Shown here piece after piece: positions 1 through 64,000 of a stretch of 64,000 nt of DNA. The stretch covers positions 248,001 to 312,000 of the forward strand of contig NZ_FWZT01000001.1 in assembly GCF_900177345.1 (NCBI RefSeq), in the 5' to 3' direction. The notes beneath the pieces are model-generated. The model saw nothing but the letters and a program-made list of their open reading frames with translations, did no database searches and had not been told where the DNA came from. Source of the stretch: Pseudobacteriovorax antillogorgiicola (GTDB lineage: Bacteria > Bdellovibrionota_B > Oligoflexia > Oligoflexales > Oligoflexaceae). Each line of letters begins with the position of its first letter. Position 1 is the stretch's first letter. The position numbers were made by a program, and so were the translations under genes.

Positions 1-1
1 C

Positions 2-361
2 GTCGAGCCAGGTGTACGGGTGGGCGACATTGGTGCTGCCATCCAAAAGCACGCGGAAGCTCAAAAGTTTTCTGTCGTTCGCGAATTTGTAGGCCATGGT
101 ATCGGTCGCAACTTTCACGAGGACCCTCAAGTCACCCACTATGGTCAACCTGGAACGGGTAAGCGCTTAGAACCTGGAATGGTATTCACCATTGAGCCGA
201 TGATTAATGAGGGGCACTGGAAAACTAAGATTAAAAAGGATAAGTGGACAGCTGTAACCATTGATGGCGGCGATAGTGCTCAATTCGAGCATACCATCGC
301 CATCCGTTCCAACGGCACCGTGGAAATCCTAACCCTAATAGAAAACTACCGAGGCAATTAG
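2..361 (+). CDS. map: Methionine aminopeptidase type I, C-terminal fragment
   Basis: Removes the initiator methionine from nascent proteins in the cytoplasm. The gene starts before the window, so only about the last 119 codons are present, read from base 2 to a TAG stop. The fragment carries the 'pita-bread' metalloprotease signatures: GHGIGRNFHEDP with the metal-ligand histidine, FTIEPM with a ligand glutamate, and AQFEHT with the final ligand glutamate near the C-terminus. Spacing between them matches bacterial MetAP type I. Its stop overlaps the stop of the convergent small gene on the other strand by 4 bases. The identification is secure; the N-terminal part cannot be assessed. Confidence 0.93.
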   Translation, partial: VEPGVRVGDIGAAIQKHAEAQKFSVVREFVGHGIGRNFHEDPQVTHYGQPGTGKRLEPGMVFTIEPMINEGHWKTKIKKDKWTAVTIDGGDSAQFEHTIAIRSNGTVEILTLIENYRGN

Positions 362-660
362 CCTTCCTCTGGATTCGCAAGCAGCTCTAGGTATAGCTCC
401 AATTCATCGGAGTAAACCGTTTCAGGAGCTGCAAGGCGCTCATCAATCACAGATAGTTTGCATTGCAACTCAGCCAAAATGTCTTTTTGGTAGCTAAGAC
501 GCTCAGAGCTCTTTAAAGCTCCCATCCCAACCAATGATTCTAACGTCGATCCAATCTCTTCTATCTGTTTTGAAAGAACATCCTTGCGCAATCGTCTTAA
601 CTCGCCAATTGCATGAATGGTTTCAGGAGCGAAATCACAATCGAAAATTACAGTAGCCAT
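358..660 (-). CDS. Small hypothetical protein, probably coiled-coil
   Basis: A 100-residue protein of unknown function. The frame is open upstream to 705, but the ATG at 660 (MATVIFDCDF) is preceded by GGAG nine bases upstream, which decides the start. The protein is rich in Leu, Glu and Arg, with predicted long helices (residues about 20-80, for example ELRRLRKDVLSKQIEEI), no cysteine pair and no signal peptide. It lies downstream of the nfu-like gene on the same strand and converges with map. No family is recognised. Confidence 0.6.
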   Translation of the reverse strand: MATVIFDCDFAPETIHAIGELRRLRKDVLSKQIEEIGSTLESLVGMGALKSSERLSYQKDILAELQCKLSVIDERLAAPETVYSDELELYLELLANPEEG

Positions 661-850
661 AGAAAAATTCTCCAACATCCGCAGGTAACAGCTCAGCTTG
701 ATCAACAGGGAAACAGCCCTGCATTGCTGCTACGAGCAAGAGGCGTACCAATCACGAGGTTTATAAAATCAGCATATTAGAGAATAGAGAGCGCGTATGG
801 CTCGGACGGGTGTAGACAGGCTAGCTTACCGAAAGCGGTGATGCCCAGGC

Positions 851-1072
851 CTAGCCGAGCACCACATCTTTGATATCAGGAATTTTTTCTTTTAAAATCG
901 GCACAATACCGTTAAATAGCGTGATCTGCGAGGATGGACACCCAGAGCACCCACCGTATAGTCGCAGAGTAACAATGCCATCGTCTACATCTAGAAGCTC
1001 ACAGCCTCCGGCATGCAGCTCAAGCTGTGGGTTGATGTCTTGCTCGATAATTTGCTTAATCTCTTCAATCAT
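851..1072 (-). CDS. NifU C-terminal domain (Nfu-type) Fe-S scaffold protein
   Basis: A 73-residue stand-alone NifU C-terminal domain. Such proteins carry a 4Fe-4S cluster and deliver it to apo-proteins. The sequence begins IEEIKQIIEQDINPQLELHA, as is typical, and has the defining CxxC at Cys42 and Cys45 (YGGCSGCPSS), followed by the usual VPILKEKIPDIKDV tail. It lacks the A-type domain of NfuA. AAGGGG lies ahead of the ATG. It follows the 2-hydroxyacid dehydrogenase by about 40 bases on the same strand and may be cotranscribed. Family assignment is firm; the client proteins are unknown. Confidence 0.9.
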   Translation of the reverse strand: MIEEIKQIIEQDINPQLELHAGGCELLDVDDGIVTLRLYGGCSGCPSSQITLFNGIVPILKEKIPDIKDVVLG

Positions 1073-1110
1073 ACGTCACCCCTTAGGTGGGAAAATCTAC
1101 GATTAAATCT

Positions 1111-2049
1111 TTACCGATCTAGTAGGATTTTTTCAACCCCATTCAGAGCAGCTTGCCCCATCTTCCATACCGCTTCGCGGCTATTGCCTGCGATATGGGC
1201 AGTGCCAACAAAATTATCTAGTGAATACAAATCCTTGTCCAAGCAAGGTTCCTCCTCAAAAACATCCAGCGCGGCACCAGCTAATGGACCCGTTTTGAGG
1301 CAGTGCTTGAGAGACTCCTGATCCACCACTTCACCACGACACGTATTCACCAAGAAAGAGCCTGGCTTCATGCCTTCCAGTTGGCGCTCTCCGACGAATT
1401 TCAAGGTCTTATCGGTTAAGGGCACGTGGAGCGTTAGAAAGTCACTACTTTGTAAAGCATTCTCGAAGGATACCTGTTTAGCGCCAATGCTCGCAGCAAA
1501 GGCTGCTTTGTCTAATATATCGCAAATGAGCACTTCACACTGGAATGCTCTGGCAAGTGTAGCCACTTTGGAGCCTACATGACCACAGCCAATCACACTA
1601 ACCACCTTACCAGTAAAGTTAACGCCACCATTTTTAACCCAGCGATCAGCCTTCATCTGCTCAGACGAGTAAAACAGCTTACGACTCATACCAATCATCA
1701 TAGCAATGGCCTGCTCAGCGACCTCTTGGCTATTCACTCCAGACTCAAAGTAAACAGGCAACTGGCGGGCATGGCAGGCTTCAAAGTCGATATTATCGAG
1801 ACCGACTCCGTACTTGGTAATCCCGTTTAGCTGAGGCAGCTGGCTTAGGCAAGCCTTGGTCACGGGTTCTTTGCCAACAAGCCATAGATCGGCACCTTGT
1901 AGGAACTGTAAAAGACTTGCGGACGTCCAGGGTATGCCTGGATTACAAAAGCGAAATTCGAAATGAGGAAAACGCTCCGCAGCCGAACGACGGAGCCTCT
2001 CATCTTTGGCGAAGCTTTGCGCTGAAACTGCCACCACTGGGGCTGTCAT
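1111..2049 (-). CDS. D-isomer-specific 2-hydroxyacid dehydrogenase
   Basis: NAD-dependent dehydrogenase of the phosphoglycerate/lactate/glyoxylate reductase superfamily, 312 residues, cytoplasmic. The Rossmann motif GCGHVG is at about residues 154-159. The catalytic set is visible: Arg238 (VNTCRGEVVD), a glutamate near 266 (VFEEEP) and His285 (TAHIAGN). It lacks the C-terminal ACT domain of long SerA proteins, so the substrate cannot be read from sequence; phosphoglycerate, glyoxylate or another 2-keto acid are all possible. Its ATG overlaps the ctaB stop by 4 bases (ATGA), and there is no Shine-Dalgarno on its own strand, so translation is probably coupled to ctaB. Confidence 0.88.
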   Translation of the reverse strand: MTAPVVAVSAQSFAKDERLRRSAAERFPHFEFRFCNPGIPWTSASLLQFLQGADLWLVGKEPVTKACLSQLPQLNGITKYGVGLDNIDFEACHARQLPVYFESGVNSQEVAEQAIAMMIGMSRKLFYSSEQMKADRWVKNGGVNFTGKVVSVIGCGHVGSKVATLARAFQCEVLICDILDKAAFAASIGAKQVSFENALQSSDFLTLHVPLTDKTLKFVGERQLEGMKPGSFLVNTCRGEVVDQESLKHCLKTGPLAGAALDVFEEEPCLDKDLYSLDNFVGTAHIAGNSREAVWKMGQAALNGVEKILLDR

Positions 2050-2969
2050 AGGAGGAGGACCCGATCGAGAGTCAGAGCACCGAAAATTCCAAACAAGTAA
2101 AAGCAGGAATAGTAGAAAAGAGGCATCGCCTTAGCTTCTCCAGTGGAACGGAGAAGCTTATACGCAAGCCAAATAAAGTAACCTGTCAATAAAGCACTCA
2201 GACTGAGATAGACCCAACCAGCATCTCCGCCCCAAAACAATAGGAATATCGGCGGAAGCAATGAGAGTGTGTAGTAAAAGATTTGCTTCTTTGTCTCAGG
2301 AACGCCACGCACAGAAGGCATCATAGGAATCTTTGCCTTCGCATAGTCATCGCGGTATTTGATTGCTAAGGCCCAAAAATGTGGGGGTGTCCAGAGAAAG
2401 ATCACAGCAAACAAATACCAAGCAGGCATTGCTAGAGTGTTTTGCACCGCAGCCCAGCCAATAAGAGGACCAACAGCACCGGCGGCTCCACCAATCACAA
2501 TGTTCTGCACCGTCCGGCGCTTTAGATACATAGTGTAGACAAGGACATAAAAGCCATTAGCAGCTAAAGCTACCCATGCCGCTAGAGGCGTCGCCCATCG
2601 GTACAGCATCACAAACGATATAATTCCTAAGAAGGTTGCGACAAAAAAAGCCAGGCGCTGCGATACCTTACCCGTCGGCAAAGGCCGCGATCGGGTACGA
2701 TTCATATGGCCATCGATATCTGAATCAGCCAGGTGATTAAATATGCCAGCGGAACCAGACGCTAGATAAGTTCCAAGCAAAGTGACAAGGGTCAATTGCA
2801 GGCTAGGCATGGAACCATTAGCCATGATAAGCGTCGGAACGACGGTAACAACCACCAGTAGTGAGATGGTTGGCTTCATCATTTGATAGATTGGTCTTAT
2901 CGATGCCAAAATTGGTGTAGAGGCATCGTTTTGGCTGACCATTGAATTGAGATTCGAACTCGTCTTCAT
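2046..2969 (-). CDS. ctaB: Protoheme IX farnesyltransferase (heme O synthase)
   Basis: UbiA-superfamily membrane prenyltransferase that converts protoheme to heme O for terminal oxidases. It has 307 residues with about nine hydrophobic segments. The prenyl-diphosphate-binding motif is present at about residues 78-86 (NHLADSDID), followed by RTRSRPLPTG, which is diagnostic for CtaB/CyoE. A second conserved region, DYAKAKIPMMPSVRG, also fits. AAGGG lies seven bases before the ATG. The oxidase structural genes are not in this window; a small membrane protein gene lies just upstream, and the dehydrogenase downstream overlaps it. Confidence 0.95.
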   Translation of the reverse strand: MKTSSNLNSMVSQNDASTPILASIRPIYQMMKPTISLLVVVTVVPTLIMANGSMPSLQLTLVTLLGTYLASGSAGIFNHLADSDIDGHMNRTRSRPLPTGKVSQRLAFFVATFLGIISFVMLYRWATPLAAWVALAANGFYVLVYTMYLKRRTVQNIVIGGAAGAVGPLIGWAAVQNTLAMPAWYLFAVIFLWTPPHFWALAIKYRDDYAKAKIPMMPSVRGVPETKKQIFYYTLSLLPPIFLLFWGGDAGWVYLSLSALLTGYFIWLAYKLLRSTGEAKAMPLFYYSCFYLFGIFGALTLDRVLLL

Positions 2970-3061
2970 CGTGATCCCTTAAACACGGTTTATACCGACG
3001 CTAAAGGCTAACTGACTTACTATGTTTTCCGGTCGGGGAGCAATAGGAATCTACCAAGTCG

Positions 3062-3205
3062 TTAATACGGAGTTGTATCACTGAACCACATGGGAGCCCA
3101 AACGCAAAGGAAAAAAAGCACTGGGAAGAGAACCATCATAAAAACGAGGGTCAACCAACCTTGGGACTCTCTTGCATTCTTTTCTTGAAGCTCATTGCTG
3201 GACAT
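3062..3205 (-). CDS. Small single-span membrane protein
   Basis: A 47-residue protein. The ATG at 3205 (MSSNELQEKN) has GGAG ten bases upstream, whereas the in-frame ATG at 3214 sits almost on the same GGAG and the upstream extension looks non-coding. A polar N-terminus of about 16 residues is followed by one hydrophobic helix (GWLTLVFMMVLFPVLFFLCV) and a short WFSDTTPY tail. Position just before ctaB and the LFPVLF helix recall small NapE-like or oxidase-accessory subunits, but the resemblance is weak and function is unknown. It is too short for a secure family call. Confidence 0.6.
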   Translation of the reverse strand: MSSNELQEKNARESQGWLTLVFMMVLFPVLFFLCVWAPMWFSDTTPY

Positions 3206-3291
3206 GTAAATCATTCTCCGAATTTTGTTGTGCCTACTAGACGGTGAAGTTTTATCACGAGGTAAAGCCAATAAAAAGCATAAAACAAGCT

Positions 3292-5547
3292 TTAGTGCGA
3301 TGTCACATTTTGCGGTGTGGCGCTATAAAGACTTTTATAGATCAGCCAGTTTCTCATCACTTTTTTGACATAATTCTTAGTCTCTGTGAAGGGAATATTT
3401 TCGATCCATACCATATCGTCGCTGAATGACCGTTTCGTATTCCAACGATCCACCACGTATTCTCCAGCATTGTACGAAGCAATCACCGAGACCCAATTGC
3501 CTTTATAATAGCTTCTTAGATGATCTAAGTAGCGACTGCCCACATGGACGTTGAATTTTGGGTCTTCCAGCCGATCGATCAGCTCCTTTTCACTCAGCTC
3601 CTGCTTGGAGAATTTACCAGCAGTCTTTGGCATCAATTGCAGCAAGCCCTTAGCACCTGCCCAACTGGTGGCATCCGCACGAAACCCACTTTCTTGCCTT
3701 GCGATAGCCAGTAAAAACTCGCGGGATAGGGGGTAACGGCTCGACCCTTCTGAAAAAACATCTTCAAAAGGTGCAGGGTAATAGACCAGAACCTGCTCGG
3801 GATACTTATGCCAAATTTTAGGCTCTGCAATTGCCACATTGGTGGTATGTCCCATTGCTAGGGGGAAAAGATTATTCATGTAAAGAATGCGAGTCACAAA
3901 GAGATGGGCCTCTGTATTTTTGAGCTTCAATCTCTTGCGAGCCTCTCGATAGAGTTCTTTGGCAGTCATGGGAGCGAGGTGTTTAGCTTCAATTAAGAGA
4001 GCAATCTCTGCCCTAAGTCGCAGACGGTTCAAGGTTTCGTCACGCAATAGTGGCCCAATATCAACATCCCAATTGGAAAGCTCTTTCCTCATTGCCATTT
4101 CGTTTTTGTCAAGCCACGTGGGTTTCTCCCATTTATAGTAATCCGCACCGTAGAGCCCGTAAAAGCCTAAGGGGTAGTTTTTCTCAAGGGCACGAAAGTA
4201 TTCGCTAAACTTACTTCGATTGCCAAGATCACGATGCACTTTAGCCATCCAGAAAAGGACCTGCTCTTTGAGGCTCTTGCTACGTGTACTAGTGAGCAGA
4301 GTTTTCCAAGATTTTAAAGCAGCTTTTGGTTTTCCATCTAGGTACTGATACCAACCGTCAAACCACGCGAACCTGTCTTGCCAAGTTTCAGATAGGTTCT
4401 CCAGTGCCAGGCCCTGACGATTCTGAAAATAAGCTCCAGAGAAGTCTTGCTGCTCTAGGGAGATCCGATAACCATGAATATGATGAGCCTCGGCTCGCAA
4501 TTCTTGAATGCTGTCTGATTGCTTGCGTGTCATCTGACCAATTTTTTCTGAACTCGCCTCGATTTTCTTAAGGGCGTCCTGCACGAAAGCTCTTGCAGAT
4601 AGATAGTCCCCCACCATAGCCCGGTAGCGTGCAGCCCATAGGGTGGTATTGATAAGCTCGTAGTGCCAATCATATTTTGAGTCCATTCCCATGCTTACCG
4701 CATCGAGCCGATCGTCTTTAAGCAACGTGACAAGAACTAGAAAGCCGTTGGCTGCAGCCTCACGATTCCCGAAGTAGCGTTCCAAGTCGACAATATGCCT
4801 AGCTGATGACACCGCAAAAGGTAGAGACTCCTTTTTCTTTCTAAGTTCAAAAAGCGTCTTTGAAAATAAGTCTAAGGCTGCCTGCCGTTGATCAGAGCAG
4901 ACATGTACCAGGGCCTGCCAATAGTCGCGGAGGCCTACTGGTATTGCCTTTACATAGGCCCGCCACTCATTTCTGCTCTTAGTTTTACAGTAAAGTTTTG
5001 CCGATCGCAGATATAAGGGGTCCTTAGTCTTAATGGATTGAAAGTCATCGGCGAACTTTTCTTCAGACTCATCTTGGTCCTTACTTAGAAAAGCTTTCAT
5101 ATCATTTGGTGACTCTAGCTTGTTTTTTCTAGCAAACCAACTTTGAGGGCCATTAGTTTCTTTCCAAAAAAAGCGTGCTATCGTTTCAGAGTCAGCTTCT
5201 GAGCCGAGGACTTTGGCGATAACAATCTGCCATTGGTCAAAGGCATAAAAAGCTATATCCCCCTCAAAGTTGGATACTATGTCCAACCAAGCCTCACTCG
5301 CCAGATGCCATTCCGCAAGTTTTTGATGATGCTCAGCTTGTAAAGCTAACTTCAAGTCTGCACTGTATTTTTGCCATTCGGGACGATCTTTAACGAGGCC
5401 TTGAAGCGCTTGCAACTGCTGTTTAGGCTCTGTATTTTGATCGAATTTCATGGGAATAACCGTTATTTCAAGAGTCGGTAGAACTCGCTGCGTGGTGCAC
5501 GATACCCCCAGAAAACCCAGTATCATTGAAACTACAAAATATTTCAT
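3292..5547 (-). CDS. Soluble-lytic-transglycosylase-type lipoprotein (Slt family)
   Basis: Cleaves the glycan strands of peptidoglycan to 1,6-anhydromuropeptides. The start at 5547 (MKYFVVSMIL) has GAAGG upstream and gives a lipoprotein signal ending in the lipobox LGVSC; the open frame up to 5637 is not used. A long alpha-helical N-terminal region (about residues 40-590), as in the Slt70 superhelix, precedes a C-terminal SLT lysozyme-like domain. The catalytic glutamate is about residue 619 of 751 (ARQESGF), followed by GLLQLMP and ASYNAGE. Predicted location is the periplasm, lipid-anchored, whereas E. coli Slt70 is soluble. It lies 20 bases after the GHMP kinase gene. Confidence 0.9.
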   Translation of the reverse strand: MKYFVVSMILGFLGVSCTTQRVLPTLEITVIPMKFDQNTEPKQQLQALQGLVKDRPEWQKYSADLKLALQAEHHQKLAEWHLASEAWLDIVSNFEGDIAFYAFDQWQIVIAKVLGSEADSETIARFFWKETNGPQSWFARKNKLESPNDMKAFLSKDQDESEEKFADDFQSIKTKDPLYLRSAKLYCKTKSRNEWRAYVKAIPVGLRDYWQALVHVCSDQRQAALDLFSKTLFELRKKKESLPFAVSSARHIVDLERYFGNREAAANGFLVLVTLLKDDRLDAVSMGMDSKYDWHYELINTTLWAARYRAMVGDYLSARAFVQDALKKIEASSEKIGQMTRKQSDSIQELRAEAHHIHGYRISLEQQDFSGAYFQNRQGLALENLSETWQDRFAWFDGWYQYLDGKPKAALKSWKTLLTSTRSKSLKEQVLFWMAKVHRDLGNRSKFSEYFRALEKNYPLGFYGLYGADYYKWEKPTWLDKNEMAMRKELSNWDVDIGPLLRDETLNRLRLRAEIALLIEAKHLAPMTAKELYREARKRLKLKNTEAHLFVTRILYMNNLFPLAMGHTTNVAIAEPKIWHKYPEQVLVYYPAPFEDVFSEGSSRYPLSREFLLAIARQESGFRADATSWAGAKGLLQLMPKTAGKFSKQELSEKELIDRLEDPKFNVHVGSRYLDHLRSYYKGNWVSVIASYNAGEYVVDRWNTKRSFSDDMVWIENIPFTETKNYVKKVMRNWLIYKSLYSATPQNVTSH

Positions 5548-5567
5548 TTTAACCTTCGCAATACTGT

Positions 5568-6593
5568 TTAGCGTTGGACTCTCACATCGAGACCGCTGTC
5601 GCTGATGGTTGCTTCCAATACCTGCCCACCAGCACATTCAATCGCTTGAATCACATGCTGCTTTTTTTTCTTATCCACAAATACAGCCATAACTCCACCA
5701 CCGCCGGCACCACAGACACGGCTGAATTTAGCCCCAGCATCGATAGCAGCTTGGTCGATCGCTTTGGTTTCCAATGTCTCGATTTCTGGCCACAGAGATT
5801 TTCTGAGCTGCCATTCCTGATGGGATAGCTCGATGACGTCTTGCCAGCGATTGCCTTGGATTTTATCTGCCATCTGACGAGCAAGTCCACCAATTTGATT
5901 GAGTTTATCAAGCAACTGCCGATCACCATCAAAAACACTTCTAAAAATCGACCAGTTATTCATTCCAGACGCTCGGGACCGACCCGAGTAACAGACAATC
6001 ATGCTATCAGCCAGAGCCCCAGCATCCTCAGTTTCTATGGTTTCAACCACAGTACCCTGTGGCTCAAACGATAAGACATTGAGACGTCCGCGAATCGCTC
6101 CCCAATAGTCTTGGCAACCAGTCGGGCAATGAATCAGCTTGGTTTCCACATTTTGAACCAAGCGCACTAGCTCTACTTCCGAATAAGTCTTTCCTAAGCC
6201 CAACTCATAGGCCATTTGATGAAGTGCTTGGGTCAAGCATATAGCAAGGCATGAGGAGCCTCCCAAGCCAGCCCCAGCAGGAGACTGACACTCACTTTCA
6301 ATGACTAACCCCGGCCACTCCTCGCGCCAGGCTGCCAAAATTAGGTGAGCAAAAAGGGGAAGCGTCACGGCCAGTTGAAGATCGCCCCAGAGCCCCGACC
6401 ACTCTTTCTCTTGATCAAGACTATGCAGATAAAACCTACCGTCTTCACTCTCTTTTATGGAAACTTTGGCATTGAGGTTGATGCCAAGATTGACTGTTCT
6501 TGGTCGGTCTAAGACTTGCGACAAGGCGGTGATATCGAGTGTTCCCCCAGCAAGATCAATGCGAGTCGGTGCTTCAGCAGTCACAGTTAACAT
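5568..6593 (-). CDS. GHMP-family sugar kinase
   Basis: ATP-dependent small-molecule kinase of the galactokinase/homoserine/mevalonate/phosphomevalonate kinase superfamily, 341 residues. The ATG at 6593 (MLTVTAEAP) has GAGGAG at good spacing, so the 17-codon upstream extension is discarded. Motif 1 is RIDLAGGTLD, motif 2 (phosphate-binding loop) is SPAGAGLGGSS, and motif 3 is CGAGGGGVMAVF near the C-terminus. RIDLAGGTLD followed by an early motif 2 is closest to the D-glycero-D-manno-heptose 7-phosphate kinase/fucokinase-like branch. The substrate is not readable from sequence and no LPS-heptose genes are adjacent. Confidence 0.82.
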   Translation of the reverse strand: MLTVTAEAPTRIDLAGGTLDITALSQVLDRPRTVNLGINLNAKVSIKESEDGRFYLHSLDQEKEWSGLWGDLQLAVTLPLFAHLILAAWREEWPGLVIESECQSPAGAGLGGSSCLAICLTQALHQMAYELGLGKTYSEVELVRLVQNVETKLIHCPTGCQDYWGAIRGRLNVLSFEPQGTVVETIETEDAGALADSMIVCYSGRSRASGMNNWSIFRSVFDGDRQLLDKLNQIGGLARQMADKIQGNRWQDVIELSHQEWQLRKSLWPEIETLETKAIDQAAIDAGAKFSRVCGAGGGGVMAVFVDKKKKQHVIQAIECAGGQVLEATISDSGLDVRVQR

Positions 6594-6670
6594 TAAGGGC
6601 TCCTCGTTGGGTTCCAAATTAGTTAGACTAGTATAACAAGCCATCGCAATAACGTCGTGGAGAATACACT

Positions 6671-7180
6671 GTGAGCGTTCCTAAGACACAACAACAGCGC
6701 AAGCGACGACTCTGTTACTGGGATAGCCAGAAAAAAAGCGTCGGTGCTGTGAAACTAAATTTCGAACGACACCTCCGATTTCTCCCCGAGTTCGATCTCG
6801 TTACCCTTAAGGCTCTCGATGATGAAAAGTTCGCACCTTGCGATCTTCTAATCATTAGTGCGGAGGACATCCCCTCCGAGGACTTTTCCCAATGGCTTCA
6901 GGGGATCAATAAGCGCATCGTGAATCAGGGCCAAATCTGGACTCCCGCACTGATATTCTCCGAAACGGACTTCGTTGACCTGTCTTCTGAGATCCATGAT
7001 TTTGCCGACAACAACTGGTACTTCGACATCCTGAACCCTCTGCATTTAGAGTCTATGCCGATTCGCGTTGCCAATCTTCTACGTATTCATGACCACCTTC
7101 ACGAACTCTGGCGCTACAAGGATCAGCTCGATACTATGCAAGAACAGATTAATGAGATAGAGAAGAGACTTAATGTTTGA
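6671..7180 (+). CDS. Hypothetical protein with receiver-like fold and C-terminal coiled coil
   Basis: A 169-residue protein starting at GTG 6671, eight bases after GGAG. The order of elements suggests a degenerate CheY-like alpha/beta domain: a first strand (RRLCYWDSQ), a strand DLLIISAED at the place of the phosphoacceptor strand, a strand ALIFSE, and a final WYFDILNP. Residues about 130-169 form a helix that continues as a coiled coil (KDQLDTMQEQINEIEKRL). No acidic pair or lysine typical of active receivers is clear, so phosphorylation is doubtful. First gene of the 6.7-8.8 kb operon. The fold assignment is inference. Confidence 0.7.
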   Translation: MSVPKTQQQRKRRLCYWDSQKKSVGAVKLNFERHLRFLPEFDLVTLKALDDEKFAPCDLLIISAEDIPSEDFSQWLQGINKRIVNQGQIWTPALIFSETDFVDLSSEIHDFADNNWYFDILNPLHLESMPIRVANLLRIHDHLHELWRYKDQLDTMQEQINEIEKRLNV

Positions 7181-7189
7181 AAGGGTCCT

Positions 7190-7504
7190 ATGTCTTACAT
7201 CCCTCCTGACTCACTGCAAGGCCGAAATCTCATCGCCCAATTTGTTCTTTCGTTGAGAAAGAGCGGCTTCGTACTACCGTACCGCGAGTATCAGTACATT
7301 GACCAGTGGCTAAAACTTGGCCATGAAGACGAGGTGCTCTTGGTTTTGGATGAGGTCTTGCCGCCTCTTTTCAAAAAAGCGGAAAACCACCGCCATCCGC
7401 CCAGCTTGCGATTTGTCCATCGAGAAGTCTGTCAGAAAATGCGAGGTCTGAAGCAGCGGGCTCAAAGCAGGAAGGAGTGGGAGAATGAAGTTTCAGAAAC
7501 TTGA
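7190..7504 (+). CDS. Hypothetical protein
   Basis: A 104-residue soluble, mostly helical protein without recognised family. AAAGGG precedes the ATG. It starts 9 bases after the receiver-like gene and overlaps the thioredoxin-like gene by 20 bases, so the three are translated as a unit. Visible features are a hydrophobic helix LIAQFVLSLRKSG, an acidic stretch EDEVLLVLDEVLPPLF and a basic C-terminal region. No cysteine cluster or catalytic motif is seen apart from a single cysteine near residue 85. Confidence 0.68.
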   Translation: MSYIPPDSLQGRNLIAQFVLSLRKSGFVLPYREYQYIDQWLKLGHEDEVLLVLDEVLPPLFKKAENHRHPPSLRFVHREVCQKMRGLKQRAQSRKEWENEVSET

Positions 7505-7814
7505 TGACAACACCTTTGATCAAGCCTTAACTCAAAGTAAAAAACCAGCTTTGGTTTATTTTTGGGCACCCTGGTCAAAGCCATGCGAGTCTTTCACGGA
7601 CACCTTGGAAGAACTCCAGACCAACTATGACCAACGGCTAGAAATCTTTTGTATGAACGTCGATGAAAATGCTAACATCCCTGCCAGCTTGGGGGTTAGC
7701 CATATTCCTATGCTGGCCCGAATCAATCACGGCCAGATCCAAACATCGCTAATGGGTCGCCAAGCAAAAGTTAAAATTCGCGAGTTTGTGGCAAAGGTAG
7801 TCGATGAAAGTTGA
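7485..7814 (+). CDS. Thioredoxin-fold protein with a one-cysteine active site
   Basis: A 109-residue thioredoxin-like protein without signal peptide. The active-site region reads FWAPWSKPCESF, so the usual WCGPC is WSKPC: the nucleophilic first cysteine is serine (Ser31) and only Cys34 remains. The cis-proline motif (SHIPML) and the overall spacing are normal. Loss of the first cysteine should abolish ordinary disulfide reductase activity; a chaperone, binding or mixed-disulfide role is possible. Strong SD (AGGAG) before the ATG. It overlaps both neighbours (20 and 11 bases), which suggests a role tied to the operon product set. Confidence 0.82.
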   Translation: MKFQKLDDNTFDQALTQSKKPALVYFWAPWSKPCESFTDTLEELQTNYDQRLEIFCMNVDENANIPASLGVSHIPMLARINHGQIQTSLMGRQAKVKIREFVAKVVDES

Positions 7815-8463
7815 AACGAGCCTAGAGCGTGGAGATCTTGAAAAAAAGCTTATCAAAGACGGTTACCAAACCATCGTTGGAATCGATGAGGTTGGTCGCG
7901 GCTGCTTAGCAGGCCCCATCTATGCTGCCTGTGTAATTTTAGACTATAAATCTCTGTTTCAATTACCCGAATCACAACTTAAACTTATCCGCGACTCTAA
8001 GAAGCTCAGCCACTTACAGAGGCAAAAGATCATACCGGTAATCGAAGAAATCTCGGTCGAGCATCATGTTTGCTCGTCATCTGTCCGGGAAATTGAGAGC
8101 TTGGGAATCGTCGATGCCAACTTTCGCGCTATGCGTCGTGCCTTGAGACTTTGCCAATCCTCCCCGGATATTCTCTTGCTCGATGGCAATGCTAAGCTAC
8201 CCCGCTACGGGGGACAGCAAATCACTGTGGTCGAGGGGGATACCTTGTGTTTTGCTATTGCTGCCGCATCAATTTTAGCCAAAGAAGCCCGCGACCATTA
8301 CATGAGAAACCAAGCTAAACGTTATCCACAGTATGACTTCGATTCCAATGTTGGCTATGGCACGAGGAAGCATATGGATGGCATTAGCAGTCATGGCATC
8401 TGCCCTATCCACCGGCGGAACTTCGCCCCCATCGCCAAGTACGTCGATTCAATAGCTCCATGA
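7804..8463 (+). CDS. rnhB: Ribonuclease HII
   Basis: Cleaves the RNA strand of RNA-DNA hybrids and removes single ribonucleotides from DNA. The four catalytic acidic residues are visible: Asp28 and Glu29 in GIDEVGRG, Asp127 in LLDGN and Asp146 in VEGDT. The family signatures DSKKLS and AAASILAKEARD are also present. Length of 219 residues is usual, with a slightly extended N-terminus of about 15 residues. The start overlaps the end of the thioredoxin-like gene, and the stop overlaps the start of the yraN-like gene by 4 bases (ATGA). The rnhB-yraN pairing is common in bacteria. Confidence 0.96.
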   Translation: MKVETSLERGDLEKKLIKDGYQTIVGIDEVGRGCLAGPIYAACVILDYKSLFQLPESQLKLIRDSKKLSHLQRQKIIPVIEEISVEHHVCSSSVREIESLGIVDANFRAMRRALRLCQSSPDILLLDGNAKLPRYGGQQITVVEGDTLCFAIAAASILAKEARDHYMRNQAKRYPQYDFDSNVGYGTRKHMDGISSHGICPIHRRNFAPIAKYVDSIAP

Positions 8464-8828
8464 ACCACAAGGGCGCGTTGGCTGAGGAGAAGGTTTCAGT
8501 TTGGCTTGAACGACAAGGCTGGAAAACATTGGCCCGCAACTACCGTCACATTGGCTTCGAACTGGATATCGTCTCAGTTCAGGGCAAGACTCTATTGGTC
8601 ACGGAGGTCAAATCCCGCCCCTCTATTCATGATGAGAACGACTTACGCCCCGGCGATTACCTCACTGACCGGCAAATATCTAAAATTAAAAAGGGAATAG
8701 TACATTTCCTATCAGAAGTGCTGCTCGACATCGATAGTATACGCATGGATCTGGTAGTTGTTATGGGTATGAGGCAAGATAAATTAGCCCGATATAAAAA
8801 TATCAGGCTCAATTCACTTTCCGACTAG
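8460..8828 (+). CDS. YraN/UPF0102 family nuclease-like protein
   Basis: A 122-residue UPF0102 protein, a family with a PD-(D/E)xK (Holliday-junction-resolvase-like) fold. The N-terminal KGALAEEKVSVWLERQGW and RNYRHIGFELDIVS match the family. The probable metal-binding core is Glu52/Asp54-like residues in FELDIV plus the TEVKSR motif. The biological role of the family is not settled. Last gene of the operon; it ends 13 bases before the convergent rplS. The assignment is strong from sequence and from its coupling to rnhB. Confidence 0.9.
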   Translation: MNHKGALAEEKVSVWLERQGWKTLARNYRHIGFELDIVSVQGKTLLVTEVKSRPSIHDENDLRPGDYLTDRQISKIKKGIVHFLSEVLLDIDSIRMDLVVVMGMRQDKLARYKNIRLNSLSD

Positions 8829-8841
8829 GGAAGAACAGGTC

Positions 8842-9219
8842 TTACTTGCCGCGAGGAATGTAACGACTCTTAATTCTTGCAGCCTTACCAGAAAGGTTGC
8901 GGAGGTAGAACAATCGAGATCGTCTTACGATACCTGATGCAAGAACCTCAATTTTGTCGATGTTTGGTGAGTACACTGGGAAAACCCGCTCAACACCAAC
9001 GCCGTTCGCACCAATTTTTCGAACTGTGAAGCTTGATTCAACTCCACCTTTCTTATAACGAATGACAACCCCTTCAAAAGCCTGCACGCGGAATTTATCG
9101 CTGCTGCCTTCTTTGATCTTGTAGTGAACCTTAATGGTATCACCAGAGCGGAAGGTAGGAAGATTTGGCTCGTTGTCGAATTTTTTCTTTTCGAATGCTG
9201 AAATGATACTGTTTTTCAT
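8842..9219 (-). CDS. rplS: 50S ribosomal protein L19
   Basis: Large-subunit protein at the interface with the 30S subunit. Its 125 residues include the L19 hallmarks [49 protein letters not shown] and the C-terminal [19 protein letters not shown]. Genes often found with rplS (trmD, rimM, rpsP) are not adjacent here; upstream is a hypothetical gene about 140 bases away, so rplS probably has its own promoter. It converges with the rnhB-yraN operon. Confidence 0.97.
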
Positions 9220-9299
9220 GAGTCGAAACCTATTTTTTCTCTAATCGCACGCTATTCTGTTTGATCCTCAGGATCCTAGACCCCATTTCGGAATGAGCT

Positions 9300-9328
9300 T
9301 TGTTACATGACTTGCCTGAACCCGTCAA
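9300..9328 (-). promoter_or_regulatory. Candidate sigma-70-type promoter for rplS
   Basis: On the minus strand TTGACG (9328-9323) is followed after 17 bases by TAACAA (9305-9300), with an alternative overlapping TGTAAC. Transcription would begin near 9293, about 75 bases before the rplS start. The -35 box is near-consensus and the -10 is weak. Between it and the gene lies a short palindrome (GATCCTCAGGATC, near 9262-9274). Not experimentally supported. Confidence 0.4.
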
Positions 9329-9362
9329 GAGTTTACTGAAAGAATCCCTCAAATCACGCCAA

Positions 9363-9821
9363 TTAGGCTTGCATTGCTTGCTCGTAGAAGTCGGGCTCTC
9401 CACTTACATCCTGAAATAGTTCGTAAAGATCTTCTCGATCGGATGTAGACATCTTGGCACGAATCAGAGGCATAACCTTTTCAGCCATTAATTCCGTGTA
9501 GGAGGTCAAAGCAGCTAACAAGGGAGCAAAGGCCTTTTCCACGCCATCAATACGCGATGAGCCTATCAACTCGATATCTCGGATCATGGTTTCCAGCTTG
9601 TCTAGGGAGTCCTGCGCTAGGGAAGCCAGATAACTACCCTGATGGGACAATTCCAAAACCTCTGGTAGCAAATAGTTCTTATCGAGGGCGCTTCTACTGA
9701 GAATCTCTCTCTTCAAAGCGGTCCATTTCTGTTCGCGGGTATCTGGGCTAGCGTTGAGCAGTTCACCAGCAAGCCCTATGACTTCCTGATTCCAAGTCTT
9801 TAAATACTGAAGCACATCCAT
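9363..9821 (-). CDS. Hypothetical protein
   Basis: A 152-residue soluble helical protein of unknown function. The ATG at 9821 (MDVLQYLKTW) is preceded by GGAGG at ideal spacing, so the 14-codon upstream extension is not used. Sequence is acidic and helix-forming throughout (for example EKAFAPLLAALTSYTELMAE), ending in LYELFQDVSGEPDFYEQAMQA. No cysteine, membrane segment or known motif is seen. It is flanked by about 150 bases upstream and 140 bases downstream without genes and looks monocistronic. Confidence 0.7.
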   Translation of the reverse strand: MDVLQYLKTWNQEVIGLAGELLNASPDTREQKWTALKREILSRSALDKNYLLPEVLELSHQGSYLASLAQDSLDKLETMIRDIELIGSSRIDGVEKAFAPLLAALTSYTELMAEKVMPLIRAKMSTSDREDLYELFQDVSGEPDFYEQAMQA

Positions 9822-9970
9822 ACTAACCTCCACGGTGAAGATTTTGAGTCGATCGGATGCCAAAATGGCTTTTCTGGAATAAGTTGTTGGCTAGATATAA
9901 TACAGGCTCAAACCACTTACAAGCCGATCTTTGGGGACTTTTAGCGGCCTAAAGATGAGAACAGCATGAA

Positions 9971-10780
9971 TTATTTTCGCCGTAGAACGCTTGGTTTGTA
10001 AGACATGATCGATCGCACGTAATGGATATCCCCCTGTTCACCGGTCTTATTGACTTTGTCAATCAGTTCATTGTTGGTGAGTATTGACAGGTCATTGAGA
10101 GATAGGTTTGGATTTTTTGCAGGTGCTTTAGGCTTCTTGTTAGAGAAGCCCTCGCTCATAAAGAAGGCTAAGCTCCAAATATCATGAGCTTTTAAAGTTT
10201 TCTGATAGCTAGACATGGCCGTTCCAGATGAGCCAATTAAAATAGTGTTAAAGTAGGAATAGGGCGACCGAACGCTTTCTTGAAACTGCTTCCTCAAATC
10301 CTTTGGTGGCGGTATCATTGGCAGCGCTGGATTCTTCGTAAATCGTCCGTCGCCACCACCAGTAGCGCCATGACATGAGGCGCATTGCTCTCGATAAAGT
10401 CTTTCACCATGAGCTTGATCGGGAATCCGCGCTGGCGAGGTAACCATCCTATATAACTCAAAGGTAAGCTGCCTTAGCTTTAGGAAATCAGCCTTTAAGC
10501 TAGGGCTCGGCTTTCCTTTCGCCCTGTAGGCTGCGTATGCTTTCACAAATCGGTCCTGTTTTTTCTTACTCAGCTTGCCCTTGATTTTGTCAAAGAGAGC
10601 ATCCATTTCAGACACTCGTTGTTGGTGGCGCTCTGCGTCTAATCGATCATCAACTGTAAATTCAAGAAGTTGTAGCCAACGCCGCAAATTATAGGTGTGC
10701 TGTCGCTTTTGCTCTTTGGTGTCACGAGCTGAAAGGCTCGTCCCTAAACTTATAAGCACTAGGAAAATGCTAAGTCTCAT
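9971..10780 (-). CDS. Periplasmic c-type cytochrome, single heme
   Basis: A 269-residue secreted protein with a signal peptide (MRLSIFLVLISLGTSLSA). A highly charged helical region (about residues 20-120) precedes one class I cytochrome c domain: CASCH at residues 133-137 binds heme and Met189 (GTAMSSY) is the likely sixth ligand. About 75 residues follow the domain. It probably carries electrons in the periplasm, but its partners are unknown. Its start overlaps the end of the GDPD gene by 11 bases, indicating coupled translation. The long N-terminal helical domain is not one I recognise. Confidence 0.85.
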   Translation of the reverse strand: MRLSIFLVLISLGTSLSARDTKEQKRQHTYNLRRWLQLLEFTVDDRLDAERHQQRVSEMDALFDKIKGKLSKKKQDRFVKAYAAYRAKGKPSPSLKADFLKLRQLTFELYRMVTSPARIPDQAHGERLYREQCASCHGATGGGDGRFTKNPALPMIPPPKDLRKQFQESVRSPYSYFNTILIGSSGTAMSSYQKTLKAHDIWSLAFFMSEGFSNKKPKAPAKNPNLSLNDLSILTNNELIDKVNKTGEQGDIHYVRSIMSYKPSVLRRK

Positions 10781-11501
10781 GCTGCGGTAAACCGTTGGTT
10801 AAAATTTCGTCAACTCCTGCCTTGATCGCCATGTCCACTTCTACATTCCTTTCGGGAAGGTAGGCAAGGACACGTCCACCGCGGGATCGGTATTTCTCAA
10901 CAAGCTTCGGCTTGAACAAGGGAATCCCACAAAATGACGGCGGAAGAGCATAAACCCGATTGGGCTTTACTCCTGAAAGGAACGATGCTCCCAGAAGCAT
11001 ACTGAAGCCGGCTCGTCGACACTCCGACTCCCGAGCTAAAGTGGTAGCTCCAGGAAATTTTGTCAAGAGGAGTCGGTCGTGCTCAGCACTCCAAAGTAAG
11101 AATCGAGCATGAGCGAGAAGCCAGTGCTGAGCGTCGCGATCGCTAGCCCAGGCCGCGAGTAATTGGATGCTTCGTTCGGCGCTTTCTGGCTTGATATCGA
11201 AAATCCAGTTATATGCTGCGTATTCAGTCAAAAACTCCTCAAGAGACATACCAAACTGTCCATCAACCAACTGAGTTTCTTTGAACTGCACCAGAGTCAT
11301 ATCCTCGACACAAATATCCCGACCGGCTGTACGCTCCATGGAGCTGTCATGATGCAAGACAATGTGGCCATCAACTGTGGTTCGCAGATCGGTCTCTAAT
11401 GAGGCAAAACCAGCTTCAAGAGCTGCATCGAATGCCGCTTTGGTATTTTCCACATGCTCCTGGTGAAATCCTCGGTGACTGATCCAATTGATGGGCGACA
11501 T
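10770..11501 (-). CDS. Glycerophosphodiester phosphodiesterase family protein
   Basis: GDPD-type TIM-barrel phosphodiesterase, which hydrolyses glycerophosphodiesters to glycerol 3-phosphate and an alcohol. The ATG at 11501 (MSPINWISHRG) has AGGAG upstream and gives a 243-residue cytoplasmic protein; the longer frame to 11555 is less likely. Motifs: ISHRG with the first catalytic histidine, then ENTKAAF, then LETDLR (metal-binding Glu and Asp), then VLHHDSSMERT with the second histidine. The C-terminal VDEILTNGLP is also typical. It overlaps the cytochrome c gene downstream by 11 bases. Confidence 0.9.
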   Translation of the reverse strand: MSPINWISHRGFHQEHVENTKAAFDAALEAGFASLETDLRTTVDGHIVLHHDSSMERTAGRDICVEDMTLVQFKETQLVDGQFGMSLEEFLTEYAAYNWIFDIKPESAERSIQLLAAWASDRDAQHWLLAHARFLLWSAEHDRLLLTKFPGATTLARESECRRAGFSMLLGASFLSGVKPNRVYALPPSFCGIPLFKPKLVEKYRSRGGRVLAYLPERNVEVDMAIKAGVDEILTNGLPQHET

Positions 11502-11665
11502 AGTGGCTCCTAGAGGTTGCGAATACGACTTATAGAACTCGTTATACTTTTTCACTACAATGTGGCCTGCAGCGCCTTCTAGAGGTGCAACGCTTCATTT
11601 CTCCACCATTACTGACGACAGTCAAGTGTAATAGCGAGACTCGATTCCATATAAAGGTGCAAACC

Positions 11666-13801
11666 GTGGCAGATACAAATACTAAATATCAAAGCTGGAA
11701 AAAACTTGCAGAGAAAGATCTTCGTGGCAAACCCGTTGATGAGCTAACCCGAGAGACCCCTGAAGGCATTCCCATGAAGCCCATCTACTTCGCCGAGGAT
11801 CTGGAGCAGCGGCCTCACACGAACACCGTCCCAGGGGAAGCGCCGTTCACGCGAGGGCCGCGGGCGACCATGTACACAGGAAGACCATGGACCATTCGCC
11901 AGTACGCTGGCTTTTCCACAGCAGAGGAGTCGAATCGCTTCTATCGCAAGAATCTTGCCGCCGGCCAGAAAGGCCTTAGCGTAGCCTTCGATCTTGCGAC
12001 CCACCGAGGTTATGACTCGGACCACCCGAGAGTGGTCGGCGATGTGGGTAAGGCAGGGGTTGCCATCGATTCTGTGGAAGATATGAAAATCCTCTTCGAC
12101 CAAATTCCACTCGATCAAATGAGCGTTTCCATGACCATGAACGGTGCCGTGATTCCGATCATGGCTGCCTACATTGTTGCTGCTGAGGAGCAAGGTGTCA
12201 GCCCTGATAAGCTATCCGGTACGATTCAGAATGATATCCTGAAAGAATATATGGTCCGCAATACCTATATTTACCCCCCCGACCACTCCATGCGCTTAGT
12301 CGGAGACATTATCGCCTACACCGCAGAAAATATGCCTCGCTTCAACAGTATATCGATCAGTGGCTACCACATGCAGGAAGCGGGTGCGAACTCGGCTATT
12401 GAACTCGCCTTCACCCTTGCTGACGGTATTGAATACGTGAAAGCCGCGCTGGCAAGGGGCCTCGACGTCGACCAGTTTGCTCCGCGACTATCATTCTTCT
12501 TTGCCATTGGCATGAACTTTTACATGGAAGTGGCCAAGCTCCGCGCTGCGCGAACTTTATGGGCCCAGATGATGGGCGAATTTCAGCCCAAAAACCCCAA
12601 GTCCTTGATGCTACGCACCCACTGCCAAACTTCAGGCTACACCCTTACTGAGCAAGATCCTTACAACAATGTGATCAGGACCACGATTGAGGCTATGGCT
12701 GCATCCATGGGCGGAACCCAATCACTCCACACCAACTCATTTGATGAGGCCGTTGGACTTCCTACTGATTTCTCCGCTAGGCTAGCCCGGAACACGCAAT
12801 TGATCCTTCAAGAAGAAACTGACATCACCCATGTGGTAGATCCCTTCGGCGGCAGCTATTTTATGGAATCGCTCACCCAAGATCTTATCGATAAGGCTAA
12901 AGAGATTATCGCGGAAGTGAATGAGATGGGTGGCATGGTAGAAGCGATCAATACCGGCTACCCCAAGCTCAAAATCGAAGAAGCAGCCGCCCGCAAGCAG
13001 GCTCGGGTGGACAGTGGCCGGGATGTGATTGTTGGCGTTAACAAATATCAAACCACCAGCAAGAGCGACTATGATGTACTCAGCATCGATAACACCCAAG
13101 TTCGTCGCCAACAAATTGAGCGACTCGATGCCTTAAAATCCAAGCGCGATCAAGAGCAGGTTAGCCTGGCTCTAAAGAATCTGGAAGCAGGGGCGCGCTC
13201 CAATGGCAATATTTTAGAGCTTGCCATTCCTGCGATTCGCGCCCGAGCAACCATCGGCGAAGTTTCCGATGCCTTGCGGTCAGTGTTCGGTGAGCATCAA
13301 GCTGCGGTGCAAACCGTATCCAGTGTCTATGCAACGGAGTACCAGGTGGACGAAAACTACCAGAAAGCCAAAGATCAAATCGAAGCCTTCGCTCAAAACG
13401 AGGGTCGCCAACCCCGTATCCTCATCGTAAAGCTAGGGCAGGACGGCCATGATCGTGGTGCTAAGGTCATTGCCACTGGCTTTGCCGATCTAGGTTTCGA
13501 TGTGGACATGGGTCCCCTGTTCCAAACCCCCGATGAGGCAGCGAAACAAGCCGTTGAAAACGATGTCCACGTGATAGGTGTCTCATCCCAAGCGGCAGGC
13601 CATCTCACCCTTGTCCCTGAACTCATTGCCAGCTTAAAGAAACAAGGAGCTGGTGATATTAGGGTAGTCGTTGGTGGCATTATTCCTGAGCAAGACTATC
13701 AGCAACTTTTCGATGACGGCGCCGCCGAAGTCTTCGGACCAGGTACCCCAATTCCCGTGGCTGCACTCCGAACGCTTAAGGCGATTGGAGCGCAGGGCTG
13801 A
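11666..13801 (+). CDS. Methylmalonyl-CoA mutase, full-length B12-dependent
   Basis: Interconverts (R)-methylmalonyl-CoA and succinyl-CoA with adenosylcobalamin. I place the start at GTG 11666, seven bases after AAAGGTG, giving 711 residues whose N-terminus ([10 protein letters not shown]) aligns with the family; the frame is open to 11585 but that part looks untranslated. The substrate-binding barrel is seen in [16 protein letters not shown] and [10 protein letters not shown]. The B12-binding C-terminal domain has the DxHxxG motif in [14 protein letters not shown]. Catalytic and cofactor domains are on one chain, as in MutB/Sbm; no small subunit gene is present. Its stop and the meaB start share one base. 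Confidence 0.95.
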
Positions 13802-14778
13802 TGACTGATAATCTGTTTGAGCGGCTTCTTAGTGGCGAGCGGCGAGCCCTAGGCAAAGCAATCACCCTCATCGAGAGCCAAAGCCCCAAGCACCGTGCTG
13901 AGGCCAACGCTTTGATGGACCAAGTGATGAAAGCCCCTAAACCCTCGATCCGTATTGGGATCAGCGGCACTCCAGGAGCTGGCAAATCCACGTTTATCGA
14001 GGCCTTCGGAATGGCTCTTATTGAAAAAGGCCATAAAGTTGCCGTCCTAGCTGTTGACCCTTCATCTCCTATTAGCTCTGGTAGTATTTTGGGAGACAAA
14101 ACGAGAATGCAGCACTTGTCTGCCCATCCCCAAGCGTTTATCCGCCCGTCACCAGCGGGACGACACTTGGGGGGTGTTGCCAGCCGCACCCGGGAAGCCA
14201 TCTATTTATGCGAAGCTGCCAACTACGATTTCATCATTGTTGAAACCGTTGGTGTAGGCCAATCTGAACATCTTGTCCACTCCATGGTCGATGCCTTCAT
14301 CTATCTTCAGCTACCCAATTCTGGAGACCAGCTGCAGGGCATCAAGAAAGGTATTTTAGAGCTCGCTCATCTGATATTAGTCAATAAATGCGATGGCAAG
14401 CATGTCCAGGCCGCCAAACGCGCCAAAACAGACCTTGACCTCGCCCTGAATCTTATCTATCAGAACCGCCCAGAAGAGCGCCCCGAAGTTATCCTGATGA
14501 GCGCTCTAGAGAAAACAGGCCTTGATCAGGTATACCAGCAAATCCTCGCTCTCATAGATGGGCTCAAATCTAACGAGGAGCTTCACTCCCGACGGGCCCA
14601 ACAGGCGCTTGATTGGTATCGCGATGAAGTTCAGCGACTTTTAGTAGAGCGGGTTTTCGAAAACGAGGACTTTAAGCGTCTCTACCAAGAGGCCGAGGCC
14701 AGTGTTGCGAGACAAGAAAAGTCCGCGAGGCAGGCAGCATTTAAGTTTACCAACGCTCTGATGATTGGATCTAAGTAA
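13801..14778 (+). CDS. meaB: MeaB/ArgK-type GTPase for methylmalonyl-CoA mutase
   Basis: G3E-family P-loop GTPase that loads and protects adenosylcobalamin in methylmalonyl-CoA mutase. The 325-residue protein has Walker A GTPGAGKST at about 56-64, a DPSSP motif after the second strand, VETVGVGQSE (G3 region) and NKCD (G4 base specificity). The switch III-like GDKTRMQ segment is also present. Its first base is the last base of the mutase stop (TGATG), and its own stop overlaps the next start in the same manner, so the three genes are strictly coupled. The neighbour confirms the mutase-chaperone role. Confidence 0.95.
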   Translation: MTDNLFERLLSGERRALGKAITLIESQSPKHRAEANALMDQVMKAPKPSIRIGISGTPGAGKSTFIEAFGMALIEKGHKVAVLAVDPSSPISSGSILGDKTRMQHLSAHPQAFIRPSPAGRHLGGVASRTREAIYLCEAANYDFIIVETVGVGQSEHLVHSMVDAFIYLQLPNSGDQLQGIKKGILELAHLILVNKCDGKHVQAAKRAKTDLDLALNLIYQNRPEERPEVILMSALEKTGLDQVYQQILALIDGLKSNEELHSRRAQQALDWYRDEVQRLLVERVFENEDFKRLYQEAEASVARQEKSARQAAFKFTNALMIGSK

Positions 14779-15161
14779 TGTCAGAAATTTTTATTACCGA
14801 GGAAGCCAGACAAAACGCAATTACCATGCAGTCGAGCAACGACAACTTCCGTAACCTTCCACTGCGGCTGTATTTGGAAGGCAAAGGCTGCGATGGGTTT
14901 TATTATGGCGTGACCTTCGACGAGAAAACTGAGCAAGATCTCGAATTTCCGCAGGAAAACCTCTTAGTCATCTGTGATCCAGATACTCTTGAGTTTTGCA
15001 GTGGCTCAACCATCACCTGGGTTGACGATGAGCGGGGTCGAGGCTTTCTGGTCGAAAACCCTCAGCACCGAAAATTTAGAGGCAAGTTCTACAAAAGACA
15101 GGCTTGGCAAGATAAACTGACAGCGAAAGTTTCGGCTCAATCCAATTCTACCAAGCGATAG
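14778..15161 (+). CDS. HesB/IscA-like (A-type carrier fold) protein lacking the C-terminal cysteines
   Basis: A 127-residue protein of the A-type iron-sulfur carrier fold: an N-terminal IFITEEARQNA, then LRLYLEGKGCDGFYYGVTFD, where Cys38 aligns with the first conserved cysteine. The usual C-terminal CGCG pair is replaced by QHRKFRGKFYKR, so normal cluster transfer is doubtful. Two other cysteines (in VICDP and EFCSGS) are not at conserved places. Coupled to meaB by a one-base stop/start overlap, which suggests a job in mutase maturation or in branched-chain or propionate metabolism. Its last 25 bases overlap the convergent winged-helix gene. Confidence 0.78.
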   Translation: MSEIFITEEARQNAITMQSSNDNFRNLPLRLYLEGKGCDGFYYGVTFDEKTEQDLEFPQENLLVICDPDTLEFCSGSTITWVDDERGRGFLVENPQHRKFRGKFYKRQAWQDKLTAKVSAQSNSTKR

Positions 15162-15754
15162 CCACCGCCATAGACACTTTCAATTTCAAGACAGGTATTA
15201 CCCAATTTTTTCCGCAGCCGAGACATGTGACTATCAATAGTGCTGCGGGATATCTTAGCTCCATCCCAGACAAGCTCAGCCAGCCGCCGCCTGGAAATTG
15301 GCTTGTGATGACTACTCAATAGAAGCTTTATGATTTTAGCCTCTTTATGAGAAAGCGCTATTTCAACTTCGTTATCATGGATCACAAGCCTCATGGATTC
15401 GAAGTCCAAAGTGAATGGCTCAGCCGAAGCTCCCTGCCTTTCAAGTGCCGCCTTTATCCTAAATGGTAGAGTTTCATCAAAATGCAAAACTTCATCGTCG
15501 AGATCACACAAATTGTCTGCTACAATCAAAATACGAACACCCCGCAGACTCCGATCTTTGAGCGCGTCTAGAGAATCGAAATCCAATCCATTGACAATCA
15601 AGGCCTGGGGTTTTTCAATACTTCCCGCTATTCTGGCCAGAGTTATGAGGCTGTCGAGAGAGGCAATTGAACGAACTGCTACCGCCCCCTGAATCAGAGG
15701 CAGAATTCGTTTTCTTGATCCATCAGGTCGCTCCAAGAGCCAGACTACGCCCAT
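15137..15754 (-). CDS. Winged-helix (OmpR-type) DNA-binding regulator with degenerate N-terminal domain
   Basis: A 205-residue protein ending in an OmpR/PhoB-type winged helix: EAKIIKLLL, then ISRRRLAELVW, the recognition helix STIDSHMSRLRKKL and the wing YGGGYRLVEL. The N-terminal 110 residues occupy the place of a receiver but lack the acidic pair and a clear phosphoacceptor, so control is probably not by phosphorylation. ATG 15754 with GAGG is preferred over the GTG at 15766 that overlaps the upstream lipoprotein stop. It follows that lipoprotein gene with 8 bases between and may be cotranscribed. Targets are unknown. Confidence 0.82.
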   Translation of the reverse strand: MGVVWLLERPDGSRKRILPLIQGAVAVRSIASLDSLITLARIAGSIEKPQALIVNGLDFDSLDALKDRSLRGVRILIVADNLCDLDDEVLHFDETLPFRIKAALERQGASAEPFTLDFESMRLVIHDNEVEIALSHKEAKIIKLLLSSHHKPISRRRLAELVWDGAKISRSTIDSHMSRLRKKLGNTCLEIESVYGGGYRLVELD

Positions 15755-15762
15755 ATTCAACC

Positions 15763-16965
15763 TCACAGATCAATTTCACAGATCGAAAACTTTTTCGTAA
15801 AGCCCGAAGGGTATTGCTTGATCACAAATGGCTCGTCATCAGCGTCGCCCATCACCCCCATAACTAGATAGGTTCCTTCTTGATAAACTCCATGGTTGCC
15901 AAGATCATTGATATCAGTGGCTGATATCTTTTGCACGGTTAGTGTGCTTTCACCATCAAGCCATTTAGGAGTCAGTAAATAGGAGAATGTAGTGGTCGGG
16001 AGGAGCACAGGGTCACCAATGTGCTCGTTTTCGATAACAAAGGATTTCGCCCACAGTTGATCACCTTTCTGGTCTAAAAAACGAATTTCCATGCTAGCGT
16101 TTTCCCAAATAAGAGTATCGCCAACCACATAAACTAATAGGACACCCTCACGATGCTTGGCCATAGTCCAACTTTCTACCCGATCCTTAACCTCCTCACC
16201 TAGCTCGTAGACCGAAGGCTTCGCCTTAGATGAGCCCAAGACAGCAAACCTAAATTTAGGAAACGACTTGCCATTCCCGCCAATTCGATCTTTTTTCCAC
16301 ATTAAAAATAACTCTCCATCACCAACAGGAGCAGATTTTACATCACCTTCTATTTTCAAACTTGAGAGTCTTTGATAGCTCATCATTTCCTTTTTCTCGT
16401 CAATCAAAAACTCAAAGATATAGCTGGGCGAATCATCTCGGGATGAGTCCTCCTTAAGTTCCTTTGAAACCAACCAAAAACCCTTCGCAGACGGATAGAC
16501 CTCTTGTCCATAAAAGTTGATACCAAGGCTTTGAGATTTATGAATGACGACATTTTTTTCTGGGTCTCTCAACTCTATGTGCTTCATCCCCTGACTGGAA
16601 CTCAGCTCTATTGCAAAGAGTCGCCTCCCTCCAGCTCTAACCGTACCGAGGTAGCGCCCGCGGCCACCCCAGTTAAGGTCGATAACACCACTTTCCGTAG
16701 CAACATCTCCACCAGAGAACGGCTTAAAAGAGTGACTCCGACGCCCAGATCGATCGCGAGCGGTAACAACGAAACCCTTTTGTTCTTTTACCTGTGCCAA
16801 GGCAAGGTTAAGGATTTCAATCTCGGATCGTTTCTGAGGCCAATCCTCGCAGTCAACAGACTTCGCTTCTTGCAAAACAACCCACTCTGATTTGAGCCCG
16901 GCACGGTTTACCATTTGGCAAGATGTTGTTAAAAGACTTATTAATATTAAGAGATTACATTTCAT
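15763..16965 (-). CDS. Hypothetical lipoprotein
   Basis: A 400-residue exported protein. The N-terminus MKCNLLILISLLTTSCQ is a lipoprotein signal with lipobox LTTSC. The mature part is rich in beta-strand patterns with repeated short hydrophobic blocks (KGFWLVSKEL, GELFLMWKKD, GVLLVYVVGD, FSYLLTPKW), compatible with a beta-propeller-like fold, though no family signature is recognised. It directly precedes the winged-helix regulator and may signal to it or be coregulated with it. The upstream region of 76 bases to the divergent lipoprotein gene at 17042 would hold both promoters. Confidence 0.7.
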   Translation of the reverse strand: MKCNLLILISLLTTSCQMVNRAGLKSEWVVLQEAKSVDCEDWPQKRSEIEILNLALAQVKEQKGFVVTARDRSGRRSHSFKPFSGGDVATESGVIDLNWGGRGRYLGTVRAGGRRLFAIELSSSQGMKHIELRDPEKNVVIHKSQSLGINFYGQEVYPSAKGFWLVSKELKEDSSRDDSPSYIFEFLIDEKKEMMSYQRLSSLKIEGDVKSAPVGDGELFLMWKKDRIGGNGKSFPKFRFAVLGSSKAKPSVYELGEEVKDRVESWTMAKHREGVLLVYVVGDTLIWENASMEIRFLDQKGDQLWAKSFVIENEHIGDPVLLPTTTFSYLLTPKWLDGESTLTVQKISATDINDLGNHGVYQEGTYLVMGVMGDADDEPFVIKQYPSGFTKKFSICEIDL

Positions 16966-17041
16966 AAAATCAGAATCCCTAAAGTTTCGTTAAACAGAGA
17001 CGAAAATCCCTGGTATGGACAGGTACTTGATTGGTTAATCT

Positions 17042-17371
17042 ATGAAAAGTGGATTGTTTTTTAAATTTTTGTATCTTGGCATGAGTCTCTCGCTTATTTC
17101 TTGCCAAACCACCGTGACCATGGATGTGGTACGCGACGGAGTCCAACTTCCCTACATTAAGAATACCGCAAACGAATGTTATTATTTAGACGAATTTATG
17201 CCTATTCCTGACAATCTTGTCTCGGGACGGAGCGGCAAATTAAGACTCCGCTACTACACCTATAAATCAGCCCTCTATAAAGACTATAAGAACAAGCATA
17301 TCATTCTTTCATTTTACTCAACAGACGAGCAATGCTGGTCTCTCTTCGAAGAGTATTACGTGACAGACTGA
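17042..17371 (+). CDS. Small hypothetical lipoprotein
   Basis: A 109-residue protein starting MKSGLFFKFL, with a lipoprotein signal and lipobox SLISC at about residues 17-21. The mature part is small, rich in Tyr and Asp/Glu (ECYYLDEFMPIPD, LRLRYYTYKS) and contains two more cysteines, which could pair in the periplasm. No family is recognised. It is divergent from the larger lipoprotein and regulator pair. Downstream, about 115 bases separate it from the next lipoprotein gene. Confidence 0.62.
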   Translation: MKSGLFFKFLYLGMSLSLISCQTTVTMDVVRDGVQLPYIKNTANECYYLDEFMPIPDNLVSGRSGKLRLRYYTYKSALYKDYKNKHIILSFYSTDEQCWSLFEEYYVTD

Positions 17372-17487
17372 AGAGACAAATCACCTTGCCCCCATTTTCT
17401 GGTAAAATCTATTTAGAGCCAGTCTCAAGTTTAGCCCTCTCCATTGAGAGATTGAGCCCAAGCAATTCTTAGATTCAAGAGGTTTCC

Positions 17488-18597
17488 ATGAAACTGAGTT
17501 TAGCGATTTTTACATTTGTTATCATGCTTGGATGTAGTCATAGTAAAAAGCAACCAGAGTCCTCTTCTCCTCCTAAATCAGAGACATCCAATGATAAAAA
17601 TAGACAGGTAAAAAAGAAAACTCGCTCCGAGAAACCAGCAGAAAAACCTGCAACATCTAGCTTTAGAAAAGATGAAAACGACTTATTAGAGAAGGGCAAT
17701 CAATACGCCGTCGATGGATTGTATCGCGAAGCACTGCAAGCCTATAGCAAAATACTAAAGAAAAATGATACTCATACCTTGGCCCATCGTATGGTTGGAG
17801 TGATCAGCGTTAAAATTGGTGAGTACCGTAAAGCTATCAAACATTTAGAGCTTATCATTGATCAGAGAGCAGATGATTTTGAGGCCAACTACTACTTGGC
17901 AGAGGCCTATCGGACCCAAGACCGGTACGGAGACGCGATTTTCCGATATAAGGTGGCATTAACCCAAAAGCCGAATCATGTTCTTTCTCTTAAAGCCTTA
18001 GCCTGGAGCTATTACAAAATTCGCTACTACAGAGCTGCTCTCCGAACCGCTCATGTCCTGTACAAGCAAGAGCCAGATGACATGCAGGTGACTATCATTC
18101 TTGCTCGGGTCCTCAATAAAGTTGGACAACCTAAGAAGGCTATGTTGCGACTCAGAAAAACTCTTCTTAAGGCTCCCAAGGATCAGGCTCCATACCTGAA
18201 GAGTGTTCTCGGTGATGTTTACCTCTCCATTGGCAATCGAGAGAAAGCAGAGGAAGCTTATAGAGATGCTTTAAAAGACCAACCGCTTCTAGCTGGTGCG
18301 CTACTCGGCTTGGCAAAACTAACCTTACAAGCGGGAGAGCGCCCAGATATTGCAATCACCTACCTTGAGCGGGCCACACGAATCAAGCCTAGCCTCGTGG
18401 AAGCTTATTACTATCTGGGTCAAGCCTACCTCAAGACCAAGCCGAAGGTGTCGCAAAAATATTTTCAAAAATTTAACCGCCTCGCAGCAGGTGATCCAGA
18501 ATTCAACGAACAGGTATCTGAAGTTCGTGAGTTTTTCCAAAAGGTAAGAAAAACACCTTCAAATAGTGAGTTGGAATCTTTGGATAGTCAGCTATAA
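17488..18597 (+). CDS. TPR-repeat lipoprotein
   Basis: A 369-residue lipoprotein (MKLSLAIFTFVIMLGC, lipobox at residues 13-16) with a charged low-complexity linker (residues about 20-55, rich in Lys, Glu, Ser and Pro) followed by about seven tetratricopeptide repeats up to residue 340. Typical repeat cores are LAHRMVGVISVKIGEYRKAI, NYYLAEAYRTQDRYGDAIFR and LGDVYLSIGNREKAEEAY. TPR domains mediate protein-protein contacts; as an anchored periplasmic protein it may scaffold an envelope complex. Partners are unknown. Starts are preceded by AAGAGG. Two hairpins follow the stop. Confidence 0.82.
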   Translation: MKLSLAIFTFVIMLGCSHSKKQPESSSPPKSETSNDKNRQVKKKTRSEKPAEKPATSSFRKDENDLLEKGNQYAVDGLYREALQAYSKILKKNDTHTLAHRMVGVISVKIGEYRKAIKHLELIIDQRADDFEANYYLAEAYRTQDRYGDAIFRYKVALTQKPNHVLSLKALAWSYYKIRYYRAALRTAHVLYKQEPDDMQVTIILARVLNKVGQPKKAMLRLRKTLLKAPKDQAPYLKSVLGDVYLSIGNREKAEEAYRDALKDQPLLAGALLGLAKLTLQAGERPDIAITYLERATRIKPSLVEAYYYLGQAYLKTKPKVSQKYFQKFNRLAAGDPEFNEQVSEVREFFQKVRKTPSNSELESLDSQL

Positions 18598-18604
18598 TTA
18601 AGAA

Positions 18605-18646
18605 GCGTGAGGTTGCAATTCACGCCATTACCCAATAGGCATTGGG
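18605..18646. terminator. Two tandem hairpins between convergent genes
   Basis: GCGTGA/TCACGC (18605-18610 with 18620-18625) and CCCAAT/ATTGGG (18631-18636 with 18641-18646, loop of four) are perfect six-base stems in tandem. They lie between the TPR lipoprotein stop and the end of the convergent gene at 18652. No good T-run follows on either strand, so they may slow rather than end transcription, or protect the 3' end. Confidence 0.4.
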
Positions 18647-18651
18647 GGATC

Positions 18652-19008
18652 TTAAATAAGCTTCATTTCTTCTTTTTGATAACTGAGTAGCGAACGTCGT
18701 GCGTCGAATAGATTTTTATAAGATTCGTAACGAACCTTAAGTCTATCGGAATCGCGGCGAGCTTCGGCAAGCTGCTCAATAAAGGATAGGTACTCAGGGT
18801 CGGTTTCAGTGAGACGCTTAAGTTTGGCTTCATTATGTTCGCCAGTATCATACTTAATCGCAATTTTAGCCTTAGTAGGGGACTTCATCAGCTCCAGATA
18901 CTCTGCTCGCTTTTTAGCTTCGACGTACTCTAGCCCGACTTTGTTGGCAAGCTTGACGATCTCTTCTAAGCCGAGTTTATCAGAGGGTTTTTGGTCTCGT
19001 GAATTCAT
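18652..19008 (-). CDS. Small charged hypothetical protein
   Basis: A 118-residue, strongly charged helical protein (MNSRDQKPSDKLGLEEIVKL...) without cysteine or membrane segment. Helical heptad-like patterns run from residue 15 to the end (EYVEAKKRAEYLEL, FIEQLAEARRDSDRLKVR). It ends KEEMKLI. No family is recognised; the general look is that of a small coiled-coil or structural protein. It converges with the TPR lipoprotein gene and is followed upstream by a 210-base region shared with the divergent gene at 19219. Confidence 0.62.
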   Translation of the reverse strand: MNSRDQKPSDKLGLEEIVKLANKVGLEYVEAKKRAEYLELMKSPTKAKIAIKYDTGEHNEAKLKRLTETDPEYLSFIEQLAEARRDSDRLKVRYESYKNLFDARRSLLSYQKEEMKLI

Positions 19009-19218
19009 TCAAATCCTCAGTTGGACAGCCCTACGCACTAGGTATATTACAAACTGGCAAAGCCGTCTGCTAATTTATTCTTGCAGCATTTCAGTCACTT
19101 ATAAACCAAATCCCCTAAGTCCTTATGAAGACTTAAGGAATTTGAAAAATTTACCGATACGGGGGGAGTGGTGTCAGGAGAGTTGCCATGAGGCGATAAA
19201 GGACGTAAGGAGGCTTCT
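19009..19218. other. Intergenic region between divergent genes
   Basis: About 210 bases without a convincing reading frame separate the divergent genes at 18652-19008 and 19219-19818. It holds an AAGGAGG ribosome-binding site at its right end and an imperfect inverted repeat around CTAAGTCCTTATGAAGACTTAAG (19111-19139). The repeat could be an operator or a small RNA hairpin, but nothing more specific can be said. Confidence 0.35.
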
Positions 19219-19818
19219 TTGTCTGTCGTTGATCTAGTCAAACCTAATGATTTTTTTAGGGACAAGGTAGGAGATGCGGTCGATGGGCTCAACATTGATC
19301 TCGATGCCGATCTTGAATTCTATCTTGTCAATCTGCTATGCGAATTCATTCAACCTCAAAACCTAATCCTTGGCGATATTGACTTACTCGATACGCCCTT
19401 AGCTCTCATCTATAAAGAGGCCCTGGAGTCTAGTCCCCAAATGCAGCTCAAGGTCTATAAAAAACTTGGTGATATCAGCCTCTATATTGCTGGATATTTC
19501 CAGGCATCCTTGAGCCGTAAAACAGTAGGCCCTGGCTATTATATATCCATGGGCTCTTCGGCATATCAAAAGATGTCTTCGATCATGCAGAGACGTTATA
19601 ACGAGCTTCATTTCACCGAAATGTACTCGAACCTATCCCGCGAGTTCAAGACTCTGGTCAGCGTTGTCACAAGGATCGCAGGCGACCTGCCTATAGAAAA
19701 CCACAACCTGCTTAAGATTTACGAAAAGTGGTGCGACACGCAGTCAACGACCTTGAAGACCTTCCTAGAAAACGAAGGCCTTTCTCCTGATTCGGTCAGC
19801 TTCAAAAAGATCCAGTAG
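19219..19818 (+). CDS. Hypothetical protein
   Basis: A 199-residue soluble protein beginning at TTG 19219, fixed by a near-perfect AAGGAGG six bases upstream. The sequence is mainly helical: DLEFYLVNLLCEFIQP, PLALIYKEALESSPQ, a central MQLKVYKKLGDISLYIAGYF, and a C-terminal KWCDTQSTTLKTFLENEGLSP. Two cysteines are far apart. No family signature is recognised. It ends just before the gltA terminator hairpin and converges with gltA. Confidence 0.75.
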   Translation: MSVVDLVKPNDFFRDKVGDAVDGLNIDLDADLEFYLVNLLCEFIQPQNLILGDIDLLDTPLALIYKEALESSPQMQLKVYKKLGDISLYIAGYFQASLSRKTVGPGYYISMGSSAYQKMSSIMQRRYNELHFTEMYSNLSREFKTLVSVVTRIAGDLPIENHNLLKIYEKWCDTQSTTLKTFLENEGLSPDSVSFKKIQ

Positions 19819-19826
19819 TCATCAAC

Positions 19827-19852
19827 AAAAAAGCCCAGCAACAGGCTGGGCT
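19827..19852 (-). terminator. Intrinsic terminator of gltA
   Basis: On the minus strand a perfect 8-base stem AGCCCAGC/GCTGGGCT with a 5-base loop is followed directly by a run of six T (complement of 19827-19832). It begins about 25 bases after the gltA stop codon. In the plus direction the hairpin lacks a T-run but could also stop transcripts of the convergent hypothetical gene partly. Confidence 0.82.
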
Positions 19853-19876
19853 ATTAGCGATATATTAGGGTAAATC

Positions 19877-21190
19877 CTAGCGCTGATCGATGGGCTTATA
19901 AGCCATATCTGTTTCACCTACAAATATTTGGCGTGGTCGACCTATCTTAGTCGCAGATGATTCGATCATCTCCTTCCACTGAGCAATCCAGCCAGGAAGG
20001 CGACCTAGAGCAAACATGACTGTAAACATATTTGTTGGGATGTTGAGCGCCTTGTAGATAATACCAGAGTAGAAGTCGACGTTTGGATAAAGCTTACGCT
20101 CTACAAAATAGCTATCTTTCAAGGCTTCCTCTTCCAAGCCCTTCGCTATGTCAAGAAGTGGGTCTTTGATCGAAAGCTTCTCAAGAATTGTGTCGCACGC
20201 CTTTTTGATAATCCTCGCACGTGGATCGAAGTTCTTATAGACGCGGTGTCCGAAGCCCATGAGTCGGAAAGGGTCATTTTTGTCCTTAGCTTTGTCCAAA
20301 AACTTCTTGTAATCGCCACCGTCATCCTGAATCTGCATGAGCATTTCAATCACAGCTTGGTTGGCACCACCGTGGAGTGGTCCCCACAGCGCACTCACTC
20401 CAGATGCGATGGACGCATATAGATTCGCTTTTGAGGAGCCAACCAGGCGCACAGTCGAAGTCGAACAGTTTTGCTCGTGGTCAGCATGAAGAATCAAGAG
20501 AACATTCAATGCTTTTGCAACTTCTGGATCGGGCTTATAGTCACCACCACCGTACATCATGTTTAGGAAATCAGAGCAGTAATCAAATTGATTTGGCTTA
20601 GAGTCAACTAAATCCTGGCCCTGGCTGACACGGTAGAAGTATGCCGCTATATTTTTCACCTGGGCAATCAACTGAGCCATGATTGCATCTTTTTTATCTT
20701 TGGAAAGATCCTGGTCCAGATACTCAGGGTAGAATGCAGACATTGAGGATAGTACTGAAGACAAAACACCCATGGGATGAGCATCTTTCGGGAACTGCTT
20801 CATGAGGTTCTTCACCTCAGCCTTTGTTTCGCTGAAAGAATTAATCTTCTCTTGAAACCAAGTGAGCTGATCACGATCGGGCAGTTCGCCATAGACAAGC
20901 AAATAAGCAACTTCGATGAAGTTAGACTTCTCAGCCAATTCTTCGATTTTATAGCCGCGGTACTTCAAGACTCCTTCTTCGCCATTGAGGAAGGTGACAG
21001 CTGAGGCACAAGATGCTGTGTTGACGAATCCGTTATCAATGGTGACAATGCCTGTTTGGGCCCGTAGCTTGGAAATGTCGAGACCCTTCTCTCCTTCGGA
21101 GCCAACCACAACCGGAAGCTCGATACTCTTGCCGTCGATACTTAATTCTGCCGTTTCGTTACTCATAATCTCTTTTCTCACTGCTGTCAT
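19877..21190 (-). CDS. gltA: Citrate synthase
   Basis: Condenses acetyl-CoA and oxaloacetate to citrate, the entry step of the TCA cycle. The 437 residues have the catalytic triad in context: His273 (GPLHGGAN), His315 (GFGHRVYK) and Asp372 (VDFYSG). The N-terminal ELSIDGKSIELPV domain is of the hexameric, Gram-negative type. GGGAGGAG precedes the ATG at 21190; the ATG at 21166 is a weaker alternative with family-like length. Transcribed alone, with its own terminator. Confidence 0.97.
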   Translation of the reverse strand: MTAVRKEIMSNETAELSIDGKSIELPVVVGSEGEKGLDISKLRAQTGIVTIDNGFVNTASCASAVTFLNGEEGVLKYRGYKIEELAEKSNFIEVAYLLVYGELPDRDQLTWFQEKINSFSETKAEVKNLMKQFPKDAHPMGVLSSVLSSMSAFYPEYLDQDLSKDKKDAIMAQLIAQVKNIAAYFYRVSQGQDLVDSKPNQFDYCSDFLNMMYGGGDYKPDPEVAKALNVLLILHADHEQNCSTSTVRLVGSSKANLYASIASGVSALWGPLHGGANQAVIEMLMQIQDDGGDYKKFLDKAKDKNDPFRLMGFGHRVYKNFDPRARIIKKACDTILEKLSIKDPLLDIAKGLEEEALKDSYFVERKLYPNVDFYSGIIYKALNIPTNMFTVMFALGRLPGWIAQWKEMIESSATKIGRPRQIFVGETDMAYKPIDQR

Positions 21191-21320
21191 GTGTCTCCTC
21201 CCGAAACTCTACTGGTTTTCATGCAGTACGAATCCCCGCAACAACCTAATATCGGCCTCGAAAGAGAGAAGTTAAAAAAATTCCCTAACAAAATTACTAA
21301 ACACTAAGTTTGCTTGATAT

Positions 21321-22370
21321 TTAGAGGCTAGGCCCTACTTGGCTCCAGAACTCCCGGAGCTTGATGACCGCCTCTCGATGCCCATCTTCGGAAAGCTTTG
21401 TCTCGATACGCTTTATTTTGCTGTCATTCTGAGGGCGTCGAATAAGCAGAAAAAAATCTTTCTTTGCAGTGCTATAATTACCATACTTCAGCGATAACTC
21501 AAGTCTCTGAAGTCTTGCGCCATCATCCTCGGGAGTCAAGGAGAGAATTTTCGACAGCAGGTAGAACTGAAGCCTTGGATCTTCCGCTGATCGTACATCA
21601 AACAGAAGTCTTTGCTGCAAAACTGTCGGTGATGCCGCCAAGACTCCACCGACCGTCATCACCAAGAGTAAAGCCCCCACTACGGCACGAGCCCGCGGAA
21701 TATTGAGAGGCACCAAACGATTTGGCCTAGCCCGAATCAAAGCGTATGTAAATACCACACCGCACACTAGGCCACCCATATGAGCAGCGTTGTCGATCTG
21801 AGGAATCATAAAACCCAAGATACCGTTCGCAATTACCATACCTGAGTACATGCTTTGACGGTTACCTTTGCCAAACATCTGTTTGAGCTTCTCCCCGACG
21901 ACCCGCTCCATGTAGAACCCAGCACCAAGTAGCCCGAACAGGGAGGAAGACGCTCCAGCACTCAAGTTGATCGAGAATAGAGAGCTTGCAATATTTCCCC
22001 CAAACCCGGCTAAAATATAGAGGGTTACAAACCATTTCTTCCCGAGCAGATGTTCAATTTGATAACCGAGGGCATAGAGGGCCCAGTTATTGAAGGCGAA
22101 GTGTATAAAGCCCACATGCAAGACAATAGGGGTAATCAGTCGCCAGATTTCACCCTGCGCGATCAAAATATTTTCCTTCGCACCCCAGCGAATCAGTGAC
22201 TCTGGTCCAGGGTCCATAAGACTACCTGATTCTAGGGTAAGGATCACAAAAAAGACGGTGTTAATGAGGATAAATCGTCCACTCCATGTGCCCCAAAAAA
22301 ACTTTAAGCCCTTTGGCTGAGGCACGGGTGGAATGATCGGTGGCTGGTATTCTTTATCAACTTGGTACAC
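21321..22370 (-). CDS. Rhomboid-family intramembrane serine protease
   Basis: A 349-residue polytopic membrane protein. The rhomboid core has about six hydrophobic helices: WRLITPIVLHVGFIHFAFNN (with the conserved HxxxN-type helix), the active-site serine in SAGASSSLFG (about Ser141) and the catalytic histidine in AAHMGGLVCG (about His197). The usual GxSG is GASS here. A soluble C-terminal tail of about 110 residues follows, with TPR-like helical patterns. Substrates are unknown. It lies 12 bases after a small secreted-protein gene and is probably in the same transcript. Confidence 0.9.
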   Translation of the reverse strand: MYQVDKEYQPPIIPPVPQPKGLKFFWGTWSGRFILINTVFFVILTLESGSLMDPGPESLIRWGAKENILIAQGEIWRLITPIVLHVGFIHFAFNNWALYALGYQIEHLLGKKWFVTLYILAGFGGNIASSLFSINLSAGASSSLFGLLGAGFYMERVVGEKLKQMFGKGNRQSMYSGMVIANGILGFMIPQIDNAAHMGGLVCGVVFTYALIRARPNRLVPLNIPRARAVVGALLLVMTVGGVLAASPTVLQQRLLFDVRSAEDPRLQFYLLSKILSLTPEDDGARLQRLELSLKYGNYSTAKKDFFLLIRRPQNDSKIKRIETKLSEDGHREAVIKLREFWSQVGPSL

Positions 22371-22382
22371 GTGATAGTTAGC

Positions 22383-22796
22383 CTAAAAAATTTGGTAGTC
22401 GGCTCCAGGGGCATGCATTTCAAGGAGCTTGGCTCCTGATAGTTTCTGGGGTGGACGGGTGCGAGACAACATCCACACGGGAGTTTCCCCCTGCCGGCTT
22501 GGCAAGAAAATCAAGACCTGACTCACCTGACTAAGACCATGGGGCTTTGGCTCAACGATCTCTGCCGAAAGACGGAGGTGGTCTCCGACTTTTACCCCCA
22601 TATGAACATGGTCACTGATAAGCTGCAGCTGATCGTATTTTCCAGATGGAGTCAAGGCATGGAACACAACTTCCACCAAACCTTGAGGCTTGGGCTTGAT
22701 GCGCACCACTTCAAAGTTACCTCCCACTCGCTGCACCTGTGACAGCCCAACCATGGGGCAGACAAGTGCTACGAAAACTGCGATGGTCTTAATCAT
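22383..22796 (-). CDS. Small exported hypothetical protein
   Basis: A 137-residue protein from ATG 22796, which has TAGGAG eight bases upstream; the open frame to 22922 overlaps hutH and is not credible. An N-terminal signal peptide (MIKTIAVFVALVCPMVGLSQ) is followed by a mostly beta-strand mature region with no cysteine (VQRVGGNFEVVRIKPKPQGL and similar). No family is recognised. It sits 10 bases after hutH and 12 bases before the rhomboid gene on the same strand. Confidence 0.72.
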   Translation of the reverse strand: MIKTIAVFVALVCPMVGLSQVQRVGGNFEVVRIKPKPQGLVEVVFHALTPSGKYDQLQLISDHVHMGVKVGDHLRLSAEIVEPKPHGLSQVSQVLIFLPSRQGETPVWMLSRTRPPQKLSGAKLLEMHAPGADYQIF

Positions 22797-22806
22797 TGGC
22801 TTGCTC

Positions 22807-24336
22807 CTAACGCACAGTGAAGCCTTGGTCTTCGAGGGTCTGCCGAAGCCCACCCTGCTGTATCCAGTTTGCCACATTTTTGATGTCCACATGAAGGGAA
22901 CGATCACTAGGCATACTAGCACTTATTTCTCTGGTTTTCTTGTAGACAGCTTCAAGTGCCGCTCCAGGCTTCAGAGGCGCAATCAAATCAATCCCTTGGC
23001 ACGCCGTAAGAAGTTCGATGGCTAAGATCTGAGCCACATTCTGATTCACTTCCCGAGCTTTCCTAGCAGCTATAGGTCCCATACTTACATGATCTTCCTT
23101 ATCAGCCGACGTAGGGATGCTATCCACAGAAGCCGGGTGACAAAGAATCTTATTTTCTGATACCAAGGCTGCCGCAACAACATGAGGAATCATAAACCCA
23201 GAATTGAGGCCACTGTCTTTCGTTACAAAGGCAGGTAAACCGCTCATATTGGGATTGGTTAGTTTCTCAATTCGTCGCTCAGAAATACTACCCAACTCAG
23301 CTGAAGCCATGGCTAAAAGATCCATGGCTAAAGCAATCGGTTGACCATGAAAGTTCCCGCCACTGAGAATATCCAGCTCGTCAAAACATAGGGGATTGTC
23401 GGTGACAGCATTGAGCTCAATATCAACTTTACTCTTGGCATAAGCGATGCCATCACGACTGGCGCCATGCACCTGCGGAGCACAGCGAAAGCTATAGGGA
23501 TCTTGCACTTTGCCGCAGTCTTTGTGACTTTCTTGAATTTGATCAGGACCGGAGAACAGATCTCTCACATTCGCCGCCACATCTTGCTGACCGTGCTGAG
23601 GACGTACCCGATGAATACGCTCATCAAAGGCCTGCACCGTCCCTCTCAGGGCATCGAGGCTAAGGGCTAAAATGATATCCGCTGCTTTAGCCAGCTCCCG
23701 GGCCTCTTCCACAGCAAGAGCTGCAATAACAGTCATAAAGTGAGTGCCGTTGATCAATGAAAGGCCTTCTTTTGCCTGCAGTTGATGGGCTGCAAGGCCA
23801 GCGTCCTGAAGGGCCTGACTGGCTTCAATGGCTTTGCCTTCCTGGACTACAAAGCCCTCCCCCATGAGAGTAAGAGCCAGATGAGCCAGAGGCGCCAGAT
23901 CTCCCGACGCTCCCACGCTACCTTTCTCAGGAATTGCTGGGAGTATATTGTTTTTGTAGCACTCCAAAATGAGGTCCACACACTCCTGGGAAATTCCAGT
24001 GTGGCCGAGGTAAAAGGTGTGGGCCCGAAGTACGAGCAAACCGCGACTAATAGAGTCTTCGACATAATTTCCCACCCCACAGGCATGGGACCGAACTAAG
24101 TTGCGTTGCAACTCTTCAAGTTGGCTCGTTTCGATCGAAACATCTGCCAAGTAGCCAAAGCCGGTATTAATTCCGTAGTAGGTATCTCCAGAACCAAGAG
24201 CTTGATTCACCAAATTTCGGAATTTTTTCAGCCGTTCGCGGGCTTTTTCGGATACTGCTAGATCTTTGCTTTGCTGCTTTGCATACCGAGCGAGTAGCTC
24301 GGTATTGAGAGTGTCATCCCCTAAGTGAAACGCCAT
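22807..24336 (-). CDS. hutH: Histidine ammonia-lyase
   Basis: Converts L-histidine to trans-urocanate and ammonia, the first step of histidine degradation. The 509 residues include the Ala143-Ser144-Gly145 tripeptide (GSVGASGDLAPL) that cyclises to the MIO cofactor, plus YGINTGFG, LINGTHFM and SGGNFHGQP signatures. Length and spacing match HutH rather than plant PAL or aromatic aminomutases. The other hut genes (hutU, hutI, hutG) are not in this window; the neighbours are rpe and a secreted protein. An in-frame tyrosine or phenylalanine lyase activity cannot be fully excluded without structure-based residues. Confidence 0.93.
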   Translation of the reverse strand: MAFHLGDDTLNTELLARYAKQQSKDLAVSEKARERLKKFRNLVNQALGSGDTYYGINTGFGYLADVSIETSQLEELQRNLVRSHACGVGNYVEDSISRGLLVLRAHTFYLGHTGISQECVDLILECYKNNILPAIPEKGSVGASGDLAPLAHLALTLMGEGFVVQEGKAIEASQALQDAGLAAHQLQAKEGLSLINGTHFMTVIAALAVEEARELAKAADIILALSLDALRGTVQAFDERIHRVRPQHGQQDVAANVRDLFSGPDQIQESHKDCGKVQDPYSFRCAPQVHGASRDGIAYAKSKVDIELNAVTDNPLCFDELDILSGGNFHGQPIALAMDLLAMASAELGSISERRIEKLTNPNMSGLPAFVTKDSGLNSGFMIPHVVAAALVSENKILCHPASVDSIPTSADKEDHVSMGPIAARKAREVNQNVAQILAIELLTACQGIDLIAPLKPGAALEAVYKKTREISASMPSDRSLHVDIKNVANWIQQGGLRQTLEDQGFTVR

Positions 24337-24372
24337 ATGAAACTACCTTTTCGATTGGTATGAAACTCATAC

Positions 24373-25038
24373 CTAGCTATTTTGATTTTTCAAAAGTTCG
24401 ATTGCGGCCTTGCGGTCACTTGCCCCATAGACCGCTGTTCCCGCAACAAGAACATCAGCACCTGCTTCCACAACAGATCCAACAGTTTCCTTGTTCACAC
24501 CACCATCAACCTGAATACGCATATCCAGAGAGCGCTTTTCAATTTCATTGCGCAGCCACGAGATTCGTGACAGAGATTCGCGAATAAATTTCTGCCCGCC
24601 AAACCCAGGATTCACCGACATCACGTTAATCATTTTCACAAAAGGTAAAAGTGGCTCTAGCAAGCTCAGGCTCGTGCCTGGATTGATTGCTAATCCTGGT
24701 TTTGCTCCCGCTTCAGCAATCACTTGAGTCAAACGATGAGCGTGTGTTGCAGCCTCGACATGGAACAAGAGGTAATCTGCTCCGGCCTTAACGTACTCCA
24801 TCGCCATCTCATCTGGATTCGAGATCATAATGTGAACATCTAGGGGGATTCCGGAAACTTTTTTCAAAGCCTTCACAAACGGAATTCCAAAAGTGAGATT
24901 CGGTACAAAGTGCCCATCCATGACATCCACATGATGGAGGTCAGCACCGGCATCCTCAACACTCTTAGATTCTGTTTCAAAATTTAGTGGGTCTGCGGCG
25001 AGAAGCGAAGGAGCCACCCAGATGTCCTGTGCACTCAT
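24373..25038 (-). CDS. rpe: Ribulose-phosphate 3-epimerase
   Basis: Interconverts D-ribulose 5-phosphate and D-xylulose 5-phosphate in the pentose phosphate pathway. The 221-residue TIM barrel starts WVAPSLLAADPLNF and has the family signatures HHVDVMDGHFVPNLTFG (with metal-ligand His and Asp), LDVHIMISNPD, MSVNPGFGGQKF and QVDGGVN. All are intact. Its ATG overlaps the def stop by 4 bases (ATGA), giving a def-rpe pair, and hutH follows about 35 bases later. Confidence 0.96.
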   Translation of the reverse strand: MSAQDIWVAPSLLAADPLNFETESKSVEDAGADLHHVDVMDGHFVPNLTFGIPFVKALKKVSGIPLDVHIMISNPDEMAMEYVKAGADYLLFHVEAATHAHRLTQVIAEAGAKPGLAINPGTSLSLLEPLLPFVKMINVMSVNPGFGGQKFIRESLSRISWLRNEIEKRSLDMRIQVDGGVNKETVGSVVEAGADVLVAGTAVYGASDRKAAIELLKNQNS

Positions 25039-25595
25039 TCTTCAACCTCCGTATTCATCAGTCTCTGACGCTTGAGCACCTTCTTTCGCACCATGGTAGA
25101 TTTGAGACGACTCATTCGATTGATGAAGACTATGCCATCAATGTGATCGATTTCATGCTGCAAGCAAACAGCAAATAATCCGTTCGCATGAACTTCGAAC
25201 GTTTCACCATTTTCATCTTGAGCTGTTACCCAAATTTCTTCGGCACGGTCCACAAACTCAAAGACTTCAGGGAAGCTCAAGCAACCTTCTTGCCAGCGAA
25301 ACTTACCCTTCTTTTTGGTGATCACAGGATTGACAAATGTCCAGCGCTTATCGTGCCAGTGCTCTTTCTTTTCTTCTTGTTCAGCGTATTTATTTTCGGT
25401 CCAAGGAATGCAAATGGTCAAAATTCTTTTGGCGACATTAACCTGATTAGCGGCAAGACCGATACCACCAGCTTCATCCATGGTTTCATGCATGTCGGCG
25501 ACAAATTTTTTGAGATCCTCATCGAACTCTTTGACCTCTTCTGACTTTGTTTCGAGGACTTTTGCGGGCCACTCAACCACTTTGAGGACGCTCAT
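25035..25595 (-). CDS. def: Peptide deformylase
   Basis: Removes the formyl group from the N-terminal methionine of new proteins. ATG 25595 with CAGGAGAG upstream gives 186 residues; the 24-codon upstream extension is unlikely. All three motifs are present: GIGLAANQV (GxGxAAxQ), EGCLSFP with metal-ligand Cys105, and QHEIDH with His147, Glu148 and His151. An insertion (residues about 64-85, ENKYAEQEEKKEHWHDKR) between motifs 1 and 2 is slightly longer than in E. coli. Followed by rpe with a 4-base overlap. Confidence 0.96.
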   Translation of the reverse strand: MSVLKVVEWPAKVLETKSEEVKEFDEDLKKFVADMHETMDEAGGIGLAANQVNVAKRILTICIPWTENKYAEQEEKKEHWHDKRWTFVNPVITKKKGKFRWQEGCLSFPEVFEFVDRAEEIWVTAQDENGETFEVHANGLFAVCLQHEIDHIDGIVFINRMSRLKSTMVRKKVLKRQRLMNTEVEE

Positions 25596-25719
25596 AAACT
25601 CTCCTGGTTGTTGAAGGACATTAGCTCCGTGACTCTCGCCACGTAGGAATTCGCAGCAATATATCACACAGAATCTGTCCTGTCATACAGGAGGTATACA
25701 CCTAATTTTTATTGGATTA

Positions 25720-25962
25720 TCAATAACTTGCTTCGTTATCGTCGGGGGCAGACAGTTCCGCGAATGTGATTCGAGCAGTTTCGTAAACACGAACCCAGAG
25801 ATCTTCAAGCTCTTCGTCCAAAGCCCTTACAATGTCATTCTGGATTATAGTTTCGTGAGCGTATGAGAAAAGAGTGCGCCCGTCATAGTTGATCGAGAGC
25901 ACGAACACCCAAAACACGGCTGTTAAGAGGTGGGTTCCGATCCAACGGAGAATTGCACTCAT
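25720..25962 (-). CDS. Small membrane-associated hypothetical protein
   Basis: An 80-residue protein starting 12 bases after the lon stop. It begins with an amphipathic or membrane helix (MSAILRWIGTHLLTAVFWVF) and continues with an acidic, polar C-terminal half (IVRALDEELEDLWVRVYETA). AGGA lies 11 bases before the ATG. No family is recognised. Its tight link to lon suggests cotranscription. A signal-anchor topology with the acidic part outside the membrane is likely but not certain. Confidence 0.6.
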   Translation of the reverse strand: MSAILRWIGTHLLTAVFWVFVLSINYDGRTLFSYAHETIIQNDIVRALDEELEDLWVRVYETARITFAELSAPDDNEASY

Positions 25963-25974
25963 AAATAAATGTTC

Positions 25975-28419
25975 CTAACTTGCTAGACCTTTGTCTCTGG
26001 ACTCCGGCACGCTCCTAAATGACGCACCAGATTTATTCATCGACCCGAAAAGGATCTTGAAAACCTCATTATAGTCCGTGACGAAGTGTACTTTCAAGTT
26101 ACGTTTTAAAGACGCAGGTAATTCGCTATAGTTAGGTTTATTTTTCATGGGAACTACTACTTCCTTCATGCCCTCTCGCTGGGCAGCCAGTAGCTTCTCA
26201 CGCAATCCTCCAATCGCAAGGACCTTACCGTGGATCGTGATCTCCCCCGTCATTGCGACCTTCTCTTTCGGTTCCTTACCACCTAAAGCTGATAGGATCG
26301 AGGTTGCCATTGCGATTCCAGCTGATGGACCATCTTTAGGGACAGCACCCGCTGGCACATGGACATGAAGCTCGCACTCTTCAAGGATCGAAACATCCAC
26401 GCCAAACTCCTCGCTCTGAGCGCGAATAAAGCTAAGGGCTGCCTGAGCAGACTCCTTCATCACATCTCCAAGTTTTCCAGTCAAAACCAGCCGAGGCTTA
26501 CCACTACGGATCAGGCTAGACTCAATTGCCATGACTTCACCACCATATTGGGTATAGGCAAGGCCTAGAGAAACCCCGATCTGGGCATTTTCATGGTAGA
26601 AGTTATCGCCAAATTTCTCTGCACCCAGGTGCTTCTGCACCAAAGTTGGGGTTAACTTAACCCTCGGCATGTCCGTTCGCTCTTTTTCTTCGACCTCTGC
26701 GTACTTCCGCGCAACCTTACGGCAGATCGATGCGATCTTCTTCTCAAGCCCACGCAAGCCACTTTCCCTCGTGTAGCCATTGATGATAGCCGAAACCGAG
26801 TTCTTGGAAAAACTGAGTTTCTCTTTATCGAGGCCAGCTTCCTTGATTTGCTTAGGAATCAAGTATTGGTTGGCAATATTAACTTTTTCCTCTTCGGAGT
26901 AGCCCGATACTTCAATGATTTCAAGACGGTCGCGCAGGGGAGCTGGAATTGTATCTAAGGTGTTCGCATTGGCAATGAAAACAACATCAGAAAGATCAAA
27001 GGGAATTCCCAGATAATGGTCAACGAATTTCTTATTTTGCTCGGGATCAAGGACTTCGAGTAAGGCAGAGGATGGGTCACCACGATGATCGGACGCTAAC
27101 TTATCAATCTCATCAAGCATGATCACCGGATTGGACGAACCAGATGATTTTATCGCGCTCATGATACGACCAGGGTAGGCCCCCACGTAAGTCTTTCGAT
27201 GCCCTCGAATATCAGCTTCGTCACGCACGCCACCCAGGGCAATCCGTTGAAATTCCCGACCGAGAGATCGTGCAATCGAACGCCCTAGACTTGTTTTCCC
27301 CACACCTGGAGGGCCAAAGAAGCAGATGATGGGGCTTTTTGCGTTGGGATTGAGACTTTTGACAGCCAGGTGTTCAATGATTCGATCCTTAACTTTTTCC
27401 AATCCATAGTGATCTTCATCTAGAATCTGTTTCGCATGTCGAATATCAAGATTGTCTCTGGATTTCTTTCCCCAAGGCATGGCCAATAGAGTTTCTACAT
27501 GGGTTCGGGTTAAAGCTGCTTCGCTCGTGTCTTGATGCATGCGCTCAAGGCGCTTCAATTGACGGGCAACTTCTTCTTTTGCTTCCTTATTCAATGGCAG
27601 TTCTTCAAGTTTCTGCCAAAATTGGTCAAGTTCGTCCTTGCCGTCGGTATCGCCAAGCTCAGATTTAATCGCTCGCATCTGTTCACGGAGGTAATGCTCT
27701 CGCTGCATGCGGCCAATCTCATCCTTGGCATGGGACTGAATGCGTACCTGCATTTGATAAACTTCGATTTCCCGGGAAAGGCAGGTGTAGACTTTATTAA
27801 GGCGGTCGACCGGATTGTTGACCGCCAATATTGATTGGGCTTCGTTTACCTTTAAGCCTAAATTTGAAGCGACAAGATCTGCTAGTCTCCCTGGCTCTGA
27901 AACGTCTTCTAAAATCATCAAAATGTCTGGAGAGAGAACTTTACCAAGACTGACAACTTTTTCTAGATTCTCTCTTACTGCACGAACTAAGGCTTCCACT
28001 TCGCTAGAGCTATTCATGAGCGTTGGATCTTGGACATTAATGAGGGCAACCTTAGGATATGGCTCGGTTTCCAACAGCTCTTGCACAACCGCTTTATGAA
28101 GCCCTTGCACAAGAACCTTCATGCGCCCATCAGGAAGCTTTCGAGTTCTCATGATCGAACAAACAGTTCCTATATCGTAGACATCGAAAGGAGCGTCCAA
28201 CTTTGACTCCAGTCCCTCACCATCTTGTCCCATGACTTGAAAGGCCGAGAGGAAGATCTTACGCTCGCCTTCGAGAGCACTCTCTACAGCGTTGATACAA
28301 AGATCTTCGTTGATGAAGACTGGAACGATCATGTTAGGAAAGACGACAATATCCTTCAGCGGCAGCAGTGGCAACTCAGCGTTGACAACAGTTAGCTTTC
28401 CATCGATTCCTTGGGTCAT
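25975..28419 (-). CDS. lon: ATP-dependent protease Lon
   Basis: Cytoplasmic AAA+ serine protease that degrades misfolded and regulatory proteins. 814 residues in the order N-terminal substrate-binding domain (LPLLPLKDIVVFPNM), a long helical linker, the AAA+ module with Walker A GPPGVGKTS and Walker B-like VIMLDEIDK, and the C-terminal protease domain. The Ser-Lys dyad is visible in KDGPSAGIAMAT and in the downstream GEITIHGKVLAIGGLREKLL. Length is usual. Located in a minus-strand group with grpE and a DnaJ-like protein, as expected of a stress-protein set, but with a 120-base gap to the latter. Confidence 0.97.
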   Translation of the reverse strand: MTQGIDGKLTVVNAELPLLPLKDIVVFPNMIVPVFINEDLCINAVESALEGERKIFLSAFQVMGQDGEGLESKLDAPFDVYDIGTVCSIMRTRKLPDGRMKVLVQGLHKAVVQELLETEPYPKVALINVQDPTLMNSSSEVEALVRAVRENLEKVVSLGKVLSPDILMILEDVSEPGRLADLVASNLGLKVNEAQSILAVNNPVDRLNKVYTCLSREIEVYQMQVRIQSHAKDEIGRMQREHYLREQMRAIKSELGDTDGKDELDQFWQKLEELPLNKEAKEEVARQLKRLERMHQDTSEAALTRTHVETLLAMPWGKKSRDNLDIRHAKQILDEDHYGLEKVKDRIIEHLAVKSLNPNAKSPIICFFGPPGVGKTSLGRSIARSLGREFQRIALGGVRDEADIRGHRKTYVGAYPGRIMSAIKSSGSSNPVIMLDEIDKLASDHRGDPSSALLEVLDPEQNKKFVDHYLGIPFDLSDVVFIANANTLDTIPAPLRDRLEIIEVSGYSEEEKVNIANQYLIPKQIKEAGLDKEKLSFSKNSVSAIINGYTRESGLRGLEKKIASICRKVARKYAEVEEKERTDMPRVKLTPTLVQKHLGAEKFGDNFYHENAQIGVSLGLAYTQYGGEVMAIESSLIRSGKPRLVLTGKLGDVMKESAQAALSFIRAQSEEFGVDVSILEECELHVHVPAGAVPKDGPSAGIAMATSILSALGGKEPKEKVAMTGEITIHGKVLAIGGLREKLLAAQREGMKEVVVPMKNKPNYSELPASLKRNLKVHFVTDYNEVFKILFGSMNKSGASFRSVPESRDKGLAS

Positions 28420-28542
28420 TGACTCACTCCCTGAGTTATAGGTCTAGCAGGATCTTTCAACTTAAGTTCGGAACTAAATCGAGAAACCTTGAGACCTGGC
28501 AAAGAAGTCACTTTTCTATAATTTCCAAAACAAACGTTTTTC

Positions 28543-28935
28543 TTAGGCGTATCGGATAGTCACGTGGAGGTGGCCGCACTGGCCATGTTCCTTGTCGCCG
28601 TAACCATCTAGCGTAATCCTGTGTCCGTTGGGGGTGCCGGGCTTAATTTCGATCTGGTGCTTGATCTTTTCCCGTTTAGACACAGCTTCGTCACCTACTG
28701 TCTCGGTGACAGCTCGCGACAGCTCGACTTCCTTTATGCATCCGTGACGAGCTTCTTGGGGGTCAACCTTGAGTGATATTTCTAGGTCGAGGGAGTTGTG
28801 GTGATCACACCACTTATCAAATTCAATATCTTCTAGCTCTATCCCAGCGCAGAACTCGTCTAGAGCATCAAAGTCGATTTGGGTGGACTCGGCAAGATCA
28901 GAGGGTGATTTTTTCTTATCTCGCCGAGACGCCAC
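28543..28935 (-). CDS. DnaJ C-terminal-domain-like protein without J domain
   Basis: A 130-residue protein that starts 5 bases after grpE ends. After an acidic N-terminus of about 45 residues, it carries a region that reads like the client-binding beta-sandwich of DnaJ: LDLEISLKVDPQEARHGCIK and VELSRAV, then IEIKPGTPNGHRITLDGYGD and GHLHVTIRYA. These parallel the DnaJ pattern of a DL(x)ISFEEA strand, IPAGVDTGTRLRLRGEG and GDLYVVI. No HPD motif, J domain or CxxCxGxG zinc repeats are present. It would resemble only the CTD, so a client-binding partner of the DnaK/GrpE system is a guess. Confidence 0.7.
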   Translation of the reverse strand: MASRRDKKKSPSDLAESTQIDFDALDEFCAGIELEDIEFDKWCDHHNSLDLEISLKVDPQEARHGCIKEVELSRAVTETVGDEAVSKREKIKHQIEIKPGTPNGHRITLDGYGDKEHGQCGHLHVTIRYA

Positions 28936-28940
28936 GGGCC

Positions 28941-29540
28941 TTAATCCTTTGTCGCAGGCACGGCAACGCTTACCACCGCCGGCCGGAGAAGCCTTTCATT
29001 GAGCATATAGCCCTTTTGAAATACATCTTTGACTCGTTCGGTTTCGACCGACTCATCTTCGATCCGCTGAATGCCTTGGTGAAGGTTAGGATCGAATTCC
29101 TCTCCCTGGGATTCAAAGCCTGTCAGACCATGCTTTTCAGCCATATCTGTAAGCTGCTTGAATACCATTTTGACACCCTCTACATAGCTTTGGCTTTCAT
29201 CACCTTCACCTGTCGCTAGAGCTTTCTCGAAGCTGTCTAACACCGGTAGAAGGTCTTCCAATAGCTTCTCGTTGCCATACTTAGCCAAGTCTGACTTTTC
29301 TTTATCATGACGCCTGCGAAGGTTTTCCATATCAGCAACAGTTCGCAGAAACTTATTTTGAAGTTCCTTGTTCTCTGCTTCGAGCTTTTTTACAGTTTCC
29401 TGCAAGGACCCCTGCTCAGATGACTCATCTACAACCTCAGCTGTTTGAGCCTTGGCATCCTGGTTGTCACGACTGTCTTCTTGAGCATCGCTATCGTTCG
29501 CTGATTTTGGTGCTTGATTTGATTCTTGGTTAACTTCCAT
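28941..29540 (-). CDS. grpE: Nucleotide exchange factor GrpE
   Basis: Stimulates ADP release from DnaK. The 199 residues consist of an acidic, low-complexity N-terminal tail (about residues 1-50, rich in Glu, Asp, Gln and Ser), a long paired helix (KKLEAENKELQNKFLRTVAD followed by MENLRRRHDKEKSDLAKYGN) and a C-terminal beta domain with GFESQGEEFDPNLHQGIQ. The helix and FDPNLHQ signature identify the family. Followed after 5 bases by the DnaJ-CTD-like gene. dnaK itself lies about 16 kb away in the window, also on the minus strand. Confidence 0.95.
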   Translation of the reverse strand: MEVNQESNQAPKSANDSDAQEDSRDNQDAKAQTAEVVDESSEQGSLQETVKKLEAENKELQNKFLRTVADMENLRRRHDKEKSDLAKYGNEKLLEDLLPVLDSFEKALATGEGDESQSYVEGVKMVFKQLTDMAEKHGLTGFESQGEEFDPNLHQGIQRIEDESVETERVKDVFQKGYMLNERLLRPAVVSVAVPATKD

Positions 29541-29577
29541 ACCGCCTAGAAATCCTATAGTTAAACTGCTTCAAAAG

Positions 29578-29606
29578 GTTTTACATCGCCAGTTTATTCA
29601 TATCAA
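29578..29606 (-). promoter_or_regulatory. Candidate promoter for grpE
   Basis: On the minus strand TTGATA (29606-29601) is followed after 17 bases by TAAAAC (29583-29578), each with four or five matches to the sigma-70 consensus. It would start transcription about 25-30 bases before the grpE ATG. No sigma-32-like CTTGAA...CCCCAT pair was seen. Confidence 0.38.
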
Positions 29607-29753
29607 GGCTTTCGTAGGGGCAAAGTTGAGAGATGATAACACGTTAGTGTGACCTATTGCTTGTTTCACTATTAAAGATTGTAACGCAGGCCCTTCTGCG
29701 AAAAATGGGAAAAGCCTGCCGAGCAAGCAAGATCTTTAAATTCCATCAGAAAG

Positions 29754-29781
29754 TTGACAGCCTATCCCCCGCCTTGATAAA
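29754..29781 (+). promoter_or_regulatory. Candidate promoter for the Fis-like gene
   Basis: A perfect TTGACA (29754-29759) is followed after 16 bases by GATAAA (29776-29781), giving a start site near 29788, about 65 bases before the preferred start codon. This is the best sigma-70-type promoter match in this intergenic region. Confidence 0.55.
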
Positions 29782-29852
29782 AAAACGTCACCTGTTCTTG
29801 CAGGGTCAGACAGCACCGGGTATCGTCGGTTTCTTTTTTGGATGGATTACTA

Positions 29853-30215
29853 GTGGATCAAATCATCTCCCAGACCCCTCGTCCAGGCCAGGGCTCTTCA
29901 TCGTCACAGTCTCAGATTCCCAGTAAACCAGCGAATATGACATCTCGCGGCATCAATATCGATGATGTGGATTTGATCAAGCGCTTGGATAAATACTCGA
30001 TCGAAGACGTGGTAGAGCTAAAAATATCGCGCTTCCTAGATCAAATTGGTACTTTTTATCCGGAAAATGTCCATGAGCTGATCATGTCCAAGGTGGAAAA
30101 GCCGCTGCTTATTCAGATACTGCGCCGAGTGGGTGGAAATCAAGTCCAAGCTGCTAAGATCCTCGGCATCAATCGCAACACACTCAGAAAAAAGATAAAG
30201 CTCTACGGGATTTAG
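29853..30215 (+). CDS. Fis-like transcriptional regulator
   Basis: A protein of about 120 residues whose last 70 form a Fis-type domain: a dimerisation helix region (EKPLLIQILRRVGG) and the HTH_8 recognition unit NQVQAAKILGINRNTLRKKI ending LYGI, as in Fis and the NtrC family C-terminus. The start is uncertain: GTG 29853 is preferred because GGATGG lies upstream, but TTG 29838 or ATG 29937 are possible. The N-terminal 30 residues (rich in Ser, Gln and Pro) are absent in E. coli Fis. It could be a nucleoid protein like Fis or a specific activator. Followed convergently by dnaB. Confidence 0.82.
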   Translation: MDQIISQTPRPGQGSSSSQSQIPSKPANMTSRGINIDDVDLIKRLDKYSIEDVVELKISRFLDQIGTFYPENVHELIMSKVEKPLLIQILRRVGGNQVQAAKILGINRNTLRKKIKLYGI

Positions 30216-30246
30216 ATGCTATTGAGCTCGATCCTAAAAACTCAAT

Positions 30247-31620
30247 CTAGGCGTCGTCCGATTCGTGGAAGAGGTTCTGGAATGAGACATAGTTAGGCTG
30301 GTAGGCCAATTTGATAGTAGTAAGAGAACCGTGCCGGTTTTTTGCGACCAGCAACTCGGCAATCCCTGCCATCTCTGAATTTGGATTGTAGTACTCGTCT
30401 CGATAGACAAAAAAGATCATATCGGCGTCCTGCTCCATCGACCCTGATTCTCGTAGATCTGAAAGCTTTGGACGTTTATCCGGTCTAGAGTCTGGACCAC
30501 GATTAAGCTGTGCCAAAGCGATCACGGGCACACCCAATTCCTTGGCCAGATTTTTCAAGCCCATGGAGATTTCGGATATCTCACGCTCACGGCTCTCTGA
30601 CTTTGCTTGTGATGAACCAGACATGAGCTGCAAATAGTCGATAATAATCATATCGACGCCATTCTCTTTGTGAAAACGTCGGCACCGAGACCTAAGTTCC
30701 ATAAGAGAAATACCAGGTGTTTCATCAATCCCTAAGGCATCCTTACACTCATAAATACGACGCGCACCTTCCATCAAGCGATCTTGCTCTTCATCCGAAA
30801 GGTCTCCCTTGCGCAACCGCGACGAGTCGACTCTCGCTACACTCGACAAGACCCTGGCCATGAGCTGTTCTTTACTCATCTCCAAGCTGAACACTACGAC
30901 AGACTTGCCAGCGAGAACCGCATTCGTGGCCACATTCAGAACCAATGCTGTTTTACCCATACCAGGCCGAGCTGCTAGAATAATCAAGTCACTGGGCTGG
31001 AGACCACCAGTCAGAGCATCAAGATCGTTAAAGCCGGTGGTGACACCACTTAACGAACCATCTGATTCCAGTTTTTTCTGAATATCTTCAATCGTCGATT
31101 CAAGAACGCGGTCTGCCGTCACGATACCTTGGCTGTCGTACTCTGACGCAATAGCTAGAAACTGCTTTTCCACCTTCTCGATAAACGACTCAATGGAGCC
31201 GTCAAAGCTTTTCGCACCCTGAATCACATCTTCACATGATGTAATGATGCCTCGGCGATAGAAGTGGTTCCTAACTATCTTTGCATAGTGCTCAACATTC
31301 TGTGTAACAGGACAGTTTTCGGTAAGATCCACAAGGTATGACGGGCCAAGCTGCTTGCCGTCTTCCTGAAGTTCACGGAGCTTTTCTGCGACCGTCACAA
31401 TATCAACCGACTCACCGGCCGATGAAAGCGTAAAAATAGCTTCATAAATCTTGCGATGGGAATCAATAAAGAAGTGTCGGGGCTCCAGAACCCCTTCCAC
31501 CACTGACAAGGTCTCAGAGTCACGGAGGATAGAGCCCAAGACAGCCTTTTCAGCATCCACCGAGTGAGGTAATTTGCCACTCACCTGATGCTGATCTGTA
31601 CTCAAATCTAAGTCTGTCAA
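30247..31620 (-). CDS. dnaB: Replicative DNA helicase DnaB
   Basis: Hexameric 5'-3' helicase that unwinds the replication fork. The 457 residues have the N-terminal helical domain (PHSVDAEKAVLGSILRDSE), the linker, and the RecA-like domain with Walker A AARPGMGKTALVLN, the SLEMSKEQLMAR motif, Walker B IIIDYLQLM and the arginine-finger region SDLRESGSMEQDADMIFFV. No intein is present. It lies 50 bases after rplI, at the end of the prs-rplY-pth-rpsF-rplI block, where dnaB is often found. Confidence 0.97.
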   Translation of the reverse strand: MTDLDLSTDQHQVSGKLPHSVDAEKAVLGSILRDSETLSVVEGVLEPRHFFIDSHRKIYEAIFTLSSAGESVDIVTVAEKLRELQEDGKQLGPSYLVDLTENCPVTQNVEHYAKIVRNHFYRRGIITSCEDVIQGAKSFDGSIESFIEKVEKQFLAIASEYDSQGIVTADRVLESTIEDIQKKLESDGSLSGVTTGFNDLDALTGGLQPSDLIILAARPGMGKTALVLNVATNAVLAGKSVVVFSLEMSKEQLMARVLSSVARVDSSRLRKGDLSDEEQDRLMEGARRIYECKDALGIDETPGISLMELRSRCRRFHKENGVDMIIIDYLQLMSGSSQAKSESREREISEISMGLKNLAKELGVPVIALAQLNRGPDSRPDKRPKLSDLRESGSMEQDADMIFFVYRDEYYNPNSEMAGIAELLVAKNRHGSLTTIKLAYQPNYVSFQNLFHESDDA

Positions 31621-31671
31621 CTCTGCGATCCTGAGGAAGCATAGTGCGCCCCAGAATCGGAGCGCCTATTT

Positions 31672-32115
31672 TTACTGGGCAACAACCCAAACTTTGAATT
31701 TAGCGACAACTTCAGGATGTACTTTAACTGAAGCGGCGTAAACACCTACTTTACGAACTTCTTCGTCAAGCTTGATGTCCTTGCGGTTGACCGTGATACC
31801 CTCAGCGATCAACAGCTCTTCAAGTTCAGCCGTAGTGACAGATCCGAAGATTCTTTCGTCTTCGCCAACTTGCTTGGTTACTGTCACAGAAGTTTTTTCA
31901 ATAGCTGCAGCAGCCTTCTTCGCCTCAGCAAGAAGCTCAGCTTTTTTCTTCTCAAGAACCTTGAGTTGCTGATTCAATGCTTTTTCATTGCCTTCGTTAG
32001 CAACAGACGCGATGCCGCGAGGAATCAGGTAGTTACGTGCATATCCTGCTTTTACTTTAACGATGTCACCAATGTTGCCAAGGGAGTCAACGTTTTGGTT
32101 CAAGATAAGTCTCAT
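31672..32115 (-). CDS. rplI: 50S ribosomal protein L9
   Basis: Large-subunit protein with two globular domains joined by a long helix. The N-terminal domain is canonical (LILNQNVDSLGNIGDIVKVK, then GYARNYLIPRG), the central helix is rich in Ala, Lys and Glu, and the C-terminal domain is present (FGSVTTAELEELL, and VHPEVVAKFKVWVVAQ at the end). 147 residues is usual. It starts 2 bases after the rpsF stop, with no room for rpsR, which normally lies between them. Confidence 0.97.
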   Translation of the reverse strand: MRLILNQNVDSLGNIGDIVKVKAGYARNYLIPRGIASVANEGNEKALNQQLKVLEKKKAELLAEAKKAAAAIEKTSVTVTKQVGEDERIFGSVTTAELEELLIAEGITVNRKDIKLDEEVRKVGVYAASVKVHPEVVAKFKVWVVAQ

Positions 32116-32117
32116 GA

Positions 32118-32474
32118 TTACTTCTCCTCAGACTGCTGTGCGTCAAGCTTAGCTAGCTCAGCTCGTCGCTCTTCCACATTTACGTCTTCGTCGATCTTTA
32201 CAACCAAATAGCGAAGGACATTTTCGTCAATACGAAGAAGTCGCTCACACTCAGCAATGCTATCGGGGCTTGCTGTTAGATCGTAGAACGCGTAGTGACC
32301 ACGGAAGTTTTTCTTGATTGGGTAAGCTAGTTTTTTAGTTCCCCAGTCAGACTTTTTAAGAATCTCGCCACCGTTCCGGGCAAGGATTTCTTCATAGCCA
32401 GATAGGACTTTTGTCTTATCAGCGTCAGGCAAATCTGCCTTTGTTACAAATGTAAATTCGTATTCTCTCAGCAA
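32118..32474 (-). CDS. rpsF: 30S ribosomal protein S6
   Basis: Small-subunit protein that pairs with S18 on the platform. The start is TTG at 32474, fixed by GGGAGG seven bases upstream, giving LREYEFTFVTKADLPD. The family pattern continues with NGGEILKKSDWGTKKLAYPI and GHYAFYDL, and ends with an acidic tail rich in Glu. 118 residues. S6 normally depends on S18 for folding onto the ribosome; the rpsR gene is not in its customary place after rpsF. Confidence 0.96.
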   Translation of the reverse strand: MLREYEFTFVTKADLPDADKTKVLSGYEEILARNGGEILKKSDWGTKKLAYPIKKNFRGHYAFYDLTASPDSIAECERLLRIDENVLRYLVVKIDEDVNVEERRAELAKLDAQQSEEK

Positions 32475-32535
32475 AACGAACCTCCCTTATGGATTGAAGC
32501 AGCCCTATGCCCTCGGCAAGAGCAAGAGAGACATG

Positions 32536-33078
32536 TCATCTTTTCTGTTTATAAATAGAATCAAGTCGCACCATTGCGTCTTGAACCATGTCTTTAGCTA
32601 ATACGTCCAATTCCTCTTGTGAGAAACGGCTCAAAACCCAATCAGACACCTGTCCGTCTTCGGGTTTCTGGGGTCGACCAACGCCAAGTTTGATACGGAC
32701 AAAGTCCTTGAGGCCGGTTTCCGCTATAATGCTGCGAATGCCATTATTGCCACCATGACCGCCGCCCATCTTGGCCTTTACCTTGCCAAATGGAACGTCG
32801 ATATCGTCATGGAAGACCAATAAGTCGTCGACGCCTAGTTTGTAGAAGCGCATCGCCTGACTCACAGAACGACCGCTTAAGTTCATGAAGGTATTTGGCT
32901 TTAGAAGAAGACAGGCCTCTCCTAAAATTTGCCCCTTCCCAAACTCTCCCTGAAACTTCTGACCTTCCCATTGAATTCCACACTGATCGGCAATTTGATC
33001 AAGGACAAGGAAGCCAGCGTTGTGGCGGGTGAGTTCATATTTTGGCCCTGGATTGCCAAGGCCGACAAGTAGCTTCAA
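32536..33078 (-). CDS. pth: Peptidyl-tRNA hydrolase
   Basis: Releases tRNA from peptidyl-tRNA that has fallen off the ribosome. The 180 residues contain all signatures: VGLGNPGPKYELTRHNAGF with the catalytic histidine, FMNLSGRSV, HDDIDVPFGKVKAK and GGHGGNNGIRSI. Asn and Asp active-site residues are conserved. It lies 14 bases after rplY, forming the common prs-rplY-pth cluster. Its length and residues give no sign of change in function. Confidence 0.97.
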   Translation of the reverse strand: MKLLVGLGNPGPKYELTRHNAGFLVLDQIADQCGIQWEGQKFQGEFGKGQILGEACLLLKPNTFMNLSGRSVSQAMRFYKLGVDDLLVFHDDIDVPFGKVKAKMGGGHGGNNGIRSIIAETGLKDFVRIKLGVGRPQKPEDGQVSDWVLSRFSQEELDVLAKDMVQDAMVRLDSIYKQKR

Positions 33079-33092
33079 CGATTCATCCGCAA

Positions 33093-33374
33093 TTAAGCGT
33101 ACATGAGGTCGACATGAAGAGGCATGCGCTTGATCGCATCGAGGTGAACCTCTTTGATCACAACCAGCTTAGTCTCACCATTGAGCGTGAGGTTAAACTT
33201 CTTGCCTTCTTTATAAGCTTTACCAAGCCACTTAGGATCTAGCTCAAGGCTTGTTGCCTTGCCCTTTTCCATCAAGTTTGCAGGAATTTTTCCCGCTTTT
33301 CTTAGCTTGCGCGCATATTCTTTACCAGTTTGCTCTCTGACAACCGCTTCGATTGTAACGAGATTCTCAGACAT
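33093..33374 (-). CDS. rplY: 50S ribosomal protein L25, short form
   Basis: 5S rRNA-binding protein of the large subunit. ATG 33374 (MSENLVTIEAVVREQTGKEY) with TAGGAG upstream is the start; the frame open to 33407 is not needed. The family pattern continues with RKLRKAGKIPANL and ends at MPLHVDLMYA, so only the L25 domain is present (93 residues) without the C-terminal TL5 extension of CTC. It follows prs and precedes pth. Confidence 0.93.
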   Translation of the reverse strand: MSENLVTIEAVVREQTGKEYARKLRKAGKIPANLMEKGKATSLELDPKWLGKAYKEGKKFNLTLNGETKLVVIKEVHLDAIKRMPLHVDLMYA

Positions 33375-33526
33375 ACGATCTCCTATCCTCAAGCCCGCTA
33401 GAGGCATCTACTTCAATTATTCAATTTAAATAAATACTTATATCTAACTCAAGCTGCGTCTGCGGGTAGACAATTTGAACTTGAGGTTAGCGTTATATAA
33501 GGAACCCGCAAGGCATGCAAGTGCCT

Positions 33527-33535
33527 TGTGGATAA
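33527..33535. other. Perfect DnaA-box sequence
   Basis: TGTGGATAA (complement TTATCCACA) lies 11 bases after the prs stop, beside the inverted repeat AAGGCA/TGCCTT at about 33510-33526. A single box of this kind can occur by chance; it is listed because two further perfect boxes lie at 38037 and 38125. Confidence 0.35.
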
Positions 33536-33545
33536 AAATACGTCA

Positions 33546-34481
33546 TTAAACAAATAAGGAGCTGATCGAACCAGCCCCATGAATGCGTCGTATCGCCTTA
33601 CCAAGAAGTTCCCCTACAGATAACTGCTTAATTTTCGAGCAGTTTCTCGCCTTTTCAGATAAAGGGATAGTGTCTGTCACGACTAGCTCAGTTAGGCAAG
33701 ACTCGGCAATTCTCTCAACTGCTGGTCCACTCAGCACAGGGTGAGTGATGGCAGCGCTAACCGATCGGGCACCCTTGTCCACAAGTGCCTGGGCAGCCTT
33801 ACATAGAGAGCCACCAGTATCACAGATATCGTCGACGATCAGGCAGTCCTTGTCTGTCACATCGCCAATAATGTGCATAACTGCACTTTCATTGGGGCGA
33901 TCACGCCTCTTATCCACAATCGCTAGGCCACAATCATAGTATTTCGCAATGGCACGCGCTCTTTCAGCACCCCCAGCATCAGGAGACACTACTAATAGGT
34001 TATCCCGCCCTTGGAAGTAAGGGCCAAACACCGGTTTCGAAAACAAATGATCTACCGGGATATTAAAGAACCCTTGGATTGCAGAAGTATGCAATTCCAT
34101 ACAAAGCATGCGATCCACACCAGCGACCGTGAACAAGTCCGACACAAGTTTCGCCGTAATGGGCGTCCGCGGCGCGCTTTTTCGCTCTTGCCTGGCATAA
34201 CCAAAATATGGATTCACCAAGGTAATGCGCTTTGCAGAGGCCCGCCTACAGGCATCAACCATCACAAGAGCTTCCATAATATGCTGATTAGCTGGTGCAC
34301 AGGTTGGCTGAATGATGAACACGTCCCGGCCGCGGATATTCTCGTTGAGCTCGACTCGTGTCTCTCCGTCTGAAAAGCGCTCGACGATTGCGTTACCTAA
34401 CTTAAGATCTAAGTAGCTAGCAATTCGTCCGGCAAGGGCCCGATTAGCATTTCCTGAAAGCAATACGAGATCATGACTCAT
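33546..34481 (-). CDS. prs: Ribose-phosphate pyrophosphokinase
   Basis: Makes phosphoribosyl pyrophosphate (PRPP) from ribose 5-phosphate and ATP, feeding nucleotide, His and Trp synthesis. The 311 residues show the class I features: LLSGNANRALAGRIA at the start, FSDGETRVEL, the PPi/PRPP loop VSPDAGGAERARAIAKYYD, the flexible loop region DKRRDRPN and the PRPP signature CLIVDDICDTGGS. A normal PRPP synthetase in every visible respect. Downstream is rplY and upstream a tRNA-Gln on the same strand. Confidence 0.97.
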   Translation of the reverse strand: MSHDLVLLSGNANRALAGRIASYLDLKLGNAIVERFSDGETRVELNENIRGRDVFIIQPTCAPANQHIMEALVMVDACRRASAKRITLVNPYFGYARQERKSAPRTPITAKLVSDLFTVAGVDRMLCMELHTSAIQGFFNIPVDHLFSKPVFGPYFQGRDNLLVVSPDAGGAERARAIAKYYDCGLAIVDKRRDRPNESAVMHIIGDVTDKDCLIVDDICDTGGSLCKAAQALVDKGARSVSAAITHPVLSGPAVERIAESCLTELVVTDTIPLSEKARNCSKIKQLSVGELLGKAIRRIHGAGSISSLFV

Positions 34482-34571
34482 GGCAGATTAGTCCTTGTAT
34501 GTGAGAGGATAAATATCATCAAAGCTAAAAAGCTTTTAGGGACTTGTCTAGGTGCTTGAAAATGGATATGG

Positions 34572-34643
34572 CTGGGGCGGCAGGACTCGAACCTGCGGAT
34601 GCTGGAATCAAAATCCAGTGTCTTACCACTTGACGACGCCCCA
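34572..34643 (-). tRNA. tRNA-Gln (anticodon TTG)
   Basis: A complete cloverleaf on the minus strand. Acceptor stem TGGGGCG pairs with CGCCCCA, followed by a G discriminator base. The anticodon stem-loop CTGGA-TTTTGAT-TCCAG gives anticodon TTG, reading glutamine codons. The T-arm (GCAGG TTCGAGT CCTGC) and D-arm are intact. It lies between prs and the clpB-like gene, with its own promoter. Confidence 0.95.
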
Positions 34644-34677
34644 ATTCAGGAAGAAGTAGTCTCCTCGACGGGACCCA

Positions 34678-34707
34678 AAGATACTTCAAAGAATATTAAA
34701 AAGTCAA
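34678..34707 (-). promoter_or_regulatory. Promoter for tRNA-Gln
   Basis: On the minus strand TTGACT (34707-34702) is followed after 18 bases by TATCTT (34683-34678), close to the sigma-70 consensus. The start would be about 28 bases upstream of the mature tRNA. The strong -35 fits a stable-RNA promoter; a GC-rich discriminator lies just after the -10. Confidence 0.6.
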
Positions 34708-34743
34708 TAGGCCCTCTTCACATTTTTTAAATAATTTTCACCA

Positions 34744-37377
34744 TTATCGGGCAGGGGGAAGAAAGCGATGTTGACGCTCATCTTTTTGGAAGGTAAGCAT
34801 GCCGTAATGATCGTACCCAAGAACCCAGGCTCCTTTCCACTGCTCCTCTTCGATGAGCTTGTCAGTGACGAAATCCACCACGGTATCCTTGAAGATCCGA
34901 TGTAAACCTCGCCCCCCAAAATTACTGTCTAGGCCGAAGGCTATCAACTCTTGCTCCAGCTCCTCACTTAGCGATAGGCGAATGTCCTTGTCCTGGAGGC
35001 GATCATTCAGCTGCCGCAAACTCTTCGCTAGAAGCTCACGAAACTCGAGCTCCCCAAGAGCTTTAAACCTAACAATTTCATCGATGCGATTCACCAGTTC
35101 CGGCCTTAGCTCCTGCGCCACCGATTGGCGAAGAGCCTCCCCTTTGCCTAGGGGATGATCAGCTAGGCTGTTTACTGCTAAATTTGATGTCATGATGATG
35201 ATGGTTTGCTTAAAGTCAGCTGTACGCCCTTGACCATCTGTTAAACGCCCATCATCAAAAACCTGTAGCAGTATGTCGAGTACCTTGGGATTGGCCTTTT
35301 CAATTTCGTCTAGAAGAACAACTGAGTAAGGCTTGTTGCGAACAGCATCGGTAAGCTCCCCCCCAGAGTCGTGGCCGGTGTAGCCAGGCGGAGAACCAAT
35401 TAAGCGAGACACACTGAAGGACTCCATGTACTCAGACATATCAATTCTAATCAACTTCGATTCGTCATCAAACAGCTCTTCAGCGATCGCCTTAGCCGTT
35501 TCTGTCTTTCCAACACCCGTTGGACCCAAGAAAAGAAAGACACCTAGGGGTCTTGTTGGATCGTTAATACCAGCTCGGGCCCGCTTGATTGCCTTGGAAA
35601 GAACACGAATACCTTGCTCCTGCCCATAAACTCGGTCGCTGATTCGCTGTTCAATAGTCATCAATCGCATGCGGTCGCTAGCCATCATCTTGCGGCTAGG
35701 GATACCTGTCCACTGGCTCAAAACTTCAGCAACCTCTCGGACGCCCACAATCTGCCTTAAAAAAGGATGGTCTTTTTCGAGAGACTCCAGCTTTTCGCGT
35801 ACCCCCTGGACCCGAGCCTCTACTTCTGGCAGCTCCACATGTTGGGTTCGCGCTGCTAGTTCAAAATCTTGCTGATCTTTTGCATCACGATGAAGGGAAG
35901 CCAAGTCTTCCGCTTTCTGCTCCTCACTACGTAGCATTTCGTGAAGCTCTTGATGGGAGCGCCAGACCCCCTCCAAAATTTCACACTCCTTGCGAAGCAT
36001 ATCAATTTTGACATTCAAGGATGCTAGAGCCTTACTATGACCTTCACCCATTAAAGATTGTTTTTCGATTTCAAGCTCGGAAATCTTAGTAAACAGCTCA
36101 TCTAGCTCCCGTGGAGTGCTATCGATCTGAAGCCTCATTCGCGACGAGGCCTCATCGATTAAGTCGATAGCCTTATCAGGCAAGCGCCTGCTAGGCAGGT
36201 ACTTTACAGAAAACTCTACAGCTGATAACAGAGCTTCATCCTCTATGGTTACCCCGTGATGGATCTCGTACTTCTTTTTAATCCCTCGCAAGATAGCCAC
36301 TGAGCTGGCTTTATCAGGCTCGTTGACCATGATCGGCTGAAATCGCCGTTCAAGAGCCGCATCTTTTTCAAAGTACTTCCGATATTCGGCCAAGGTTGTA
36401 GCACCCAAGCAACGCATTTCACCTCTCGCCAATGCAGGTTTGAGTAAATTTGCTGCATCCATGCTCCCTTCAGATTGGCCAGCGCCAACAACCGTATGAA
36501 TTTCGTCAATAAATAGTATGACCTTGTCACCTAACTCTTCCAGGCACTCCAAGACACCCTTCAAGCGATCTTCAAATTCGCCGCGATACTTACTGCCTGC
36601 GATCATCGAACCGAGATCGAGGGACAAGACACGAACTCCAGTCAAAGACTCTGGTACTTTTCCTTCTACAATCTTTAAAGCTATACCTTCGGCCACTGCT
36701 GTTTTGCCAACTCCTGGGTCCCCCAGTAAGATCGGATTATTTTTTTTCTTGCGCCCCAGAACTTCGAGCACTCTACGGATCTCCCGATCTCGACCTAAGA
36801 CCGGATCCAGGTTGCCACGACTAGCCGCCTCAGTAAGGTCTACCGAATACTGCCGTAGCTTCTTATCGAGGGACTTTTCCAGGGTTTTCGATTGGTCTCT
36901 AGGTCGTTTGCGACGCTCCACAAAATCCGGGTCATCGGGATCTTTACCCTCTTGCCCGTTCGGCTTCTGTTTGTGAGGAAAGAGCTCTTCAAACTGATGA
37001 TGCTTGCGAGTTTCCTGCTCACCTTTGTAGAGAGCATTCTTGATAGCCGTAGATTCTCTTTGCAGGTGAGACCACAAAGTTTCTAAATCAATGGGTTCGT
37101 TTGGCGACGCCGATTCAGCGGCATCCATGGCAGTATTGAGCCTTGGTCCAAACTCGACCTTGACCGCTCCGAAGTGCTTGGGATAGCTCTGCAGGAACGA
37201 TTCAAGAGCTCTTTCCACGACCCCATGGGTCATAGCGTCTAAGATATCCCAATTGGAACGCAGGATCGCCAGCGCAACGTGTTCACACTCAAGGTGGTCA
37301 TGGCCAAGACCCTTCGCATAGCGAAGGCCAAAGTGAAGGGCTTTCCGACATTCGAAATTATACTTAGCAAGATCCAT
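34744..37377 (-). CDS. ClpB/ClpA-type double AAA+ ATPase, ClpB-like
   Basis: Hsp100-type unfoldase/disaggregase of 877 residues. A Clp N domain (residues about 1-150) is followed by AAA+ module 1 with [13 protein letters not shown] and a Walker [11 protein letters not shown], then a shortened middle domain (about residues 420-530) and AAA+ module 2 with [25 protein letters not shown] and the sensor region GRGLHRIF. No IGF/IGL ClpP-binding loop is seen, which points to ClpB-like disaggregation rather than a ClpP partner, but the middle domain is shorter than in typical ClpB. It sits upstream of tRNA-Gln. Confidence 0.85.
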
Positions 37378-37448
37378 GAGCTACCTAGTCATTTTTGTAA
37401 ACTTTTCGGATAGCTATGGATTTTCTTTAGGGAGCTGAACTGGGAGAG

Positions 37449-37700
37449 TTAGGAATTCTTTTGTTGATCAGTGTACTTCGTTTTTAAGTCAAGCAAGGCG
37501 TCCTTCAGAAGTCGCTCTTCCTCCTCACTGAGATTGCCTTTCGTTTTTTCGGCTAGAAGACCTAGGATATCAATATTTTGCTTAGCTAGAGCTAGATTGC
37601 GAGGTGCACTAGAGTCACCGAAACCCATGTACGAGAGCGCCGCTGAGCAAAAGCCAAGAACCAATCCAGAAAATTCAACCTGTTGCTGCTGATCTGACAT
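37449..37700 (-). CDS. DUF1844-type small protein
   Basis: An 83-residue protein resembling the DUF1844 family: a hydrophobic start (FSGLVLGFCSAALSYMGFG), then LALAKQNIDILGLLAEKTKG, and a charged C-terminus with SEEEERLLKDALLDLKTKYT. The family occurs mainly in deltaproteobacteria and relatives, and its function is unknown. The gene stands alone, 70 bases upstream of the clpB-like start on the same strand. Confidence 0.75.
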   Translation of the reverse strand: MSDQQQQVEFSGLVLGFCSAALSYMGFGDSSAPRNLALAKQNIDILGLLAEKTKGNLSEEEERLLKDALLDLKTKYTDQQKNS

Positions 37701-37791
37701 ACGTTATCCTCCCTTCACAGACCCCAATGTATTAGATTTACGATAAACATGGAAGGATTTAAGCAATCTGAAAAAAAATGAGTGAAAGGTG

Positions 37792-37822
37792 TTGACTTTA
37801 TGCCAGAATCAAGGCAAATACT
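37792..37822 (+). promoter_or_regulatory. Candidate promoter for tRNA-Leu
   Basis: TTGACT (37792-37797) lies 19 bases before AATACT (37817-37822); the -10 and spacing are sub-optimal. Transcription would start near 37829, just ahead of the mature tRNA at 37833. The -35 match and position make it the most likely promoter for the tRNA. Confidence 0.45.
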
Positions 37823-37832
37823 CATTCCACGA

Positions 37833-37916
37833 GCGGACGTGGTGGAATTGGTAGACACGCTGGTCTTAGAAGCCAGTGCCTTGCGCGTGTGAGTTCAAGT
37901 CTCACCGTCCGCACCA
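37833..37916 (+). tRNA. tRNA-Leu (anticodon TAG)
   Basis: A complete tRNA with a long variable arm as expected for leucine. Acceptor GCGGACG pairs with CGTCCGC, then A as discriminator and an encoded CCA. The anticodon loop CTTAGAA gives TAG. The D-arm and T-arm (TGAG TTCAAGT CTCA) are intact. It is transcribed alone between the DUF1844 gene and rplT. Confidence 0.95.
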
Positions 37917-38153
37917 TCGACCTTCCTTTTTGGTCTTGCACTCTTTATAAAAATCAAACATACTCATCTCTCAAAAATACATCTAAATTCAAATTGTCGA
38001 GCATCATCAGATCGTCGCAACTTTTCCCCACACCCTTGTGGATAAACTAACATTCATATCCTGAATATGGGGTTAAAACCTTAATATCAGTACAAAAAAA
38101 ATATCCACAGTTTCTTTTGAAAACTGTGGATAAGATTTGTAGTTCACTAATGA
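37917..38153. other. AT-rich intergenic region with DnaA-box-like sequences
   Basis: A region of about 235 bases between tRNA-Leu and rplT with no reading frame worth reporting. It holds two perfect DnaA boxes (TGTGGATAA at 38037-38045 and 38125-38133) and one near-match on the other strand (ATATCCACA at 38101-38109). The last two form the arms of the rplT terminator. Base composition is clearly AT-rich. Confidence 0.5.
38094..38132 (-). terminator. Intrinsic terminator of rpmI-rplT
   Basis: On the minus strand a perfect 12-base stem (TATCCACAGTTT with AAACTGTGGATA, 38102-38113 and 38121-38132) with a 7-base loop is followed by a run of eight T (complement of 38094-38101). It starts about 20 bases after the rplT stop. 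Each arm contains a DnaA-box sequence or a near-match, which is an unusual coincidence. Confidence 0.82.
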
Positions 38154-38510
38154 TTATGCTAGCGCTGCCTTAGCAGTGACAACCAACTGAGCAAATGCTT
38201 TTGGGTCGTTGATAGCAAGATCAGCAAGTACGCTACGGTCTAGTGTAACCGAAGCTTTCTTAAGACCGTTCATGAATTCTGAGTAGCGAAGCCCCTCGGA
38301 CCTTGCAGCCGCGTTAATACGTACGATCCATAAACGACGGAACTCTCTTTTTCTGACGCGACGGTCACGGTAAGAGAACGCCAATGCACGTTTTACAACG
38401 TGAACCGAGTTGCGGAATCTATTCTTACGAGATCCACGGTAGCCCTTTGCTAGGCCAAGTATCTTTTTTCTTCTACGTCGGGCTTTAAAACCCCGTTTAG
38501 CGCGAGACAT
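38154..38510 (-). CDS. rplT: 50S ribosomal protein L20
   Basis: Large-subunit assembly protein that binds 23S rRNA early. The 118 residues begin [20 protein letters not shown] and show the family pattern [40 protein letters not shown] and a C-terminal [17 protein letters not shown]. It follows rpmI by about 30 bases. The operon lacks infC, which usually precedes rpmI and takes part in its autoregulation. Confidence 0.97.
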
Positions 38511-38539
38511 ATTTTGTATCCTTCTGTTCTAGTTGTTAA

Positions 38540-38737
38540 TTATCCGTTTGGTAAGCAGCGAAGCACAAGCTTAACGTCAGAAGCTACTACGTAGGCTGAC
38601 TTCTTAAGTTTGTTCAAGCGAGCACGCTTTTTCTTTGTAAGAATGTGCTGCTTATTCGCGTGGTTACGACGAATTTTACCGGAAGGAAGAATACGAAATC
38701 GCTTAGCTGCCGCTCGTTTCGTCTTTACTTTAGGCAT
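38540..38737 (-). CDS. rpmI: 50S ribosomal protein L35
   Basis: Small basic ribosomal protein of 65 residues (MPKVKTKRAAAKRFRILPSG...) with the typical motif GKIRRNHANKQHILTKKKRA. It is followed by rplT. Upstream lies a 209-base non-coding leader instead of infC, so transcription of rpmI-rplT must begin there or read through from suhB. Confidence 0.96.
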   Translation of the reverse strand: MPKVKTKRAAAKRFRILPSGKIRRNHANKQHILTKKKRARLNKLKKSAYVVASDVKLVLRCLPNG

Positions 38738-38946
38738 GTCTAATGACCCTTTCTAGTGTTTATGCTAGGCAGTTCTGCCGAACGTTTAGGGAGCCCGCAC
38801 AAATTGCAGGACGACTTGTCCTGTAACGGCTCGAATTGAGCTGTTTAACAAATAAGCACTGTAGACTCAAGCTTAAAAAGAGATTTCGATGAGGTAGGTC
38901 TATCCAGTAAGTTAGGGAGCCGAGGACTCACCCTAAGTCGGTTGAA
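38738..38946. other. Leader region upstream of rpmI with a hairpin
   Basis: A 209-base stretch with no supported gene, on the sense (minus) strand of rpmI-rplT. It contains a perfect six-base hairpin CAGGAC/GTCCTG (38807-38812 with 38818-38823) and weaker paired segments. In other bacteria rpmI-rplT leaders bind L20 for autoregulation; I see no conserved L20 site here, so a regulatory role is only possible. No clean promoter is visible. Confidence 0.35.
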
Positions 38947-39690
38947 TTAGGGACCAACGATGGCAACTTTTGCCTGCTCAAGTAAGCCATAATTTCCATC
39001 AACAAGACTCTGCCATTCTTTGCCGTCGACAACGATAATACGATCACCCTTGGACTTGCCTTTAATATTGATAGGCTTCTCGCCGCTAAAGTAGTTGAGG
39101 CGCCTCTTGCTATCACCGTCGAAAAAACGGCCCATAAAGTTTTTGGCAAACTCAGACCTGGCAACATCTTTTAGGCGATAGAGTGATTCACCGGCTTGAT
39201 TTTGGATTTCATAGATCATCTGGGGGTCCATAGCACTGGGCAGCTCCACCACTATACCCGTATTCCTAGTATTCAATTCACTTGGCTCATCCTTCGTGAA
39301 ATCAAGGCCTTGAGGTGCCAATGCATTGGGTAGGCTACTCTCCAAGTCGACGCGAACCCGCCCGTCGCTAAAGTAAGTTGTGCCATAGGTATAGGTCTTG
39401 GTTGAAACACCTTGAACAATGCTGCGATCGTCCTGCTCACCCAGGAGCCCTTGTTCTAAATTCGCCATACGGATTGCAGGAAGAGCTTCTACTATATACG
39501 AGATACCTTCCTTCACAGCCTCTTTTTCTGTGTCTCGAAGGCTTCCTGACTGTTTGGCCTCACCATAGAAGCGAATTCTCATAGTATCCCAGTTCAGCTC
39601 CACCCTCTCGTAGGAGCTTTGGCCGTCAACGGCACTCGAATCCGGTGAATGGAGAAAAAGGCATGCTAATAAGCTAACTTTAAGGCGCAT
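38947..39690 (-). CDS. Exported hypothetical protein
   Basis: A 247-residue protein from ATG 39690, which has AAGGAGG eight bases upstream; the frame open to 39852 overlaps suhB and is discarded. The signal peptide (MRLKVSLLACLFLHSPDSSA) is followed by a periplasmic domain with YERVELNWDTMRIRFYG near the N-terminus and repeated short strands (GIVVELPSAMDPQ, DRIIVVDGKEW). Family is not recognised. It is about 60 bases after suhB on the same strand. Confidence 0.7.
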   Translation of the reverse strand: MRLKVSLLACLFLHSPDSSAVDGQSSYERVELNWDTMRIRFYGEAKQSGSLRDTEKEAVKEGISYIVEALPAIRMANLEQGLLGEQDDRSIVQGVSTKTYTYGTTYFSDGRVRVDLESSLPNALAPQGLDFTKDEPSELNTRNTGIVVELPSAMDPQMIYEIQNQAGESLYRLKDVARSEFAKNFMGRFFDGDSKRRLNYFSGEKPINIKGKSKGDRIIVVDGKEWQSLVDGNYGLLEQAKVAIVGP

Positions 39691-39748
39691 ATTCACGATC
39701 CTCCTTTTACACTTATAGTGTAACAGGAAGACCACAATTAGGCCAATT

Positions 39749-40552
39749 TTACATCTTTGAACGTAGGTACTCAGACATGGACCGAGTACCACACAGTATC
39801 CCGTCAGACTCCGGGTCGAAGGAGTCTGCCCCCCGACCGGTATCGTAAACATAGCCGCCGGCTTCTTGGACTATGAGAGACCCAGCCGCGATATCCCAAG
39901 GCCTCAAGCCAAACTCCCAATATCCATCGTAAATTCCGTAGGCCACATAGGCTAGATCCAAAGCTGCAGCGCCATCTCTTCGTATACTTTGGCATACTTC
40001 AGCCACTCGTAAGAAACGATTCACATCGACCTCAAGCTCTGGGCCTTTATGATAGGAAAAGCCTGTTACGATAAAGCCCTCTTCTGGTGGGCGGTCAGGA
40101 CGAACTGAAATGTCTCGCCCATTGCAAGAGGCACCGCGACCTCGCTCTGCAAGAAAGCACTCCTCTCGAACTGGGTCGTAGACCCCACCTTGGACGATCT
40201 CGATCTTTCCATCTTTCGTGAATACCCCTCGACCCATGGAAACACAGAAAAATGGATAATGATTTGAGAAGTTTGTAGTTCCATCTAAAGGGTCCACAAT
40301 CCAGATGTAGCTTCCCTCGTGACGATCAGCCGAAGATAGCCCTGCCTCTTCGGAGTAAATCTTATCACCGGGGAAGTGCTCTGTTAGAGCATCAATGATC
40401 ACCTTCTCACTCGCTAGATCCGCCTCAGTTACCAGGGAATCATCCTTCTTCTGAGTTACCCTCAGATCATCCCGTCGATAAAACGACATCAGCTTGTCGC
40501 CTGCAGCGCGGATGATCTGGTCCAGTGTCTTGAGATCGCCTTCAATCTCCAT
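39749..40552 (-). CDS. suhB: Inositol-1-monophosphatase family protein
   Basis: Mg-dependent phosphatase of the IMPase/SuhB family. The 267 residues carry the metal-binding signature IVDPLDGTTNFSNHYPFF, an upstream acidic GLSSAD-region with SEEAG, and the C-terminal RPWDIAAGSLIVQEAGG. GGGAGAGG precedes the ATG. Known members dephosphorylate inositol monophosphates or 3'-phosphoadenosine 5'-phosphate-like substrates, and E. coli SuhB also acts in transcription antitermination; which applies here is not readable. It is transcribed with the exported protein at 38947. Confidence 0.92.
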   Translation of the reverse strand: MEIEGDLKTLDQIIRAAGDKLMSFYRRDDLRVTQKKDDSLVTEADLASEKVIIDALTEHFPGDKIYSEEAGLSSADRHEGSYIWIVDPLDGTTNFSNHYPFFCVSMGRGVFTKDGKIEIVQGGVYDPVREECFLAERGRGASCNGRDISVRPDRPPEEGFIVTGFSYHKGPELEVDVNRFLRVAEVCQSIRRDGAAALDLAYVAYGIYDGYWEFGLRPWDIAAGSLIVQEAGGYVYDTGRGADSFDPESDGILCGTRSMSEYLRSKM

Positions 40553-40750
40553 GCCTCTCCCTCAGCCCCTTCTGCTTCTTCTATATCTTAGATTGCCTGC
40601 TTGTTGTATGATCTAGTATTGTGACACGCTTGATGAAAATGCGCGAGTCATACTCACTTTTTAACCATAGATTGAGCGTCTAAATGACTCCTCAATTAAA
40701 CACCTATAAGAACCGAAAAGATACTGAATATAGAATGGGGTACCCGTCTC

Positions 40751-42337
40751 ATGGATGTCAATATTTCACTTTCTACCATCATCGCCATCATGGCGATATC
40801 AACTGTTGCAGGATATGCTTTTTTTGTTTTTATGAAGCGCTCGCTTCCGAAAAGGCTTACTGCCGAGCAAGTGCAGCAGCGAGAAAAAGTTGTCCAGAAA
40901 GCATTGGCCAGGAAGCAGCATATCGTCGAGGAGTCGATCGCCCGCCAGGACGAAAAGCTCAGCATTTACCAAGAGGAGCTCGACGCTCAGCTCGAAGATC
41001 GCGCCCAAGACTTGGAGGCCCAGGAACAGGAAATCGAGCAGCAGGAAGACTTCCTATCGAGAGAAGAATCGCGAATTGCTAAAATTGAAAACCAGTGCAA
41101 TTCCTACCAGCAAAAAGTCGAAGTTGTGAAAGCGCAGCTGGACAAAGTCTCTGGAGATGTCAACAATCACCGACGTGAGCTACAAGGAGCATTGGCTAAG
41201 CACGCTGAATGCGAACTTGAAACCGTCGAATCGAACCTTGCTGAAGAGATCATCAACTCGCGAATGCTCGAAAGCCAAAAGCGCATTAAAGACATGAGCG
41301 AAGACCTTCAAACCAATAGTAAAAAGTTGGCAGATCGTTCCCTCGCCCGCGTTCTTTCGCGGTATGAACCAAAATTTGTCTGGCCAAAACCAGTGAGCCA
41401 TGTGGAAATCGCTAACAAAAAATCTCTAGAAGCCTTGTCGGGTGATAAGCACCGATTGATCGAAGATCTGCAAGAATTAGTGGATCAGGTAGAAATTGGT
41501 ATGAGCGAGGAAAAAAGCCAAGACGCTCCCGTGATTAAGCTAGGGGGCGGCTATGGAATCGATAAAGAGGCTGCTCGCCTAACTTTAGAAGAGCTCATTC
41601 CAAAAGGGCCTGGAGCCTGGGCTAAAGCAGAAAAAGTATTCTCGAAGCACAAACGTGGACTAGAGAACACCGCACTTAAGCTTGGCCAGCAGGCAGTTAG
41701 GGAGCTTCACCTAGAGGGTATTGCCCCTGAGATCCAACGGATGGTGGGAGCATTAAACTGGCGAACAAGCTATCGTCAAAATCAATATTTTCATTCTTTA
41801 GAAGTAGCGAAACTAGCAGGAATTCTCGCCTCCGAGCTAGACGTCGACCCTCAAACCGCAAAACGTTGCGGCCTGCTACACGACATTGGCAAGGGCATTG
41901 ACTACCGGATCGAGGGAAGTCATGCTGTAATTAGCGGCGACTATGCAGATCGATTTGGAGAATCAAAACTGGTATGTGATACGGTGATGTCTCACCATAA
42001 CGATCTCGTCCTTGAGACTCCGATGAGCTACGTATTGAAATCCGCCGATACGCTTTCTGGAGCACGCCCAGGGGCTAGGGTCAATTTGGAGGAAGGCTAT
42101 CAGATCCGTCTTAGCGCGATCGAAGACGTCGTTCGTAGCTTCCCGGGGATTCTAAAAATTGCCATTATGAATGGTGGCCGGGAGGTTCATATCGATGTGA
42201 ATCACAAAAAGGTTAAAGAGAACGAATTAAATAAGTACACTCAAGATATCGCCCGGAAGATTGAAGCGGAAGTCGCGTTTCCAGGGCAAATCAAAGTTCT
42301 GGTATCTCGCCGCTTCGAGTCCGTTGCTGTTGCATAG
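40751..42337 (+). CDS. rny: Ribonuclease Y-like membrane-bound endoribonuclease
   Basis: Endoribonuclease initiating mRNA decay in many bacteria. The 528 residues contain an N-terminal membrane helix (TIIAIMAISTVAGYAFFVFM), a long coiled coil (residues about 35-160), a diverged region in place of the KH domain, and the HD domain with the metal-binding GLLHDIGKG and the following GSHAVISG and SHHND motifs. The usual GxxG-containing KH loop is not obvious: the corresponding segment reads SGDKHRLIEDLQELVD. Start codon context is weak. Followed by a TPR gene 8 bases later. Confidence 0.85.
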   Translation: MDVNISLSTIIAIMAISTVAGYAFFVFMKRSLPKRLTAEQVQQREKVVQKALARKQHIVEESIARQDEKLSIYQEELDAQLEDRAQDLEAQEQEIEQQEDFLSREESRIAKIENQCNSYQQKVEVVKAQLDKVSGDVNNHRRELQGALAKHAECELETVESNLAEEIINSRMLESQKRIKDMSEDLQTNSKKLADRSLARVLSRYEPKFVWPKPVSHVEIANKKSLEALSGDKHRLIEDLQELVDQVEIGMSEEKSQDAPVIKLGGGYGIDKEAARLTLEELIPKGPGAWAKAEKVFSKHKRGLENTALKLGQQAVRELHLEGIAPEIQRMVGALNWRTSYRQNQYFHSLEVAKLAGILASELDVDPQTAKRCGLLHDIGKGIDYRIEGSHAVISGDYADRFGESKLVCDTVMSHHNDLVLETPMSYVLKSADTLSGARPGARVNLEEGYQIRLSAIEDVVRSFPGILKIAIMNGGREVHIDVNHKKVKENELNKYTQDIARKIEAEVAFPGQIKVLVSRRFESVAVA

Positions 42338-42345
42338 GAAAGGGT

Positions 42346-43077
42346 ATGCCCTCGATCAGAGCCAAGCTCAGAGAGATTCAAGAGAAAGTAAGCATCTATC
42401 TGAGTGTCAACCGTTTTGGGGCAGCGGAAAAGCTGCTTCATGAATCCATCGAAGAGCTAGGTGCCTTATCCAACCTCCACAACTTGCTAGGCCTTACATT
42501 TCATCGACAATCTAAATTTGGCCTCGCGATTCAGCAATTCCAAAAAGCCTTGGAGCTTAATCCCAAGTTTATCGAGGCGGGCCTTAACCTAACAATCCTT
42601 TACTGCGATCTCGGCCTTTATCAGCAAGGAGAGCAGCAATATCAAAATCTGAACCAAACTTTTGCTTCAGGTAGCCGACAGCTTCCAAGTCTTTTTCTGG
42701 GTCGCCTTGCCAATCTTCATTGCCAAACCGCAGAGTACTACGAGAAAGCCGGACTTCGCGTTGAAGCGATCAAAGAGTATGAAAAAGCTCTCAGCATCTT
42801 TCCGAGCATGCCAGATAAAATCTACTCTTTAGCAAGCCTGGAATACGAGGTTGGTCATCTTGAGAAGGCCAAGGCCCGCCTGAGGGAATTTTCTGGGAAG
42901 TTTGCTCCTAATACAAATGTATACAATCTTCTCGGCCTGATCCACTACCGCGAAGGAGATTACACAAATGCTCATAACTATTGGACTAAATCCCAGGAGA
43001 TCAATACCGAGGATCGGATCTCTCGATCGCTGATTCGCTGCCTTAGAGAAGCCCCCCCACAAGCTCCAAAAGCTTAA
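42346..43077 (+). CDS. TPR-repeat protein
   Basis: A 243-residue cytoplasmic protein with about five TPR motifs, for example LHNLLGLTFHRQSKFGLAIQ, KFIEAGLNLTILYCDLGLYQ, EYYEKAGLRVEAIKEYEKAL and VYNLLGLIHYREGDYTNAHN. No signal peptide and no catalytic motif. AGGAAAGGGT precedes the ATG. It lies 8 bases after rny, so both are probably cotranscribed, and 48 bases before the receiver-TPR gene. It may bridge protein complexes around RNase Y or around the receiver protein. Confidence 0.85.
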   Translation: MPSIRAKLREIQEKVSIYLSVNRFGAAEKLLHESIEELGALSNLHNLLGLTFHRQSKFGLAIQQFQKALELNPKFIEAGLNLTILYCDLGLYQQGEQQYQNLNQTFASGSRQLPSLFLGRLANLHCQTAEYYEKAGLRVEAIKEYEKALSIFPSMPDKIYSLASLEYEVGHLEKAKARLREFSGKFAPNTNVYNLLGLIHYREGDYTNAHNYWTKSQEINTEDRISRSLIRCLREAPPQAPKA

Positions 43078-43125
43078 AGTTATTCACATAAGCACCGAAG
43101 GACTCTTCAGGAGAACTCAAAGCTT

Positions 43126-44640
43126 ATGGATCAATTGCCATTCAAACCGAGCGAGATCCGCGTCCTTGTGGGTGACGAACACGACCTTATGCGTAAGTCT
43201 ATTGAGCGAGTGCTCGAGCGCATTGGGGTCGTGCAATATGTGGACGCTCATCACGGCCGTGATGTCAGACGTATGATCCAGGCGGAAGCATTCGATCTCT
43301 ATATCTTGGATCTCTATTACAGTGATACTGACGGCTTCGACATCCTTCAGATGATCCGAAATAAAGACATCCAATCCGATACTCCGATTATCGCTATCAC
43401 TGGCGAAGCCAATCGCGATGATATTGTTAAAGCCATCGACCTAGGGGCTAACGACTATCTATTAAAGCCTTTCCAGCCAGAAGAACTTGAGAAGAAAATT
43501 ATCACGGTCCTGACCCAATACCACTCACCAGGCCCTGTGGTGAAGCTGATTCGCAAGGCTGAGCAGCTTATCCATTCAGGGGACTATGCTCCAGCACTTA
43601 GCATCATCGAGAAGATTTTACAGCGAAAGGCAGATCACCCAACGGCAGAGTATCTGAAGGCTCTGATTTTATACAAAGACTCCCAAGTGGATCTCGCCAT
43701 TGCCAAACTTCAAGCCAATATCAAGAAATATCCCGAGTATTTGAAAAACTACAAAACTCTATCTGACCTATATATCGAACAGGGTCGCCAAGAAGAAGCT
43801 GTAGACGCTCTAACGAAAGAGCTAGAGGCTAACCCTAAGCAGTTACTCAGGCAAATCAAGGTTGCAAACATTCACCTCAAGCTTGGCCAAAACATGAAGG
43901 CCATCGAGCATCTACGGCTAGCTCTTTTGGAAAACAATAAAAACCCCGAAGCCCTTTATGGAATGGGTGTCGCATACGCCAAAGAGAATAATTTAGAAAA
44001 ATCTATCTACTACTTCAAACGCCTCAGGCGCCAGTATCCAGACAACTCTAAGCCACTTGAAGCAATCGTTAAATTTTGCCAGGCTATCCACAAGGAGAAG
44101 CTGGCAGAAATGGTCCTTCGCGATGAGAAGAAAGGTCACCCTCAACGAGTTGATACTTACCGAATCTTGGCCAAGCTATACCTAAGCGAGGGTAAAGAAG
44201 AGGAAGGCTTGGCCACCTTAGAAGAAGCTGTTCAAAAAAATCCCAGCAATCTAAGTGCCTATCAAATGCTTGCGAAGCACTTCGTAGATCAAGGTGAGCT
44301 TGACAGTGCGTCTGGAGTTTTCGATCGCTACATTGCGATTACGAAGGACCATGAGGGCTACCTTTACCAGACCGAAATCTATCTTCAAGCTAAGAACTAT
44401 GCTCAAGCCATTTCTGCGATTCACAATGGTATGGCTGCATCCTCAGATCATGGCAAGCTATTGAAATTACTTTGTATATGCACCCTAAAAACCCAGCAGT
44501 TAGCCAAGGGTTACTTCATTCAAAAACGCATGTTTAAGTTGGGTCATAAAGACCCTACAATTGTCGCAAAGCACCGCGAACTCAAGAACTTGGTGATTAA
44601 CCGCCGCGAAAGTCGTCGCCCAAAGAAATCAGCCTCCTAG
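43126..44640 (+). CDS. CheY-like receiver fused to TPR repeats
   Basis: A 504-residue protein. The N-terminal receiver (residues about 10-130) has the full phosphorylation set: Asp17 and Glu18, Asp62 as phosphoacceptor (ILDLYYSD), Thr92 (AITG) and Lys114 (LLKPF). The rest is about nine TPR motifs (for example PEALYGMGVAYAKENNLEKS and AYQMLAKHFVDQGELDSASG). There is no output enzyme or DNA-binding domain, so phosphorylation probably alters protein-protein contacts. No kinase gene is adjacent. The gene is in the rny-TPR operon. Confidence 0.9.
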   Translation: MDQLPFKPSEIRVLVGDEHDLMRKSIERVLERIGVVQYVDAHHGRDVRRMIQAEAFDLYILDLYYSDTDGFDILQMIRNKDIQSDTPIIAITGEANRDDIVKAIDLGANDYLLKPFQPEELEKKIITVLTQYHSPGPVVKLIRKAEQLIHSGDYAPALSIIEKILQRKADHPTAEYLKALILYKDSQVDLAIAKLQANIKKYPEYLKNYKTLSDLYIEQGRQEEAVDALTKELEANPKQLLRQIKVANIHLKLGQNMKAIEHLRLALLENNKNPEALYGMGVAYAKENNLEKSIYYFKRLRRQYPDNSKPLEAIVKFCQAIHKEKLAEMVLRDEKKGHPQRVDTYRILAKLYLSEGKEEEGLATLEEAVQKNPSNLSAYQMLAKHFVDQGELDSASGVFDRYIAITKDHEGYLYQTEIYLQAKNYAQAISAIHNGMAASSDHGKLLKLLCICTLKTQQLAKGYFIQKRMFKLGHKDPTIVAKHRELKNLVINRRESRRPKKSAS

Positions 44641-44681
44641 CTTGGTATTTTCTGTGGTATACAGAGGTTTCGGGAGGAACG

Positions 44682-45326
44682 ATGCTGGAACAAAAACTTA
44701 TAAACTATATTAGCTGGTTATCCGACAGGGGACTCGAAACTCCGCGCCTATTCAAGATTCCGATGGATGAGAAAGGCCAAGAAGCAGCAACAGAATCGCC
44801 CCCCATAGCGGCGGATCAAAACCTTGAAGCTCCGCCTACACCCACGTCGAGTCAGAATTTCGAAGCTCCACCAACGCTAGTCGCTGATATCGACCTCAAA
44901 AATGAAGCTGATGCCATAAGCTCCAAGCTATTGGATGCCAGGCATGAGGGACTTGCTCTCCAGGCAGCCAAGACTTATATCATCGCGAAGGGGTTGCCGG
45001 AATCCGAGTCACTTCAGACCCTGACCAAGCTTATTAGGGCCCTTCGACTGAAAGATGGTGAGTTCGTTTTCCACGAATTGACTGACAACCCGGATCCAGG
45101 CGCGTTCTTAGACCAGCTAGAATCAGCAAGCTGCCAGCGACTTATCATTCTTGACGAACAGCTGAGCGAGTTGATACTGGACGCAGATTTCCATGACATT
45201 TGCCAAGCCCCGCAAACAACAGCTTACGACATTCAGGTCATGGCTGCCCCAGCATTGGACCGACTTGACCCAAGAGCTAAAGCAATCTTTTGGAAGGGGT
45301 TGCGACAGCTATTCAAACTGTCCTGA
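44682..45326 (+). CDS. Hypothetical protein with a repeated proline-rich segment
   Basis: A 214-residue protein of unknown function. AGGAGG precedes the ATG. Residues about 40-70 hold two near-copies of a short block (NLEAPPTPTSSQ and NFEAPPTL), a likely flexible linker. The N-terminal 25 residues form a helix (LINYISWLSDRGLE) and the C-terminal part is helical and acidic with APQTTAYDIQVMAAPALDRL. No known domain is seen. It ends the rny operon and is followed by a bidirectional terminator. Confidence 0.72.
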   Translation: MLEQKLINYISWLSDRGLETPRLFKIPMDEKGQEAATESPPIAADQNLEAPPTPTSSQNFEAPPTLVADIDLKNEADAISSKLLDARHEGLALQAAKTYIIAKGLPESESLQTLTKLIRALRLKDGEFVFHELTDNPDPGAFLDQLESASCQRLIILDEQLSELILDADFHDICQAPQTTAYDIQVMAAPALDRLDPRAKAIFWKGLRQLFKLS

Positions 45327-45338
45327 AACAAACAATTA

Positions 45339-45361
45339 AGGGCCCCAACTTAGGGCCCTTT
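45339..45361. terminator. Bidirectional hairpin terminator
   Basis: A perfect 8-base stem AAGGGCCC/GGGCCCTT (45339-45346 with 45354-45361) with loop CAACTTA lies between the convergent hypothetical gene and dnaK. A short T-run follows on the plus strand (45360-45363) and a looser T-rich stretch on the minus strand. It most likely ends both transcripts. Confidence 0.7.
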
Positions 45362-45389
45362 AGTCGATTCTATTCAAATCTTACAGATA

Positions 45390-47297
45390 TTACTTACCTT
45401 CTTCAAACTCAGCGTCCACCACGTTAGGGTCGGACTTGTTACCTGAGTCTTGCGCACCACCAGCAGGCCCTTGTCCAGGTGCTTGCTGACCTTCAGCACC
45501 AGCTTGCTTATACATGATTTCCGCAAGCTTGTGAGTCTTACTTTCCAGCTCTTCTTTAGCTGCTTTGAGAGCACTCACATCAGTGCTATTAAGCTTCTCT
45601 TTAGCAGAAGCTAGGGCTGCTTCAACTTCGGTCTTAAGGTCCGCAGGAACCTTGTCACCAGCATCTGCTAGAGACTTTTCAGTTGTAAAGATCAAAGAGT
45701 CGAGACCATTTTTAGCTTCCGCAGCTTCGCGCTTGACCTGGTCAGCCTCTTTGTTGGACTCAGCTTCTTTAACCATACGATCGATCTCGTTATCGTCGAT
45801 CTTAGTTGCTGCTTCGACAGTAATCTTCTGCTCTTTACCAGTCCCTAGATCCTTTGCGGATACGGAAAGGATACCGTTCGCATCGATATCGAAGGTTACT
45901 TCAACCTGTGGAACCCCACGAGGTGCAGGAGGAATATCCTGAAGGGTGAATCGTGCTAGCTGGCGGTTATCCGTTGCCATCTCTCGCTCACCTTGGAGGA
46001 CATTAATCTCCACGGATGTTTGATTATCTGCAGCTGTCGAGAATACTTGACTCTTCTTGTGAGGAATCGTTGTATTACGCTCAATTAGCTTCGTCATAAC
46101 TCCACCAAGAGTTTCGATACCCAAGGTAAGAGGTGTTACATCTAGAAGTAGAACATCCTTCACGTCACCAGCAAGAACACCACCCTGAACTGCAGCACCG
46201 ATACCAACAACCTCATCTGGGTTTACTGTCTTGTTAGGCTCTTTGTTGAAAAAGTCCTTCACGCGCTGCTGTACAAGAGGAATTCGTGTCGAACCACCGA
46301 CAAGGATAACTTCATCGATCTCGCTTGTAGATAAACCAGCATCCTTGATCACCTGCTTACAAGGCTCAAGAGTCTTGTCGATCAGGCTAGAGATCAGCTG
46401 CTCAAACTGTGAGCGTGTTAGCGCCACGTTCAAGTGCTTCGGTCCTGATTGATCAGCAGTCAAGAACGGTAGATTGATGTCTGTTGACTGTGCCGAAGAA
46501 AGCTCGATCTTGGCTTTTTCCGCGGCTTCTTTCAGACGCTGCATAGCCATTGGATCGCCAGTCACGTCAACACCAGTTTCTGACTTGAAAGTCTTCACAA
46601 GGTGGTCAATTAGGATTTCGTCGACGTTATCACCACCAAGGTGGTTGTTACCACCTGTTGCTAGAACCTCAACAACGTTCTCACCAACTTCAAGAATGGA
46701 GACGTCGAACGTACCACCACCAAAGTCGAACACGACCACTTTTTCGTCAGCTTTTTTATCAAGACCGTAGGCCAAGGCTGCTGCTGTAGGCTCGTTCACG
46801 ATCCGCTTCACATCAAGACCAGCAATTTTACCTGCGTCTTTGGTTGCTTGACGCTGGCTGTCGTTGAAATAAGCAGGAACTGTGATCACAGCTTCTGTGA
46901 CCGATTCGCCGAGGTAGTCTTCTGCAGCTTGCTTAAGCTTACCAAGAACCTTCGCACCGATCTCTTGTGGCGTGTACTGCTTGCCATCTACATCGAAGAC
47001 GACCATGCTACCTTTACCTTCGGCAACCTTGTAAGGCATCTGGCCAGCTTCGTCTTTACGCTCGCCGAACGTACAGCCCATAAATCGCTTGGCTGAGTAG
47101 ATCGTTTTTTCAGGATTTGTTACTGCCTGACGTCGTGCTGCATCACCGACCAGAATTTCGCCAGACTTGGTGAAGCCAATCACACTTGGCGTAGTACGCT
47201 TACCTTCAGAGTTTGGAATGATTTTAGGTTGCCCTTGCTCCATCACAGCAACGACCGAGTTAGTCGTTCCTAAGTCTATACCAATAATCTTACCCAT
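45390..47297 (-). CDS. dnaK: Molecular chaperone DnaK (Hsp70)
   Basis: ATP-dependent chaperone of 635 residues. The nucleotide-binding domain begins [20 protein letters not shown] and carries the phosphate loops [15 protein letters not shown] and [16 protein letters not shown]; the linker [16 protein letters not shown] leads to the substrate-binding domain ([20 protein letters not shown]). The C-terminal tail is Gly/Gln-rich and ends [16 protein letters not shown] precedes the ATG. dnaK is not next to grpE or dnaJ. No CIRCE element is seen upstream. Confidence 0.98.
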
Positions 47298-47473
47298 GTT
47301 CTTCTCTCCATTCTAAGCTGGCCAAAAGGCTATATTAATAAAATTAATCATGTTTTCGTGATGAGATGACTTTTTTACCGGGTTCGATGCCGTCTCCACT
47401 ACAACCTAAGACCGATATCCTCCCTGTCAACACATCAATCGTGATAATATGAAAGAAAAAGGAGTTGCCAGAA
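47298..47473. other. Divergent intergenic region upstream of dnaK
   Basis: About 175 bases between dnaK (minus) and the zinc-ribbon gene (plus). No TTAGCACTC-type CIRCE repeat and no convincing sigma-32 site is present. A GATAAT box at 47443-47448 suits the plus strand but lacks a good -35. Nothing more can be supported. Confidence 0.4.
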
Positions 47474-48601
47474 TTGCATGAGCTAACCTGTCCATCCTGT
47501 AACAAACCATCGCAATATGTCTTTTCTGACTATCTGCTCATGTGCCCATTTTGCTCGGCCACCTTCCGGTTTGATACAGACTCTGGGCAGAAAGAGCTGT
47601 TTGGCGACCACTACATTGTTCCAAACCTACTGGATGCTGGAGCGGTGAAAGAGCTATCTCTTGAGTGGCTCAGACGGCTCCATCACCGTCCTGGAGCCGT
47701 AGACAAGGAGTTCTTCGTCGTCGATGTTCAAGGCTTCAGTCTGCCCGTGTGGGTGATATCCCTCGAAGCCCACACAGCGTGGAAAGGCCTGGTGAAGCGC
47801 CAAAACCCACTTCACGTGAACCTGTCATCAGCGGGCGAGCACCTTTTAGAATCGGGACAGTTCCGAAGAGGATATCGCTGGGCGATTTCAGCTCGGGCCA
47901 ATATATGCGAAACCTGGGGCCTCACACGGCTGCACGAACCACCAGAACCAATTAATACCGAGTGGGATGGTTTTCCTCTCGATTCAACCCTTTCCCGCGG
48001 CCGTCTTCTGGATGACGACCAGAAGTCTGCCTACGAAGCACGAAATTTCTTTGAATTCAAATACGCCAACGGCTTGCCGATCCTCGGAGTTCAGGTTGAT
48101 GAGCACGAGGCCTTAAGGCGGGCCAAAAATCATATTGAGCTATACCACTACAAAATCTCCACCCTCAATGCAGACTTTCTCATTGATAACCGAACAGAGG
48201 TAGAAGTCGCCGGCGTGCAGCTCATTCACATACCAGTTTGGAAAGTCGGGTATCTCTATCGACCTAAAAATATTTTGAGACACTTTTACAAAGGCCGTGA
48301 AAAGAGGCTCCTGATCGATGGTCACGGCAAGGGAGTTCTAACTGGTCAATTAGCTATGGTTCACACGGATAAAGTGCTCGTTAATGGGTATGTTACAAGT
48401 GGGGCTGCATTCTTCTTTTTGCTCGTTGGAATTCTGTGGCATCCTGCATTTATTGTGGTTGCCCTTTTCGCATTGATCGTAGCTGGAACCAGCTTCTACC
48501 AAAGTGCTCAAGCGCTCAAGGCCAAAGAGCTAGCACAATTAGAGAATATTTCAAACTCATTTGGCACAGACCCGTCCAAGAGTGCACAAGCTGCCTCATA
48601 G
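47474..48601 (+). CDS. Zinc-ribbon protein with C-terminal membrane segments
   Basis: A protein of about 375 residues starting at TTG 47474 (MHELTCPSCN), nine bases after AAGGAG; the upstream TTG at 47465 sits on the Shine-Dalgarno. The N-terminal 30 residues are a rubredoxin-like zinc ribbon: CPSC and, 14 residues later, CPFC. A large central region of unknown type follows (WVISLEAHTAWKGL, VWKVGYLYRPKN), then two hydrophobic helices near the C-terminus (AAFFFLLVGILWHPAFIVVA and onwards). The topology suggests a cytoplasmic protein anchored to the inner membrane. Function is unknown. Confidence 0.78.
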   Translation: MHELTCPSCNKPSQYVFSDYLLMCPFCSATFRFDTDSGQKELFGDHYIVPNLLDAGAVKELSLEWLRRLHHRPGAVDKEFFVVDVQGFSLPVWVISLEAHTAWKGLVKRQNPLHVNLSSAGEHLLESGQFRRGYRWAISARANICETWGLTRLHEPPEPINTEWDGFPLDSTLSRGRLLDDDQKSAYEARNFFEFKYANGLPILGVQVDEHEALRRAKNHIELYHYKISTLNADFLIDNRTEVEVAGVQLIHIPVWKVGYLYRPKNILRHFYKGREKRLLIDGHGKGVLTGQLAMVHTDKVLVNGYVTSGAAFFFLLVGILWHPAFIVVALFALIVAGTSFYQSAQALKAKELAQLENISNSFGTDPSKSAQAAS

Positions 48602-48647
48602 ACGGAAGCATATCGCCTGTACCAACGAGCGTCGCACTTATTCCACC

Positions 48648-49055
48648 CTATTCATGACTCTCTGGAATGGGCAGCGGTGGCATTGCCATCACGTGGCTTA
48701 ATTTCTCTGCTAATTCATCAAGGGAACAAGTTTTTGAAGCATAGTGATTTGGCTCAATTTCTTTTTCATAGGTTTCGATGACCCTAGGTTCATCCGCCAA
48801 AGCCGATACGATCAAACACCGTGGTGGATACGAAAGGCTCCGCATAATGCGATAGCACTCCAAACCATCCATTTCAGGCATAATGATGTCTAAGGAAACT
48901 AAGTCAGGGCTTAGTTCCTTGATTAAATCCAAAGCTTCCAAGCCGTTTTCTGCTTCTCCGACGACACGGTGACCTAGGCTTTCAAAGCGGTTTCTTAGAT
49001 CTTGTCGTAGTATTTGTGAGTCATCTACAACGAGTATGTTGAGAGCTTGATCCAT
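48648..49055 (-). CDS. CheY-like single-domain response regulator
   Basis: A 135-residue receiver without output domain. The set is complete: Asp11 and Asp12 (VVDDSQ), phosphoacceptor Asp56 (SLDIIMPEMDG), Ser84 (IVSALAD) and Lys108 (ASKTCS). The conserved KPF is SKTCS here, which is a small change near the lysine. CheY-like proteins act by binding a motor, kinase or enzyme. The C-terminus ends MAMPPLPIPESHE. No chemotaxis or kinase gene is adjacent. It is about 40 bases upstream (in coordinates below) of the ComEC-like gene on the same strand. Confidence 0.92.
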   Translation of the reverse strand: MDQALNILVVDDSQILRQDLRNRFESLGHRVVGEAENGLEALDLIKELSPDLVSLDIIMPEMDGLECYRIMRSLSYPPRCLIVSALADEPRVIETYEKEIEPNHYASKTCSLDELAEKLSHVMAMPPLPIPESHE

Positions 49056-49094
49056 GAAGCCGAACTCCTTTTCGATATCGATCCATTTTCGATT

Positions 49095-50384
49095 CTAGTC
49101 TTGTTTCCGCAATAAATCAGAAAAAATTTTTATTAGAAGAACCCCAAGAAGTAGAACCTTCAACTCCTCGCTAGGGCTCAACGACAGATCCCACGTTGCG
49201 AATTGATCCAGCCATTGGAACAACGAAAGTAGCATCCGTTGCCCTTCGAACACATACGAGGCGGAGTCGCCCCACGTCACCCACAAGTAGGCGCCAAAGA
49301 TCGAGCTAAGCAGCAACGCAAAGAAGGGAGCTAACAGCAAGTTTATCAGGATACTTAAGACTGTAATTGAAGGCAGAAAGACCAATAGGATTGCTGATAT
49401 CATCACCTGGCTTATAACAGCGTTCATCCAGGTCTTGCCAGAATCACGACTTACAAGAACCAAGTAAATCAGCCAAGTCAGTGCGAATGACATTGACAGA
49501 GCCGCGTAAGGGGCTAAAAACAAATGAATAAAGTGCACCAATAGCAATCGATGATTCAGGCTCAACCCAGAACCAAGCCACTGTTTGTGTCCTAAAATGC
49601 TCGTAAGGCAAGCCCTCTGGCAAGGAACTGAGAACCCCAGAAAGTAAGAAGCAATAATAACTGAAGATACTTGTGTTGGGAAAACCCAGTTCTTGACCCA
49701 CCGCCAGAGCCTCGGCGAAATCAGAGTCAAAACATAGAGTGACTTAGGTATCTGAGCCACAAGGCCACCTACAAACTTGAATACCAAACTCATATGAAAG
49801 CCCGAGAGAACAAGCAGATGATAAATACCCAAAGTTTTAAAAAGATCTTTGTAATAATGATACTCCCGGCTCATGCCGAGAATCACTCCTCGATAGATGT
49901 ACAAAAGATCAGATGGAATCTGATGGTCAAGAACCATCGCCTGTCGGGCTCGCCAATCACGACGCCAGCTACTTACCAAACTTGAACCAACTGGAGAATC
50001 TTCCATACCTTTGAAGCGACAGCTTCGATTCGAGCAAGTTAAAACTCCAATTTGGCCTTTCTTGGTATCTGCAAAGGCTAGCCAATCTCCCTTGGAACAA
50101 GCAACCAGCCATGGCCCTTCCAAGCCCAGACCTTGTTTGGATACAACAGCGCAATCATTAACGACTAATGGTATTTGCACCCGGTAACTGCCCCAGCCCC
50201 AAATAGCTCCTAGTGCAATCGTCACGCACTTCACAGCCACACGATGAAATCGGTCGCGAAAATATAATATAATGAGGGCAGCAATTGGGTAAATCGGCCA
50301 AGCCAAACTTCCGACCCATATGGAATCCGAATAGTGCTTTGCTAGCAAAGCGAAAATGTAAAACGAAGCAATAAACTCTAGCAT
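49095..50384 (-). CDS. ComEC/Rec2 competence-domain protein, lacking the metallo-beta-lactamase domain
   Basis: A 429-residue polytopic inner-membrane protein. The central part matches the Competence domain of ComEC, the DNA-uptake channel: LFKTLGIYHLLVLSGFHMSL (the HLLxxSGxH motif) and FSVPCQRACLTSIL. A soluble N-terminal segment of about 90 residues (after one or two helices) resembles the OB-fold/DUF4131 part. The C-terminal metallo-beta-lactamase domain common in ComEC is absent, as in the shorter forms of some lineages. GGGGG precedes the ATG. The CheY-like gene follows on the same strand. Confidence 0.82.
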   Translation of the reverse strand: MLEFIASFYIFALLAKHYSDSIWVGSLAWPIYPIAALIILYFRDRFHRVAVKCVTIALGAIWGWGSYRVQIPLVVNDCAVVSKQGLGLEGPWLVACSKGDWLAFADTKKGQIGVLTCSNRSCRFKGMEDSPVGSSLVSSWRRDWRARQAMVLDHQIPSDLLYIYRGVILGMSREYHYYKDLFKTLGIYHLLVLSGFHMSLVFKFVGGLVAQIPKSLYVLTLISPRLWRWVKNWVFPTQVSSVIIASYFLGFSVPCQRACLTSILGHKQWLGSGLSLNHRLLLVHFIHLFLAPYAALSMSFALTWLIYLVLVSRDSGKTWMNAVISQVMISAILLVFLPSITVLSILINLLLAPFFALLLSSIFGAYLWVTWGDSASYVFEGQRMLLSLFQWLDQFATWDLSLSPSEELKVLLLGVLLIKIFSDLLRKQD

Positions 50385-50463
50385 AAGCCCCCATTCAAAG
50401 GACCTTTACTAGCGCAAAAACAACAACATTAAAGAAGACATCTCTACGATTTAAGGGGACATT

Positions 50464-51435
50464 TTGAGCACAAGCAGCTACCTATCTCACTACCCAAACC
50501 TTGAGCAGTGGTACTTTCATAAGGGCCTGCAAGACGAAAACCGAACTCTGTTTCGCCTTTGCCGCTCCCTGAATGCCGAGGGGTTCAACGAAGTCTGTGA
50601 CAATATTTCATTTTTCTTTTTGAATTTGACGAACTTGTCTGAAAACGACCTTATTGAAACCTTGGAAGATTTAGAGACTTACTGTAGCGCTATGAAGACC
50701 AACTATCACAATCTAGTTGTTCAAATTGTAGAACGAAGTATTAAAGAAGATTGCTGGCAGTCGCTATATAGCTCCCTATCTGCTCTAGCAAGAAAATCAA
50801 AAATGTCAATCTATTGCTTTATGTCAGCGTGGATGGCCCTCAACACCGATAAACGTGAAGATTGCCTAGAATTCTACGAGCTATCAGATCAAAAGAACGC
50901 CGACTTTCACAGTCTACTCGGTCAAGCATATATTGAGCTTGAACAGTTCGACAAGGCCCATCGATGCTTCGAGCTATCCACAGAGATGGCGCCACTCGAT
51001 CCCATCCATTGGTTTTGGCATGCAAAGTCGGCCTTCACTTTGGGACTTACTGACGAGGCATGGCAATCAGCAAAAGAGTGCCAGAACCTTTTACCCCACA
51101 ATGCTGAAGCTTGCGTGCTACTTGGAATGATTACGACAGAAATAGATGGACCTCGACAGAGCCAGTTAGAAGTCGCTTGGAATGCACTTTGGCCACTCAT
51201 CGACCATGTGGAGGATCCTGGTTTCCTGGCTCAGCTCATGTTTGGCATCGGCTTTAAGATGAGCGATGAGAGCTACACTCACGCTCTCATCGAAAAAATC
51301 AACTTCAAGCGCCTTGCCAGAAATACAGAATTCATAGGGAAGTTAGGCTCAATCCTAAGGGAGCTAGCTAGTAAGCCATGGCCCGAGACAAACCGACTTT
51401 TCCTAGAAAAATATCAGGAAGCCCTCAGAGCATGA
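50464..51435 (+). CDS. TPR-containing protein
   Basis: A 323-residue cytoplasmic protein from TTG 50464, with AAGGGG six bases upstream. TPR-like helical repeats appear in the centre (FHSLLGQAYIELEQFDKAHR, IHWFWHAKSAFTLGLTDEAW, AEACVLLGMITTEIDG) with more degenerate repeats on either side. An N-terminal helical region of about 100 residues is different (FNEVCDNISFFFLNLT). No signal peptide or enzyme motif is seen. Its arrangement resembles regulatory chaperones of secretion systems, but no secretion genes are nearby. It converges with lpxC. Confidence 0.8.
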   Translation: MSTSSYLSHYPNLEQWYFHKGLQDENRTLFRLCRSLNAEGFNEVCDNISFFFLNLTNLSENDLIETLEDLETYCSAMKTNYHNLVVQIVERSIKEDCWQSLYSSLSALARKSKMSIYCFMSAWMALNTDKREDCLEFYELSDQKNADFHSLLGQAYIELEQFDKAHRCFELSTEMAPLDPIHWFWHAKSAFTLGLTDEAWQSAKECQNLLPHNAEACVLLGMITTEIDGPRQSQLEVAWNALWPLIDHVEDPGFLAQLMFGIGFKMSDESYTHALIEKINFKRLARNTEFIGKLGSILRELASKPWPETNRLFLEKYQEALRA

Positions 51436-51456
51436 CCAAATTACTTAGAAACGAGA

Positions 51457-52386
51457 CTAGCCGAGATTGGCCCAAGCAGGCCTGAAAACTTGTGATGCTG
51501 TTGAAACGTGTTCTTTGGGCCGAACAAAAGGGCTTATGAACATCGCTTCTAAATACTCGGACTCATTTTCCAAAAGTGCTTTTGTAAACTTTGCCGTTAA
51601 AGCGTGTCCTGGCTTGTGAACCTTGACATCGCCAAGGAACGGAGCACCTAACAATGCCATGTCACCGATCAAATCAAGAAGCTTATGCTCAGCAAACTCC
51701 TCTTGGGAACGTAAGCCTTCAGCGTTTAGCAAGCCATCATCAGAAATCACAATAGCATTTTCTAGGGAACCACCAAGAGCAAGGCCTTGTTCCTTCATCA
51801 TATTCACGTCTTTGATATGACAGAACGTACGGGCATTCGCGACACGAATAAAATTCTCAGTACTCGCCCAATAATCAACCGACTGCTTGCCAATCATGTG
51901 GAACGGAAAGTCGATACTGCATTGGTATCGTTGCCGACGAGATGGTTCGATACGTATAAACTGATCGCCTTCTCTGATTTCAAAGGGCTTGATCACCTTC
52001 CAAATCTTTTGTGCCTTATCTAACTCGCGAATACCGGCAGTCATCAATTTTTTTACAAACGGCTTTGAGCTTCCATCCATAATGGGAACCTCTGGCGCAT
52101 TGAGCCTCACAATTGCGTTTGATATCCCTAGGCCTGCAAATGCAGCCATCAAGTGCTCGATCGTAGAAACTGAAGACGGGCCTAGTCCGATAGTCGTGGA
52201 GAGTGCCGTCGAGGTAATATTAAATGCGTGAGCTTGGATAGGTTCAGCTGCTGGGTCGTCATTGCGATGGAAAACGATCCCTGTATCAGCTTTCGCAGGA
52301 AGAACATCAAGATGAACAATTCGTCCACAGTGAAGCCCCTTGCCGGTGAACCGAACTTTGGATTGGATGCTAGTCTGTTTCGTCAT
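51457..52386 (-). CDS. lpxC: UDP-3-O-acyl-N-acetylglucosamine deacetylase
   Basis: Zn-dependent enzyme for the first committed step of lipid A synthesis. The ATG at 52386 (MTKQTSIQSKVRFTGKGLHC) gives a length before TGxGLH matching E. coli LpxC; ATG 52395 is a close alternative. The zinc ligands are visible: His78 (TIEHLMAAF) and the pair in EEFAEHKLLDLIGDMALLG, plus the catalytic histidine in KPGHALTAKF. 309 residues. It is transcribed away from the gene cluster at 52.6-56.4 kb, with 205 bases of non-coding DNA between them. Confidence 0.96.
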   Translation of the reverse strand: MTKQTSIQSKVRFTGKGLHCGRIVHLDVLPAKADTGIVFHRNDDPAAEPIQAHAFNITSTALSTTIGLGPSSVSTIEHLMAAFAGLGISNAIVRLNAPEVPIMDGSSKPFVKKLMTAGIRELDKAQKIWKVIKPFEIREGDQFIRIEPSRRQRYQCSIDFPFHMIGKQSVDYWASTENFIRVANARTFCHIKDVNMMKEQGLALGGSLENAIVISDDGLLNAEGLRSQEEFAEHKLLDLIGDMALLGAPFLGDVKVHKPGHALTAKFTKALLENESEYLEAMFISPFVRPKEHVSTASQVFRPAWANLG

Positions 52387-52591
52387 AATTCCCATGAATG
52401 CTACCTTGTCTCTATCCAAAAAGTAAGAACCCTAGGTATGATGCAATCCTCATGCCACTGTGATAATTATATAATATACTGTAATTATTTCAACTTCTCT
52501 GCAAGTCGAGGCACTACAGGATTTTCTGTGGTGATCTTGCAACATTACCTCGGCAAGGTGTGTTGCAGTTTTACCACAATGAAAGAGTGTC

Positions 52592-54400
52592 CTAGCAGAA
52601 GTGATCTCGGATGTCATTACAACATTCCGGCCAATTTTGCTCGAGGTAGTAAATAGGCCGACGCACTCCACTATCATAATGGCTTAGGTGGGGTAAGCAG
52701 CTGCCATAAGGCATTCCGAGAGATGCGCCAATAAGCACCCCAATATCCTGATGGGCATCCGATTGAAACTCCCTCTTTACCGTCGCAAACATAAGCATCG
52801 CAAACATTTCAAAGTGCAGGTTGATATTCTCACCATAGAGTTGCGGTTCTTGCCCTTGATTGCGAGTCGACTCCACCTTGACATCTCGCCAAGAGCCAAT
52901 GGCGAGATGGCGAGAGTCAAGAACCTTGCCTCCTAAAGATGAGCAAACGTCTCGTTTAGATCGCACCGTAAGGAAGCTTTCCCACATCTCTGTCGAAGCT
53001 AAGAACCGCCAGCCATAGTCTTTTGCTAGCTTCAAAATTTGCTCGATGCCGCCTCGGAATCCAGATGACACCCGAATCAATTCTTCAAGCGCCCAACTTC
53101 TTAAGAAATCTGACAGATAAGTTTCGCCTGGGGATAGAATCATGCGAAAGCCACAAATTTCCAAAAACTCCTGATCAAAAGACTCATTCCTTCGCATTTC
53201 TACAGTGATCGAGCGATTTCTTTCTTCAGAGAGCGTGAGTGCAGACCAGGTTTGCCCCAGAATAGAGACCGAAAGCGTGCCATCGTCCTGCCAAGCAACC
53301 CAATCCATATAAGGCTGACGCCTCTTTTCCGCCCACGTCACTTGATGCCGCCAAAGATCGAGCAAACGAGGCTGCCCCTGCCTCTCCACCCCTTTGTAGA
53401 GAGAGTCTAAAGATCGCTTCAACTTTGATCTTTGGCTGGCAATGATGACAACCGACCAGCCATGCTCCAACAATGACACCAAAGACACCACGGGGGCTGG
53501 TCTTTGGTTCACATCCAAATAAATCACTTGTTCGTTGAAGACTCTGGCGGGATGAGCTGGAATCACCCTAGGCTTTTCTACCGTTCTCATAAAGTAATTG
53601 GTAAACAGAAAGCAAGCACTACTGTCCACCATCCATCGAGCAGTATCAAGCCGATCCTGGCTTCGCTTCAGGCGCAGCAGGGCACTTGACCAATGATCTG
53701 CTGACTCTAACTCTGATTGCAAAGGCGGAAGCCGATCCAAGCAATCGAGATAAAAATCAAGCAGAACATCGGGTCCTTTAAAAGGCTCTTTTGTAGGAAA
53801 GCTATGGCTTTCAACCCAATTTTTAGCAGAATCGATCCAGTCTTCGGCATGTATCATCACTTGAGGGCCAATGGTACCAGCTTCGTCAAGAAGCCTCACA
53901 GGCTTTGTCTCCCATTGCTCCATGAGTTTATGGCTGCGAAAATAGGCACGTTCAAAAACTCCAGCCAAGGGGAAGATCCGTGCTCGGATCTCGGGAAAAC
54001 CAAAGTTTATAGGAACGCGAAAGGAAATAAAGTGATCGCAGGCCATGGCTAGCTCAGCAAAAGTCGATAGGCAGTCTTCGTGGCAGCAGTATATCCAACG
54101 TGACGAAGACTTGATCATGGCACGACAAATAAATCTCAGTTTGTAGACAGAAAATCGAAGCTCGTCCAGATAAGTATCGAGCCGAATTTCCTTAATAAAT
54201 TCATGAGAAAATGCCTGAGCTGGACCATTTTGCAACAGCAAAACCGTTGTGGGATCTTGCTCTTGTCGGTATAGCGATAAAGCCAGCTGATAGAGTTTAT
54301 CAAGAGTCGGTCGCCCTCCCCGGCTCAAGAGATGAATCGCTCCATCAAGCTCTACCACGAGATAGCCCAATTTAACTTGATCCTTTTGAGAGGAATGCAA
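52592..54400 (-). CDS. FadB/FadJ-like protein with a lost NAD-binding motif
   Basis: A protein of about 602 residues whose parts follow the order of a multifunctional beta-oxidation alpha subunit. The N-terminal 200 residues fit an enoyl-CoA hydratase domain: the catalytic glutamates are retained in TFAELAMACD and FGFPEIRARIFP, but the oxyanion-hole glycines are gone (CLSTF instead of ALGGG). Around residue 290, where 3-hydroxyacyl-CoA dehydrogenase has GxGxxG, the protein reads DVNQRPAPVVSLV, so NAD binding is unlikely. The final part (IGVLIGASLGMPYGSCLPHL) mimics the FadB C-terminus. It overlaps the thiolase-like gene by about 29 bases. TTG 54400 is preferred over 54406. Not a known annotated enzyme; identified by reading. 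Confidence 0.65.
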   Translation of the reverse strand: MHSSQKDQVKLGYLVVELDGAIHLLSRGGRPTLDKLYQLALSLYRQEQDPTTVLLLQNGPAQAFSHEFIKEIRLDTYLDELRFSVYKLRFICRAMIKSSSRWIYCCHEDCLSTFAELAMACDHFISFRVPINFGFPEIRARIFPLAGVFERAYFRSHKLMEQWETKPVRLLDEAGTIGPQVMIHAEDWIDSAKNWVESHSFPTKEPFKGPDVLLDFYLDCLDRLPPLQSELESADHWSSALLRLKRSQDRLDTARWMVDSSACFLFTNYFMRTVEKPRVIPAHPARVFNEQVIYLDVNQRPAPVVSLVSLLEHGWSVVIIASQRSKLKRSLDSLYKGVERQGQPRLLDLWRHQVTWAEKRRQPYMDWVAWQDDGTLSVSILGQTWSALTLSEERNRSITVEMRRNESFDQEFLEICGFRMILSPGETYLSDFLRSWALEELIRVSSGFRGGIEQILKLAKDYGWRFLASTEMWESFLTVRSKRDVCSSLGGKVLDSRHLAIGSWRDVKVESTRNQGQEPQLYGENINLHFEMFAMLMFATVKREFQSDAHQDIGVLIGASLGMPYGSCLPHLSHYDSGVRRPIYYLEQNWPECCNDIRDHFC

Positions 54401-55286
54401 TATCAATGTCTCCCGTGCTATGGCAGTGAACCCAAACTACATCAGAGTTTCCACTCTCTATAGCTAAGTGTAAGCAGTTCATTAAAGAGCCTAAGCTGTG
54501 GTAGCCGTAGTAGAATTGCGGAACACTGAGATTCGTGATGCGGGATGGGTAAATCAAGTTATGAAGGCAAGCAAGCAGAGACAAGTCGTCTGAGTCCAGA
54601 ATCACAGTCGCCCCCCGGCGGCAGTACTGTGCAATGGCCTCTTCAAGATAGCTTGGAAAGCTTTTAAAAAAATCATAGCTATATTGCCTTTGAGGCTCCG
54701 CACGAACGCGTAGGCGGCGAATGTTTACACCCTTTCCTGGCCGCAAGCTAGCACCGCCGAGCAGTTGCCCTGATTGTCGCCCATACGCCGAGCTACCGAG
54801 CTTCACCGACTCTTCAAGGTCATAAAAATGGCCATCTGTCCCTTGAAAAATCTCTCCACCCACAGAAAATAGGGAACGGGGGCCTCGATTAGGGTTATCC
54901 ATAGTTGTGTTAAAAAAACTGGAAAGTGTATCTTGATGCTTCAGTGTGGCTGACTGCCCTCGAACCTTTTCTGAATTGGCTACGGTGAATATCATGGGAG
55001 ATTGGCTAGCACGAGCTAACAGGTGAAAAACATCAAGTCGGTGAGTATCCCACTGTTCGTAACTTCGAAAGTGTCTAACCAACTGGGTCGGCTCCTGATA
55101 TTCTTGAACCAAAGAGATCCAATGATAGTTGCTAGCGCTGTCATCTACCAGACCAAACGCCAATGAACTTAGATACTTATATTCATCAAGTTTCTTGGGA
55201 AACGAGCCCTGAGGGGCGCGCAAGTAGCGAATTCCCACCAAATCAAGCTCTATAGTCTCAAGACCTAGTTCCGAAAAGCCCTTCAT
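54372..55286 (-). CDS. Thiolase-like protein without nucleophilic cysteine
   Basis: A 304-residue protein that looks like a shortened thiolase (FadA/FadI type). The C-terminal half follows the thiolase order: a DDLSLLACLHNLI segment where NEAFA normally is, YYGYHSLGS matching GHPLG with its histidine, and VWVHCHSTGD matching MCIGGG with its cysteine. The N-terminal half (residues 70-110) has YEQWDTHRLDVFHLLARAS where thiolases carry the nucleophilic Cys in NxxCxS, so acyl transfer is unlikely. About 80 residues of the usual 390 are missing. It overlaps the TPR gene by 4 bases and the FadB-like gene by about 29. Assignment is by eye and tentative. Confidence 0.55.
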   Translation of the reverse strand: MKGFSELGLETIELDLVGIRYLRAPQGSFPKKLDEYKYLSSLAFGLVDDSASNYHWISLVQEYQEPTQLVRHFRSYEQWDTHRLDVFHLLARASQSPMIFTVANSEKVRGQSATLKHQDTLSSFFNTTMDNPNRGPRSLFSVGGEIFQGTDGHFYDLEESVKLGSSAYGRQSGQLLGGASLRPGKGVNIRRLRVRAEPQRQYSYDFFKSFPSYLEEAIAQYCRRGATVILDSDDLSLLACLHNLIYPSRITNLSVPQFYYGYHSLGSLMNCLHLAIESGNSDVVWVHCHSTGDIDIAFLSKGSS

Positions 55287-56371
55287 CCGTGACTAATCTC
55301 ACCTTCTAGTCGCGTCACCGCCTCTTGCAATCGTTCCTTCAACTGCTCTTCATCCACTTGCGACTTCATGAGCTGTAAGCATTCTACCACTTGCTTCCAG
55401 TTCTGGTTGTGAATATGAATCTCTACCATATTTTCGAGGGGCTCTAGAATTCTAGGCTGGGCTTCAGCACTCACACGATACGACTCCAACGCCCTCTCTT
55501 GCTCGCCAATAAGCTCCTGAAGTTCTCCTATTTTCAGGTAGATAATAGCCCTATTTGTATTACCCTCAACTTTGGGTAAATAAGACTCCAAAACTTCCAG
55601 GCAGCCCTTCCAGTTCTTGAGCCGATAATAGGCTTCATAGTGAATGGAGGAGGTATCCAATGGACTGTCTTTGCAATATTTTTCTAGAACAGAGATGGAC
55701 TGCTCAGGAAGATCCATCTGAAACAGATATACCGTAGCCAGCTCTTGCGCGATGCGATAACCATCATTGACATGTTTTGCCCCCTTATAGAGCTTTTTCA
55801 GCACCTCCACCACGTTTTCCCAAGCCTGGTTCTGGGTATAGACAGCTTTAAAATAGCGTAAAGCTTTCAAATTATTTTGATCTAACTTAATCAGTGCTTC
55901 GTAGCTACGATTCAACCCATCTTCATCGTACTTCTTCTTCTCGTAGATTAAACAAAGACGTTCGGTACAGGCGATTTTTTCATCTTGAGTGGTAAGTACA
56001 GGTTTGATGCTCTCAAGAATTTGAGCCTCTTTCCCAAAATCGTCTTCGCCCAAAAGCTTCACCAAAACTTTCTGACGAAACTCTTGGTATGAGAGCCTAT
56101 GATTTTTGACTAAATCGCGGCAGGTTTCAGCAACTTTAGGGGTATCCTCTAGGCAAATAGCATAGATACGAGCCAGACGCACGTAATCTCTGGCTCTGCG
56201 ACGAGCGCTATCTTTAATCTTCGCAAATAGAAGCCGAAACAACGGCTTCCAGCATTCATACTCTTCGAGAACATCCAAGTAGGCATCGACTTTTTTTTCA
56301 TCGATCGTTCTAGACTTTAGATCTCTGATAGCTATTTCGATGGGGATCGATTGGTCAGGCTGCTGAGCCAA
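55283..56371 (-). CDS. TPR/HAT-like helical repeat protein
   Basis: A 362-residue cytoplasmic protein. The start is TTG 56371, because GGAGG lies six bases upstream; the ATG at 56389 has a poorer site. The whole chain consists of helical repeats resembling TPR or HAT motifs (YVRLARIYAICLEDTPKVAE, IAQELATVYLFQMDLPEQSI, IIYLKIGELQELIGEQERAL). No enzyme or membrane feature. It is the first gene of the overlapping operon with the thiolase-like and FadB-like genes. A binding or scaffolding role for those proteins is a reasonable guess only. Confidence 0.78.
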   Translation of the reverse strand: MAQQPDQSIPIEIAIRDLKSRTIDEKKVDAYLDVLEEYECWKPLFRLLFAKIKDSARRRARDYVRLARIYAICLEDTPKVAETCRDLVKNHRLSYQEFRQKVLVKLLGEDDFGKEAQILESIKPVLTTQDEKIACTERLCLIYEKKKYDEDGLNRSYEALIKLDQNNLKALRYFKAVYTQNQAWENVVEVLKKLYKGAKHVNDGYRIAQELATVYLFQMDLPEQSISVLEKYCKDSPLDTSSIHYEAYYRLKNWKGCLEVLESYLPKVEGNTNRAIIYLKIGELQELIGEQERALESYRVSAEAQPRILEPLENMVEIHIHNQNWKQVVECLQLMKSQVDEEQLKERLQEAVTRLEGEISHG

Positions 56372-56471
56372 GATAAACCTCCGTCGCATGAATTTACCCT
56401 AAATCATATCAGAAATGCGACTCGATCTCTTGTAAATCAGGAGGGGTTTACTTGAAGGTAGGGCCGCAAGA

Positions 56472-57065
56472 CTAAGAAACAAGTCCCTTAAGAATCATAT
56501 CCTTCGCCGTTTTGATCATCTCATCGTAATCGAACACATTCTCATCAAAGAGCCACTGCAAACTGAGACCATCAATGACCGAAACGATAAAAGATGCATA
56601 GATATGAGAATCAACATTCTTAAACACACCAGCATTGACCCCCTCAGAGATGACGCTCGCACATGTGTCCCGGAACTTCGCGTAGTGGCGAGAGATGACC
56701 TGACGGACTTCTTTCTTCTGGTTGATCTGCGTCCAGAAATCCATGTTCACCTGATAGTATTCTTTGGTGCTTCGAACCACATCGAAGCTCACCGACATAA
56801 AGATCTCAAGCTTCTTGATCGGATCGTCTATGGACTTCATATCTTCAGCGAGGACTCCCTCGATGTCCCCCGCGACGCGATCCAACACCGACATCATCAA
56901 GTCATCTTTGTTCAAGAAGTAGTAATGAATAATTCCTTTACTGACGCCAGCAGTTCGGGCAACATCTTGCATAGAAAAGTTATGATAACCATGCTTAGTA
57001 ATACACTCGACAGTCGCTCGTACAATCTGGTCTTTTCGTTCAGCAGCCACATCCGGCTTCGACAT
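56472..57065 (-). CDS. TetR/AcrR-family transcriptional regulator
   Basis: A 197-residue repressor-type protein. The N-terminal helix-turn-helix is clear: ATVECITKHGYHNFSMQDVA followed by RTAGVSKGIIHYYFLNKDDL. The C-terminal ligand domain (residues 60-197) is helical and has no readable ligand. Family members that control fatty-acid genes (FadR-type TetR) have this architecture, but the ligand cannot be deduced. It sits at the junction of the minus-strand operon and the plus-strand outer-membrane gene, so it may control both. The divergent 261-base region holds the likely operator. Confidence 0.9.
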   Translation of the reverse strand: MSKPDVAAERKDQIVRATVECITKHGYHNFSMQDVARTAGVSKGIIHYYFLNKDDLMMSVLDRVAGDIEGVLAEDMKSIDDPIKKLEIFMSVSFDVVRSTKEYYQVNMDFWTQINQKKEVRQVISRHYAKFRDTCASVISEGVNAGVFKNVDSHIYASFIVSVIDGLSLQWLFDENVFDYDEMIKTAKDMILKGLVS

Positions 57066-57326
57066 GGTTCCTACTCTCCTAACAAAGTCATACGTAATTT
57101 TGGTACCAGTTTCATGAGTGTAGCACGCTTCGGGCTAGGATCAACTGATACCCTTCACTGATATAACTTTTTTCCACCAGGGAAAATATCTATTTTCTCT
57201 CAGCCTTAAAACTTACCTCGTCTCGATGGCTTTGGATTAAGGCCGACGATATGATATATTTAATGGAAATTATCACCAAAAATAATCCCTTGCCATCGAG
57301 GGCCCGATTCCTTCTGGGGAGCAGGT
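57066..57326. other. Divergent regulatory region between TetR gene and FadL-like gene
   Basis: About 260 bases with no gene. It should carry the operators of the TetR regulator and promoters for both directions. Only short imperfect repeats are visible (for example CATACGTAATTTTGG near the start of the TetR gene, and AT-rich runs near 57245-57290). No clean palindrome could be identified with certainty by eye. Confidence 0.4.
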
Positions 57327-58433
57327 ATGCGAATTTTTATTAGCGTCACTTTGACGCTTATAACCTTGTTCTTTGGTCCCACACTCATCGCAAAACAGCA
57401 ACCAGCCTGGACTCATTACGGACTCAGGCCGTTAGGGATGGGGAATGCGTTTGTAGCTGTGGCCGACGATTTCAATGCTTTGTTCTATAATCCCGCGGGC
57501 CTGGCTCGCCTGGATACCTGGGACGCTGAACTCATTAACCCAACATTGAAGTGGTCGGCTGAGGCACAAGGCCTCGTGGAAGACTTTCAAGACTTGGGTG
57601 GAACGAGCGAAACCCTTGAGCTCATCGAAAAGAATACCGGTGAAAGCCAGATGTTCGGACTCAATCTCACCCCTCACTTGGTGTTTCGCAACTTTGGCTT
57701 CGGGCTTGGGGTCGATGTAGAACTTTCCATGATCTTTCATCGCGATATATCGGTGGATGTTCAGTCAGGGGTGACCGTGATTATGCCATTCTCATTTGCG
57801 TTTAACCTCCTAGACGATCGCCTGAGCCTTGGGTTTTCTATAAAAGCCCGCGCCTTCGGAGGTGTCGACCGGGAGTTTAGCATGGAAGATATCGAGGCCT
57901 TAGGCGACAATAATGACTCCGACACTACCAACGATGACACGCAAGAGCTATCGGACTTCGTCCTAGGGGGCCTCGGCGTCGGGACTGACTTTGGGCTTCT
58001 GTTTACCCCGACTAAAACGCTGGAGCCTACGATCGGCCTGAGTATCACCGACTTTGGCGGCACAGCCTACGAAGAAGCCAATATCTCCGGAGAAGCCTTA
58101 GGGGCACCACCTGTAGTGCTTCCCAGTGTCAACGTGGGGCTTAGCCTTAAGCCATACAAAAAAAATCGTTCCTACGTTACGACAGCCATCGATATGCACT
58201 CGATCAATCACCCTTACTCCTTCTCTCAGAAGCTTCAGCTTGGCGTAGAATATGGTTATGGACAATTCTTCAAAGTCCAAGGAGGTCTCTACAAAGGGTA
58301 CCCCACGGCAGGACTCCAGTTAGACGTCGGCATCATTAACTTGAGGCTCGTCACATATGCGGAAGAAATCGGTTCGGTCGCTGGGTACCAACCTAGCCGC
58401 CGTTATGCGCTCCAAATAAAACTATTATTCTAA
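57327..58433 (+). CDS. OmpP1/FadL-like outer-membrane protein
   Basis: A 368-residue exported beta-barrel protein with a signal peptide (MRIFISVTLTLITLFFGPTL). The mature N-terminus carries the OmpP1/FadL/TodX-type motif LRPLGMGNAFVAVADDFNAL followed by FYNPAGLARLD. Alternating strands run to the C-terminal residue Phe (ALQIKLLF), typical of outer-membrane insertion. A surface loop with many Asp/Asn (ALGDNNDSDTTNDDTQEL) may bind Ca. FadL proteins import long-chain fatty acids or hydrophobic compounds. GGGAGCAGGT precedes the ATG. A second outer-membrane gene follows 17 bases later. Confidence 0.82.
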   Translation: MRIFISVTLTLITLFFGPTLIAKQQPAWTHYGLRPLGMGNAFVAVADDFNALFYNPAGLARLDTWDAELINPTLKWSAEAQGLVEDFQDLGGTSETLELIEKNTGESQMFGLNLTPHLVFRNFGFGLGVDVELSMIFHRDISVDVQSGVTVIMPFSFAFNLLDDRLSLGFSIKARAFGGVDREFSMEDIEALGDNNDSDTTNDDTQELSDFVLGGLGVGTDFGLLFTPTKTLEPTIGLSITDFGGTAYEEANISGEALGAPPVVLPSVNVGLSLKPYKKNRSYVTTAIDMHSINHPYSFSQKLQLGVEYGYGQFFKVQGGLYKGYPTAGLQLDVGIINLRLVTYAEEIGSVAGYQPSRRYALQIKLLF

Positions 58434-58450
58434 CGGTGAGGACCATCTCC

Positions 58451-59167
58451 ATGTTTAAAACTATGATTATATCTATCTCCTTTGCCTTGGTGAGCCCGGC
58501 TCTCCTTGCCAAAGGCTTAAAAGATCTAAAACCCGACTCAGAAACCATTGAAAAAGCGAAAGAAACCATCGATCAAGTAAAAGAAGCGGTTGATAAAAAG
58601 CTAGAAGGCAAAGAAGTAGAACCCAAGAAAGACAAGCAGCAGGAGATCAAAAAAGAAGTAGAAAAAAAAGAGCCCACCGGTGATGGCGAGTTTTACCTGG
58701 GTCTCGGTTTTGGATTCGCCAGCTTAAAGGGCTCCGGCGGTAGCTGGGATACAGGTTTTTCAGGGGATTTTGAGCTTGGCGTGAGATTCATGAAAATCAT
58801 GGGCGACAGAGTTCAACTCTATGGCACCTATCGTTTTGTTCCGGTAGACATCATTGTTACTGAAAATGCCAATCAATATAAGGGAGTCGTGGAGCAACAC
58901 CTTTTTGGGGCCTCAGCCCGCTACGTTCTTGCCTCCAAACTTCATATCACAGCTCATGGTGCTCTCGGCCTAGCAAGCTCGTCACTAAAGCCTACTGGAA
59001 CTCTCACCAGCACTGAGGACCCTGAGGAGTCTGGCGCTGCCATCTCGCTAGGAGGGGGAGCTCAATGGCTCGTAAGTTCGAAGGTCTGGCTTGGAGCATT
59101 CTTATCCCTGGGTGCCGGAACATTCCAATACAGTCAACTTGGCGTTTCAACGACAGTGAGCTTATAA
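58451..59167 (+). CDS. Outer-membrane beta-barrel protein with charged N-terminal helix
   Basis: A 238-residue protein from ATG 58451 (MFKTMIISISFALVSPALLA, a signal peptide). A charged, lysine- and glutamate-rich helical stretch (residues about 20-75, for example EKAKETIDQVKEAVDKKLEG) precedes a small beta-barrel of the OmpA/porin-like type (GEFYLGLGFGFASLKG onwards) ending TTVSL. The highly charged region could sit in the periplasm and bind peptidoglycan or another partner. Families with this combination are not known to me. It is cotranscribed with the FadL-like gene. Confidence 0.75.
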   Translation: MFKTMIISISFALVSPALLAKGLKDLKPDSETIEKAKETIDQVKEAVDKKLEGKEVEPKKDKQQEIKKEVEKKEPTGDGEFYLGLGFGFASLKGSGGSWDTGFSGDFELGVRFMKIMGDRVQLYGTYRFVPVDIIVTENANQYKGVVEQHLFGASARYVLASKLHITAHGALGLASSSLKPTGTLTSTEDPEESGAAISLGGGAQWLVSSKVWLGAFLSLGAGTFQYSQLGVSTTVSL

Positions 59168-59280
59168 GCTCATTGCACCAGATCGACCTTTGGTTTAAGT
59201 ATCAAAGACTGTGGCATGGATTGAAAGCTGGAACTTCCTCTGGTTGCTTCTGGTTAGAACACAAGAAGGGATATGTTGAC

Positions 59281-60819
59281 ATGAAGTCGCTTTGGCTCCT
59301 ATTTTCATTTCTTTTGAGTGGAGTCCTGAGTAGCTCATGTGAGGAAAAAAAACCTACTGGCCTGCTTCTCGTCAAGGCACCTACGGGTGGGACCTACGAA
59401 ATTTATCGTGTTGCTGGCGAAGCTCCCCTTCAATTTGTGGCCGAAGAGATTGGTTCCTTCAACCAACCAACCGAGCTCCTCGTTGGCACCTATCTCATCT
59501 TAGCTGACTGTTCTCATAAAATGGTTAACATTAGTCATAACGACACGCATGAACTCACCGCGCACTCCGTTAAGTTCGTTCCTCCTCACGAGACTCAGCC
59601 CGACGATAAATTTTCGGTTCAGTGCGATCGCTTTTCTAAAACCAAGTCTCGACAGAATATCCGGAACCGCTACCAACTGAACATCCTTCATGGCAAACGA
59701 GACTTACTTGTGGGAATGGTCCCCTTGCGGATTGACTTTAAGATCATGGAACAGCCCAAACAACCAAAAGAGCTCTCCTACGATCTTTCGGCGATTCAGC
59801 TCAATGGCTTCGACGGCATGAAGCCTAAAACACTCTACTTTGTGTCGCCAGCTGACAACTTGATTTCAGTCACGGAAAACCAGGAATTTGGCCACTGGCT
59901 CTACTTACTCCCTGGTCGATATATTGTAGAGGTAAATGGAACTCGTCGGGAGGTCACTCTCAAACAAGGGGAAAGCTTGCGAATCGACCCAGGCTTTGTT
60001 CGAGTCTCGACCAGTCATGACCTCAATATCGACTTATCGTCAAATATCCTTGGAACACCACTCTATGTCGCTCTCAATGAGCATCACTGGCTTGACCTTA
60101 ACGAGACTTATCCCGTTCTGCCAGGCAAAGGAACTTTAAAACTGAATAGCTCTATCACATCGGTTGAAGTGGACTTCGTTGCCAATCAACTCGTAGAAAA
60201 GAAAGCCCGCTCCGTGACGGTAGAGAGTGACTGCCCGCCTTGGGATTGGAACTGTCTCGGCAGGCGAGAGATATTTCTCTACGAAGGAGAGAAACCCTAT
60301 GCTTTCACCGAGGGCATCGCTGATGTGCCTATCTTATTTTTCGAAACCAATGTCTGGGTTAGCATCCAAGGCTCACGGGATATTCGCTATCAGTTGAAAG
60401 ATGATAGAACAGATTTTCGCTTGAAAATCGGTCTCATTAAACTGACTCCAAAGCATTTTTATCGAGCGAGTCAATACACAGACCTTGCGAGGATTGAAGC
60501 AGCGGGTTTGCCGATGATCGGCCATACCCTTGACTTGCCTCTGGATCGCGAGATCACCGTACCTCTTGTCGAAGGTAAGTACTTTTTAGATCAGTATATT
60601 TCCTTGTACTCGCAGGACTACGAGCGACGCCGGGTACGACGTTCGATTTTCATTGAACAAGGTAAAATCCCAGAGGTTTCTTATAAGGTATACGTTTCCG
60701 AGAAAAGACTTAAGAAAATCAGAAAAGCCCAAGCTCGCCGTGACGATCGACCACAGCCAACCGAATCCAGCAAACATAAGCACCTAAGCCAAACCATTAT
60801 TCCCATTGAGTTTCAGTGA
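59281..60819 (+). CDS. Large hypothetical lipoprotein
   Basis: A 512-residue lipoprotein starting MKSLWLLFSFLLSGVLSSSC (lipobox SSSC); the frame open upstream to 59065 overlaps the barrel gene and is not used. The mature protein consists of several beta-rich segments that recur with similar pattern (PTGGTYEIYRVAGEAPLQF, LYLLPGRYIVEVNGTRREVT, EGKYFLDQYISLYS) and resemble PEGA-like or carboxypeptidase-regulatory beta-sandwich repeats, though I could not confirm a family. The C-terminal 40 residues are basic. It ends 7 bases inside recN on the other strand. Confidence 0.68.
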   Translation: MKSLWLLFSFLLSGVLSSSCEEKKPTGLLLVKAPTGGTYEIYRVAGEAPLQFVAEEIGSFNQPTELLVGTYLILADCSHKMVNISHNDTHELTAHSVKFVPPHETQPDDKFSVQCDRFSKTKSRQNIRNRYQLNILHGKRDLLVGMVPLRIDFKIMEQPKQPKELSYDLSAIQLNGFDGMKPKTLYFVSPADNLISVTENQEFGHWLYLLPGRYIVEVNGTRREVTLKQGESLRIDPGFVRVSTSHDLNIDLSSNILGTPLYVALNEHHWLDLNETYPVLPGKGTLKLNSSITSVEVDFVANQLVEKKARSVTVESDCPPWDWNCLGRREIFLYEGEKPYAFTEGIADVPILFFETNVWVSIQGSRDIRYQLKDDRTDFRLKIGLIKLTPKHFYRASQYTDLARIEAAGLPMIGHTLDLPLDREITVPLVEGKYFLDQYISLYSQDYERRRVRRSIFIEQGKIPEVSYKVYVSEKRLKKIRKAQARRDDRPQPTESSKHKHLSQTIIPIEFQ

Positions 60820-62573
60820 AGTCCCCGTTGACTTACCTTAAACAAGTCCCGAGCGTTCTGAAGACTCGACTTCGTAATCTCTCCGGAAGAAAGAAGCCGG
60901 GCCACTTCTTCGAGGCATTGCTCGCGGTTCATCCGACTAATCTTAGATTCAGCCCGCCCCTTCACAATAGACTTAGAAACTTTGAAGTGGCAATCGCCAT
61001 ACACCGCCACCTGAGGCAGGTGAGAGATGCAGATAACTTGAAAGCGCTTCGATATTTCTGACAGCTTCGCCCCTACAATATTCGCTGTTTGACCGGAAAT
61101 ACCCGTATCGATTTCATCAAAGACCATCACGCAGGTATGAGCACCTTCAGACAGAACCTTTTTAATTCCAAGCATGATCCTAGATATTTCTCCCCCTGAG
61201 GCGATCTTCGATAGAGGCTTTGGTTCGTCACCTGGGTTAGACTGCAGGAGAAACTGCACACGCTCCATACCGTCCGGGCCGCACTGACTCATGACATCTT
61301 GTACCATAGCCCAAAGCTCCCTCTGCTCATCTGTGAACCAGGATGCATCAAGACTGGGGCTTTTGTACTCCCAAGGCAGCATTTGCAAAGTCAGCTCAGC
61401 CCCTTTCATGTTAAGCTGAGTAAGCTCCTGTTTAATTTGACGATGGATTCTTTGAAAGGCTTTCTGACGATACTGAGAAAGGCGCGTCCCCAATTTTTGC
61501 AATGACTCAGCCTGCTGTGCAATCAACTTCAAGTTTTGATTGATTTCGCTAGCTCCACTGTCAAGGAAATCAAGCTCGCTGCAGAGCTGCTCGTAGTTTG
61601 CCATCAGGCCTTCGATATCGCGGACATTGAGCTTATGAAACAGTTCATGGTAGCGATTCAATCGATCTTTCGCTAACTCGATATCGCGCTCGTTGACATC
61701 AGTTTTGCCAATTTCTTTGCCTACTTCAAAACTGTACTGATTGAGCTGCTCCTCAATGTTGTGCGCCTGCTCCAAGAGAAAGTGGTCGTCTGAAAATTTT
61801 TGCAGATGACGAATGATTTCTTGAAACGCTTCTGCCAGCATTTTTCCTTGAAAACCACGGTCCATAATGTCTTCTACACAACGCAAGGCTTCATGCTGCG
61901 CGATTCCAGCCTTTGAGTTGACTAAAAAATCACGCGATTCATAGTAGTTCTCGGTGGTGGGATCTAATTGATCGAGCTCCGCCTTCCGAAACTCGATGTA
62001 ATCTCTGTCTCGCAGTTTCGTCTGATAGTGTTCTATGGCTTTTCGTAGGTTTCGAACATCGGCTGAGAGTCTTTGGTAGTCTTTCTGATAGCGCTTCACA
62101 ATCTCGTTTTGGCTGAGAAATTGGTCGAGGTAGTGACTGTGGTACTGTGGGTCAAGCAACTTGTGGTTATCATGCTGGCCGAAGACATCAATGAGATGAA
62201 TACCGACAGATTTTAAGATCGATAAGGTAACCGGCACATCGTTAATCCATGCCTGACTTCGCCCCTTGGTGCTAATCTGTCGCCTGAGAATAAGGTCCGA
62301 CTCTTCCGATGGCATCGGGAGCCCGGATGCTGTCAGTTGCTCGAAAGCCTGATGATCTGCCGGTAGCTGGAATACAGCCGACACAACGGCTTGATCCATC
62401 CCCTTGCGAACCACATCAGGGCTCCCCTTGCCACCAAGAATCAAACTAAGGGCCTTGATCAGAATAGACTTACCGGCACCAGTTTCACCAGTGATCACAT
62501 TTAGTTGGGATGAGAACTCGATACTGAGCTCATCAATTACAGCGAGACCTCGAATATAGATACTATGCAGCAT
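60813..62573 (-). CDS. recN: DNA repair protein RecN
   Basis: SMC-like ATPase for double-strand break repair. ATG 62573 (MLHSIYIRGLAVIDELSIEF) gives 586 residues; the 15-codon extension is unlikely. Walker A GETGAGKSILIKAL is at about residues 29-42, coiled-coil arms follow, and the C-terminal half carries the signature SGGEISRIMLGIK and the Walker B region MVFDEIDTGISGQTA. GGGG precedes the ATG. It overlaps the stop of the convergent lipoprotein gene by 7 bases. Upstream lie two tRNA genes on the same strand. Confidence 0.96.
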   Translation of the reverse strand: MLHSIYIRGLAVIDELSIEFSSQLNVITGETGAGKSILIKALSLILGGKGSPDVVRKGMDQAVVSAVFQLPADHQAFEQLTASGLPMPSEESDLILRRQISTKGRSQAWINDVPVTLSILKSVGIHLIDVFGQHDNHKLLDPQYHSHYLDQFLSQNEIVKRYQKDYQRLSADVRNLRKAIEHYQTKLRDRDYIEFRKAELDQLDPTTENYYESRDFLVNSKAGIAQHEALRCVEDIMDRGFQGKMLAEAFQEIIRHLQKFSDDHFLLEQAHNIEEQLNQYSFEVGKEIGKTDVNERDIELAKDRLNRYHELFHKLNVRDIEGLMANYEQLCSELDFLDSGASEINQNLKLIAQQAESLQKLGTRLSQYRQKAFQRIHRQIKQELTQLNMKGAELTLQMLPWEYKSPSLDASWFTDEQRELWAMVQDVMSQCGPDGMERVQFLLQSNPGDEPKPLSKIASGGEISRIMLGIKKVLSEGAHTCVMVFDEIDTGISGQTANIVGAKLSEISKRFQVICISHLPQVAVYGDCHFKVSKSIVKGRAESKISRMNREQCLEEVARLLSSGEITKSSLQNARDLFKVSQRGLH

Positions 62574-62683
62574 CAAAAACCCCGGATAAGAGACGGTATA
62601 CGACACTAGAAAATACAAGGAATCTATTACAAAACAAGTGACTTTTTATCGATTGTAGGGAATAAAGACAAGTGAAGAGAGGG

Positions 62684-62761
62684 TGGCGTCCCCAGCGGGA
62701 TTTGAACCCGCGTCGCCGCCGTGAAAGGGCGGTGTCCTGGGCCAGGCTAGACGATAGGGAC
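62684..62761 (-). tRNA. tRNA-Glu (anticodon TTC)
   Basis: Complete cloverleaf on the minus strand. Acceptor GTCCCTA pairs with TGGGGAC, discriminator G and encoded CCA. The anticodon loop CTTTCAC gives TTC for glutamate, in an all-GC stem (CCGCC/GGCGG). The T-arm (GCGGG TTCAAAT CCCGC) is intact. It follows tRNA-Lys by about 16 bases and is probably cotranscribed with it. Confidence 0.95.
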
Positions 62762-62777
62762 ATTTTTCCCCACGGGA

Positions 62778-62853
62778 TGGTGAGCCCTGATGGATTCGAA
62801 CCATCGACCCGCACATTAAAAGTGTGCTGCTCTACCAGCTGAGCTAAGAGCCC
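62778..62853 (-). tRNA. tRNA-Lys (anticodon TTT)
   Basis: Complete cloverleaf on the minus strand: acceptor GGGCTCT/AGGGCTC, discriminator A and encoded CCA. The loop CTTTTAA gives anticodon TTT for lysine. D-arm (AGCTCAGCTGGTAGAGC) and T-arm (GATGG TTCGAAT CCATC) are canonical. First gene of a two-tRNA operon with tRNA-Glu. Confidence 0.96.
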
Positions 62854-62876
62854 GTCTCATCTCCGTGGGATTAAAG

Positions 62877-62905
62877 TATGTACAGGCGAGCCCTTTTGAT
62901 GTCAA
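62877..62905 (-). promoter_or_regulatory. Promoter for the tRNA-Lys/tRNA-Glu operon
   Basis: On the minus strand a perfect TTGACA (62905-62900) is followed after 17 bases by TACATA (62882-62877); CATACT lies just after as an alternative -10. The start would be near 62869, about 16 bases before tRNA-Lys. An AT-rich tract lies directly upstream (62906-62935), as in UP-element-boosted stable-RNA promoters. Confidence 0.68.
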
Positions 62906-63022
62906 CGTTTTTTTATAAAAAAATATGCGGGTAAGAATTGATTTTTGATACGTCTTCTTTTACTATCGAGTTCTCGAATTCCGTATCCACCCTAAACTCT
63001 CCTTAAAGGTTTAGTTCTACAT

Positions 63023-63328
63023 ATGACAGTCATTAAACGAGATCGAAACGAAACTGCGAAATCTCTTATGCAAGCAATCGACAAACTTTGTCTCTTGCTA
63101 GAGGGACAGGGCGAGCATGAAGCTATCGTAGACCTTAATAAAGCGAAGGACCTTCTGAAAACCAACGACCAGAAAGCCGCCATTGCCATCATCATTGACG
63201 CCTTTGAAGGTGATCATGAATTAATGGCGTATACAATGCAGCGAGAAGGGCAGCAGTGGACTGAAGTTGAAGAGCTTTCCCAAGCCAGTTCAAGAGTACT
63301 AAGCCTAGCCAGACGCATTCGAGTCTAG
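63023..63328 (+). CDS. Small hypothetical protein
   Basis: A 101-residue soluble helical protein without recognised family. It is rich in Glu, Lys and Ala with two helical stretches (KSLMQAIDKLCLLLEGQGEH, QKAAIAIIIDAFEGDHELMA) and a single cysteine. The Shine-Dalgarno is weak (AAAGG, 11 bases before ATG). It stands alone between the tRNA operon and the truncated frame at the window end. Confidence 0.6.
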   Translation: MTVIKRDRNETAKSLMQAIDKLCLLLEGQGEHEAIVDLNKAKDLLKTNDQKAAIAIIIDAFEGDHELMAYTMQREGQQWTEVEELSQASSRVLSLARRIRV

Positions 63329-63447
63329 GCTCACCCCTCCACCCAAACTTGGGGGAGGCCTAAGAATTCTTCTTCTCAGCCCCCTGATGGAATATAATAA
63401 GAGTACACGAATCGCGTCACACAAACTCATTTACGTCGAGGCAAGCC

Positions 63448-64000
63448 ATTAACACGCAAAGTCCAAATAAACGGTCCAATTCGGTAAAACTTGATTATTT
63501 TCTGTATTCTTGTTTTGAATTTGAGCAAACCTGCAAGGCTACGCCTCATAGATCATTGGGTTCAGAACGTTGGCCAGCCTTAGTTGAGTACTTCGAAGGA
63601 GAAACAGGTAAACTCGCCAACCTAGGCACCCTCGAAGAACAAATGCAGGCCTGCCTCAAATGGTATACCGAAACATTTAATTATCTCATCACTGAAAATA
63701 CTCTCAATCTGAGCAACATTAACGGCATCATTCCTGGTGTGGTCTTTATTGGGCTCGATTTACGCACCCTTGTTGCAAACGATAATACCCACGAAGTCCT
63801 TGTTTACAACGAAGCCCGCCCCAACCATGAACTTTGGAATTTGATTGAAAAGGTTCTAAAAAAGAGCATCCCTGGGTTCTCCAAGCAAACGTTGGCTTAT
63901 CTCCAATGGGCCTACGGTGAAAAGGAAGAAAAAACCTGGGAAATAGGCAGCCGGCCACCAATTGGCAAATATGCACCTTCGTTTCGTAACCGCGCCCGCA
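63448..64000 (+). CDS. Hypothetical protein, 3' end outside window, uncertain start
   Basis: A reading frame open from 63388 to the window end. The protein-like part begins near codon 63448 (NTQSPNKRSNSVKLDYFLYS) and continues as a plausible protein (ACLKWYTETFNYLI, GVVFIGLDLRTLVAND, WNLIEKVLKKSIPGF). No ATG, GTG or TTG is found before TTG 63556 and ATG 63643. An ATT at 63448 is well placed after GAGG. It could start at ATT, at TTG 63556, or be a later-start or frameshifted gene. No family is recognised. Confidence 0.45.
   Translation, partial: MNTQSPNKRSNSVKLDYFLYSCFEFEQTCKATPHRSLGSERWPALVEYFEGETGKLANLGTLEEQMQACLKWYTETFNYLITENTLNLSNINGIIPGVVFIGLDLRTLVANDNTHEVLVYNEARPNHELWNLIEKVLKKSIPGFSKQTLAYLQWAYGEKEEKTWEIGSRPPIGKYAPSFRNRAR

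Follow-up and report, generated by a model that had tools for sequence, protein, structure and literature searches.

A conserved gene pair of the Oligoflexales combines a divergent FadJ-like protein with a probable degenerate thiolase

As a rule, pseudoenzymes are single proteins. Crotonase-fold proteins whose active sites are altered, such as CDYL, may bind CoA without acting as ordinary hydratases, and the chain-length factor (KS-beta) of type II polyketide synthases is a thiolase-superfamily subunit that has lost its catalytic Cys and serves its partner. The locus described herein possibly shares with the CDYL-type crotonases a fold that binds CoA outside an ordinary hydratase role, but those are not multi-domain beta-oxidation proteins, whereas here a whole two-subunit beta-oxidation module appears to be altered; the pathway of KS-beta is unrelated, and the partner in the present case is FadJ-like. 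Literature searches on crotonase or FadJ pseudoenzymes returned nothing relevant. In E. coli, FadJ is the alpha subunit of the anaerobic trifunctional enzyme, and the fadI-fadJ genes are arranged with the thiolase gene ahead of the alpha-subunit gene, the two overlapping or abutting. The same order was found for the genes 54372-55286 and 52592-54406 of the window, i.e., the whole 64,000-nucleotide stretch of Pseudobacteriovorax antillogorgiicola DNA that was analysed (Table 1). In the enzyme from M. tuberculosis, the catalytic residues are Glu119, Glu141 and His462, together with Cys92 of the thiolase (PMC11301753).

Table 1. Features of the FadJ-like locus and its surroundings, in window coordinates; residue numbers refer to the 604-aa protein.
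Feature	Residues	Position	Strand	Remarks
378-aa protein, zinc-ribbon-like start		47465-48601		recurs beside locus
Response-regulator receiver protein		48648-49055		recurs beside locus
ComEC-like competence gene		49095-50384		recurs beside locus
Second TPR protein (not that of the operon)		50464-51435		recurs beside locus
lpxC		51457-52419	-	downstream neighbour, retained in most lineages
FadJ-like alpha-subunit homologue		52592-54406	-	604 aa from TTG, or 592 aa from TTG 54370
Hydratase domain	about 10-200
Eroded crotonase active-site loop	106-127	54026-54091	-	CLSTF replaces CLGGG; Glu118 kept (canonical first catalytic Glu)
Second active-site segment	133-150	53957-54010	-	FGFPE; Glu139 kept (canonical second catalytic Glu)
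Linker	about 200-290
Eroded NAD-binding-like domain	about 290-425
Ex-NAD-binding GxGxxG loop	296-307	53486-53521	-	now YLDVNQRPAPVV
C-terminal domains	about 430-600
Partner gene		54372-55286	-	304 aa, predicted thiolase fold; 3' end overlaps listed start of FadJ-like ORF
TPR-repeat protein		55283-56389	-	368 aa; conserved in operon, and beyond it in Silvanigrellales
TetR-family regulator		56472-57065	-	197 aa; identity mostly 60-85% across the order
FadL/TodX-like outer-membrane protein gene		57327-58433	+	weak Pfam match (16.7 bits; cut-off 29.7)
Second outer-membrane beta-barrel-like protein		58436-59167	+	PF13505 above cut-off

The protein encoded at 52592-54406 is very distantly related to the beta-oxidation alpha subunits, FadJ being the nearest, and the similarity to FadB/FadJ, which the initial annotation had proposed, was present over the full length both in profile searches and in the comparison of predicted structures. 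In the profile-profile comparison by hhalign, the family matched a FadJ-type profile, built from the FadB and FadJ proteins of E. coli together with four genuine FadJ-type sequences from this order, with a probability of 98.2 and an E-value of 5.9e-14 over 591 columns. When PDB sequences were searched with the family profile, the top matches were alpha subunits including E. coli FadJ (8e-11), and the NCBIfam FadJ model (PRK11154/TIGR02440) was matched by 17 of the 22 family members (best, 7e-8). With its AlphaFold model (pLDDT 81) as query, the window protein retrieved only trifunctional-enzyme/MFE1 alpha chains among the best 50 Foldseek matches in the PDB, all with a probability of 1.00 and the best with an E-value of 9.6e-14, TM-scores being modest or low (about 0.3). 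The protein by itself gave no Pfam match at E-values up to 10, no match to the FadJ model at 0.01, and only marginal matches to enoyl-CoA hydratases (0.1-1.5), and its relation to FadJ is thus secure only via the family, which neither Pfam nor NCBIfam lists under a separate name. By profile and fold it shares the full-length domain order of FadJ, but is about 100 aa shorter. The reading frame contains no internal stop, and TTG 54370 is its likelier start, judging from an AAAGGA motif shortly 5' of it and the stop codon of the upstream gene directly before it.

Alignment with E. coli FadB/FadJ and the four genuine FadJ-type proteins placed CLSTFAELAMACD over CLGGGLELALACD, FGFPE over LGLPE, and LDVNQRPAPV over the GxGxxG loop, the corresponding motifs of the 604-aa protein being DCLSTFAELAMACD (E118), FGFPEIRARIFP (E139) and YLDVNQRPAPV (296-306). 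As first read from the sequence, both hydratase glutamates are kept as in FadJ, E118 and E139 being aligned with the canonical catalytic pair. With these residues intact the protein could be an enzyme, and some hydratase-type chemistry is perhaps left over in it. Almost every family member has Glu or Asp at the first catalytic position, and the second Glu is absent from several lineages, being replaced by Gly in L090 and L101/L113/L115/L123, by Ala in L095 and by Gln in L092. Unlike FadJ, the protein has not kept the glycines of the oxyanion loop: the canonical CLGGG is CLSTF, which lies just before the first catalytic Glu and not after the glutamates, where it had originally been placed. The oxyanion glycine position is indeed occupied by another residue, Thr115, but a backbone NH serves as the oxyanion donor (N of Gly100 in rat MFE1; PMC5715344), so that losing the glycine alone need not abolish the oxyanion hole.

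The loss of the NAD motif, likewise claimed initially, was confirmed and found to be accompanied by that of the dehydrogenase histidine, both being features of FadJ. In place of GxGxxG the protein has DVNQRPAPV; each canonical glycine occurs in at most 10 of the 36 family rows, and the family consensus shows a new conserved motif, D-x-[NST]-x(3)-PP. The column of the catalytic His (H446 in FadJ and His462 in the M. tuberculosis trifunctional enzyme) is a gap in all 36 rows, the segment that carries this residue having been deleted across the family. As far as the established mechanism goes, these alignments would exclude a dehydrogenase function. The share of canonical invariant residues that the family keeps is 31% for the hydratase domain, 10% for the NAD domain and 15% for the C-terminal domains. 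Of the 25 family columns that are invariant or nearly so, 9 fall in the active-site stretch 112-139 of the crotonase domain. Since the crotonase pocket is the best-preserved part, acyl-CoA binding is the likeliest property to have been retained.

The overlapping upstream gene had been missed in the initial annotation. Its AlphaFold model (pLDDT 81.5, pTM 0.83) matched exclusively condensing enzymes of the thiolase/ketosynthase superfamily among the best 50 Foldseek matches (best E-value 4.4e-8, TM about 0.5), and it resembles FadI/FadA in this predicted fold and in its location 5' of the alpha-subunit gene. In contrast to FadI/FadA, however, the partner is about 100 aa shorter and has no detectable sequence similarity to thiolases: a family search with the 304-aa protein gave no match, and the hhalign comparison with thiolases, using the whole set and its subclades, gave probabilities near 0. 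It also differs from them in having no conserved Cys or His column, as no column of the weak 23-member alignment contained Cys in more than six or His in more than nine members. From the predicted fold and gene position, the partner is probably a degenerate thiolase, and a thiolase function appears unlikely. Taken as a whole, the pair resembles a fadI-fadJ module that is complete but degenerate, as indicated on the partner side by fold and position, and the proper object of study is probably this gene pair and not the FadJ-like protein singly. Family and protein searches of the same genome revealed a genuine FadJ-type gene accompanied by a thiolase gene of its own, an intact pair (ORFs 2677-4032 and 3981-6185 of L099) in which the thiolase gene lies directly upstream, touching or overlapping, and an additional 3-hydroxyacyl-CoA dehydrogenase/thiolase pair; the degenerate module is thus not the beta-oxidation system of this organism.

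Protein searches detected relatives in 25 of the 56 genomes near that of the window, the named records at this locus coming from Oligoflexus, Pseudobacteriovorax and other Oligoflexales. Identity between the window protein and the members of the 22-member alignment (A1) was 16-23%; the A1 profile recovered additional, more divergent members, and long open frames occur in at least 17 genera of the order. The dN/dS ratios were 0.110, 0.122 and 0.114 in three pairs of close relatives for the FadJ-like gene and 0.110 and 0.090 in two close pairs for the partner gene, both genes evolving faster than that of the TetR regulator (0.00-0.03). The FadJ-like and partner genes are functional genes under purifying selection. 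The initial annotation had listed repurposing and decay of the homologue among its readings; with dN/dS values of 0.11-0.12 and orthologues throughout the order, decay of the FadJ-like gene was rejected and repurposing gained support. The pair is absent from the locus in some Oligoflexales (L116, L133, L135 and L136) and is thus not essential across the order. A 704-aa ORF at the locus in G021, considered as a canonical FadB kept there, was rejected as such, being likewise degenerate.

The order of the locus is TetR, TPR, the 304-aa gene, the FadJ-like gene, pyrF in some genomes, and lpxC, with the FadL-like porin gene and the second beta-barrel gene divergent from the TetR operon. The high conservation of TetR contrasts sharply with that of the FadJ-like and partner proteins. 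Among 47 TetR loci of named genomes, the FadJ-like gene was present at 32, with a recognisable partner directly upstream in 29 of these, and the partner profile was never recognised at a locus lacking the FadJ-like gene. In the regions upstream of 48 TetR genes, no common word stood out that could represent a shared operator, and hence no regulon could be predicted.

Taking the computed FadJ-like ancestry, motif losses, conserved locus and purifying selection together, we favour, at a probability of roughly 0.5, the reading that the pair is a repurposed, largely non-catalytic acyl-CoA-binding complex acting as a sensor or scaffold. Both genes would descend from a fadI-fadJ (thiolase plus hydratase/dehydrogenase) module that was repurposed early in the Oligoflexales, and their products probably still assemble in a trifunctional-enzyme-like manner, as gene overlap and co-occurrence suggest. 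The dehydrogenase would be dead, with its NAD loop and catalytic His gone, and the thiolase probably so, having no conserved Cys, while the crotonase-type pocket would probably still bind acyl-CoA. Judging from the gene context, the pair may then cooperate with the TPR protein and the TetR regulator encoded beside it in a lipid/envelope setting, to which the FadL-like porin and LpxC point. The more far-reaching proposal that a complete beta-oxidation multienzyme (FadI plus FadJ) was converted once, order-wide, to a non-catalytic acyl-CoA sensor complex coupling fatty-acid status to the TetR regulator and envelope lipid synthesis is tentative and on balance doubtful.

The pair might alternatively include a living, specialised crotonase-type enzyme, with E118 and E139 catalysing hydration, isomerisation or a related reaction of an unusual acyl-CoA and the dehydrogenase and thiolase parts being only structural or substrate-holding. 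This protein and most of its orthologues carry both glutamates, nearly all members have an acid at the first position, usually Asp within one family of the order as though acidity were required, and canonical residues are kept most in the hydratase domain. Against these stand the loss of the second Glu in several lineages that kept the locus, the bulky residues in the glycine-rich loop (GSWWE, LSTFAE) and an identity of 16-23%, which is very low overall conservation for an enzyme, and we consider this alternative unlikely. Another possibility is a structural role alone, in which the pair would serve the TPR protein or the envelope machinery as a scaffold and would no longer bind acyl-CoA. Against it stands the conservation of the active-site segments in the hydratase domain, which is among the highest in the protein; such a role would account for the invariant W358, W466, W475 and P566 outside the pocket and for the D...PP motif in place of the NAD loop, and yet appears distinctly improbable. 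A fadIJ operon relic that is slowly eroding and has no function today would agree with the extreme divergence and motif loss, with the reduction to a C-terminal remnant in L142, and with the four loci devoid of the pair, but hardly with long open frames across the genera, the absence of internal stops here, the dN/dS of 0.11-0.12, or the conserved position and order, and it is very improbable.

If the favoured reading of a repurposed acyl-CoA-binding complex is true, the locus would offer a clear example of a metabolic complex that became a device for binding or regulation, in which both subunits of a well-studied two-subunit enzyme were apparently altered together and long kept beside the intact original, and a large group of unannotated Oligoflexales proteins would gain a name.

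Several variations of the locus were observed. Genes recurring beside it in many relatives occupy 47465-51435 of the window. In the Silvanigrellales, examined for an ancestral form of the locus, TetR and mostly the TPR gene are kept and the FadI/FadJ-like genes are absent; at several loci (L138, L139, L140, L145 and L149), the gene next to the conserved TetR-TPR pair encodes an unrelated protein of about 450 aa, in which the motifs EWRYY and YYEHSFG are conserved. In L142, a C-terminal remnant of the FadJ-like gene of merely 326 aa (7649-8629) lies between tetR and pyrF/lpxC. In G019 (L091 6266-7855 and L127 7001-8354), the FadJ-like gene adjoins lpxC on one contig and TetR is located on a separate contig, followed by an unrecognised 255-aa ORF that the partner profile misses and that may be a very divergent partner. 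In G026 (L090 8233-10076; L131 is of the same genome), the FadJ-like gene is followed by two genes that by reading look like etfB and etfA, their sequences resembling electron-transfer flavoprotein subunits.
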